In this document: piece by piece, positions 1-32,465 of the stretch | Numbering within the stretch: the stretch's first letter is position 1 | Layout of the letters: every line of letters begins with the position of its first letter | Assembly: GCA_016212465.1 (NCBI GenBank) | Contig: JACRGE010000005.1 | Location: 1-32,465, forward strand | DNA length: 32,465 nucleotides | Origin: Microcaldota archaeon | GTDB lineage: Archaea > Micrarchaeota > Micrarchaeia > Norongarragalinales > JACRGE01 | Direction of reading: 5' to 3' | Translations under genes and position numbers: made by a program | The notes under the pieces: model-generated | What the model saw: the letters and a program-made list of their open reading frames with translations, nothing else | What the model was told of the DNA's origin: nothing | Database searches by the model: none

Positions 1-55
1 ACTTCTTAGGTGTTTTTGCACCAAGAACGGTTTTGCGGGAATCCCAGTCCCGGCG
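1..55 (+). tRNA. 3' end of an intron-containing tRNA (possibly tRNA-Ser), cut by window edge
   Basis: Positions 40-42 (AAT) end a T loop, 43-47 (CCCAG) are the 3' T-stem strand, 48-54 (TCCCGGC) the 3' acceptor strand and G55 the discriminator. The expected TTC-R start of the T loop and the matching 5' T-stem strand are not directly upstream. Positions 1 to about 38 therefore look like the end of a T-loop intron, as in the other tRNAs here. G73 fits Ser, and also Asp, Asn or Arg, so identity is a guess. The 5' half lies outside the window. Confidence 0.5.
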
Positions 56-85
56 TTTCAAAATAAACAGTATATACGTGATAGA

Positions 86-679
86 ATGGTGGAATATTCT
101 AAGGTTCATTCCAAGGAAGAGAAGAAGCCTCATGACAAAGCAAGGGAAGAACCCAAGAAGAGAGAGCTGAAGTCGATTGTGAGGGTTGCTGGCACAGACT
201 TAGACGGCCAGAGGAACCTTTACAAGAGCCTGATAAAAATCAAGGGTATCGGTCACACGTTGGCAAAGGTTTTCGTGAAAATTATCTGCAGGGAGTTGAA
301 CATTAAAGAAGACACAGAGTTGGGGAATCTCAGTGAAAACCAGATTGAAAAGATAGAGTACATCATAAGAAATCCACGGGAGTGCGGGGTGAAGCCATTT
401 CTTTTCAATAGGCCCAAGGACTTGAATGAAGGAACAGACAAGCACTTGATAATGAGCGACCTTTCCTTCCAAGTCCGCCAGGACATAGAAGGCGAAAAAA
501 ACTTGAAGAGCTGGGTGGGATGGAGACACTCCCTTGGACAAAAAGTGCATGGCCAGCACACGCGCTCCACGGGAAGAAGTGGAATGACTGTAGGGGTTTT
601 AAAGAAGGCCGTGAAAGCCCAGAAAACAGCAGCAGCGGCAGAAGCCCAGCAGAAAGGAAGGAAAGAGGAAAAGAAGTAA
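86..679 (+). CDS. rps13: 30S ribosomal protein S13 (uS13)
   Basis: Small-subunit head protein that contacts the P-site tRNA and bridges to the large subunit. After a charged N-terminal extension (about residues 1-30), the core reads SIVRVAGTDLDGQRNLYKSL and KIKGIGHTLAK, the S13 helix-two-turn-helix start. It ends in the conserved basic tail with WRHSLGQKVHGQHTRSTGR. At 197 residues it is longer than the usual ~150 because of the N-terminal extension and an Ala/Gln/Lys-rich C-terminus. The ATG at 86 was chosen because it precedes the whole conserved region; no strong Shine-Dalgarno is visible. It heads the S13-S4-S11-RpoD series, the standard euryarchaeal order, directly after a tRNA 3' end. 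Confidence 0.97.
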   Translation: MVEYSKVHSKEEKKPHDKAREEPKKRELKSIVRVAGTDLDGQRNLYKSLIKIKGIGHTLAKVFVKIICRELNIKEDTELGNLSENQIEKIEYIIRNPRECGVKPFLFNRPKDLNEGTDKHLIMSDLSFQVRQDIEGEKNLKSWVGWRHSLGQKVHGQHTRSTGRSGMTVGVLKKAVKAQKTAAAAEAQQKGRKEEKK

Positions 680-880
680 TTGCTGTTGATCTAAGTTGGG
701 GAGGGTTGTCTAATAAACTGGTTTTTCCGTGGGTTTGGCTTTGTTTTTCATTTGAAATGCGTTTGCGGGAAAGAAAACAAAAAATCCTATGAACCACGTG
801 CCAATCAACGAGATTATAGGATGTTTATGGAATTATTAGAAAACTCGTGAGTTGAGTAAAAATATTTATTGGGGGTTGAG

Positions 881-946
881 GAAACTGTGTGAAACCTTGT
901 TGTATTGTAAATTGTTGGGTTTCATACAGTTTGGAAACTGTGCGAA
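881..946 (+). promoter_or_regulatory. Hairpin and direct repeat in the rps4 leader
   Basis: Arm 881-894 (GAAACTGTGTGAAA) is complementary to 919-932 with one G-U pair, giving a stem of about 14 bp around a 23-nt loop. The first arm is repeated directly at 934-946 with one change, so the second arm could pair with either copy. The feature ends 20 nt before the rps4 ATG. The S13-S4 gap (680-965) holds no gene; a second, weaker inverted repeat (ATCCTAT 784-790 / ATAGGAT 816-822) also lies there. Autogenous control of rps4 is possible but inferred only from position and structure. Confidence 0.45.
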
Positions 947-965
947 GCCCCTCACTGGTGTTTGA

Positions 966-1529
966 ATGGGAAAAAAGAGGCTCAGAAAGGAATACGAGAA
1001 GCCGAAGAAACTGTGGAATAAGGAAAGGATTGAAAGAGAAAGCAAGCTAGAGACAGAATTCGGTTTGAAGAATGCCAGAGAGCTTTGGAGGATGCAAACA
1101 ATCCTAAGGAAAATCAGGAGGGAGGCTAGGACACTTTTGTCAAAGAAAGGCGAAGCCACTGAACACAGGAGTTCAGGTATCCTTGACCGAGTCAAGACCT
1201 TCCTCATAAGAAAACAGGATGCGACCCTCGATGATGTGCTTTCGCTCGATGTCCGGGACATACTGAACAGGCGGCTTCAGACCATTGTATCTAGGAAAGG
1301 AATGGCTGGCACGATAAAACAGGCTAGGCAGTTCATAACTCACGGTCACGTTGCAATTGCAGGCAAAAAAATTACTTCACCATCCTACCTCGTAAGATTC
1401 AATGAAGAAGACAGGGTTTCCTGGTACAAGAAAACCATTACGATGGCTTCACAGAGAGAAGAATCGAAAGAGCTTTCTGTTGAAGAGAGTGGTGACCCGA
1501 AGGAAGTGAAAGCTGGAAAAACACAATGA
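966..1529 (+). CDS. rps4: 30S ribosomal protein S4 (uS4)
   Basis: Primary 16S rRNA-binding protein that nucleates assembly of the 30S body. The sequence starts GKKRLRKEYEKPKKLWNKERI, the archaeal/eukaryotic S4/S9e N-terminus. It carries an S4 RNA-binding domain around residues 103-165 (LNRRLQTIVSRKGMAGTIKQARQ followed by FITHGHVAIAGKKITSPSY). The length of 187 residues matches archaeal S4, with an acidic, poorly conserved tail. The start ATG at 966 follows GGTG. It sits 286 nt after rps13, a gap containing a hairpin, and 40 nt before rps11. Confidence 0.97.
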   Translation: MGKKRLRKEYEKPKKLWNKERIERESKLETEFGLKNARELWRMQTILRKIRREARTLLSKKGEATEHRSSGILDRVKTFLIRKQDATLDDVLSLDVRDILNRRLQTIVSRKGMAGTIKQARQFITHGHVAIAGKKITSPSYLVRFNEEDRVSWYKKTITMASQREESKELSVEESGDPKEVKAGKTQ

Positions 1530-1569
1530 AGGAAAAGGAGACAAGCGTGTTTCAAAAAGGATTGATTAA

Positions 1570-2058
1570 ATGGTTGAAGAAAAAACCGCGGAACCAAATG
1601 AGTCCCCAACGGGAGAAAAAAAGGAAGAGGCCGTTAGGCGATTCGATAGGAGGAACCGGACTGTAATCATCAAGGAAGGAAAATGGGGCGTTGCCCACAT
1701 TTATTCATCAAAAAACGATACGATAATAACGATTACTGACTTAAGCGGAGCTGAAACAATCGCAATCGGCAGTGGTGGCATGATCGTAAAAGCAGACCGG
1801 GAGGAAGGTGGGCCTTATGCTGCAATGCAGGCTGCATTCAGGGCAGCAGACAAAGCTAAGGAACGTGGAGTAATTGGAGTAAACATAAAAGTCCGCGCTC
1901 CAGGCGGTCATGGCTCCAAGACGCCTGGCTCAGGCGCTCAAGCGGCAGTCCGAGCATTGGCACGCTCTGGCTTGAGGATAGGAAAGATAGAAGATGTAAC
2001 GCCGGTCCCAACGGATACAACCAAACGACCGGGCGGGAAAAGGGGCAGGAGGGTTTAA
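1570..2058 (+). CDS. rps11: 30S ribosomal protein S11 (uS11)
   Basis: Protein of the 30S platform near the E site and the anti-Shine-Dalgarno helix. The core begins around residue 34 with [23 protein letters not shown] and includes [21 protein letters not shown]. It ends with the diagnostic basic C-terminus [28 protein letters not shown] charged N-terminal extension of about 30 residues makes it 162 residues, against the usual ~130. The ATG at 1570 is preceded by AAGGATTGATTAA. rpoD follows 41 nt downstream. Confidence 0.97.
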
Positions 2059-2099
2059 GTTTTTGGTTTCTTTTCATTTTGTTGATGGAGATGAGTTGA

Positions 2100-2840
2100 A
2101 TGAAGGTGAAGATACTGAAGAAATCAGACGAAAAGCTCGTTCTGCATGTGAAGGAAACCAGCAGTGCTTTCGTAAATGCTTTAAGAAGGAAGGTCATATC
2201 AGAGTTGCCTTGTTTTGCGATAGACGAAGTTGATTTCATACAAAACAATTCCCCCATGTACAACGAGTATCTCGCAAACAGAATTGGTTTGATTCCTCTC
2301 ACGCTTGAAGAAACATCTGTCAAAAACGCGGTCATCAAGTTTTCCTTGGATGTAGAGGGGCCCGGAATAGTCTGCAGCAGGGACTTGAAGAGCACCGACG
2401 AGAAGATAAAAGTCTATAACGAAAACATTCCCATAATCAAACTAGGAGGAGGCCAGACCCTAAAACTGGAGGCAACTGCTATAGTAGGCACCGGAAAAAA
2501 ACACGCGAAATTCCAGTGTGCACTTGCGAGCTACAACTACTATCCCGAGATAAGGATAAAGGGATGCAAGAAATGTGAGGACGCTATACTAAAAGCTTGT
2601 CCTAGGAACCTCATCACTAAGGAAGGCAGTGAGCTCGTTGTGAAGAACATCGAGCAATGCAACCTATGCGGCGCTTGTGTTGAAGCCTGTGAGCACGAAG
2701 GCGTCAAGGTCAGAGGCAAGGATGACGAATTCATTTTCTTCGTCGAATCATACAACAACGTGCCAGCCTATGAGCATCTAAGAAAAGCGATTGAGATTCT
2801 GAAAGAACAAACTGCTTCGCTGGTCAAGGAGTTGAAGTAA
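2100..2840 (+). CDS. rpoD: DNA-directed RNA polymerase subunit D, 4Fe-4S type
   Basis: Subunit D (RPB3/alpha-like) pairs with subunit L to scaffold RNA polymerase assembly. The N-terminal dimerisation part (KVKILKKSDEKLVLHVKETSSAFVNALRRKVISELPCFAIDEVDF) is characteristic. Around residues 158-205 it contains a ferredoxin-like insert: CKKC with a later ACP, then CNLCGACVEAC. This supplies the CxxCxxCxxxC pattern of an iron-sulfur domain, as in many but not all archaeal RpoD proteins. At 246 residues it appears complete, ending EHLRKAIEILKEQTASLVKELK. It is part of the rps13-rps4-rps11-rpoD operon and lies just upstream of tRNA-Leu. Confidence 0.97.
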   Translation: MKVKILKKSDEKLVLHVKETSSAFVNALRRKVISELPCFAIDEVDFIQNNSPMYNEYLANRIGLIPLTLEETSVKNAVIKFSLDVEGPGIVCSRDLKSTDEKIKVYNENIPIIKLGGGQTLKLEATAIVGTGKKHAKFQCALASYNYYPEIRIKGCKKCEDAILKACPRNLITKEGSELVVKNIEQCNLCGACVEACEHEGVKVRGKDDEFIFFVESYNNVPAYEHLRKAIEILKEQTASLVKELK

Positions 2841-2989
2841 ATTATGATTGTTCCCCTCTCAAAGAATTCAAAAAAATCTTTCCTTCGAACGTTTTCATCG
2901 CGCAGGGTGTAAAGTCAAGGGAAAAAGAGGTTTTCATAAATGGCAGGAAAGAAGAGGTTGACGAAATTCTGGGACGTTGGGAGAAATAG
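2831..2989 (+). pseudogene. Start-less ORF tail downstream of rpoD (possible gene remnant)
   Basis: In the frame starting at 2831, the DNA reads through to the TAG at 2987 and encodes a coding-like peptide including FPSNVFIAQGVKSREKEV and FINGRKEEVDEILGRWEK. No ATG, GTG or TTG occurs in this frame after the upstream in-frame stop, so it has no ordinary start. It may be the 3' end of a decayed gene, a product of frameshifting near the rpoD stop, or chance. I do not recognise a family. Confidence 0.25.
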
Positions 2990-3020
2990 CTTTTATGCGG
3001 GGGTGGCAGAGCCTGGTAAC

Positions 3021-3062
3021 TTCTTTCTTTCGCGAAAGAAAGACCTTAACTAGAAAGAAAGG
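3021..3062 (+). repeat. Palindromic module in tRNA-Leu intron 1
   Basis: The pyrimidine arm TTCTTTCTTTC is followed by GC, the complementary purine arm GAAAGAAAGA, then CCTTAACTAG and a second purine arm AAAGAAAGG. This is the CCT-AACTAG variant of the repeat family. Confidence 0.7.
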
Positions 3063-3115
3063 CTTTTTGCAACAAGAATGAAGTCAGGAACAAATGCACA
3101 GGACTGAGGTAACTA

Positions 3116-3147
3116 GCCCTTTTCTGCAGAAAAGCCCTAGGGGAAAA
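3116..3147 (+). repeat. Palindromic module in tRNA-Leu intron 2
   Basis: A perfect 16-bp palindrome CTTTTCTGCAGAAAAG (3119-3134) is followed directly by CCCTAGGGG and AAAA, matching the family layout of arm, loop, arm, CC-N-GGG and purine tract. Confidence 0.7.
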
Positions 3148-3204
3148 TTCCAAAAAAGGACCGGTTGCAGAGCTCCTGTCCCATAGAGGGTGCGAGGGTT
3201 CTGA

Positions 3205-3322
3205 CTTTTTCTTTCTCGCAGAGAAAGAAAACCTCAACTAAAAGAAAGGCACGTCTTTCAGCTTTTTTCTGCGGAAAAAACCTGGGAAAAAAGAAAGACC
3301 TGCACTAGAAAAAGAGGCAAAA
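3205..3322 (+). repeat. Two palindromic modules in tRNA-Leu intron 3, one nested
   Basis: A first module (3205-3250) has arms CTTTTTCTTTCTC and GAGAAAGAAAA, then CCTCAACTAAAAGAAAGG. A second outer module has arms GTCTTTC (3253-3259) and GAAAGAC (3293-3299), then CTGCACTAG. A complete 33-nt inner module (3260-3292: AGC, T-rich arm, CTGCGG, A-rich arm, CCTGGG, A tract) sits exactly in the loop of that outer module. Confidence 0.75.
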
Positions 3323-3381
3323 GTCGCCCAAAAATCCCTCCCCCCGCATCTCAGTGCGATAAATTCTTTAAAGTGGTTGGA

Positions 3382-3741
3382 ATGAAAAAAGGTCCTGAAA
3401 ACCCTGTTGTCCAGCGGCTTATTGTGGTTCTTGAAAAAGCTTCTAAAAAGAACAAGGCAGGCATTTGGAAGCGTGCGGCAGAGCTACTGAAAAAATCCAG
3501 CAGGCGCAGGGTTCAAGTCAATCTCTACAAAATAGACAAGCATTCAAGCGAAGGCGACACCATACTTGTTCCAGGGAAGGTCCTTGGAGTTGGTGAAATA
3601 AAAAAAGGAATTTTGGTGGTTGCACTTGATTTCTCTGCTTCAGCAAAAGCAAAAATTGAGAAAAGCGGAGGCAGCATATCTGGCATAGAAAAACTCGTCG
3701 AAATCAGCCCAAAAGGAACTGGAGTAAAAATCTTGATGTAA
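3382..3741 (+). CDS. rpl18e: 50S ribosomal protein L18e (eL18)
   Basis: Large-subunit protein specific to archaea and eukaryotes. The sequence begins MKKGPENPVVQRLIVVLEKASK and contains WKRAAELLKKSSRRRVQVNLYKIDKH, with the core VPGKVLGVGEIKKGILVVALDFSASAKAKIE typical of the L15/L18e fold. From this ATG it is 119 residues, the normal length. A GTG at 3373 would add MVG; neither start has a clear Shine-Dalgarno, and the ATG fits homologues better. It follows the intron-laden tRNA-Leu by 33 nt and is followed by rpl13 after 19 nt, the classical tRNA-Leu-L18e-L13-S9 arrangement. Confidence 0.95.
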   Translation: MKKGPENPVVQRLIVVLEKASKKNKAGIWKRAAELLKKSSRRRVQVNLYKIDKHSSEGDTILVPGKVLGVGEIKKGILVVALDFSASAKAKIEKSGGSISGIEKLVEISPKGTGVKILM

Positions 3742-3760
3742 TCATAGTGAGTTGTTCTAA

Positions 3761-4183
3761 ATGATTGTATTCGATGGAACCAATGCGATTGTCGGCCGGC
3801 TTTCAGCTCATTTGGTCAAACTCTTGCTGAAGGGCGAGGAAGCAGTCGTCGTAAACGCTGAAAAGCTCGTCATATCCGGCGATCCAAAGAAGACGATAGA
3901 AAAATACGCAAAGAGACGCACGATTCAGAATAAAGCTTCGCCTGAGGAAAGTGCCAAATGGCCCCGTCGTCCTGACCTGCTCTTCAAGAGAATCGTGCGG
4001 GGCATGCTTCCAAAAAAAACTAGGAGAGGCAAAGATGCGCTGAAAAAGCTAAGAGTCTATCTCGGAGTGCCGAAGGAATGCGAGGGAAAAGCACAGCAAT
4101 TCACAAAAACCTCTAAAAACCTGGAATGCGATTTCATTACAGTGGGAGAACTTTGCAAAAACCTCGGCTGGAAAACCAAATAA
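3761..4183 (+). CDS. rpl13: 50S ribosomal protein L13 (uL13)
   Basis: Large-subunit assembly protein binding 23S rRNA near the 5' end. It opens with MIVFDGTNAIVGRLSAHLVKLLLKGEEAVVVNAEKLVISG, the L13 Rossmann-like core. It also contains RRPDLLFKRIVRGMLPKKTRRGKDALKKLRVYLGVP, the conserved RGMLP-K-RG segment. The 140 residues match archaeal L13. The gap to rps9 (4184-4436, 253 nt) holds palindromic repeats and a long hairpin, unusual inside a ribosomal operon. Confidence 0.97.
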   Translation: MIVFDGTNAIVGRLSAHLVKLLLKGEEAVVVNAEKLVISGDPKKTIEKYAKRRTIQNKASPEESAKWPRRPDLLFKRIVRGMLPKKTRRGKDALKKLRVYLGVPKECEGKAQQFTKTSKNLECDFITVGELCKNLGWKTK

Positions 4184-4256
4184 CCTTTTGTGCGCAAACA
4201 GCCTTTTCTGCGGAAAACAGCTTTTCTTGGAAAGAAAACCTGGGAAAAGAACCTGA
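4184..4256 (+). repeat. Nested palindromic modules between rpl13 and rps9
   Basis: CCTTTTGTGCGCAAA (4184-4198) is followed by an outer module AGCCTTTTCTGCGGAAAA ending at 4217. An inner module (4218-4249: CAGC, CTTTTCTT arm, AAAGAAAA arm, CCTGGG, AAAAG) then interrupts it. The outer unit resumes with AACCTG. The insertion point lies between the purine arm and the CCTG box, as in other nested copies in this window. Confidence 0.7.
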
Positions 4257-4257
4257 C

Positions 4258-4319
4258 GCCAATCAGCAGTTGGAACTGAGTGAAGCCAAACAGAGTTGAC
4301 CGGGCTTCATTCAGTTGGC
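4258..4319 (+). promoter_or_regulatory. Long hairpin upstream of rps9
   Basis: Arm 4275-4287 (ACTGAGTGAAGCC) pairs with 4303-4315 (GGCTTCATTCAGT) over 13 bp with one G-U pair and a 15-nt loop. GCCAA (4258-4262) and TTGGC (4315-4319) could extend it. It would be transcribed in the L13-S9 message. Function is unknown; a processing site or leader structure is possible. Confidence 0.45.
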
Positions 4320-4324
4320 AAAGC

Positions 4325-4426
4325 GTTGACGGAAAAAGCCTTTTCTGCGGAATGTGGAAAATCTGCGGATTTTACACACAGAAAATCCTTAGGATTTTCT
4401 CTGAAGCCTTGGGAAAAAGCTTTTTG
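4325..4426 (+). repeat. Second palindromic module upstream of rps9, interrupted by hairpins
   Basis: GTTGACGGAAAAAGCC leads into a module start AGCCTTTTCTGCGGAA. After an insert of about 55 nt, the module resumes with CCTTGGGAAAAAG (from 4407). The insert has a hairpin AAAATC/GATTTT (from 4358) and a perfect 9-bp inverted repeat, AGAAAATCC/GGATTTTCT (4380-4388/4392-4400, loop TTA). The break is again just before the CCTNGGG box. Confidence 0.6.
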
Positions 4427-4436
4427 ATGTGATGAT

Positions 4437-4868
4437 ATGACCGAGAAAAAGGAATCTGTGAAGAAGAAAGCCAGGAAAAAAGTAGTCGTCAAGACAGGAA
4501 AAAGGAAAGAAGCGGTTGCACGAGCAACCATCCGCGACGGCACGGGACGCGTGGAGTTGAACGGTGCTCATTTGAATGCGGTTACCTTCCACGTCGTAAA
4601 AGACATGATCTTGGAGCCACTTGATTTTATTGACTTAAAGAAATACGATATAGAGATAAACGTGAGAGGCGGGGGTGTGATGGGCCAGGCGCAAGCTGCG
4701 AGAACTGCGGTCGCGAAAGCACTAGTTGAATTTTCAGGTGATCCTTCCCTTAGGGAAAGGATGATGCGTTATGACCGGTCACTTTTAGTTGACGACCCCA
4801 GAAGAGTGGAGCCCAAGAAATTCAAGGGACCAAAGGCAAGGGCAAGGTTCACGAAATCGTACAGATAA
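4437..4868 (+). CDS. rps9: 30S ribosomal protein S9 (uS9)
   Basis: Small-subunit head protein whose C-terminal tail reaches the P-site tRNA anticodon. After a basic N-terminal extension it reads VVKTGKRKEAVARATIRDGTGRVELNG, the S9 start. The central GGGVMGQAQAARTAVAKALVEF and the terminal DRSLLVDDPRRVEPKKFKGPKARARFTKSYR with the invariant KSYR end are diagnostic. The length of 143 residues is normal for archaea. ATG 4437 is preceded by a GATGTGATGAT purine-rich stretch. It is followed after 12 nt by a zinc-ribbon gene and then rpoN. Confidence 0.97.
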   Translation: MTEKKESVKKKARKKVVVKTGKRKEAVARATIRDGTGRVELNGAHLNAVTFHVVKDMILEPLDFIDLKKYDIEINVRGGGVMGQAQAARTAVAKALVEFSGDPSLRERMMRYDRSLLVDDPRRVEPKKFKGPKARARFTKSYR

Positions 4869-4880
4869 CAATCTGGTTTC

Positions 4881-5129
4881 ATGAAACGAGAAAAGAAATA
4901 CTTCAGAATTTGCCCACGGTGTGGTTCTCCAGAAATCTTTCACATAAGCTCCTACCAAACGATTACTCCTGCTGCCGGTGTATTAGGGTTTCTTGTCGAG
5001 CCAATGGTTGAAGTGATCCCCCTCAACTATAGATGCAGGAGCTGTGGTTACGAGGGGTTTGTCATTGAAGTCGAGGACGTGGAAAAATACAGGAAAAACC
5101 TGAAGATAAATAAAGGTGGTTTAAAATGA
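4881..5129 (+). CDS. Small zinc-ribbon protein, function unknown
   Basis: An 82-residue protein with two Cys pairs, CPRCGS (residues 12-15) and CRSCGY (about 52-55). Together they form a four-Cys zinc ribbon separated by a mildly hydrophobic stretch, [23 protein letters not shown] do not recognise a named family. It lies between rps9 and rpoN in the ribosomal/RNAP operon, and its stop overlaps the rpoN start, so co-translation is likely. Zinc ribbons in this setting often bind nucleic acid or RNAP, but that is inference. Confidence 0.75.
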
Positions 5130-5326
5130 TGATTCCCGTGCGTTGCTGGAGTTGTGGAAAGCCTGTAGCCGACAAATACGAGGAATTCCTCCAGAGAACG
5201 AAGAAAGGCGAAGACCCAAAGAAGGTAATGGACGAGCTTGGACTTGAAAGGTATTGTTGCAGGAGGATGATCCTCGGCCAAGTGGAAGAAATGACTGACG
5301 AAATCCTTCCCTACCCACGATTCTGA
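5126..5326 (+). CDS. rpoN: DNA-directed RNA polymerase subunit N (RPB10)
   Basis: Small zinc-binding RNAP assembly subunit contacting subunits D, L and B. It shows the family signature: [20 protein letters not shown] (CxxC at residues 8-11) and RYCCRRMIL (CC pair near residue 44-45) for the second half of the zinc site. The 66 residues match RPB10. Two consecutive ATGs (5126, 5129) could start it; the first overlaps the upstream TGA as ATGA. In many archaea rpoK, enolase and S2 follow; here tRNA-Pro and tRNA-Gly follow instead. Confidence 0.97.
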
Positions 5327-5335
5327 TACGTGGTT

Positions 5336-5344
5336 GCTTATATT
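5336..5344 (+). promoter_or_regulatory. TATA-like box for tRNA-Pro
   Basis: TGCTTATAT lies 25-33 nt upstream of the mature tRNA-Pro 5' end (5369), the right distance for an archaeal TATA box with transcription starting at or just before the tRNA. Confidence 0.45.
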
Positions 5345-5389
5345 CAGGGAAAACAATATCCTATTGTTGGGGGAATGGGGTAGCCTGTC

Positions 5390-5436
5390 AGCCCTTCTTT
5401 TCTTGAAAGAAAAGAAGCCCTGGGGGAAGAAAAGAA
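5390..5436 (+). repeat. Palindromic module in tRNA-Pro D-loop intron
   Basis: AGC, arm CTTCTTTTCTT, complementary arm AAGAAAAGAAG, then CCCTGGGG and a second copy of the purine arm (AAGAAAAGAA). The pyrimidine arm can pair equally with either purine copy. Confidence 0.75.
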
Positions 5437-5474
5437 TATCTTGGCAGGGCTAGGCATCCTACCAGCTTGGGGTA

Positions 5475-5515
5475 AGCCTTTCTTTTTGGTAAAAAGAAAC
5501 CCTTGGGAAAGAAAA
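5475..5515 (+). repeat. Palindromic module in tRNA-Pro anticodon-loop intron
   Basis: AGCC, arm TTTCTTTTT, loop GGT, arm AAAAAGAAA, then CCCTTGGG and AAAGAAAA. Confidence 0.7.
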
Positions 5516-5554
5516 CCCTTGAAGAGAGGATTCCGAAATGCTGGTGACCCGAGT

Positions 5555-5673
5555 AGCCTTTCTCTTTCAGCTTTTCTTTGAAAGTAACCCTTTTGTTGCG
5601 ACAAAAGCGTTAACGGAAAACTAAGCCTGGGAAAAGAAGATAAAAAGAGAAACCCTAGGGAAAGAGAAAAACC
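5555..5673 (+). repeat. Triple-nested palindromic modules in tRNA-Pro T-arm intron
   Basis: The outer arms CCTTTCTCTTT and AAAAGAGAAA with CCCTAGGG and AAAGAGAAAA enclose a middle module (AGCTTTTCTTTGAAAG to CCTGGGAAAAGAAG). That module is itself split by a third segment containing CTTTTGTTGCGACAAAAG and GTTAACGGAAAA. The outer and middle layers match the tRNA-Arg intron at the same tRNA position. Confidence 0.75.
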
Positions 5674-5714
5674 CTACTGCTTGGGAATTCGAATCTCGGT
5701 TCCCCCATTTTTCC

Positions 5715-5725
5715 ATTAAATTAAT
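5715..5725 (+). promoter_or_regulatory. TATA-like box for tRNA-Gly
   Basis: ATTAAATTAAT lies 28-38 nt upstream of the tRNA-Gly 5' end in the short spacer after tRNA-Pro. It could give tRNA-Gly its own promoter. Confidence 0.4.
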
Positions 5726-5752
5726 TAGCTTCAGCTTCCAAAATCATAGCGT

Positions 5753-5937
5753 GCGGCCGTGGTCTAATGGTATGATTTCAGCGGACCTTTCTTTGGAAAA
5801 GAAAGCTCCACCAAAGAAACTTCCGGAATACGCCTTCCAAGCTGACGGACCGGGTTCAATAGGGGAACCTACGGTTCCTTCTATCCTCCCTTTTGGATAG
5901 ACTGTTTCCGTCCTAACTGAAAATCCCGGCGGCCGCA
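5753..5937 (+). tRNA. tRNA-Gly(UCC) with two introns
   Basis: Acceptor GCGGCCG (5753-5759) pairs with CGGCCGC (5930-5936), A73 at 5937. The D arm GGTCTAATGGTATGAT is typical of tRNA-Gly. Intron 1 (about 5783-5833, 51 nt) sits between anticodon-stem strand TCAGC and loop CTTCCAA, that is 31/32, not the canonical 37/38; the anticodon is TCC at 5836-5838. Intron 2 (about 5860-5922, 63 nt) interrupts the T loop, joining TTCAA to AT. Splicing restores stems TCAGC/GCTGA and CCGGG/CCCGG and a tRNA of about 71 nt. Intron 2 carries ordinary hairpins (GGAAC/GGTTCC, CTATCC/GGATAG), not the shared module. Confidence 0.9.
5786..5820 (+). repeat. Palindromic module in tRNA-Gly intron 1
   Basis: CCTTTCTTT, GG, AAAAGAAAG, then CTCCACC and AAAGAAA: the same arm-loop-arm-spacer-arm plan, with a diverged spacer box. 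Confidence 0.55.
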
Positions 5938-6167
5938 TTTCTTGTTTTTTAATCGTGTTGGTTGAGAAATCCCAAGTCCTTGGCTTGTTGGATGCCGGCC
6001 CCATTTTTCGTAATTGTCTCACGGCTTGTTCCAGCTCGAGCCAAATTTCCCTTGAGGTATTGGAAAGACCACTTTTGGGGTAGAGCATGCCTTCACAGAA
6101 GCATGGGAGACGGTAGCTTGAAAACACTCTTGAAATATGTTCATGACGAACGCTAGCAGCGTAGAAA

Positions 6168-6848
6168 TTATCTCGCCTTGATCTGCATTTCCTTCTCCAT
6201 CTCACGCTCTTCGCAGACTTTGAGGAAAATCTCGCCGAAAAACTCGTCTTGCCAAGCATTCATTTTAGTTTCTTGAACGAGATGCAGTACTGGAATGAGG
6301 TAGTAGGTTATATTTTCAGGAGTTTTGTCGGTTAGCAGAGCGGAGAAAAGAAGGATACTCTCTTCATCCTTGAGCGAAATTGCTTTCTCGTATACTTCCC
6401 TGATCTTCTCATGCAGCTCTTGCTTCGAAATCTCGATATTCAATACCCTCGGGATGGCTACCCTCGTTGTAAGCCTCTTGCCTTGCTTCATCACTTCGTC
6501 AACCGCGTTAATGAGCTCTTCCAGCGTGACCCTTCTCCTTCTCGGTCTGTTTGCCCTGAATACGAGCTCGGGAATATTTTCTTCAATCATCTCAATCTGT
6601 TTAGCGTCGGCTTCAGCTTCGGTCTCGAAAGCAATTGCCTCTGCCTTGAACCTCAGCAGCAACGCAGATGCGAGAATAACGTTCGCTGGAATTCTCAAGT
6701 CAAGGGCCCGCATCTTCCTTATCTCTTCAAGATACCTATCAGCAACTTCCACAAGGTCTATGTCCCACGGATCCAGCTTGTTTTTCACAATTAAATCAAC
6801 TAAGAACCCCCTCCAAGTGGGTTTCACTACTAGGTCAAGCAATTCCAT
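6168..6848 (-). CDS. scpA: Segregation and condensation protein A (ScpA, kleisin)
   Basis: Kleisin subunit that bridges SMC heads in chromosome condensation and segregation. The N-terminus WRGFLVDLIVKNKLDPWDIDLVEVADRYLEEIRKM, followed by IPANVILASALLLRFKAEAI, is the ScpA signature. The C-terminal part (about 130-226) holds the winged-helix-like region. At 226 residues it is a normal archaeal length. ATG 6848 is the first start and precedes the conserved region. It is convergent with tRNA-Gly and divergent from the KaiC-like gene; neither smc nor scpB is adjacent. The 230 nt between tRNA-Gly and its 3' end show no convincing gene. Confidence 0.93.
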   Translation of the reverse strand: MELLDLVVKPTWRGFLVDLIVKNKLDPWDIDLVEVADRYLEEIRKMRALDLRIPANVILASALLLRFKAEAIAFETEAEADAKQIEMIEENIPELVFRANRPRRRRVTLEELINAVDEVMKQGKRLTTRVAIPRVLNIEISKQELHEKIREVYEKAISLKDEESILLFSALLTDKTPENITYYLIPVLHLVQETKMNAWQDEFFGEIFLKVCEEREMEKEMQIKAR

Positions 6849-6901
6849 TAAACCACTTTTTCAGGAAATACGAACTGGTACGCAAATACTACGTCCTGCG
6901 A

Positions 6902-6910
6902 CTATAAAAA
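6902..6910 (-). promoter_or_regulatory. TATA-like box for scpA
   Basis: On the minus strand TTTTTATAG lies about 55 nt upstream of the scpA ATG, within the divergent spacer shared with the KaiC-like gene. Confidence 0.4.
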
Positions 6911-7018
6911 ACTTCCCCACGACGACAGTTGACCCCCCGCCCCTCGTTTCACAAGGTTTTTTAATGAAGCTAGGGTAATACTACAGTAGCTTCGTGTTGC
7001 ATCTGTGAAGGTGAAGGA

Positions 7019-7717
7019 ATGAAGCGCATTCATACTGGAATAGATGGATTGGATGAATTGATTGAAGGAGGGTTTCCAGAGGGCTCCAGCGTCCTGGTGA
7101 GCGGTGGCCCTGGTTCTGGCAAAAGCATTTTCTGCATGCAGTACCTGTATAGTGGAGCCAAAGAATATGATGAGCCGGGAGTTTATATTACGATGGAGGA
7201 AGGTCCACACAACCTTTGGTGGAACATGCAGCGGTTCAAGTGGGATCTCCTGCCTCTTGAAAAAGCGGGAAAACTCAAGATATTCAAGTTTGAGCCAAGC
7301 CCTGACATGACTGACTTGGAAGAGCAGGCGAAAAAGATTGTAGAAAAAGCGCGTGAAATGAACGCCAGACGAGTTGTCATAGACTCTATTTCAGCCTTTT
7401 CTTTCTGGATAGAAAACGTCGCCAAAATCCGTTATGGTATCTACGTGCTGATAGAAGAACTCAGGAAAATCAACTGCACTTCCGTTCTCACGAGCGAAAC
7501 ACTTGGTGGCAAAAAGGAATATAGCCGCTTTGGGGTAGAGGAGTTCCTTGTTGACGGCCTCGTAATGCTTTACTTCGTTCCGCCCCACAGGATTCTGTTC
7601 GTTAGGAAGATGAGAGGCACAAAACATTCGATGAGCGTCCATCCCCTTGAAATAACAGAAAAAGGCTTGGTCGTGAATCCAAGGGAAGAAATTCTCTGGG
7701 AAGCATTAAGAGACTAA
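7019..7717 (+). CDS. KaiC-like RecA-superfamily ATPase
   Basis: Single-domain KaiC/RadA-like ATPase of 232 residues. It begins RIHTGIDGLDELIEGGFPEGSSVLVSGGPGSGKS with a Walker A motif (GGPGSGKS, about residues 30-37), has EE in YITMEEGPH as the likely catalytic glutamates and Walker B at RRVVIDSISAF (about 120-126). Single KaiC domains of this type are abundant in archaea and are linked to signalling or motility, but a specific role is not assignable here. ATG 7019 follows GAAGGTGAAGGA, a good Shine-Dalgarno. It is transcribed away from scpA and converges on the nucleotidyltransferase gene. Confidence 0.9.
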   Translation: MKRIHTGIDGLDELIEGGFPEGSSVLVSGGPGSGKSIFCMQYLYSGAKEYDEPGVYITMEEGPHNLWWNMQRFKWDLLPLEKAGKLKIFKFEPSPDMTDLEEQAKKIVEKAREMNARRVVIDSISAFSFWIENVAKIRYGIYVLIEELRKINCTSVLTSETLGGKKEYSRFGVEEFLVDGLVMLYFVPPHRILFVRKMRGTKHSMSVHPLEITEKGLVVNPREEILWEALRD

Positions 7718-7798
7718 TTTGTTTTCTTTCTGAGTGGCTTTTATACCTTTGTTGTTTGGAAAACTTTCATAAATTGATTTGCAGCCAGTCAAACCTGC

Positions 7799-9037
7799 TT
7801 ATTTCCAGAAACACGAGCTCTCAAGCTCTTGGCTGAAGTACTCAATTGGTGTTTGAATCTCGCCTTCAATGACTGCCTCGTTCTTGAGTTCCACACGCGG
7901 CCACAGCTTGGAGTTGCCCAAGATTCTGCTTCCCTTGCCTGCTTTAGTTTGGTAACCAATCATCGCATAGCCTTCAATCCTGCTGTCATCTTCAATCACG
8001 GCTTCGCCGTCTATTATGCAGTTCTCTGCATGCACTCCATCTCCAATTCTTGAACGCTCAAATACGACGCTGCTTGAGATAAAAGACTTGGAGCCGATTT
8101 GCGAGTCGTGTATTAAATAAACGTAAGGCCCTATCACCGAGTCTTCAGCGATCTTGCACTTGTCTTCAATAATCACCGGCCCCCTTATTACGGTGCGTTT
8201 TCCGATTTCCACGTTCTTTCCAATCTGCACTTGCTTTCCGATCACAACGCCCTTGCCTGCTTTTCCTGAAGAAGGCGGTATCAAGTTGAATGCGAGGCGG
8301 TTGATTTCGATATAAGTTTCTGGAGTTCCCACGTCGCCCCATACTCCCTCGTACTTAAAACCATAAATGGGTATCTTGTTCGCGTAGTACTGGTATACGT
8401 GACCAATCATGTCCGGCTTTTGCTTCATTTTCTTCCTCTCCTCAACATACTTGGGAAGGTGTTCTTCTACGAACTGTCTTCCCCAGATGTATGCTGCAGG
8501 ACTCACGAGGTTTGATATAGCATATTCAATGCGAGGCTTTTCCTGAAATTCCTTCACTTTCCCATTAGAGTCTATTCCAACCATGCCGTTTCTCTCAATG
8601 ATGTAGCGGTTGTCGGTCTGGTAGAGCGAGAGAGTGATATGTGCTTTTTTTTCTTCGTGGAATTCCATCATCTTCCTTAGGTCGAGTCCATGAATGAAGT
8701 TGTCGCTTCCTAGAATAAGGTAATCGCCAACGCCGAATTGCGTAGTGACTTGGTGGATTGCGCCTATTGCTCCCGGCTTGTCTTCATCTCCCGTGCTGTG
8801 CTCGTAATAGTAGTCTATCTTCACTCCAAACCTTGATCCTTCTCCAAAATACTCTTCAATCCTCTTCTGGTTTTTGTTCAATGATATTATTACCTTGCCT
8901 ATCCCTGCTGCTTTGAGCATTTCAATCTGGTGTTGAATAACTGGCTTTCCTGCAACCGGCAAAAGGACTTTCGGCGTCCGCAACGTTATTGGATACAATC
9001 GGATTCCATAGCCCCCTGCGAGCAACAATGCTTTCAT
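7799..9037 (-). CDS. Bifunctional-type sugar-1-phosphate nucleotidyltransferase (GlmU-like)
   Basis: The N-terminal nucleotidyltransferase domain (about 1-235) starts MKALLLAGGYGIRLYPITLR followed by TPKVLLPVAGKP, the GxGxRLxPxTxxxPK signature that binds the NTP. It also contains LGSDNFIHG at the metal site. The C-terminal half (about 255-400) is a left-handed beta-helix of hexapeptide repeats (VVIGKQVQIGKNVEIGKRTV and so on), as in archaeal GlmU-type or mannose-1-phosphate guanylyltransferases. The natural sugar and nucleotide cannot be fixed from sequence alone. At 412 residues it looks complete. A GAAGGTG Shine-Dalgarno precedes the ATG at 9037. It is divergent from a phosphohexomutase gene, and the two enzymes would act in consecutive steps: mutase to sugar-1-P, then activation to NDP-sugar. 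Confidence 0.92.
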   Translation of the reverse strand: MKALLLAGGYGIRLYPITLRTPKVLLPVAGKPVIQHQIEMLKAAGIGKVIISLNKNQKRIEEYFGEGSRFGVKIDYYYEHSTGDEDKPGAIGAIHQVTTQFGVGDYLILGSDNFIHGLDLRKMMEFHEEKKAHITLSLYQTDNRYIIERNGMVGIDSNGKVKEFQEKPRIEYAISNLVSPAAYIWGRQFVEEHLPKYVEERKKMKQKPDMIGHVYQYYANKIPIYGFKYEGVWGDVGTPETYIEINRLAFNLIPPSSGKAGKGVVIGKQVQIGKNVEIGKRTVIRGPVIIEDKCKIAEDSVIGPYVYLIHDSQIGSKSFISSSVVFERSRIGDGVHAENCIIDGEAVIEDDSRIEGYAMIGYQTKAGKGSRILGNSKLWPRVELKNEAVIEGEIQTPIEYFSQELESSCFWK

Positions 9038-9145
9038 TTCATTCCACCTTCTAAAATTTTAAAAAGCTCAAACAATGAAATATTATAAACAAATATCGTT
9101 ATAAAGATTGGTTGTGTCTTATCTTATTTTTTGCGGAGGGTTTTA
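9038..9145. promoter_or_regulatory. Divergent promoter region of the nucleotidyltransferase and phosphohexomutase genes
   Basis: This AT-rich spacer contains AATATTATAAAC and CGTTATAAAG, both TATA-like, between two genes of the same pathway. The arrangement would allow coordinated expression. The individual start sites are not resolved. Confidence 0.45.
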
Positions 9146-10522
9146 ATGGTTCCTAGAAATATTTTCAGGGAAAACGACATACGCGGGCTTGTCGACAAGG
9201 AAATCACTCCCGAGCTTGCGAAGCAAATCGGTGCCGCCTTTGGAACGCACGTGCAGAACTACGGGGGGCGGGAAATCATCGTCTCGAGGGACAACAGACC
9301 AAGTTCTGGTTGGATACGTGATTCCGTGGTCGCGGGGCTGACGGAAGCCGGATGCAATGTGATTGACATAGGCGAAATGCCCGTCCCCGTGTTCTACTTC
9401 TCACTCGCACACCTGAAAAAGAATGGAGGGGTGATGATCACAGGTTCTCACGTGCCAAAGGAATTCAACGGATTCAAGCTCTGCATCGGGATGAAGGCGA
9501 TGGTGGGCGAAGAAATCCAGGAGATCAGGAGAATAATCGAGGCAAAGCGGTTCAGGCATGCGGCAAAACCAGGCGCCGTGAAGGTCACGGACGTCGCGGA
9601 AAATTACTTATCCTACTTGAGACGCATGATGCGCTTGAAAAAACCCCTGCAGGTGGTCGTAGACGCTGGAAACGCGGTTGCAGGGAAGATCGGGCCACAG
9701 GCCCTGAGAGAGATAGGATGCAAGGTCACCGAACTGTACTGCGAGTCGGATGGAACTTTCCCGCACCACTTCCCAGACCCAGAGAAGCCAGCCAACGTAA
9801 AGGAACTCGTTCACGTTGTCAAAGAAAAAAAAGCAGATCTAGGCATCGCTTATGATGGAGACGGGGACAGGTTGGGCGTGGTAGACGAAAAAGGCAGGGT
9901 CCTTTTTGCAGACCGCTTCATAATCGTAGTGGTACAGGATTTGCTTAAGCAGCATCCGGGTGCGAAGATACTCTTCGACGTAAAATGCTCCCAAATGCTT
10001 ATTGATGAAATAAAGAGATTGGGTGGAACCCCCTTGATGTGGAAGACAGGTCACGCGCTGGTGAAGAAGAAGATGAAGGAAGAAAACGCGGCGTTAGCAG
10101 TAGAGCTCAGCGGCCACATATACTTCTCAGAAAACTTCAATTTCGATGACGCCATCTTCGCCTCATGCAAGCTTGCTGAAGTCATTTCAAAAAGCGAAAA
10201 AACACTGTCAGAGCTTTTGAATTACCTGCCCGTATATTACACCACAACTGAGCTCCTGATTCCCTGCGCAGACGACAAGAAGTTCGTGATAGTCGAAGAG
10301 ATAAAGAACGCCTTCAAGCAGAGGAACTACAACGTGGTTGACGTCGACGGTGCCCGCGTCGTGCTGGAGAATGCGTGGGGGCTTATCAGGGCGTCCAACA
10401 CTTCGCCTAATTTGTCGCTGAGATTTGAGGGAAAGACGGAGAAAGAATTTGCGTTCGTTCAAAAGCTATTCGAGAAAGAGCTTGACAAGTTCGGCCTCAA
10501 AATCCCACAAAGTGAGGATTGA
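9146..10522 (+). CDS. Phosphomannomutase/phosphoglucomutase family protein
   Basis: Alpha-D-phosphohexomutase interconverting hexose-6-P and hexose-1-P. It starts MVPRNIFRENDIRG. The phosphoserine loop is MITGSHVPKEFNGFK (Ser about 101), a TGSHVP variant of the commoner TASHNP. The metal-binding loop is YDGDGDRLG (about 235-243), and the sugar-binding ELSGHIYFSEN lies near 315-325. The 458 residues match the four-domain family. ATG 9146 was chosen over the upstream in-frame TTG at 9131 because GGAGGG lies about 5 nt before it. PMM, PGM and phosphoglucosamine mutase activities cannot be separated by eye. It is paired divergently with the nucleotidyltransferase. Confidence 0.93.
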   Translation: MVPRNIFRENDIRGLVDKEITPELAKQIGAAFGTHVQNYGGREIIVSRDNRPSSGWIRDSVVAGLTEAGCNVIDIGEMPVPVFYFSLAHLKKNGGVMITGSHVPKEFNGFKLCIGMKAMVGEEIQEIRRIIEAKRFRHAAKPGAVKVTDVAENYLSYLRRMMRLKKPLQVVVDAGNAVAGKIGPQALREIGCKVTELYCESDGTFPHHFPDPEKPANVKELVHVVKEKKADLGIAYDGDGDRLGVVDEKGRVLFADRFIIVVVQDLLKQHPGAKILFDVKCSQMLIDEIKRLGGTPLMWKTGHALVKKKMKEENAALAVELSGHIYFSENFNFDDAIFASCKLAEVISKSEKTLSELLNYLPVYYTTTELLIPCADDKKFVIVEEIKNAFKQRNYNVVDVDGARVVLENAWGLIRASNTSPNLSLRFEGKTEKEFAFVQKLFEKELDKFGLKIPQSED

Positions 10523-10555
10523 AAGAGAACGTTTAAATCGGATGATGTATCGACA

Positions 10556-10644
10556 GGCGCAGTTGAAAATCTCTGATTTCTAGAGGGAAAAGCGGCGGAA
10601 TCTAAAATCATAAGACTGGGAAGGAGAACCTTTTCGACAGGGCC
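10556..10644 (+). mobile_element. MITE-like element, copy A (89 bp)
   Basis: Terminal inverted repeats are GGCGCAGTTGAAAA at the left and, on the minus strand from the right, GGCCCTGTCGAAAA. Flanks TGTATCGACA (10546-10555) and TGTATCTACG (10645-10654) agree at 8 of 10 positions, consistent with an old 10-bp target duplication. Interior blocks GAGGGAAAA, GGCG and CTAAAATCAT are shared in order with copy B at 13.9 kb. It carries no ORF. It lies downstream of the phosphohexomutase gene. Confidence 0.7.
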
Positions 10645-10731
10645 TGTATCTACGGCGGGTTTTGCTTCAACTAGATTTGGAATTGGCTCTGGAAGATAAT
10701 GAGATACCCGAGAAATAACCTTCATGTGATT

Positions 10732-11016
10732 TCAGAAATAAAGTTTCTCCTTCTTGATGAGCACAGGGTATCCGAGAGAAACGCCTATTATGAGGATGAA
10801 GGTAAGGTATGTGACAAGGGGATCGATTCTTATCCTCATTGCGAGGTTTATGAAAAGAAGAATCAGAGAAGGAACGAGCAATCCCAGTATGGGGATGAAG
10901 ACAACCCTTTCAACGAAGTCAATGTCCCCCTTTTTGAAAATCACTAAGCTCAGCGCGTATCCACTAATTATTACAAGCGTGATTCCGAACACAATCTGAA
11001 AGAATTCAAGCCCCAT
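10732..11016 (-). CDS. Small membrane protein, function unknown
   Basis: This 94-residue protein has three hydrophobic segments, about residues 5-27 (FQIVFGITLVIISGYALSLV), 40-60 (FIPILGLLVPSLILLFINLA) and 68-86 (VTYLTFILIIGVSLGYPVLI), so it is likely a three-pass membrane protein. It resembles the N-terminal membrane part of DUF1616-type archaeal proteins, but I am not confident of the family. ATG 11016 follows AAGGTTAGTGC on the minus strand. It is probably co-transcribed with the UPF0147 gene, 36 nt upstream. Confidence 0.65.
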   Translation of the reverse strand: MGLEFFQIVFGITLVIISGYALSLVIFKKGDIDFVERVVFIPILGLLVPSLILLFINLAMRIRIDPLVTYLTFILIIGVSLGYPVLIKKEKLYF

Positions 11017-11052
11017 GCACTAACCTTCATTTGAAAAACAGTTTCTGCCGAA

Positions 11053-11310
11053 TCATCTCTTTTTCTTTATAGTCTCCAGCTCACTCAAAATGTTCCATAT
11101 CATAGTTCTAGCATGCATTGGCAGGTTGATGTCGTTGCTTACCTCATCCAACGCATAGATGGCGCCGCTGGCTCCGGTGGCGATGTCCTCGTTGGTAGTA
11201 AGCCTGTCCTTCGCAGCCTGCAAAGCGGCTCTAACGTTTTTTGGCACACTTCCGTCTGCAATCAATGAGTCAATGAGTTCTGCTATGACTGTAACCTCTT
11301 CGTTGCCCAT
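11053..11310 (-). CDS. UPF0147 family protein
   Basis: Small all-helical archaeal protein of unknown role. The run VIAELIDSLIADGSVPKNVRAALQAAKDRL and the C-terminal EVSNDINLPMHARTMIWNILSELETIKKK are characteristic of UPF0147. The chosen ATG (11310) gives 85 residues, the family's usual size, and is preceded by GGAAGTG. A longer reading frame to 11379 would add 23 residues without family similarity and would start at or upstream of likely TATA boxes (11360-11367 and 11379-11385), so the shorter form is preferred. Confidence 0.88.
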   Translation of the reverse strand: MGNEEVTVIAELIDSLIADGSVPKNVRAALQAAKDRLTTNEDIATGASGAIYALDEVSNDINLPMHARTMIWNILSELETIKKKR

Positions 11311-11359
11311 GCTAATCACTTCCGAAAAATCTGCGATGACCGTAGTTGTTGTCATTGCA

Positions 11360-11385
11360 ATAAATATGCTGAACGGCATATAAAT
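11360..11385 (-). promoter_or_regulatory. TATA-like boxes for the UPF0147 operon
   Basis: On the minus strand ATTTATA (11385-11379) and ATATTTAT (11367-11360) lie about 50-75 nt upstream of the chosen UPF0147 ATG. Either could direct a short-leader transcript covering UPF0147 and the downstream membrane protein gene. Confidence 0.4.
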
Positions 11386-11428
11386 TGCTTTCTACTTATG
11401 TTCTGGAGACGTTTGGATTCGTTCAATT

Positions 11429-11434
11429 AAAAAA
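11429..11434 (-). terminator. Oligo-T terminator of tRNA-Arg
   Basis: Reading the minus strand, a run of six T follows two bases after the discriminator base of tRNA-Arg, a typical archaeal termination signal. Confidence 0.5.
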
Positions 11435-11436
11435 GG

Positions 11437-11632
11437 CGGGCCCGGCGCGACTTCCCGACTTTGTTCCTTTAAACTAAAGATTTGAACTCGCAGGCCGCAG
11501 GTTTTCTCTTTCCCTGGGGTTTCTCTTTCTTCTTTTCCCAGGTTTTCTTTCCAAGAAAAGCTGAAAGAGAAAGGCCACGCGCGACCTTTTCCTTAGGAGG
11601 GAACTGCTCTGTCCAAGCTGAGCTACGGGCCC
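11437..11632 (-). tRNA. tRNA-Arg(CCU) with two T-arm introns and a 7-nt micro-exon
   Basis: On the minus strand, acceptor GGGCCCG (11632-11626) pairs with CGGGCCC (11444-11438), G73 at 11437. The D arm and anticodon arm are continuous, with loop CTCCTAA and anticodon CCT. The T-stem 5' strand GCGCG (11582-11578) is followed by intron 1 (11577-11487, 91 nt). Then comes the T loop TTCAAAT (11486-11480), then intron 2 (11479-11450, 30 nt), then the 3' T-stem strand CGCGC (11449-11445). Both introns must be removed to make a T arm. Spliced length is about 75 nt. The junctions are inferred from stem restoration and could shift by a few bases. Confidence 0.88.
11487..11577 (-). repeat. Nested palindromic modules in tRNA-Arg intron 1
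   Basis: On the minus strand, outer arms GCCTTTCTCTTTC and GAAAGAGAAA with CCCCAGGG and AAAGAGAAAA enclose an inner module: AGC, TTTTCTT, GG, AAAGAAAA, CCTGGG, AAAAGAAG. Layer for layer it matches the tRNA-Pro intron at 5554-5687. Confidence 0.75.
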
Positions 11633-11779
11633 TTGGACGCTCCATTGTCCCATACATACTCTCTCAGCAGTTGAATAAATAATCTATCCATTTGATTCTG
11701 AGGCGGACCATACACTCTTTTTTAGATATGTTTTTATTGCACGGGATGTTAATGATATCCGTCGTTGAGAGGCGGGGGA

Positions 11780-13840
11780 ATGATAGAGCAGATTTCCGTA
11801 ATTGACATCGGCGTGGTTGTCATCGTCGCCCTCGTATTCGGGTTCATTTTCTCAAGGCTGAAGCAAAGTTCTTCAATTGGATACGTCATTGCAGGCATAG
11901 CCTTGGGTCCATTCCTCCTAAACTATCTGAAGCCGGGCGAAGGACTTGCGCCAGTCTTTGGAGATTTAGGTCTCTTAATGCTTCTTTTCTACCTCGGGCT
12001 GGAGTTGAGCCTCAAGAAATTCAAGGAAACAGGCGGCATCGCCACCATACTTGTTGGAATCGAGATGCTTCTCACCTTTGTGATAGGGTTTTTCATCGCC
12101 AAAGTCTTCGGCTTTAACGATTTGGAAGCAATCGTAATCGGCTCACTGCTTCCGATGGCATCAACTGTGATTGCAGTGAAGTTCATTATTGAAAGAGGAC
12201 TCATGGATACGCATGAGGCGAAAACCGCTCTTTCCTCTTTGGTTGTAGAGGACTTCGTGGGAATCATGGTCTTGGTTTTCCTCACGAGCATCTCGGCCCA
12301 GAAGTCCCTCAACACCCTCGTAGTCAGCGCCCTTCTCTTTGTTATCGCGATGTTTTACGTGGTAAGCAAGGTCTCTAAATACGTTCTTGCGACGTTGCAT
12401 GCGTACGGTCACGGCGACAAGATGGCTATTTACGCAATTGGCATGGGCATCCTCGTAGCTGTCTTCGGCAAAACCTTTCTCGGTCTTTCAGAAGCCTTGG
12501 GCGCATATTTCGTTGGGTTTGCTTTAGCCGAGACGCCTTACGGTGAGCGCATTAAGAGAGAGCTGGGTTTCTTTAGGGAATTCTTCATTCTATTCTTTTT
12601 CGTGAGCTTCGGGTCGACAGTGACCCTGCCGTCTTCGCCCACATTCGTCTACATTCTGGTGGCCATGTTCATCTTGTACACGTTGGCAAAAATTCTCTCA
12701 TATGGCGTGGTCGGAACTGCTCTTGGACTGGACGCGAAATCAGCGGTCACAACAGGCTTGCTCATGTTTCCAATAGGAGAATTCAGCATCATCATCGCAA
12801 ACAATGCCTCGGGAGTCATTCCTCATGCAGCAGACATCATTTCACTTGCGTTCCTGCTTACGATTTCGACTACGCTCGCAAGCCCATACCTGTTTGAGAG
12901 AAAGGGCGAGATAGCAGAGTTCTTTATGAAAATCTATCCAAAGAAAGCAAGAAAATTCCTTCAAAGATTTGGCGCTGGCCTGCAGGGCTTTGGTAAAGCC
13001 AGCGAAGACAAGCGTTTTCAGAACGAGTTTGCAGCTGCACTGAGGAACCTGTTCAAGAACCTGCTCATAGCTGTTTCCATCGTATGGATAGCCTATTTGG
13101 CGAGAGTTGAGTTCTCCCTTCCGTTCCTTCCCTTCTTGCCCGAGAGTCTCTCTCTTGGGGTAATACTCTTGCCGCTCATTATCTGGCCCATCTACAAGTT
13201 CATTGAGGAACTGAAGTTTCTTACAAGGAAAGCAAGTGCTGGAATACTCTACAAACTGTTTCCTGTACTCTACAGGCGACCTCTGAAGATTGAATATCAA
13301 GTTACTGACATAGTCCTTGGAATCTTTCTCACCCTCGTCGGTGTGCTTGCTTCCCTCATCGTGTACTACCATGCGCCCCACATCTTCATCGTTATTCCAC
13401 TCACGTATACGATGCTCACTGTAATGTACCTCAGCAGGTCCTTTTACATGCTGTTTGAGAAATACGAGACACTTGAGAGCTTGCTCGTTGGCCAGGGGGG
13501 ATTGATTGGAGACAGGCAGCTAGTAGAGCTCTCCAGAGAATTTGATGAACACTCCCGGCGGTTCAGGGAAATTCATCTCGAGCGTATACACGCGAGGGAA
13601 AGAATACAGGAGGCGCTCCAAGGTGGGAACATGGCGGCTGCAAGAAGCGTCCTCAGTGATTTCAAGAAAAAAGAAACGCGTCTCATGCTTGGGCTGCTTG
13701 ATCTGAGCTTGGTCTCGCAGGAAAAGGAGCTTTTGAGAAAGCTCTCTGGATTCGAGTCCAAGAGCATTAAGGAAGCCATCAAAAAATATTCTTTAAGGTA
13801 CCCCCGCAGTTCGTTACTTCCAAGAAAGAAGCCCCAGTAA
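11780..13840 (+). CDS. CPA2-type Na+/H+ (or K+/H+) antiporter with an extra membrane domain
   Basis: A polytopic membrane protein. Residues about 1-380 are a Na_H_exchanger (CPA2/Kef-like) domain with many transmembrane segments and motifs such as GYVIAGIALGPFLLNYL and LGLLMLLFYLGLELSL. Residues about 430-570 add further hydrophobic segments (LLIAVSIVWIAYLARV, LGVILLPLIIWPIYKF, IVLGIFLTLVGVLASLIVYY, IFIVIPLTYTMLTVMYL). After these comes a charged helical tail of about 110 residues. No TrkA-N/RCK domain is visible. ATG 11780 follows GAGGCGGGGG and is preferred to an in-frame TTG at 11765. At 686 residues it is longer than minimal antiporters. Ion specificity cannot be told. Confidence 0.88.
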   Translation: MIEQISVIDIGVVVIVALVFGFIFSRLKQSSSIGYVIAGIALGPFLLNYLKPGEGLAPVFGDLGLLMLLFYLGLELSLKKFKETGGIATILVGIEMLLTFVIGFFIAKVFGFNDLEAIVIGSLLPMASTVIAVKFIIERGLMDTHEAKTALSSLVVEDFVGIMVLVFLTSISAQKSLNTLVVSALLFVIAMFYVVSKVSKYVLATLHAYGHGDKMAIYAIGMGILVAVFGKTFLGLSEALGAYFVGFALAETPYGERIKRELGFFREFFILFFFVSFGSTVTLPSSPTFVYILVAMFILYTLAKILSYGVVGTALGLDAKSAVTTGLLMFPIGEFSIIIANNASGVIPHAADIISLAFLLTISTTLASPYLFERKGEIAEFFMKIYPKKARKFLQRFGAGLQGFGKASEDKRFQNEFAAALRNLFKNLLIAVSIVWIAYLARVEFSLPFLPFLPESLSLGVILLPLIIWPIYKFIEELKFLTRKASAGILYKLFPVLYRRPLKIEYQVTDIVLGIFLTLVGVLASLIVYYHAPHIFIVIPLTYTMLTVMYLSRSFYMLFEKYETLESLLVGQGGLIGDRQLVELSREFDEHSRRFREIHLERIHARERIQEALQGGNMAAARSVLSDFKKKETRLMLGLLDLSLVSQEKELLRKLSGFESKSIKEAIKKYSLRYPRSSLLPRKKPQ

Positions 13841-13871
13841 CCCCTTCTTGAAATTTTTTTACTATAGAACT

Positions 13872-13990
13872 GGCTTAGTTGAAAATCCCGGGTTTTTTCT
13901 GGAGGGAAAACTGGCGAAACATTAGTTTTGGCTAATTTGCTTCTAAAATCATGTCTAGCGTCGAATTCCACAGACATTTTCAACAGAGCC
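13872..13990 (+). mobile_element. MITE-like element, copy B (119 bp)
   Basis: Left end GGCTTAGTTGAAAAT and right end (minus strand) GGCTCTGTTGAAAAT form terminal inverted repeats with two mismatches. They are flanked by perfect 10-bp direct repeats CTATAGAACT (13862-13871 and 13991-14000), a fresh-looking target-site duplication. The interior shares GAGGGAAAA, GGCG and CTAAAATCAT with copy A and has a hairpin ATTAG/CTAAT. No ORF is present. The GG-starting ends recall transposases that make 8-10 bp duplications, but no family is assigned. It lies 31 bp after the antiporter gene. Confidence 0.8.
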
Positions 13991-14044
13991 CTATAGAACT
14001 GCTTTTATTAATCAACTTCCAGATAATAAAGTGAGAAAGATGGA

Positions 14045-14155
14045 ATGGGATTCACTTCACGAAGGAAGACTATCGCATTAGTGTTTTGCCTACTGCTTAC
14101 TATCCTTTCCGGCCAACTCGTTTTTTCTCAAGCATTAAAAACTTCAATTCTCTAA
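14045..14155 (+). CDS. Short ORF encoding a signal-peptide-like sequence (small protein or gene remnant)
   Basis: A 36-residue frame beginning MGFTSRRKTIALVFCLLLT and continuing ILSGQLVFSQALKTSIL to a TAA. It has a basic n-region (SRRK), a 15-residue hydrophobic core and a polar FSQA cleavage-like end, the layout of a secretory signal, then stops almost at once. GAGAAAGATGGA precedes the ATG. It may be a genuine small membrane or secreted peptide, or the surviving 5' end of a truncated secreted-protein gene. It lies between MITE copy B and tRNA-His. Confidence 0.35.
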   Translation: MGFTSRRKTIALVFCLLLTILSGQLVFSQALKTSIL

Positions 14156-14235
14156 CTATTCCAAAGAATGTTTTTTTCGCCAGGGCTTACAATGGCGTGG
14201 ATCGTTCAACCTGGCAGGACTTGGGCCTGTGGCAA

Positions 14236-14270
14236 AGCCTTTTCTTTCTTGAAAGAAAGAACGTCTTTGC
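14236..14270 (+). repeat. Palindromic module in tRNA-His intron 1
   Basis: AGCC, arm TTTTCTTTCTT, arm GAAAGAAAG, then AACGTCTTTGC. The spacer box is lost, but the arm sequence matches the family. Confidence 0.65.
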
Positions 14271-14298
14271 AGAGAGCCCACTATTGGGGTTCAAACCA

Positions 14299-14346
14299 AG
14301 CCTTTCTTTTCTTGAAAGAAAAGAAACCCTTGGGAAAGAAAAGAAC
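14299..14346 (+). repeat. Palindromic module in tRNA-His T-loop intron
   Basis: AGCC, arm TTTCTTTTCTT, arm AAGAAAAGAAA, then CCCTTGGG and the second purine arm AAAGAAAAGAA. CAAGC and GCTTG just outside close the intron stem. Confidence 0.75.
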
Positions 14347-14373
14347 AGCTTGCGAAAATCCCCATCTACGCCC

Positions 14374-14380
14374 TTTTTTT
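14374..14380 (+). terminator. Oligo-T terminator after tRNA-His
   Basis: A run of seven T starts two bases after C73 of tRNA-His, a typical archaeal termination signal separating it from hisS. Confidence 0.55.
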
Positions 14381-14411
14381 ACTATGCCCTCCCTAAATTA
14401 GGTGTGATTGA

Positions 14412-15731
14412 ATGAGAAGCATCGAGTCAAGCAAAAGGAATGAAACCGATTTTTCGCCGCCGAGAGGCACCCGCGATTTCGGCCCTTCGGAGAAGATGCA
14501 AAGGGATTGGATAGTGCAAACTCTCAAAACAGTTTTCGAAACGTACGGGTTCGCTCCACTTGAGACGCCCGCTCTTGAGAAATGGGAAACGCTTTCTTCA
14601 AAGTACGCAGGGGGAAAGGAAATCTTGAAGGAAATGTATTCCCTTACAGATCAAGGTGGAAGAAAACTTGGTTTGAGGTACGATCTTACTGTACCCCTTT
14701 GCAGATTCATTGCACAGAACCCCAAGCTCGCGAAGCCATTCAAGAGATACCAGATTGCTCCTGTTTGGAGGGACGGTCCCATAAAACTCGGGAGATACCG
14801 GGAATTCTGGCAGGCTGACGTGGACACTGTTGGAATAGAATCCCTTGCAGCTGATGCTGAAGTTCTTTCGCTTGCACTTGCAGTATTCAAGGAACTTGGA
14901 CTGGACGCGTTCATTAAAGTAAACAACCGGAAGCTCCTTGACGGACTCCTAGACTTTGCAGGCGTGGCCCCAGAAAACAGGGGAGCAATAATCCTTTCGT
15001 TGGACAAGCTGGACAAGATCGGGAAAGAAGGCGTGCTCGCCGAGTTGGAGCAGAAGGGTCTCGCTAAGGAAAGCGTTGAAAAACTCGTGGGCTTGCTGGA
15101 ATGCAAAACAATTGCGGCATTCGAACAGATGTCACTTAACGAGGGAGGCAGAGAGGGCGTGAAGGAATTAAAGGAATTGTTTCGCTACCTAGACTGCTTT
15201 GAAGCAGAGAAAACGAGGACAAGGTTTGCACCAAGCCTTGCACGTGGACTCAGCTACTATACCGGGACTGTCTTCGAGGTTTTTCTCCAGAACTCGGCGA
15301 TAAAATCAGCTGTTGCTGCAGGAGGACGTTACGATGAGCTGATAGGCAATTTCACTGGAAGGGAAAGAATTCCTGCGACAGGCATTTCCTTCGGTATCGA
15401 CGTATTAATGGATGCGATGAAAATAAGGCTGAAAAGCGACAAAAAGCAGTTTAGAATGCTTCTTTACGTGATTCCCATAAAGACCCTGGGGGACAGCATC
15501 AAGATAGTGCAGGCGTTCAGGAATGCAGGGATTCCAGCTGGAATAGATTTGCTTGGCAGGGGACTCAGCAAAAACCTTGAGTACGCAAGTAAATCGGGCG
15601 TAAGGTTTGCGGCGATCGCTGGTGAGAAGGAGCTGGAGCAAGGACGCATACGGGTCAGGGATATGGAGAGCGGGGAAGAAAAGGAGCTCTCAGTACAAGA
15701 GGCAATAAATTTTTTAAAAAACAAGGTTTGA
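14412..15731 (+). CDS. hisS: Histidyl-tRNA synthetase
   Basis: Class IIa synthetase charging tRNA-His. Motif 1 region: FSPPRGTRDFGPSEKMQRDWI. Motif 2: KRYQIAPVWRDGPIKLGRYREFWQADVDTVG (FR-E equivalent, around residues 115-145). The HisA signature LARGLSYYTGTVFEV lies near 276-290, motif 3 GGRYDELIG and GISFGIDVL near 303-330, and a C-terminal anticodon-binding domain from about 345. At 439 residues it is full length. ATG 14412 is preceded by GGTGATTG. It directly follows its substrate tRNA gene. Confidence 0.96.
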   Translation: MRSIESSKRNETDFSPPRGTRDFGPSEKMQRDWIVQTLKTVFETYGFAPLETPALEKWETLSSKYAGGKEILKEMYSLTDQGGRKLGLRYDLTVPLCRFIAQNPKLAKPFKRYQIAPVWRDGPIKLGRYREFWQADVDTVGIESLAADAEVLSLALAVFKELGLDAFIKVNNRKLLDGLLDFAGVAPENRGAIILSLDKLDKIGKEGVLAELEQKGLAKESVEKLVGLLECKTIAAFEQMSLNEGGREGVKELKELFRYLDCFEAEKTRTRFAPSLARGLSYYTGTVFEVFLQNSAIKSAVAAGGRYDELIGNFTGRERIPATGISFGIDVLMDAMKIRLKSDKKQFRMLLYVIPIKTLGDSIKIVQAFRNAGIPAGIDLLGRGLSKNLEYASKSGVRFAAIAGEKELEQGRIRVRDMESGEEKELSVQEAINFLKNKV

Positions 15732-15906
15732 CCACCGATTAATTTTTTCAAATTTTGATTAAAAAATACTGGCGTATTTCTTCAATGCAGAAATGCCCTC
15801 TCATTTATTAAACAAGAATCAGTAGTATTATTCACTTGAGTTTTGAGCACTCATGCAGCGGGTGTGTTGCTTGAAAATCCGTAGTCCTCAACAGATAAAG
15901 AGGATC

Positions 15907-18900
15907 ATGTGGAGAAACCGCGTAAAGAATCATAGCATGGTATTTCTTTTCTTCCTTCTCCTGGTGTGCGCTTATCTTTCCTCTGCCTTTATCCTCTTGC
16001 CGGTAGACAACCCCTTTTTGAGAGTGATCTTCTTGCCAATACGCATTATTGGCCTGATAAGCAGCGTTACTGCGTTTGTTCTCGTGCCTGGAGGAGGACC
16101 AGTAGTAACCTTGAGCTCTTGTGGAATCCTTAATGCATCCAATACGATATACGAGCTCAGCCAAAACGTTGAATCTTCAGGGACCTGCTTCACTATAACT
16201 GCAAACGATTCAACCCTCGACTGCAAAGGGTATACGATCACTTATGCCAAGGTCAATTATGGCTATGGAGTGAGTGCTTCAGGCCGTGGAATTACTTTAA
16301 AAAACTGCAATATCGTCCAAGGAAATTCCACATACGGTTCGTCTGCTATCTACTTCAATGGAGTGAATGACAGTGCGGTCTTGAGCAATTCAATAACCAC
16401 TTCAGGCTTCAACACGTTCGGCATGTACCTTTACTCTGTATTCAACAACACGTTTTCAGGCAATACGATAAATACGGTGAGTGACTACTCTTCTGGCATT
16501 TTTGCTTTTTCTATCCAATCCAGCACCTTCTCAAGCAATACCATAAATACGCGAAACCAGTCTTCAGACGGCATTGACCTTTCGTCAGGCTCTGGAAACA
16601 CGGTTTCAGGAAACACCATAACCACTCTCGGCAAAAACTCAGCCGGCATTGTACTGGAATCCTATTACTATTACACGCGATGCTACCAGAATACGGTCTC
16701 CGGAAATTCCATTACCGCTTCAGGTGAATCCGCTACCGGCATTGAAGTATATCACTGCAATAACGATATTCTCTCAGGGAATTCAATAACCGTTTCTGGG
16801 ACTTCTGCGCGTGGGATTTCCATTACCGGCGACTCTTCAATGACTCGCGTTACCAACTGTAACATCGCCGCATCAAATGCCCGGGCATACGGCATTTATT
16901 TGTATACCGCTTCACCAACCATTCAATTCACTACGATAAGCACTTCAGCTGCCGATGCCCCCGCGCTATACATAGATTCTTCATTCGTTGTTTTGGTCCA
17001 AGACTCAACTCTCTCCGGTGTTAACCAGACTCTGGTCAAGAGCAGGTTCTCAATCACAAGTGCCACATTCATGGACGTGAACTTCGACAAAACCAAGGTT
17101 TCAATCGACTCTAATATGACAGGCAACCTCGTAATTAAGTGGCATGCTTCTGTGTATGTGACAGATTCCAGTGGAAGCCCGCTTGATGCGACTGTGAACG
17201 TTTCAAACAACGCAGGCATGTCCTTGTTCTCTGGGAGGTCAGGTGCAAGCGGCTTGACGAATCAATTTGAAGTAATTGACCAGATAATGAACCGCACCGG
17301 TGGAAAAAACTACAACAACCATATTGCAACTGTCAGCAAACCAGATTACCAGACAAACGTTACTTCATGGAACATATCCTCTAAGATGCAAATGAATGCA
17401 GTCCTTTTGCCTTCGTTTATACCCACTACAACTTCTACCACCACGTCTACTTCCACAACCGAAACCACTACCTCAACCACTTCCAGCTCTACTTCAACAT
17501 CCTCTACCACTTCAACATCCACTTCTACTTCTTCGACTACCACTACCTCCCTTCCCCCGAATACCCTGTCGCTTAACCTCACCACAAAAACCCCCTCAGG
17601 CTATGATGGATACGTTTATGGCAGTTGCTGCTCCCCCTCCACATCCGTCTACCGCAACGATTCATCTGATGAAGCCCTTATAGGCAGAAACGCTTCAACG
17701 AACACGAGCTTCAATGCATTCCTGTCCTTCAGCACCTCTTCCATTCCATCAAATGCAGTAGTTCTCCGCTTGGTTCTATGGGTTTACAACAAGCTAGCAA
17801 GCTCACAGAGTTTTGTTTCAGCAAAAGATTTGAATGCAAGAAAACCCCGAGACTATCCTGATACGCTGGAAGGAAACGCACAATTGTTTGGAAACATCTC
17901 TTCTGCACCCCCTTATGCAGAAAATCTGGCGTGGACGCATTCCCCGGCTTATGAGTCAGTTGATTTGGGTGACCCTGCAGTAGTCGATTTCAGAAACCTG
18001 CTTTCAACTGGATTGTTTTCATTGGGAATCACCAGCCGGGAAAACAGCCTTGCAAGGATTTCGACATCCGAGGACTCCAGTAATTCACATTGGCCGATGC
18101 TCACGGTTTATTACCTTCTTAGAGCCTGCATGGACGGAACCCTTCCTGAAAGCTGTTCTGCAACCCAACCCCTCTATTGTGATGAGTTACTGTCCCTCTC
18201 AGAGAAGTCAAGCTTGTGTGGTTGCCCAAGCGGACAAGTGGCAGTGGATGACTACTGCGTGCCTGGCCCAGAAACGGTTTTCTGTGAAGACAACACCTCT
18301 GTTGGCCAATGCTCTTCAACAAAGCCCTTGTACTGCGACGAATCAGCTGTGCTAGTTGAGAAAGCAAGCGTTTGCAACTGCCCCAACGGAACGGTTGCCG
18401 AAGGAGAGTCTTGCGTGCCTCAGCAGACTCCCTCCCTGTGTGATGACCAAACCCCCTCAGGGGAGTGCTCTATAACGAAGCCGCTTTACTGCACTCCTGA
18501 ATTGACCCTGGTGCCAAAAGCAAGTGCCTGCGGCTGCCCCTCCAATCTAGTGCAGGAGGGAGACGATTGCTTCACGGCAAGTTTTGGAGAAGAAGCTGTT
18601 GAGAACAAAACAACGCCCAACGTGCTTAACACCACACTCAGAGAGATTATGAGCAAGAAAGCCGGAGGCGTGTTTACTGTCAAAATGCCTTTGGAAAACG
18701 TGACCAACATCCTCACCTCAAAGGAGCATGTTGTATACGAGAACACCACCACTTTATACAATGGCACGATTATAAAAACCAATTTTACGGTGTTTACTTT
18801 AACTGTGACCAACGTGGGTGATACACCGGTCGAGAATATTGAAGTCAGCGACTCCATTCCAGCAGAGCTTTTTGAGGAAATGGCTGGTGTGAGCTTCAAT

Positions 18901-19200
18901 CCACTTCCAACCAAAATCAATAGCAATACCCTGACGTGGATGGTGCCGCGCCTCAACTCCCGCGAGTCCAAGCAGTTTACCTACACCATATACGGAAAGG
19001 CATACGTGGGCTCGCCTCCAACACCGATTGTTCAACCAGGCCCCAGCCTGACTGACCTTGGTGCCCTCATCCTTGTTTCAATCCTATTAGTGATCGTCAT
19101 CCTCTTGCTTTCCATCGCTAGAAACCGTGGTGTTGACGGAGGAACCGCCGAGGCCACAGCTGAGCCAAGCCCCGAGGGACGCAAGATAACTGAGTGGTAG
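15907..19200 (+). CDS. Large cell-surface protein: beta-helix, Ser/Thr linker, Cys-rich repeats, C-terminal TM anchor
   Basis: N-terminal signal or anchor segment VFLFFLLLVCAYLSSAFILL, then a right-handed parallel beta-helix (about 60-430, NosD/PbH1-like) with recurrent SGNTITTSG-type turns. A Thr/Ser-rich spacer (about 504-551) follows, then a beta-rich module (about 553-736, resembling DNRLRE/CBM-like domains). Next are three tandem Cys-rich repeats (about 740-889, each with PLYC and CGCP or CNCP), a DUF11-like beta domain (about 911-1034, LTVTNVGDTPVENIEVSDSIP) and a transmembrane helix near 1046-1068 with a short cytoplasmic tail. It is probably an S-layer-associated or adhesion protein; many N-x-S/T sequons suggest glycosylation. 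ATG 15907 was chosen for the upstream AAAGAGGA; an in-frame ATG at 15853 would add 18 residues. Confidence 0.82.
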   Translation: MWRNRVKNHSMVFLFFLLLVCAYLSSAFILLPVDNPFLRVIFLPIRIIGLISSVTAFVLVPGGGPVVTLSSCGILNASNTIYELSQNVESSGTCFTITANDSTLDCKGYTITYAKVNYGYGVSASGRGITLKNCNIVQGNSTYGSSAIYFNGVNDSAVLSNSITTSGFNTFGMYLYSVFNNTFSGNTINTVSDYSSGIFAFSIQSSTFSSNTINTRNQSSDGIDLSSGSGNTVSGNTITTLGKNSAGIVLESYYYYTRCYQNTVSGNSITASGESATGIEVYHCNNDILSGNSITVSGTSARGISITGDSSMTRVTNCNIAASNARAYGIYLYTASPTIQFTTISTSAADAPALYIDSSFVVLVQDSTLSGVNQTLVKSRFSITSATFMDVNFDKTKVSIDSNMTGNLVIKWHASVYVTDSSGSPLDATVNVSNNAGMSLFSGRSGASGLTNQFEVIDQIMNRTGGKNYNNHIATVSKPDYQTNVTSWNISSKMQMNAVLLPSFIPTTTSTTTSTSTTETTTSTTSSSTSTSSTTSTSTSTSSTTTTSLPPNTLSLNLTTKTPSGYDGYVYGSCCSPSTSVYRNDSSDEALIGRNASTNTSFNAFLSFSTSSIPSNAVVLRLVLWVYNKLASSQSFVSAKDLNARKPRDYPDTLEGNAQLFGNISSAPPYAENLAWTHSPAYESVDLGDPAVVDFRNLLSTGLFSLGITSRENSLARISTSEDSSNSHWPMLTVYYLLRACMDGTLPESCSATQPLYCDELLSLSEKSSLCGCPSGQVAVDDYCVPGPETVFCEDNTSVGQCSSTKPLYCDESAVLVEKASVCNCPNGTVAEGESCVPQQTPSLCDDQTPSGECSITKPLYCTPELTLVPKASACGCPSNLVQEGDDCFTASFGEEAVENKTTPNVLNTTLREIMSKKAGGVFTVKMPLENVTNILTSKEHVVYENTTTLYNGTIIKTNFTVFTLTVTNVGDTPVENIEVSDSIPAELFEEMAGVSFNPLPTKINSNTLTWMVPRLNSRESKQFTYTIYGKAYVGSPPTPIVQPGPSLTDLGALILVSILLVIVILLLSIARNRGVDGGTAEATAEPSPEGRKITEW

Positions 19201-19348
19201 TTAATACGTGCCGAAGAGGAGCCCTGCACATAAGATTGAGATATTGCGAAAAGATTTAGGTACAAGAAAAAACTGAAAAAACAATTCATGTGCCCCGAAG
19301 AGGAAAAGAACAAATATGAGTTCATCATTATGCTTGTAGGTGACTTGA

Positions 19349-19723
19349 ATGAAAAAAGCGGGAATGTGGAGGAAAAAAAATACAGGCTCGCTCAGGATAG
19401 CATTGTTTCTGTTGCTGATTTTCTTGCTCGCCTATTTCTTCATCGGTGCATACCTCCTGTCTGCACGGCCTACTCCCTTGGTTAAAACCGTTTTCGCACC
19501 CTTGCTACTGCTGGGCTGCACAACCCCTACCGCCCTAGCTTATGAAGACCCCTGCAAGCAAACCGCATGTCCGCCGAGATGCGAAGGAAAAAGCTTTTTT
19601 GTAGGCGGTAAATGCATTGAAGGCAGCTGCAAGTACCTGTTGGAGATTCCAGAGGCGCCAATCTGCATGAATGAGTCCAATAAAGGCCTTCCGGGCCAGG
19701 CCTTTAACACCTCGGCCAAGTGA
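19349..19723 (+). CDS. Small membrane-anchored Cys-containing protein
   Basis: A 124-residue protein with a basic N-terminus (MKKAGMWRKKNTGSLR), a strong hydrophobic helix (IALFLLLIFLLAYFFIGAYL) and a second hydrophobic stretch (VFAPLLLLGCTTPTALA, with a lipobox-like LLGC). An extracellular-looking part follows with spaced cysteines: DPCKQTACPPRCEGKSF, GGKCIEGSCKYLL and APICMN. No family recognised. ATG 19349 follows GGTGA. It sits 148 nt after the large surface protein on the same strand, and both have Cys-rich exported regions, so they may act together. Its stop is followed at once by a palindromic repeat cluster. Confidence 0.65.
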   Translation: MKKAGMWRKKNTGSLRIALFLLLIFLLAYFFIGAYLLSARPTPLVKTVFAPLLLLGCTTPTALAYEDPCKQTACPPRCEGKSFFVGGKCIEGSCKYLLEIPEAPICMNESNKGLPGQAFNTSAK

Positions 19724-19756
19724 AGGGCTTTGCCCCCTCAACCCCCCTTTCCACGA

Positions 19757-19880
19757 GGCTTTTCTTTTTTTCCCAGGTTTTTGTTTTTTCCCCAGGGTTT
19801 TTCCCGCAGGAAAAAGGCTGTTTGCCGCAGCAAAAAGCTGAAGCCCTGTTTTTCCCAGGTTTTTGCCGCAGCAAAAAGCT
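19757..19880 (-). repeat. Nested palindromic repeat cluster upstream of ileS
   Basis: Read on the minus strand, 19880-19849 is a clean 32-nt module (AGC, TTTTT, GCTGCGGC, AAAAA, CCTGGG, AAAAA). A second module begins AGCTTTTTGCTGCGGCAAA. It is split by an inserted unit (CAGCC, TTTTT, CCTGCGGG, AAAAA, CCCTGGGG, AAAAAA) and resumes with CAAAAACCTGGG. No tRNA can be folded from this region on either strand, so the family also exists outside tRNA introns. The 19724-19970 gap holds no gene; an AT-rich TTTTATTAATT near 19908-19920 may be the ileS promoter. Confidence 0.7.
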
Positions 19881-19970
19881 GTTTGGGACGCCTTCGTCAA
19901 AAAACAATTTTATTAATTCCTCCTGCCCTAATATTCCATCCTCTTTTTTATTGAGTGAACGGGTGTTGAA

Positions 19971-22900
19971 TTGCAGGCATATGACCCAAAGGCGATTGAA
20001 AACTCAGTGAGGAAATGCTGGGAAAAACATAACGTAGCCGGTAAGCTAGCGAAGCGCAGGAAAGGCAGCAAGAAGTTCTTCCTCTTGGACGGACCGCCTT
20101 ACATCAACGCGCCGCCGCACATTGGGCATGTGAAGACGACAGTCAGCAAAGACATTTGGACGAAGTTCAGGTATATGCAGGGATTCAATTCCTTGCTCCA
20201 GCCTGGGTTTGACTGCCACGGGCTTCCAGTTGAAGTAATGGTTGAAAAAGAGCTGGGAATAAAGAGCAAGAAAGAAATTGAGGAAATGGGCCTTGAAAAG
20301 TTTGATGAATTGTGTCTGCAAAAGATTTTGAATAACGAAAAGCTTTGGATAGAATACTATAAGCTCGTGGGTGCGTGGCGGGGTTATTTTGAGCCGTACT
20401 TCACTTACAAGAATTACTACATTGAAAGCGCGTGGTGGACCCTCAAGAAAATCCACGAGAGAGGCATGCTTGTGGAAGGGGATTATCCAATCCATTGGTG
20501 CCCGCACTGCGAAACAGCTCTCTCTGGCTATGAGGTCTCCGATTCGTACAAGATGGTTTCAGACCCCAGTATCTACTTGAAGTTCAAGGTAAAGGGAAAA
20601 GACAACGAATTTTTGATAGTTTGGACGACCACTCCCTGGACTCTTGCAGGAAACGTGGCGGTTTTCGTGCATCCAGATGAATATTACGTGAAGGCAAGGA
20701 TGAAGAGCGACAGAATGGAGTTCTATGTGCTTGCAGAAAAGCGAGCGCATGCAGTACTGGGTGAAATACTCGGCTTGGAGTACGAGATTGTAGAGCGATT
20801 CAAGGGAGCTGAGCTTGAAGGACTTGAGTATGAACCGATCCTAGATGTAGAATCCCAAAGAGATTTGGGTGACAAGGCACACAGGGTTTACTTGAGTATC
20901 ACGATAATGAAAAAGAAGCAGTACAAGAAGCACAAGATGAGCGGACGCGAAGGCAAAGGGAAAGGAGATGAAGCAAGGGGGGGAAAAGGAATTGCGGAAA
21001 GAAGCGCAGAAGAAGGGATGCAAGCAAGACCGGAAACAGATGCATCCGAGGGATGGAAGGAGTATGAGGAATTCGTCACCATGGGGGAAGGCTCAGGCCT
21101 CGTACATTGCGCTCCTGGGCACGGCTCAACAGACTACTTCGTAGGAGAGTACTACAAGCTTCCAGTTGTTTCGCCAGTGGATGAAAAAGGCTGTTTTACG
21201 GAAAAGGTTTCCGCTTGGAAGGGCAGATTCGTGAAAGATGCGGACCAGGAAATCTTGGAAAGGCTTGAGCGTGAAGGAAAGTTGCTTCACCACTCCAAGG
21301 TCACCCACTCCTATCCGTTGTGCTGGCGATGCAAGTCGCCGCTCATATTCCGGCTGAGCAAGCAATGGTACCTGAAGATAGGGCCCATTAAAGAGCACAT
21401 GCTTGAATCCAACGAGTCCATCAAATGGCTGCCGCCTTACGGAAAAGAGAGCTTCAGGAATTGGTTGCTTCAGAGCGAGGACTGGTGCATCTCCCAACAA
21501 AGGTACTGGGGCATTCCCCTGCCGATATGGATTTGCGGCAGGTGCGGCAGGAAGAGGGTGGTGGAAAGCGTCATGGAGTTGAAGGAGAACGCAGTTGAAC
21601 CAATAGACAAGATCGACGATCTTCATAAGCATACTGTGGACAAGATCCGGTTGAGGTGCGATTGCGGCGGCGAGACGAAGAGGATTCCCGACATCTTCAA
21701 CGTCTGGTATGACTCGGGCATAGCCCCCTGGGCTTCTCTCGGTTATCCCTTCAAGAACAAGGAACTCTTTGAATCCATGTATCCCGTTGACATGGTGAAC
21801 GAGTCCCAAGATCAAATTCGGGGCTGGTTTTATACCCTGATGTTCTGCGGCATGGCCGCATTTGGAAAGACACCGTATAAAACCGTGGCAATGATGGGAT
21901 GGGTACTTGACGAGCACGGCGAAAAGATGAGCAAATCACTTGGTAACGTGATTTACGCAAAGGAGGGCATAGAAAAGCTTGGCGCTGATGTTCTAAGACT
22001 TTATTTCTGCTGGGAAATTGCTCCCTGGGACATACAGAAGTTTTCGTTCAAGTCAGCTGAAGAGGTTAAGAAATCCTTGAACATACTCTGGAATGCCTAC
22101 CAATTCTTCAAAACCTATTCCCGGGACTCCTTCAAGGCAAAGGAAGCAACTCCAGAGAGACTAGAGGACTTATGGATGTTTTCCCGCCTGAATTCCACTG
22201 CGAAAGCAGTGGCCATGCATCTTGAGGAATACGAGTTGCATCACGCAGGCAGGGCTTTAGTGAACTTCATTCTCGACGACTTCTCCAGATGGTACATCAA
22301 GCTCGCTCGTGATAGAGTTTCTCCTTACGTGAAAGGAAGAGACAAGGAGGACTGCCTGAACACAATATATACTGTCCTGATGACGACCGCCAAGCTTCTT
22401 GCACCCATCACTCCCTTCTTATCCGAGTACATTTACCAAGACTTGAGGAAGCACTCAAAGAAAGAAAAGGAAGAGAGTGTTCACTTCACGGAATACCCCC
22501 TTGTGGAAGATGGTATGATCGACGCGGAGCTGGAGGAACTCATGAAGAAGGCAATGCTCATCAGGGAAGCAGTGAATTCAGCTAGGCAGGAAGAAAAAAT
22601 AAAGTTGAGGTGGCCGCTTCGCGAACTCATTGTCTCAGGTGATTCAAAGACAGAAAGAACGGTTGAAGTACTCCAAGGAATCCTTTGTTCCACCAACAAC
22701 GTAAAGAACGTACTCTTTTCAGACTCGCCTCCCCCAAACCTGAAAGAAAAAGCCTTTGAGGGCGGAAAGGTTTTTTTCAGTCCCAAGAGGGACGAGGAAC
22801 TCATCAACGAATCGTTTTACAGGGAACTCATAAGAAGCATTCAGGAGGCGAGGAAAACGCACGGGTTCAACGTAACGGAATCCATTTCATTATCCATTTC

Positions 22901-23066
22901 TGCGGACGAAGCCTTCTCCGCTTACCTTGAGTCTAGGAAGAATGAGCTCAAAAAAGAAGTGGGTGCCAAAGCCATTCGGTTCGGGAAACTCGAAGGCGAG
23001 TTCTCGGCAGAAATAAAATTGGATGACAAGACGATCACCGCAAGGTTTTCGCGCGTAAAGAGATAA
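19971..23066 (+). CDS. ileS: Isoleucyl-tRNA synthetase
   Basis: Class Ia synthetase charging tRNA-Ile. HIGH motif at residues 50-53 (NAPPHIGHVKT) and KMSKS at 652-656 (GEKMSKSLGNVI). A CP1 editing domain contains WTTTPWTLAGNVAVFVHPDEYY and GLVHCAPGHGSTDY. Zinc-type Cys sets CPHC, CWRC and CGRCG are present, as is the anticodon-binding C-terminal half. At 1031 residues it is the archaeal/eukaryotic-type length. TTG 19971 must be the start: a stop lies five codons upstream and the first in-frame ATG is after HIGH; GGGTG precedes the TTG. Residues about 313-364 are an unusual Lys/Glu/Gly-rich insertion in the editing domain. Confidence 0.95.
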   Translation: MQAYDPKAIENSVRKCWEKHNVAGKLAKRRKGSKKFFLLDGPPYINAPPHIGHVKTTVSKDIWTKFRYMQGFNSLLQPGFDCHGLPVEVMVEKELGIKSKKEIEEMGLEKFDELCLQKILNNEKLWIEYYKLVGAWRGYFEPYFTYKNYYIESAWWTLKKIHERGMLVEGDYPIHWCPHCETALSGYEVSDSYKMVSDPSIYLKFKVKGKDNEFLIVWTTTPWTLAGNVAVFVHPDEYYVKARMKSDRMEFYVLAEKRAHAVLGEILGLEYEIVERFKGAELEGLEYEPILDVESQRDLGDKAHRVYLSITIMKKKQYKKHKMSGREGKGKGDEARGGKGIAERSAEEGMQARPETDASEGWKEYEEFVTMGEGSGLVHCAPGHGSTDYFVGEYYKLPVVSPVDEKGCFTEKVSAWKGRFVKDADQEILERLEREGKLLHHSKVTHSYPLCWRCKSPLIFRLSKQWYLKIGPIKEHMLESNESIKWLPPYGKESFRNWLLQSEDWCISQQRYWGIPLPIWICGRCGRKRVVESVMELKENAVEPIDKIDDLHKHTVDKIRLRCDCGGETKRIPDIFNVWYDSGIAPWASLGYPFKNKELFESMYPVDMVNESQDQIRGWFYTLMFCGMAAFGKTPYKTVAMMGWVLDEHGEKMSKSLGNVIYAKEGIEKLGADVLRLYFCWEIAPWDIQKFSFKSAEEVKKSLNILWNAYQFFKTYSRDSFKAKEATPERLEDLWMFSRLNSTAKAVAMHLEEYELHHAGRALVNFILDDFSRWYIKLARDRVSPYVKGRDKEDCLNTIYTVLMTTAKLLAPITPFLSEYIYQDLRKHSKKEKEESVHFTEYPLVEDGMIDAELEELMKKAMLIREAVNSARQEEKIKLRWPLRELIVSGDSKTERTVEVLQGILCSTNNVKNVLFSDSPPPNLKEKAFEGGKVFFSPKRDEELINESFYRELIRSIQEARKTHGFNVTESISLSISADEAFSAYLESRKNELKKEVGAKAIRFGKLEGEFSAEIKLDDKTITARFSRVKR

Positions 23067-23071
23067 AATAC

Positions 23072-23431
23072 CTACCTCTTTTTTTCAACTGCTTCTTTTT
23101 TCTTGGAGAGGACGTCCTTGACGATTTCTTTGACCTGGCTTTCCCGCACGAGCTCAAGGGGGTTCACCATGTCCATTACTCCTTTCATCTCCCCCACTTT
23201 CGCCTGAAGCTCTTCAACAAGGCTTCTTAACTCATTCAATTCCTCGCCGCTTCCTCCACCGCCAGATGTTTTAATCTTTTCATTCAGCGTAATCAGGGTT
23301 CTCCCTATTACCTCCTGATTCTTCTCCATGGTCGCAATCTTTTCTTCAAGCAACTCAATTTTTGAATCAAGCGTTTTTACAGCTGCTTTCAACAACTCGA
23401 ATTCCTTGGCGGCACTCGTCCTCTCTGGCAT
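23072..23431 (-). CDS. Coiled-coil protein, function unknown
   Basis: A 119-residue protein consisting almost wholly of heptad-like helices: residues about 8-55 (FELLKAAVKTLDSKIELLEEK and onward), a Gly/Ser hinge (SGGGGSGEE, about 56-64), then a second helix to about 85 and a basic tail with VKDVLSKKKEAVEKKR. No enzymatic motif and no membrane segment. It resembles short archaeal coiled-coil proteins of unknown role. It converges on ileS (6 nt between stops) and diverges from the PEP-utilizer gene. ATG 23431 follows GGTGATTTAGC. Confidence 0.7.
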   Translation of the reverse strand: MPERTSAAKEFELLKAAVKTLDSKIELLEEKIATMEKNQEVIGRTLITLNEKIKTSGGGGSGEELNELRSLVEELQAKVGEMKGVMDMVNPLELVRESQVKEIVKDVLSKKKEAVEKKR

Positions 23432-23488
23432 GCTAAATCACCGTTCACGTTCAATCTACGTTAAATGATTAATTTTAATCTTCTTTTC

Positions 23489-23496
23489 TTTATAAT
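23489..23496 (+). promoter_or_regulatory. TATA-like box for the PEP-utilizer-type gene
   Basis: TTTATAAT lies 30-37 nt upstream of the GTG start at 23526, with AAGGTGGG (23513-23520) between them as Shine-Dalgarno. This predicts a short leader. Confidence 0.4.
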
Positions 23497-23525
23497 CATG
23501 TTCTTCTTTCTTAAGGTGGGTTCTA

Positions 23526-25043
23526 GTGTGGTTTGTTGCGGAAGAGATTCCCGGCGGAAACTGGATTCTGATGTCCCGCCCCATCGGTGGTGCCGTCAAA
23601 GAGCTCGGTGAAATTACTGGCGTAATGTTCGAGAAACTCGTTTTGGAGTACTGGAAGGGAACTGTTTTCATTATTTCTAGAAAGGAAGAATGGGCGTCGG
23701 TCGGAAGAAAGATTTTTGACCGGGTTGTTGCTGACCCATCGTTTGCGGAAAAAATCAATTCGCTTATTCACGAAACAAGCACAGCGCTCTTCGAAGAAGG
23801 CAAGAGGGTTTCCTCGCTTGAGTTCCGCGTCATGTCGGACGAAAAGCTTTTGAAGAACTTCGAGTCTTTTGCTCAAGCGCATCACGAATGCCACTCCCTG
23901 GCCTGGCCTTGGTTTGTGACTGAAACAGACAATAATTTCATTACGGGCTTCGTCCAGAAAATCGTCGAGAGGCGAGTGCGCTCTTCTTCTCTAAATATTC
24001 CTGCTGGCGAGGCCTTTTCAATTCTCACCACGCCTACCAAGGAAAGCCAGGCGATAAGAGAGGAAAAGAGCTTCCTTTCGCTTTTGGAAAAAATCGCAGC
24101 TGACGAAAAAGCAGTTTCCGTTTTCAAGGAATACGGCAAGGAAGGATTCAAGTACTTAAAGGGAGAACTTTCCAACGAGTTCGAAAAACACCACGTTTCT
24201 TTCGGGTGGCTGCCTTACATGTATGAAGGGCCTGCTTGGGAGAGAGAATACTTTTCGGAAACGATTTCTTCGATAATAAAGCAAGGAAAACTCTCGAAAA
24301 ATGCGCTAAAAGAATACACGAAAGAGAAAAAAAGTTTTGCTGAAAAACAAGCTGAACTAGAGGAAAAACTCGGTTTCACTTCAAACGAGCTGCGCCTTGT
24401 GAGAATTGCGAGGGAAATTGTTTTCGGCAAGGGTTATCGCAAAGACGCCATTTACTACTCGTGGTGCATGGCAGAACCCTTGGTTAAGGAAATAGCGTCA
24501 AGGCTCGGTTTCAGTCCCAGGCAAACTCGCGCTCTATGCTCTTGGGAAGTAAGGAACGCGCTGGTTGAGCATAAGTTCACGGCAAGGGAATTGGACGAGC
24601 GCTTCCACTATTCAGCCATGCTTTACACCCCGGCGGGAAACGAGTTTTTCGCAGGCAAGGCAGCAAGGGATTTCATGGCGCCCATTAATTCTGAAGCGAA
24701 GGAAATCTCTGCAGAGGAAGTGGTTTCGCTTTTCGGCAACTGCGCTTGCCCTGGCTCCGTCCGCGGCGTAGCGAGAATTATCAACGTTCCTTCGGACATG
24801 GAAAAGATGAAACCAGGGGATGTCTTGGTTTCGTATGCGACGAACCCGAATCTCGTGCCTGCGATGAAAAAAGCCGCTGCAATCGTGACGGACATGGGCG
24901 GTATCACATGTCACGCCGCAATTGTTTCAAGGGAATTAGGAATCCCTTGCGTGATTGGAACAAAGAACGCCACGAAATTGCTTAAAGACGGAGATGTTGT
25001 GGAAGTGGACGCGACGCATGGCATCGTCAAGAAGATTTCTTGA
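23526..25043 (+). CDS. PEP-utilizing enzyme-type protein with C-terminal swivelling phosphohistidine domain
   Basis: A 505-residue protein whose last about 85 residues form the mobile phosphohistidine domain of PEP synthase and PPDK: PGDVLVSYATNPNLVPAMKK and then TDMGGITCHAAIVSRELGIP with the active His in TCHAA. The first about 420 residues are a helical domain that I cannot place. There is no ATP-grasp nucleotide-binding domain or PEP/pyruvate TIM barrel, so it cannot be a complete dikinase; such stand-alone swivel proteins occur in archaea. GTG 23526 is the start, preceded by AAGGTGGG. A degenerate copy of its last codons lies just downstream. Confidence 0.82.
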   Translation: MWFVAEEIPGGNWILMSRPIGGAVKELGEITGVMFEKLVLEYWKGTVFIISRKEEWASVGRKIFDRVVADPSFAEKINSLIHETSTALFEEGKRVSSLEFRVMSDEKLLKNFESFAQAHHECHSLAWPWFVTETDNNFITGFVQKIVERRVRSSSLNIPAGEAFSILTTPTKESQAIREEKSFLSLLEKIAADEKAVSVFKEYGKEGFKYLKGELSNEFEKHHVSFGWLPYMYEGPAWEREYFSETISSIIKQGKLSKNALKEYTKEKKSFAEKQAELEEKLGFTSNELRLVRIAREIVFGKGYRKDAIYYSWCMAEPLVKEIASRLGFSPRQTRALCSWEVRNALVEHKFTARELDERFHYSAMLYTPAGNEFFAGKAARDFMAPINSEAKEISAEEVVSLFGNCACPGSVRGVARIINVPSDMEKMKPGDVLVSYATNPNLVPAMKKAAAIVTDMGGITCHAAIVSRELGIPCVIGTKNATKLLKDGDVVEVDATHGIVKKIS

Positions 25044-25052
25044 AAGAGATTT

Positions 25053-25108
25053 GATGGGCTGGTGTGGAAGCGGGTGCAACTCATGGCATCGTGAGGAAAA
25101 TCAAGTGA
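25053..25108 (+). pseudogene. Remnant copy of the swivel-domain C-terminal tail
   Basis: Frame from 25064 encodes VEAGATHGIVRKIK then TGA (25106-25108). It closely matches the true end of the upstream gene (VEVDATHGIVKKIS, stop 25043) in protein and DNA (CATGGCATCGT is shared). The preceding bases GATGGGCTGGT could match the preceding DGDV codons in another frame. It is evidence of a past tandem duplication or tail replacement. Confidence 0.6.
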
Positions 25109-25141
25109 AATCAATTTTAAAACATCTTGCCTAATTCTTTC

Positions 25142-28100
25142 ATGACTCAAACCATTAAGGCGTTTCTTCTTGAAGTGGAGCACGTGACCAAAGGCGGTGA
25201 GGCCTTTGTCAAATTGATGCTGAAAGAGCCCGGGGAGAATGGGAGAGTGTTCAAGTTATACGATTATTTTGAGCCTTATTTCTTTCTCCTTCCAGACGAA
25301 CCCAAACAAATAGAAAAAGTGAAGAAACAGATTACGGAGATATCGGTTTTCGACAGGAGCGAGAAAATAAAAACGAAGAGAGTTGAAGAAGACGAGCGGG
25401 AAATAGACGGGAAAAAGGAAAAACTCCTCAGAGTGTTCGTTTGCCATCCCCAGCACGTTTCAAAAATCCGCGAAGAGGCGAAGAGGTGGGGAAAGACGTT
25501 TGAATACACGATTCCGTACGTGAGACGGTATTTGATTGACAAGAATTTGTTTCCCACCTCGCTTGTTGAAATTGAAGCAGATGAACTTGGGGAAATGGTG
25601 AAGATAATAAGGAATGTGGAGGAAAAGCGGGATGAAGCGCCTTCCCTCAGAAAGCTCTCCTTTGATATAGAAGTTTTTAATCCAAAAGGAATTCCGGAAC
25701 CAGAAAAGGACCCTTGCCTGATGATTAGTTTCTTTGACGGAAGGGAAGGAGGAGTTTTAAGCCACACCAAAAGATTTTCTGCTGATTTCGTGAAGTCCTT
25801 TTCCTCTGAAAAGGAAATGATTGAGCAATTCAGGGAAGTGCTGAAGACGAAAAAAATTGACCTCCTTTACTCATACAACGGCGATGTTTTTGACATCCCC
25901 TACTTGAGGGAACGGGCGAAGAGAAACAAAATCAAGCTGTTGCTGGGAAGGGGAACCAAAGAACCCACCATACGAGCGAGAGGAATACGGGGCATCTCCC
26001 AGGTTTCCGGAAGAATTCACTTGGACGTATTCAATGCAATTGCTTTCCTAGACGCAATCGGGGCAATCCGCATGCCGCGGCTCACTCTTGAAAAAGTTTA
26101 CGCAGAGTTGCTTGGAGGAGAAAAAGAGGACATAAGGAAACTGGATATTCACAAGATATGGGATGAAGGAGGAAAAGAACTTGACAGGCTCGCGAGCTAC
26201 TGCAAAAGCGATTCCATTGCCTGCTTTCAACTAGGCGAATACGTCCTTTCCTCTGAAATAGAGTTGAGCAAAGTCACAGGAACCACTTTATTCGATGCCT
26301 CGCGCTCTACGACAGGACAACTGGTTGAAGCGCTTCTCATGCGAAGAGCTTTTGAAAGAAAGGAGTTGATACCCAACAAACCCAAGCCCGACGAAATCTC
26401 TTACAGACTGGAGAGACCCATTGAAGGAGCATATGTGAAGATGCCTGAGCCAGGCCTTTATGAAAACATTGCAGTCCTGGACTTTCGCTCTCTATACCCC
26501 TCCATCATCATCTCGCACAACATAGACCCCTCCACTTTGAACTGCGGCTGTTGCTCAAAAGAAGATGCGTCCGTTTCTCCCTTGGGTCACCGCTTCTGCA
26601 AGAAAAGAAGGGGATTGATTCCGTCCGTCCTGAGCGAAGTGATTTATGCGAGGATAAAATTGAAAGAGAGAATGAGGAAGGTGGACAAGGACAGCGAAGA
26701 GTATAAGAGAGCGGATGCGCGCCAGTGGGCTTTGAAGATAGTCGCTAACTCGTTCTACGGCTATCTCGCCTACGCCCGTTCCAGATGGTACTCAAGGGAG
26801 TGCGGCGAGAGCACGACCGCATGGGGCAGGTATTACATCCAGGAAACAATCAATAAAGCAGAAGAAGCCGGTTTCAAAGTATTGTATGCCGACAGCATCA
26901 CTAGTGAACGGTTTGTTACCCTGCTTGACCCGAATGGTTTTGTTAGAATAAAAAACATTCAGGAATTATTTGGGGAGAATAAGAAAGACCTGTTTATTCG
27001 GGGTGAGAAGGAAGTTATTAACTTGAAGGGATACAAATCGCTTTCCATTGACCCCAGTTCCCTTGAACCAACGTGGAAAGAAATTCAAGAGATAATACGC
27101 CATAAGACCAGCAAAAAGATTTTCAGAGTAGTACAAAAATATGGAGAAACTAGGGTAACTGAAGACCATTCCCTGATTACCTTGGAGAAGGGATTGTTGA
27201 GTGAAACCAGGCCCCAAGACCTTCCTGGAAAGCATCTAGCAAAGCTTTGGACCGCGCCTCCCGTGCAGGAGATAAGTAAAATAGACTTGTTTGAGTTGCT
27301 GAAGCAGTACGAGAAATCAACTATTTATAAAAAACGGTGCAAGATTTCGAGGGTTCACTGCGATGAAAACTGGGTGTGGTTTGGTTGGACGAACAGAAAA
27401 AAACACGTCAAGCTAAAAAGATTCCTGGAAGTCGGTTCACGAGAGTTTGATTCCCTTTGCAGGCTTGTTGGAGCTTACGTAGCCGAAGGAAGTGCCTCCA
27501 CTGCAGAGACGGCCTTTAGGGAAATGACTAGCATCGCGTCCCAGGACAAAAATTGGCTTTCTTCACTTAAAGAAGATTTCTTGAACTTGTTTTCGAATGC
27601 TAGCGCTTCAATAATTCAGTCGAATAAGGGAACCAGGACGCTTGCCTATAATAATCACGGTTCTGTGAAGATCATTCAGTATGTTGACAAAACTTTCAAG
27701 ATGCAAATTGGAAGCGAGCTCTCGGCTGTTTTATTCAAGGTGCTTTGCGGGCAAAAGAGCCATGGCAAGCGGCTTCCTGAATTCGTGTTCCATGTCCCGC
27801 GCCGTTGCAAAGAGCTTGTGCTTCAGGAAATGATCAAAGGGGACGGCAGCAGAAGCGTAAACAAGAGGCTGGGCTATTCAAAAGAGTATGTTGAAAAAAA
27901 TTTCAGATATACCTCTAAATCACTGGAGCTTGCCTCTGGTCTTTCGCTGTTGTTAAATCAGCTCGGGATAAAGTACTACGTTCAATACAGGCCTGCTAAA
28001 AAAGTTTATTCAATCGGCACTTCAACAAAAACCAATGCGGCCGTCAAAACAAAAATAATCGAAGAAGATTACGACGGATATGTATACGACCTGAGCGTTA

Positions 28101-28831
28101 AGGATACTCACATTTTCTCAGACAGTTGCGGTCAAGTTCTTTTGCACAATACCGACTCGCTTTTCTTGTTGTTTGAAAAAGACGGGAAGAAAGTGCACGA
28201 ATTCCAGCAAAAAATCAATTCCGAATTGCCTGAGAAAATGGAACTGGAGATTGAAGGGATTTACCCCCGCGGGATTTTCGTGAGCAAGAAGCAGGAGGAA
28301 AAGGGGGCGAAGAAAAAATATGCTTTGGTGGACAAGGAAGGGAAAATCAAGATCCGGGGATTCGAGTTGGTTAGAAGGGACTGGTCTAGGGTGGCAAGGC
28401 ACACGCAGCGCGAGGTTTTGGAAATTCTTTTGAGGGAAGGAAATGTTGAAAAAGCGATTGAGTTGGTGAGAAAGCGAATAAAGGAATTGAAGGAAGGGAA
28501 AATCCCTTTAGGGGACTGCGTCATCTATACCCACCTTAGGAAGAAAGTGAAGAGCTACGAGGTCACTGCGCCCGAGATAAGCGCGTTCCAGAAAGCAAGG
28601 GAGAAAGGTTTTCCGATAGAGGAAGGTGCAGTAGTTGGGTATGTCATTACAAAGAAGGGCAAAAGCATTTCAGATAAAGCCCACTTGTTTGAATTAGCAG
28701 AGGACTACGACCCGGATTACTACATCAACCACCAACTGCTTCCTGCAGTTCTAAAGATTCTTGGCGCGCTAGGCTTCAAGGAAGAGGACATCAAGACGAA
28801 AGGAACCCAAAGGGGCCTCGGGAACTGGTGA
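25142..28831 (+). CDS. polB: Family B DNA polymerase containing an intein
   Basis: Replicative-type PolB with proofreading. Exonuclease motifs: FDIEVFNP (Exo I), YNGDVFDIPYL (Exo II), YCKSDS (Exo III). Polymerase motifs: DFRSLYPSIIISHNIDPSTL (motif A), KIVANSFYGYLAYARSRW (motif B) and YAD-TDS (motif C), where an in-frame intein separates YAD from TDS. The precursor is 1229 residues; removing the 419-residue intein leaves 810, normal for archaeal PolB. The C-terminus TQRGLGNW resembles the PCNA-interacting end of family members. ATG 25142 is preferred over TTG 25127. map follows after 19 nt and is probably co-transcribed. Confidence 0.96.
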   Translation: MTQTIKAFLLEVEHVTKGGEAFVKLMLKEPGENGRVFKLYDYFEPYFFLLPDEPKQIEKVKKQITEISVFDRSEKIKTKRVEEDEREIDGKKEKLLRVFVCHPQHVSKIREEAKRWGKTFEYTIPYVRRYLIDKNLFPTSLVEIEADELGEMVKIIRNVEEKRDEAPSLRKLSFDIEVFNPKGIPEPEKDPCLMISFFDGREGGVLSHTKRFSADFVKSFSSEKEMIEQFREVLKTKKIDLLYSYNGDVFDIPYLRERAKRNKIKLLLGRGTKEPTIRARGIRGISQVSGRIHLDVFNAIAFLDAIGAIRMPRLTLEKVYAELLGGEKEDIRKLDIHKIWDEGGKELDRLASYCKSDSIACFQLGEYVLSSEIELSKVTGTTLFDASRSTTGQLVEALLMRRAFERKELIPNKPKPDEISYRLERPIEGAYVKMPEPGLYENIAVLDFRSLYPSIIISHNIDPSTLNCGCCSKEDASVSPLGHRFCKKRRGLIPSVLSEVIYARIKLKERMRKVDKDSEEYKRADARQWALKIVANSFYGYLAYARSRWYSRECGESTTAWGRYYIQETINKAEEAGFKVLYADSITSERFVTLLDPNGFVRIKNIQELFGENKKDLFIRGEKEVINLKGYKSLSIDPSSLEPTWKEIQEIIRHKTSKKIFRVVQKYGETRVTEDHSLITLEKGLLSETRPQDLPGKHLAKLWTAPPVQEISKIDLFELLKQYEKSTIYKKRCKISRVHCDENWVWFGWTNRKKHVKLKRFLEVGSREFDSLCRLVGAYVAEGSASTAETAFREMTSIASQDKNWLSSLKEDFLNLFSNASASIIQSNKGTRTLAYNNHGSVKIIQYVDKTFKMQIGSELSAVLFKVLCGQKSHGKRLPEFVFHVPRRCKELVLQEMIKGDGSRSVNKRLGYSKEYVEKNFRYTSKSLELASGLSLLLNQLGIKYYVQYRPAKKVYSIGTSTKTNAAVKTKIIEEDYDGYVYDLSVKDTHIFSDSCGQVLLHNTDSLFLLFEKDGKKVHEFQQKINSELPEKMELEIEGIYPRGIFVSKKQEEKGAKKKYALVDKEGKIKIRGFELVRRDWSRVARHTQREVLEILLREGNVEKAIELVRKRIKELKEGKIPLGDCVIYTHLRKKVKSYEVTAPEISAFQKAREKGFPIEEGAVVGYVITKKGKSISDKAHLFELAEDYDPDYYINHQLLPAVLKILGALGFKEEDIKTKGTQRGLGNW
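26894..28150 (+). mobile_element. Intein with LAGLIDADG-type homing endonuclease in PolB motif C
   Basis: Codons 585-1003 of the precursor, 419 residues. It begins with the nucleophile Ser (SITSERFVTLLD, block A). The block B-like motif is TEDHSLIT. Two endonuclease motifs resemble DOD blocks C and E (LCRLVGAYVAEG and EMIKGDGSRS). Block F is GYVYDLSVKDTHIF, and it ends LLHN with Thr as the +1 extein residue, so all splice-essential residues are present. The coding sequence is open and the endonuclease acidic residues (AEG, GDG) are intact, so it may be active for splicing and possibly for homing. Insertion at the catalytic YxDTDS motif is a known intein site in archaeal polymerases. Confidence 0.93.
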
Positions 28832-28850
28832 AAAGTGAGGGTGTTTCAAA

Positions 28851-29738
28851 ATGGAGGAAGACGAGTTAAAAAATTATTTGAAGGCATCTGAAGTTGCGAA
28901 GAAAGTAAAGCCTTTTGCCATGGAATTAGTGAAACCTGGGGCTCCGTTGCTTGAAATCGCTGAGAAGGTTGAGGCGAAGATAATTGAGGAAGGAGCGAGG
29001 CCTGCTTTTCCCGTGAACATCTCAATAAACGAGAATGCAGCTCATTACACGCCTTCCGCCGCGGATGCCGCCACGCTCGGCGAAAAGGATTTGGTGAAAA
29101 TTGATATCGGAATTCATTCCAGCGGCTTCGTAGTTGACTTCGCTTTCTCAGTAGATTGCTCAGGAGAAAACACTTCCCTTGTTGAAGCCAGCGAGAAAGC
29201 ACTTGAGGCAGCCCTCTCTAAGATGAGGGCGGGGGTAAACGTGAGGGAAGTGGGAAAGGAAATTGAAAATGCGATTAAGGGAAGGGGGTTTGTTCCTATA
29301 AGGAATTTGTGCGGTCATTTGATGGAAGAATTCAATTTGCATGCTGGCCAAGAAATTCCCAACCACGCGGAGGGAAACTATATTCTAAAAGAAGGAGAAG
29401 TATATGCAGTGGAACCGTTTGCAACTCTAGGGGAGGGAAAGGTGGTGGAAGGAGAATACTGTGAAATCTTTTCCTTGATTGAAGAGAACAAGAAAGTGAG
29501 GCTGCCTCATTCAAGGAAGCTGCTTGAAATCATAGACTCTGAATTCAATAAACTGCCTTTCGCGAAAAGATGGATTAAAGACATCCCGCCCTCGTCACTT
29601 GATTTAGCTCTCGCAGACCTCCTCAAACAAGGCATTATTCGCGCTTATCCCGTTCTGCGGGAAGCAAAGCGCGTCAACGTCTCCCAAGCTGAGACGACAG
29701 TAATCATCGAAAAAGACGGCGTAAACGTTCTGGTCTAA
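28851..29738 (+). CDS. map: Methionine aminopeptidase, type II
   Basis: Metalloprotease removing N-terminal Met co-translationally. Residues 1-295 match archaeal MetAP2. The metal-binding Asp residues are in VKIDIGIHSSGFVVDFAFSV, the His in LCGHLMEEFNLHAG and Glu in EVYAVEPFAT; the last Glu lies near the C-terminus in ETTVIIEKDG. The type II helical insertion lies around 195-255 (SRKLLEIIDSEFNKLPFAKRWI). A GAGGGTG Shine-Dalgarno precedes the ATG. It follows polB by 19 nt and converges with the next minus-strand gene. Confidence 0.95.
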   Translation: MEEDELKNYLKASEVAKKVKPFAMELVKPGAPLLEIAEKVEAKIIEEGARPAFPVNISINENAAHYTPSAADAATLGEKDLVKIDIGIHSSGFVVDFAFSVDCSGENTSLVEASEKALEAALSKMRAGVNVREVGKEIENAIKGRGFVPIRNLCGHLMEEFNLHAGQEIPNHAEGNYILKEGEVYAVEPFATLGEGKVVEGEYCEIFSLIEENKKVRLPHSRKLLEIIDSEFNKLPFAKRWIKDIPPSSLDLALADLLKQGIIRAYPVLREAKRVNVSQAETTVIIEKDGVNVLV

Positions 29739-29756
29739 TAAAAATGAGGTTTTTCT

Positions 29757-30023
29757 TCACGGTTGGACTAAAAACTCTTTAATTACTTCCTCTATTTCTT
29801 TTTTCTTGCTCCAACTCAAATACCATTGTGTTTCATGGTGAGTAGGATGCTTAACAAGAAAACCTTTTTTACTCAAATCTTCGGCAGCTTCTTTCACTAA
29901 ATGACGCAAATGCTGTGGGAAGCCCTTAGGCAAATTACTTTCAGATACGTGTCTTTTACCCCAGGCGCCCAGCTTATAAAGCTTCCAAAGCAGGTGCTTT
30001 GTTATCTGATCTAGTTGTTCCAT
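29757..30023 (-). CDS. Small hypothetical protein, possibly DNA-binding
   Basis: An 88-residue, charged, mostly helical protein (starts MEQLDQITKHLLWKLYKLGAW). The pattern of helices followed by KKGFLVKHPTHHETQWYLS resembles a winged-helix wing strand, but I do not recognise a family. It lies 8 nt after the larger gene at 30032-30442 on the same strand, so the two form an operon. The DNA here looks visibly more AT-rich than the polB-map side. Confidence 0.6.
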   Translation of the reverse strand: MEQLDQITKHLLWKLYKLGAWGKRHVSESNLPKGFPQHLRHLVKEAAEDLSKKGFLVKHPTHHETQWYLSWSKKKEIEEVIKEFLVQP

Positions 30024-30031
30024 TCTTGCAC

Positions 30032-30442
30032 CTATTTCTTAGAGAGTATCTTTTTTTCTAGTTCATCTAACATTTTGGTTAATTTATAACTTGTAATAGT
30101 ATATGTTCCTCTGCTTAGTCGCTCTGCATCTCCTTCATCTTTAATTTCTTTCAACCGTGCTGCAATTATACTCTTTTTTTGTTTTAGGCTTAAAACCAAT
30201 TCTTCGGCAGTTACTTCTCGGGGTATGTTTCCTTTAGTCAATTCACTCGCCAGAAACCTCGCTATTAACGCTATTTTAATTTGCTCTTTATCTGTGAGTC
30301 TCTTAAAGGTTATCACTACTTTTCCGCTTTTATCCACGACACAAAAGTTCATTGTTCTTTTAACCAGTTCAGCCAAATTTTCTTTTTCATACTTTCCCAT
30401 TTCAATGATAAATTTTTCTTTAAGCTCCGCTAATTCATCCAT
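30032..30442 (-). CDS. Hypothetical protein with a C-terminal HTH-like region
   Basis: 136 residues. The first about 70 (MDELAELKEKFIIEMGKYEK, then NFCVVDKSGKVVITFKRLTDKEQIKIALIARFLASELT) look like an alpha/beta module. The last about 55 (VTAEELVLSLKQKKSIIAARLKEIKDEGDAERLSRGTYTITSYKLTKML) have the helix-turn-helix-plus-wing pattern seen in archaeal DNA-binding proteins. No named family recognised. ATG 30442 follows AAAGGTGGG. It is first gene of a two-gene minus-strand operon, divergent from an HTH regulator. AT-rich codon use suggests a different history from the flanking housekeeping genes. Confidence 0.65.
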   Translation of the reverse strand: MDELAELKEKFIIEMGKYEKENLAELVKRTMNFCVVDKSGKVVITFKRLTDKEQIKIALIARFLASELTKGNIPREVTAEELVLSLKQKKSIIAARLKEIKDEGDAERLSRGTYTITSYKLTKMLDELEKKILSKK

Positions 30443-30511
30443 AAACCCACCTTTAATTTACTTTTTATAAGTATATTGTAAATTGTATATTTAAAGGTTA
30501 TGTTTTAATAA
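30443..30511. promoter_or_regulatory. Divergent promoter with TATA and repeat-like operator
   Basis: This very AT-rich spacer holds TTTTTATAAGTATATT and TATATTTAAAGG, TATA-like for the two directions, and the partly symmetric GTATATTGTAAATTGTATAT. The HTH protein encoded to the right could bind here. That is inference from position. Confidence 0.4.
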
Positions 30512-30865
30512 ATGAATGTATATATACTATACATGGAAGCGGACAGAAGCATTTTTGTTGAAACGTTTGGGGGCGCTCCCTATGTCAGAGTGCTAGACTT
30601 CCTTCTGACTTTCAGAGACTTTGATTACTCGAAGTCCCAAGTAGCAAAAGAAGCAGGTGTGGCAAGAGCGACGATTGAAAAGATTTGGAAAACATTGTTA
30701 AATAAGGGTTTCATCGCGAAGACTAGGATAATCGGGAGAGCAACAATGTATAAACTCAACACCAAAAACCCAGAAATAAAAGCACTGCTTGAACTAGATT
30801 TCAAGATATCGCAGGCAAAGACAGAAGAAGCATTCAATAAAGATAAGCAGAAAATTTTAGCTTGA
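30512..30865 (+). CDS. Winged-helix transcriptional regulator
   Basis: 117 residues with a helix-turn-helix domain: VRVLDFLLTFRDFDYSKSQVAKEAGVARATIEKIWKTLLNKGFIAKTRIIGRATMYKLN (about 24-86). This is the pattern of a small archaeal ArsR/MarR-like winged helix in which the recognition helix is VARATIEKIWKTLL. A short helical tail follows. The ATG at 30512 is about 20 nt after TATATTTAAAGG, giving a nearly leaderless message; ATG 30533 (MEADRS) is an alternative. It is divergent from the two-gene operon at 29757-30442 and may control it. Confidence 0.75.
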   Translation: MNVYILYMEADRSIFVETFGGAPYVRVLDFLLTFRDFDYSKSQVAKEAGVARATIEKIWKTLLNKGFIAKTRIIGRATMYKLNTKNPEIKALLELDFKISQAKTEEAFNKDKQKILA

Positions 30866-30890
30866 TTTCTGCGCCTCATTATTTGATTAA

Positions 30891-30899
30891 ATTTATAAA
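30891..30899 (+). promoter_or_regulatory. TATA box for the membrane protein gene
   Basis: ATTTATAAA lies about 25 nt before the ATG at 30922, the spacing expected for a leaderless archaeal transcript. Confidence 0.5.
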
Positions 30900-30921
30900 C
30901 CGCCCTGTCCTAATCACTCCC

Positions 30922-32226
30922 ATGGGAAACAATGGTGGGAGCAAAGGCCTAGATCCAAAACAGCTTCATGAAAAGCTTAAGGCTTTTAGGGAGGAGCTGA
31001 AAAGCCGGCATGCAACAAAACCCCCTGCTGTTGAGCAGAAGAAAGAAGAAAAGCCTGCAGAGACAACGCAAAAACAGGAGCCAATCAAGAGCGTGGCCCA
31101 ACCACCGGTTCAGCAACCAGAGGCCCAAAAACCAGACCTCAAGCCGCCTGATTCTACTTTAAAACAACCGCCTACTGAAAACAAGGCGCCCCAGAAAACT
31201 GAAACACACCAGTACACGTTTTCCATCGTCATCGACCAGCGGTTCAAGTACAAACTGCCGTTCCTCCTCCTCGTCTTCCTGCTCTTCACCTTTTCTTGGT
31301 TCTTGTTTTCAAGCACGGAAATAAAGCTGATGGACGCGTTCGAGTTAAGCAGGTTCCAGTACTCGCTTGAGAAGCTCGTGAGCATAAAGATGGTGCTCTT
31401 CCTGCTCATGCTTGCCCTCACGCTTGCGCTTGCAGTATACTATGGTACAGGCATCTCGCCCCTTCTTTCCCTGCTAGTCCTGCCGACGACCATGCTCTCG
31501 GTTTTGATTCTGAAGTTGATTCACCCAAACCTCTTCTACATGGGACTGGCGTTAGCGCTCAGCGTCTCCCTCGCTTCTCTGTTGGCGTCGTTTAAAAAAA
31601 ATCAAACCTTTTCCTCCATTTCGTGGAGCGTGTCCCTTTCGTTGTTCGTGCTGGCCCTACTTTCTGCCTTGCTCGTCTACTCTCACGTAGAACCCAAGAA
31701 AGACACCTATTTTGATACCTTCCTCAACAGCACCACTTCCTTCATTCCACAATTGCAGCAACAGGCGCTTCCTGCAGTCGCGGCTTCATTGAAGGAGTTA
31801 CAGGTGACCCCAGGAATGCTCAACAATACTTTCACTAAGGAACAGCTCAGGGAAGCGATCGCAAGCGACACAGAACTAAAGAAAATCTTTTTTGCCCTGC
31901 CAGAATCCAATCAAACGTACATGCTTGACAAGATTCATGCAATGGTTCTTGAGAAGGGGGCTGCAGGCATCAACGACTGGAAGAACTCTCTCGTGGAGTC
32001 CCTGACTTCAAGCACTGGAGTCAATGCAAGCAATGCAACAACCCAAAACCCCGTTTTAACGCCGACTTTCTTAAAGAACTTGTTGATGAAGATTCCATTA
32101 ATAAAACAGGCTTACGATTACTTCGCTTTGTTTGCCGCCCTCATGGTTTTTTCAATAGTCTCTTTGTTCAGCCTCCCCCTTCAACTCATTTCCTCTTTCT
32201 TCGCGTACCTGACTACTAGACTATAG
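30922..32226 (+). CDS. Multi-pass membrane protein with Pro/Gln/Lys-rich N-terminal tail
   Basis: 434 residues. The first about 100 are hydrophilic and low-complexity (many KPP, QKQEP, QPPVQQPEAQKP motifs), probably disordered and cytoplasmic. From about 111, hydrophobic helices follow: LPFLLLVFLLFTFSWFLF, VLFLLMLALTLALAVYY, LLSLLVLPTTMLSVLILKLI, FYMGLALALSVSLASLLA and WSVSLSLFVLALLSALLVYS. A soluble segment of about 125 residues comes next, then a last pair near the C-terminus (ALFAALMVFSIVSLFSLPL). No family recognised. ATG 30922 was chosen because the TATA box places the transcript start there; an upstream ATG (30862) would lie before that promoter. Confidence 0.72.
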   Translation: MGNNGGSKGLDPKQLHEKLKAFREELKSRHATKPPAVEQKKEEKPAETTQKQEPIKSVAQPPVQQPEAQKPDLKPPDSTLKQPPTENKAPQKTETHQYTFSIVIDQRFKYKLPFLLLVFLLFTFSWFLFSSTEIKLMDAFELSRFQYSLEKLVSIKMVLFLLMLALTLALAVYYGTGISPLLSLLVLPTTMLSVLILKLIHPNLFYMGLALALSVSLASLLASFKKNQTFSSISWSVSLSLFVLALLSALLVYSHVEPKKDTYFDTFLNSTTSFIPQLQQQALPAVAASLKELQVTPGMLNNTFTKEQLREAIASDTELKKIFFALPESNQTYMLDKIHAMVLEKGAAGINDWKNSLVESLTSSTGVNASNATTQNPVLTPTFLKNLLMKIPLIKQAYDYFALFAALMVFSIVSLFSLPLQLISSFFAYLTTRL

Positions 32227-32370
32227 GCAGCTTCAACAGCTCTATCACCTTATTTTTTATAATTTTTTCTTTCCAAAGTGGCTCCTAAACAACTGAAATC
32301 TGCCATTCAGTGAACTCAATTGCCATTTTCTTATTCTTTTGCGCAAAAAAATTTAATGGCTGATTCTCCC

Positions 32371-32390
32371 AAAGCTTTTAATAAATTTTT
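32371..32390 (+). promoter_or_regulatory. Likely TATA region for the gene at the right edge
   Basis: The AT-rich CTTTTAATAAATTTTTAG lies about 50-70 nt before the next ATG. The 32227-32441 spacer otherwise shows no gene, only T-rich stretches after the membrane protein stop. Confidence 0.35.
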
Positions 32391-32441
32391 AGTATAATGG
32401 TTGTGGGTTTGGTCGTGGGTTAGTGGGACTTGAGGTCTTTC

Positions 32442-32465
32442 ATGAGTGAGGAAAAGCTTTTCAGG
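32442..32465 (+). CDS. 5' end of a gene cut by the window edge
   Basis: ATG followed by open codons MSEEKLFR to the end of the window, with GAGGT (32432-32436) at Shine-Dalgarno distance. Too short to identify. Confidence 0.45.

Follow-up and report, generated by a model that had tools for sequence, protein, structure and literature searches.

The transposed tRNA introns of the Thermoproteales (work from 2010, summarised in a review, PMC4090602) have bulge-helix-bulge (BHB) junctions. They are supposed to move at the DNA level, and the review gives the mechanism of archaeal intron movement as unknown. BHB introns are also found in the 16S and 23S rRNA genes of Thermoproteales (PMC4496867). 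A structural parallel is provided by the class II purine-motif BoxC/TM-ECO repeats (Holder et al. 2015, PMC4666352). G*G-C triads lend stability to purine-motif triplexes, and such triplexes reportedly do not arise in RNA (PMC4666352).

We analysed a window of 32,465 nt (contig JACRGE010000005.1, positions 1-32,465, forward strand; GCA_016212465.1, Microcaldota archaeon) from a genome bin of 1.2 Mb that is ~91% complete. Elsewhere in the genome, the contexts that we read were the stretches around matches. We estimate a probability of roughly 0.7 that the 53/54 introns of its tRNA-Pro and tRNA-Arg genes belong to a mobile Micrarchaeota family of short BHB introns, with copying through triplex DNA as part of the proposal.

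tRNA genes and introns in the window

Standard tRNA finders were blind in the unspliced window, where ARAGORN reported 0 tRNAs. Removing introns automatically under a strict BHB requirement retrieved some of the tRNAs but not all, since several introns are relaxed or occur three to a gene, and the remainder were resolved by eye. After splicing, the tRNAs for Pro, Arg, Lys, Gly and Leu scored 116-124 in ARAGORN, a normal RNA being restored. A window protein compared with genome contigs had distant relatives only.

The tRNA-Pro(GGG) gene (5369..5707, plus strand) was undetected unspliced and scored 121.4 once its three introns were removed. The D-loop intron (5388..5453, +) has a triplex-like core, CTTCTTTTCTT / AAGAAAAGAAG / CCCTGGGG / GAAGAAAAGAA, and its boundary, for which 5389-5457 gives a perfect BHB, may move by a few nt; the 37/38 intron (5473..5538, +) has a CCCTTGGG-type core. 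The 53/54 intron (5554..5687, +) consists of three nested repeats: an outer CCCTAGGG core (R1 at 5645-5652, CCCTAGGG at 5653-5660 and the mirror arm R2 at 5661-5668, +), an inner CCTGGG-type repeat, and an innermost insert, TTTTGTTGCGACAAAAGCGTTAACGGAAAA (5587..5620, +), that resembles modules at other loci. By reading, sequences like this insert were also found in the L005, L066 and C75 contexts.

On the minus strand, the tRNA-Arg(CCT) gene (11435..11632; ARAGORN 116.8 spliced) contains a 53/54 intron (11487..11577) with an outer CCCCAGGG core and an inner CCTGGG-type repeat, CAGCTTTTCTTGGAAAGAAAACCTGGGAAAAGAA (11530..11563), and a 59/60 intron (11451..11480) with a relaxed BHB assigned by eye. 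This 59/60 intron and the D-loop and 37/38 introns of Pro add to the introns named in the first-pass annotation.

Two further genes on the plus strand contain two introns each. In tRNA-Gly(TCC) (5753..5937; ARAGORN 117.2 spliced), intron 1 lies on the anticodon-arm side (5781..5831) and has the arms TTTCTTT / AAAGAAA / AAAGAAA; the 59/60 intron (5860..5921), delimited by eye, contains GGAACCTACGG...TTCCTTCTATCCTCCCTTT, which by eye recurs in another tRNA (C28:13101, L012), within its T-loop intron. The tRNA-His(GTG) gene (14195..14373), upstream of hisS, has an anticodon-loop intron of uncertain boundary (14233-14273) and a 59/60 intron (14296-14358) with a CCCTTGGG-type core at 14299..14352. 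Related elements are also intergenic, all on the plus strand: mirror-armed elements of the ACCTTAACT loop class (3018..3063) and the ACCTCAACT loop class (3207..3250), and a CCTGGG-type repeat between the genes for ribosomal proteins L13 and S9 (4218..4251).

The Pro and Arg 53/54 introns had been proposed to be homologous, with transposition from one tRNA to the other. Both lie between T-stem base 53 and loop base 54, and the tRNAs were found by ARAGORN after removal of these and the other introns. The BHBs read CCCG AG|T AGC...GCT TGGG AA|T in Pro and CGCG CG|T GGCC...GGCC TGCG AG|T in Arg. The pairwise alignment confirmed the homology, the local score being 116.5 compared with 39.0±6.2 in 1000 dinucleotide shuffles (maximum 59.5), which is more than similarity of composition gives. 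Convergence on purine/pyrimidine-rich filler, which would attribute the likeness to base composition and to which the exclusive use of A/G or C/T in the arms lends some appeal, is refuted by the shuffles, none of which came near 116.5, and by the conserved loop, AGCC start and mirror arms.

A 22-base pattern of the block common to Pro and Arg, searched with up to 3 mismatches, matched only those two sites in the 1.2-Mb bin. The outer module of both introns is, in its turn, the core of an intron family spread over the genome, and inside the outer hairpin loop both introns also contain the same second dispersed repeat. The inserted AGCTTTTCTT module of the first-pass annotation is present, but it is not particular to the pair, as this dispersed repeat has an intergenic copy at 4218-4251 that is identical to the Arg repeat at 34/34 positions. 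At least 7 tRNAs have 53/54 introns, and the others hold different cores. It is plausible that the Pro copy is the derived one, its extra insert at 5587-5620 resembling a third repeat module found at other loci.

Gene conversion confined to the Pro and Arg loci, without genome-wide mobility, would explain why the same outer and inner composite lies at the same junction. The modules, however, are dispersed over many genes, rRNA and other genomes, and we regard this already disfavoured explanation as very improbable. The genome-wide copies also rule out a one-to-one Pro-Arg transposition as the whole story. Judged from their sequences, Pro and Arg are two members of a genome-wide family and no special pair.

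A mirror-armed core

The family core is ~50 nt long and has the order AGCC-Y-loop-R1-CCCnnGGG-R2, in which Y is complementary to R1, and R2 repeats R1 in mirror image. The arms are composed of A/G or C/T only. These mirror-symmetric Y-R-R arms are the most unusual feature of the introns and went beyond the view of the earlier annotation. When cores were pulled out using the CCCnnGGG loop alone and their 8-nt arms compared, 36/37 had perfect mirror arms in the class II order (5' Y, complementary R and mirror R on one strand), whereas permuted pairs gave a mean of 4.2 and a maximum of 13. Shuffled DNA contained 0 mirror elements. R2 is not a direct repeat of R1: the informative cores were mirrored in 32/33 cases and directly repeated in 0/33, and arms of 10 nt gave 30 mirror against 1 direct. 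An example with an asymmetric arm is TCTCTTTTCTT..AAGAAAAGAGA..CCCTAGGG..AGAGAAAAGAA. RNA folding was rejected as the cause of R2, since pairing of Y with R2 is possible only in arms that are themselves mirror-symmetric, e.g. Pro.

The relation between Y, R1 and R2 is kept across 13 different arms, and we read this three-way relation as the hallmark of an intrastrand triplex motif. Under the ITxF rule (stems of 6-15 nt, loops of 1-6 nt), the stems of 7-11 nt are admissible and loop 2 of the CCCnnGGG type (8 nt) is too long; the core is therefore filed as triplex-like and not as a class II member. Loop 2 of the CCTGGG type is 6 nt. The A-rich arms of the family and a loop 2 of 6-8 nt, compared with the 1-6 nt limit of the database, speak against triplex formation. 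That the core may form a triplex, and that a triplex may drive mobility, is what we infer.

Spread, predicted splicing and possible routes of movement

The genome contains 19 exact CCCTWGGG cores, compared with 0 for the reversed-pattern control. By reading of contexts, all 24/24 distinct CCCnnGGG cores lie in RNA genes in sense orientation, the occupied sites being tRNA D-loops, 37/38, 53/54 and 59/60, 16S rRNA and probably RNase P RNA. The core of the tRNA-Leu(CAG) 59/60 intron is identical to a 16S core at 46/47 positions, and the Lys 53/54 core to the Val D-loop core at 50/53. In G039, from another Micrarchaeota family, the Leu D-loop and Ala anticodon-loop cores agree at 57/57 positions, with 51/51 for the Gln D-loop; the same core is found in tRNA introns of other Micrarchaeota families, and of the genomes G010, G007, G133, G136, G137 and G138. 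Pro/Arg, the G039 tRNAs and Lys/Val are cases of near-identical introns at non-orthologous tRNAs and positions. The rRNA genes are enlarged, 16S spanning 2931 bp (model 1478) and 23S 4983 bp (model 2987). The sequences support intron transposition well, and much more widely than the Pro/Arg proposal held; what stood of that proposal is transposition outside the Thermoproteales, over many genes and positions, and what fell is the single 53/54-to-53/54 event.

A BHB, i.e. a 4-bp helix between two 3-nt bulges, was found in the Pro, Arg, Glu, Leu and 16S examples, such as GTAA TG|C GCTGA..TTAGC TTAC AA|G in 16S and TTCA AA|T CAAGC..GCTTG TGAA CA|T in Leu. Other 16S introns also have BHBs, and those of Arg 59/60 and C75 53/54 are relaxed. 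A blind BHB scan of all mirror-armed elements performed mildly better than mismatched flanks (26.7% vs 8.4%; score 10.5; overall p 0.02), its weakness being partly due to the inclusion of intergenic copies. The EndA of this genome (385 aa, L147:1061-2218, minus strand) matches the ARMAN-2 epsilon2 tRNA splicing endonuclease (4fz2; PMC12397907) over its full length (E 3.5e-128), and this homology identifies it as the broad-specificity epsilon2 type. From the BHB geometry, EndA would be expected to excise the introns.

Known mobility machinery was sought as well. The Y1 transposase domain (PF01797) is absent from the ~91%-complete bin, which speaks against a REP/IS200-type element moved by such an enzyme. 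Viral contigs in IMG/VR gave 0 exact matches to AAAGAAACCCTAGGGAAAGAAA, the arm variant searched, and a virus-borne element was rejected on this count. The window tRNA introns (30-134 nt) are too short for the endonuclease frame of a homing intron; none of the inspected introns had a recognisable LAGLIDADG gene, and a 196-aa frame in one 16S intron had no Pfam match.

The mobile-family reading draws on homology, spread, sense orientation, BHBs at resolved junctions and the covariation of Y, R1 and R2 with R2 mirroring R1, all established from sequence. The unit in common would be the ~50-nt core, which begins at most a few nt from the 5' splice site and would have been copied to many positions in tRNAs, to 16S rRNA and probably to RNase P RNA; each copy would be completed by a local 3' tail whose pairing with the host exon makes the BHB. 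Such copies may be tolerable because the host encodes the broad-specificity epsilon2 endonuclease. The mirror arms would be maintained through folding of the core, as single-stranded DNA, into an intrastrand triplex, and this structure, by replication stalling, breakage and repair-templated insertion, could place core copies in new genes.

An alternative is that the cores are dispersed DNA repeats (like BoxC/intrastrand triplex or REP-type elements) that entered old, immobile introns, where they do no harm. CCTGGG, CCTCAACT and TGCGG types are indeed found both between genes and nested in introns, the 3' tails of the introns differ from locus to locus and contain a BHB strand, and the same 16S gene also has core-less introns. 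Random insertion would not, however, be expected to leave the CCCnnGGG core 24/24 in RNA genes, always in sense and near the 5' splice site, and in some cores the inner BHB helix (AGCC..GGCT) is part of the core itself. We consider this alternative possible, at well below even odds.

The strict sense orientation points as much to a constraint acting on the RNA, or to insertion through RNA, as it does to DNA. Excised intron RNA could reverse-splice into other tRNAs or rRNAs, followed by reverse transcription and recombination, the mirror arms being RNA-level or incidental; the targets are highly transcribed structured RNAs. The 3' tails should then travel with the core, yet they differ between identical cores (G039), and in RNA the mirror relation corresponds to no Watson-Crick pairing. 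This route appears unlikely. Returning to the mobile family, its boldest form, which we hold to be doubtful, is a minimal mobile element of ~50 nt that is also a BHB intron, has a three-strand DNA fold as its sole hallmark, spreads by triplex-induced copying among the genes for tRNA, rRNA and RNase P RNA and escapes selection because the splicing endonuclease is promiscuous.

Comparison with known systems

One family appears to have invaded tRNA, rRNA and probably RNase P RNA in DPANN archaea, and may point to how archaeal introns spread. Mirror arms with CCCnnGGG give it a searchable marker, and recent identical copies in different tRNAs are combined with a structural hypothesis that is open to testing with short oligonucleotides.

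Compared by description only, the family resembles the transposed tRNA introns of Thermoproteales in having near-identical introns at different tRNAs and positions. It differs in its Micrarchaeota lineage, in the presence of the same core in 16S rRNA and probably also in RNase P RNA, and in a conserved Y-R-R mirror architecture with nested repeats, which is not described in the literature cited here. Like the Thermoproteales rRNA introns (PMC4496867), those found here occur several per gene and include short hairpin introns, but many of the short ones have mirror-armed cores common to tRNA introns. With BoxC/TM-ECO (PMC4666352), the family shares the order Y - R - reverse-Hoogsteen R, arms of 7-11 nt, Y/R1/R2 symmetry and many near-identical copies; in contrast to those repeats, it is A-rich rather than G/C-rich, has a loop 2 of 6-8 nt and resides in an archaeal host. 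TM-ECO is always intergenic in E. coli MG1655 (PMC4666352), whereas the CCCnnGGG type lies within BHB introns of RNA genes.

Intron repeats in the window

The window contains four tRNA genes, Pro(GGG), Gly(TCC), Arg(CCT), and His(GTG), each with at least two introns, and ARAGORN and Rfam detected none of the four on the unspliced window. When the introns were removed, ARAGORN scored tRNA-Pro(GGG) at 121.4, tRNA-Arg(CCT) at 116.8, and tRNA-Gly(TCC) at 117.2, and tRNA-His(GTG), whose intron boundary is provisional, could be folded. The 53/54 introns of tRNA-Pro (5554–5687, forward strand) and tRNA-Arg (11577–11487, reverse strand) lie where the first-pass annotation had placed them, and the homology it had claimed for them was borne out by local alignment, which scored 116.5 compared with 39.0 ± 6.2 (maximum 59.5) in 1000 dinucleotide shuffles.

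The alignment score comes from two blocks, one of 42 nt (88%) and one of 27 nt (96%), and the shared sequence is dispersed and not private to the pair. The outer module common to both introns represents a core unit of approximately 50 nt, which has 24 distinct copies in the genome. The inner module of the Arg intron, AGCTTTTCTT, is identical across 34 nt to intergenic DNA at 4218–4251 and has 13 close copies in the stretches fetched around matches (~130 kb). The extra nested insert previously noticed in the Pro copy is indeed present at 5587–5620, within the inner module, and the Pro intron is thus a nest of three repeats; sequence resembling this insert was seen by eye at other loci.

The tRNA-Gly 59/60 intron (5860–5921) and that of a tRNA on another contig (L012, C28:13101), the latter with an additional hairpin inserted, form a second, unrelated 59/60 family, GGAACCTACGG...TTCCTTCTATCCTCCCTTT. 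A family B DNA polymerase gene at 25127–28831 has its YADTDS motif split by an apparent intein.

Mirror symmetry of the core

The core opens with AGCC and a pyrimidine tract (Y). A short loop leads to R1, a purine tract and the complement of Y, and the second loop, CCCnnGGG, leads to R2, a purine tract that is R1 mirrored, being neither its copy nor its complement. Among 37 cores picked solely by the CCCnnGGG loop and purine flanks, 36 had perfect 8-nt mirror arms, the exception (L060) having one mismatch. The 33 cores with asymmetric arms included 32 perfect mirrors and no direct repeats, and permuted pairs, with R1 and R2 taken from different cores, averaged 4.2 perfect mirrors (maximum 13). 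When the arms were set to 10 nt and any loop was allowed, 30 mirror sites and one direct site were counted, with no such mirror sites in shuffled sequence. The rule is kept by 13 different arm sequences in several genomes, and the same arms occur with unrelated second loops (CCCTAGGG, CCTGGG, ACCTCAACT, GAGTGGCC, and CATTAATG).

Genomic sites and probable movement of the core

Contexts were read for each CCCnnGGG core in the genome, by eye for most loci and over ~130 kb around matches, and all 24 cores lie inside RNA genes in the sense orientation. They occupy tRNA D-loops, 37/38, 53/54, and 59/60, two 16S rRNA sites, and one site adjoining an RNase P RNA match, an assignment based on a below-threshold Rfam match and a P1 helix spanning the intron, read by eye. 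At least seven tRNAs carry an intron at 53/54 (Pro, Arg, Lys, Glu, Val, and one each on contigs C75 and C73), those of Val and the C73 tRNA having other loop classes. Bulge-helix-bulge (BHB) geometry is seen at the junctions that could be read, such as those of 16S rRNA (GTAA TG|C GCTGA...TTAGC TTAC AA|G) and tRNA-Leu (TTCA AA|T CAAGC...GCTTG TGAA CA|T).

Among other loop classes, an antisense mirror-armed element with loop CCTTTACT lies within 23S rRNA (L055, 11428, reverse strand), an exception to the sense orientation. The D-loop intron of tRNA-Val(CAC) (~240 nt; G000:C16:6900–7200, reverse strand) consists of several mirror-armed elements in succession.

Cores at different genes and positions were nearly identical: tRNA-Leu(CAG) 59/60 and 16S (46/47), Lys 53/54 and Val D-loop (50/53), and the probable RNase P core on C94 and the C75 53/54 core (50/52). 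In G039, a genome from a different family of this class, 57/57 nt are common to the D-loop intron of tRNA-Leu and the anticodon-loop intron of tRNA-Ala, and a Gln D-loop intron matches them at 51/51 nt; tails and exons differ among these introns. Of 301 genomes in the phylum, 9 had exact-core matches, and these represent several families. These near-identities are best read as recent transposition; since the tails differ even where cores are identical, the moving unit would be the core and not the intron in its entirety, each copy gaining a new tail complementary to its host exon.

The 16S gene spans 2931 bp (model 1478) and the 23S gene 4983 bp (model 2987). Alignment to relatives with normal-length 16S revealed ~10 insertions in 16S, some with a BHB but without the core. 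The 16S gene of G039 (C4:89709–93474) extends over 3766 bp, and the present genome is thus not alone in bearing many rRNA insertions. One 16S insertion of 715 nt (L055 ~5993–6709, on C63) contains a 196-aa frame with no match in Pfam; by eye, its FEVDFV...TIIEVTS resembles a PD-(D/E)XK nuclease motif, and the frame may encode a homing endonuclease not yet recognised as such. The DNA comes from a metagenome-type bin; its 104 contigs carry two 16S genes (C63 and C77), the exons of which are only ~70–80% identical. In the C77 operon (16S 1811 bp, 23S 3135 bp), insertions are much rarer. Because two such divergent operons share one bin, one is probably a contaminant; the C77 operon is probably from another archaeon, and the core types of the window contig match those of C63, indicating that these two belong together. 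The assignment to Micrarchaeota is based on the closest named match and on the match of the EndA protein.

Presumed excision and a possible triplex fold

The introns are presumably excised. The genome encodes an EndA of 385 aa with a full-length match to ARMAN-2 EndA (4fz2, E 3.5e-128); the latter, an epsilon2 enzyme, is described in PMC12397907 as broad in its substrate specificity, in keeping with introns being tolerated at unusual positions. A Y1 transposase was looked for in the genome and not found.

The core may form a triplex, and this fold could be causally linked to its copying. Being A-rich, the arms are better suited to T*A-T triads on the complementary strand than to a purine motif on the sense strand. 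RNA, moreover, was reported not to adopt purine-motif triplexes (PMC4666352), and a DNA-level role is therefore likelier than an RNA-level one. DNA alone does not account for the strict sense orientation, which could stem from RNA-mediated insertion or from selection that disfavours U-rich tracts in transcripts. In the open-access literature searched, we found no paper that connects triplex motifs with archaeal introns. The class II intrastrand triplex motif (PMC4666352) is ordered Y-R-R with a mirrored third tract, and the core has the same layout.
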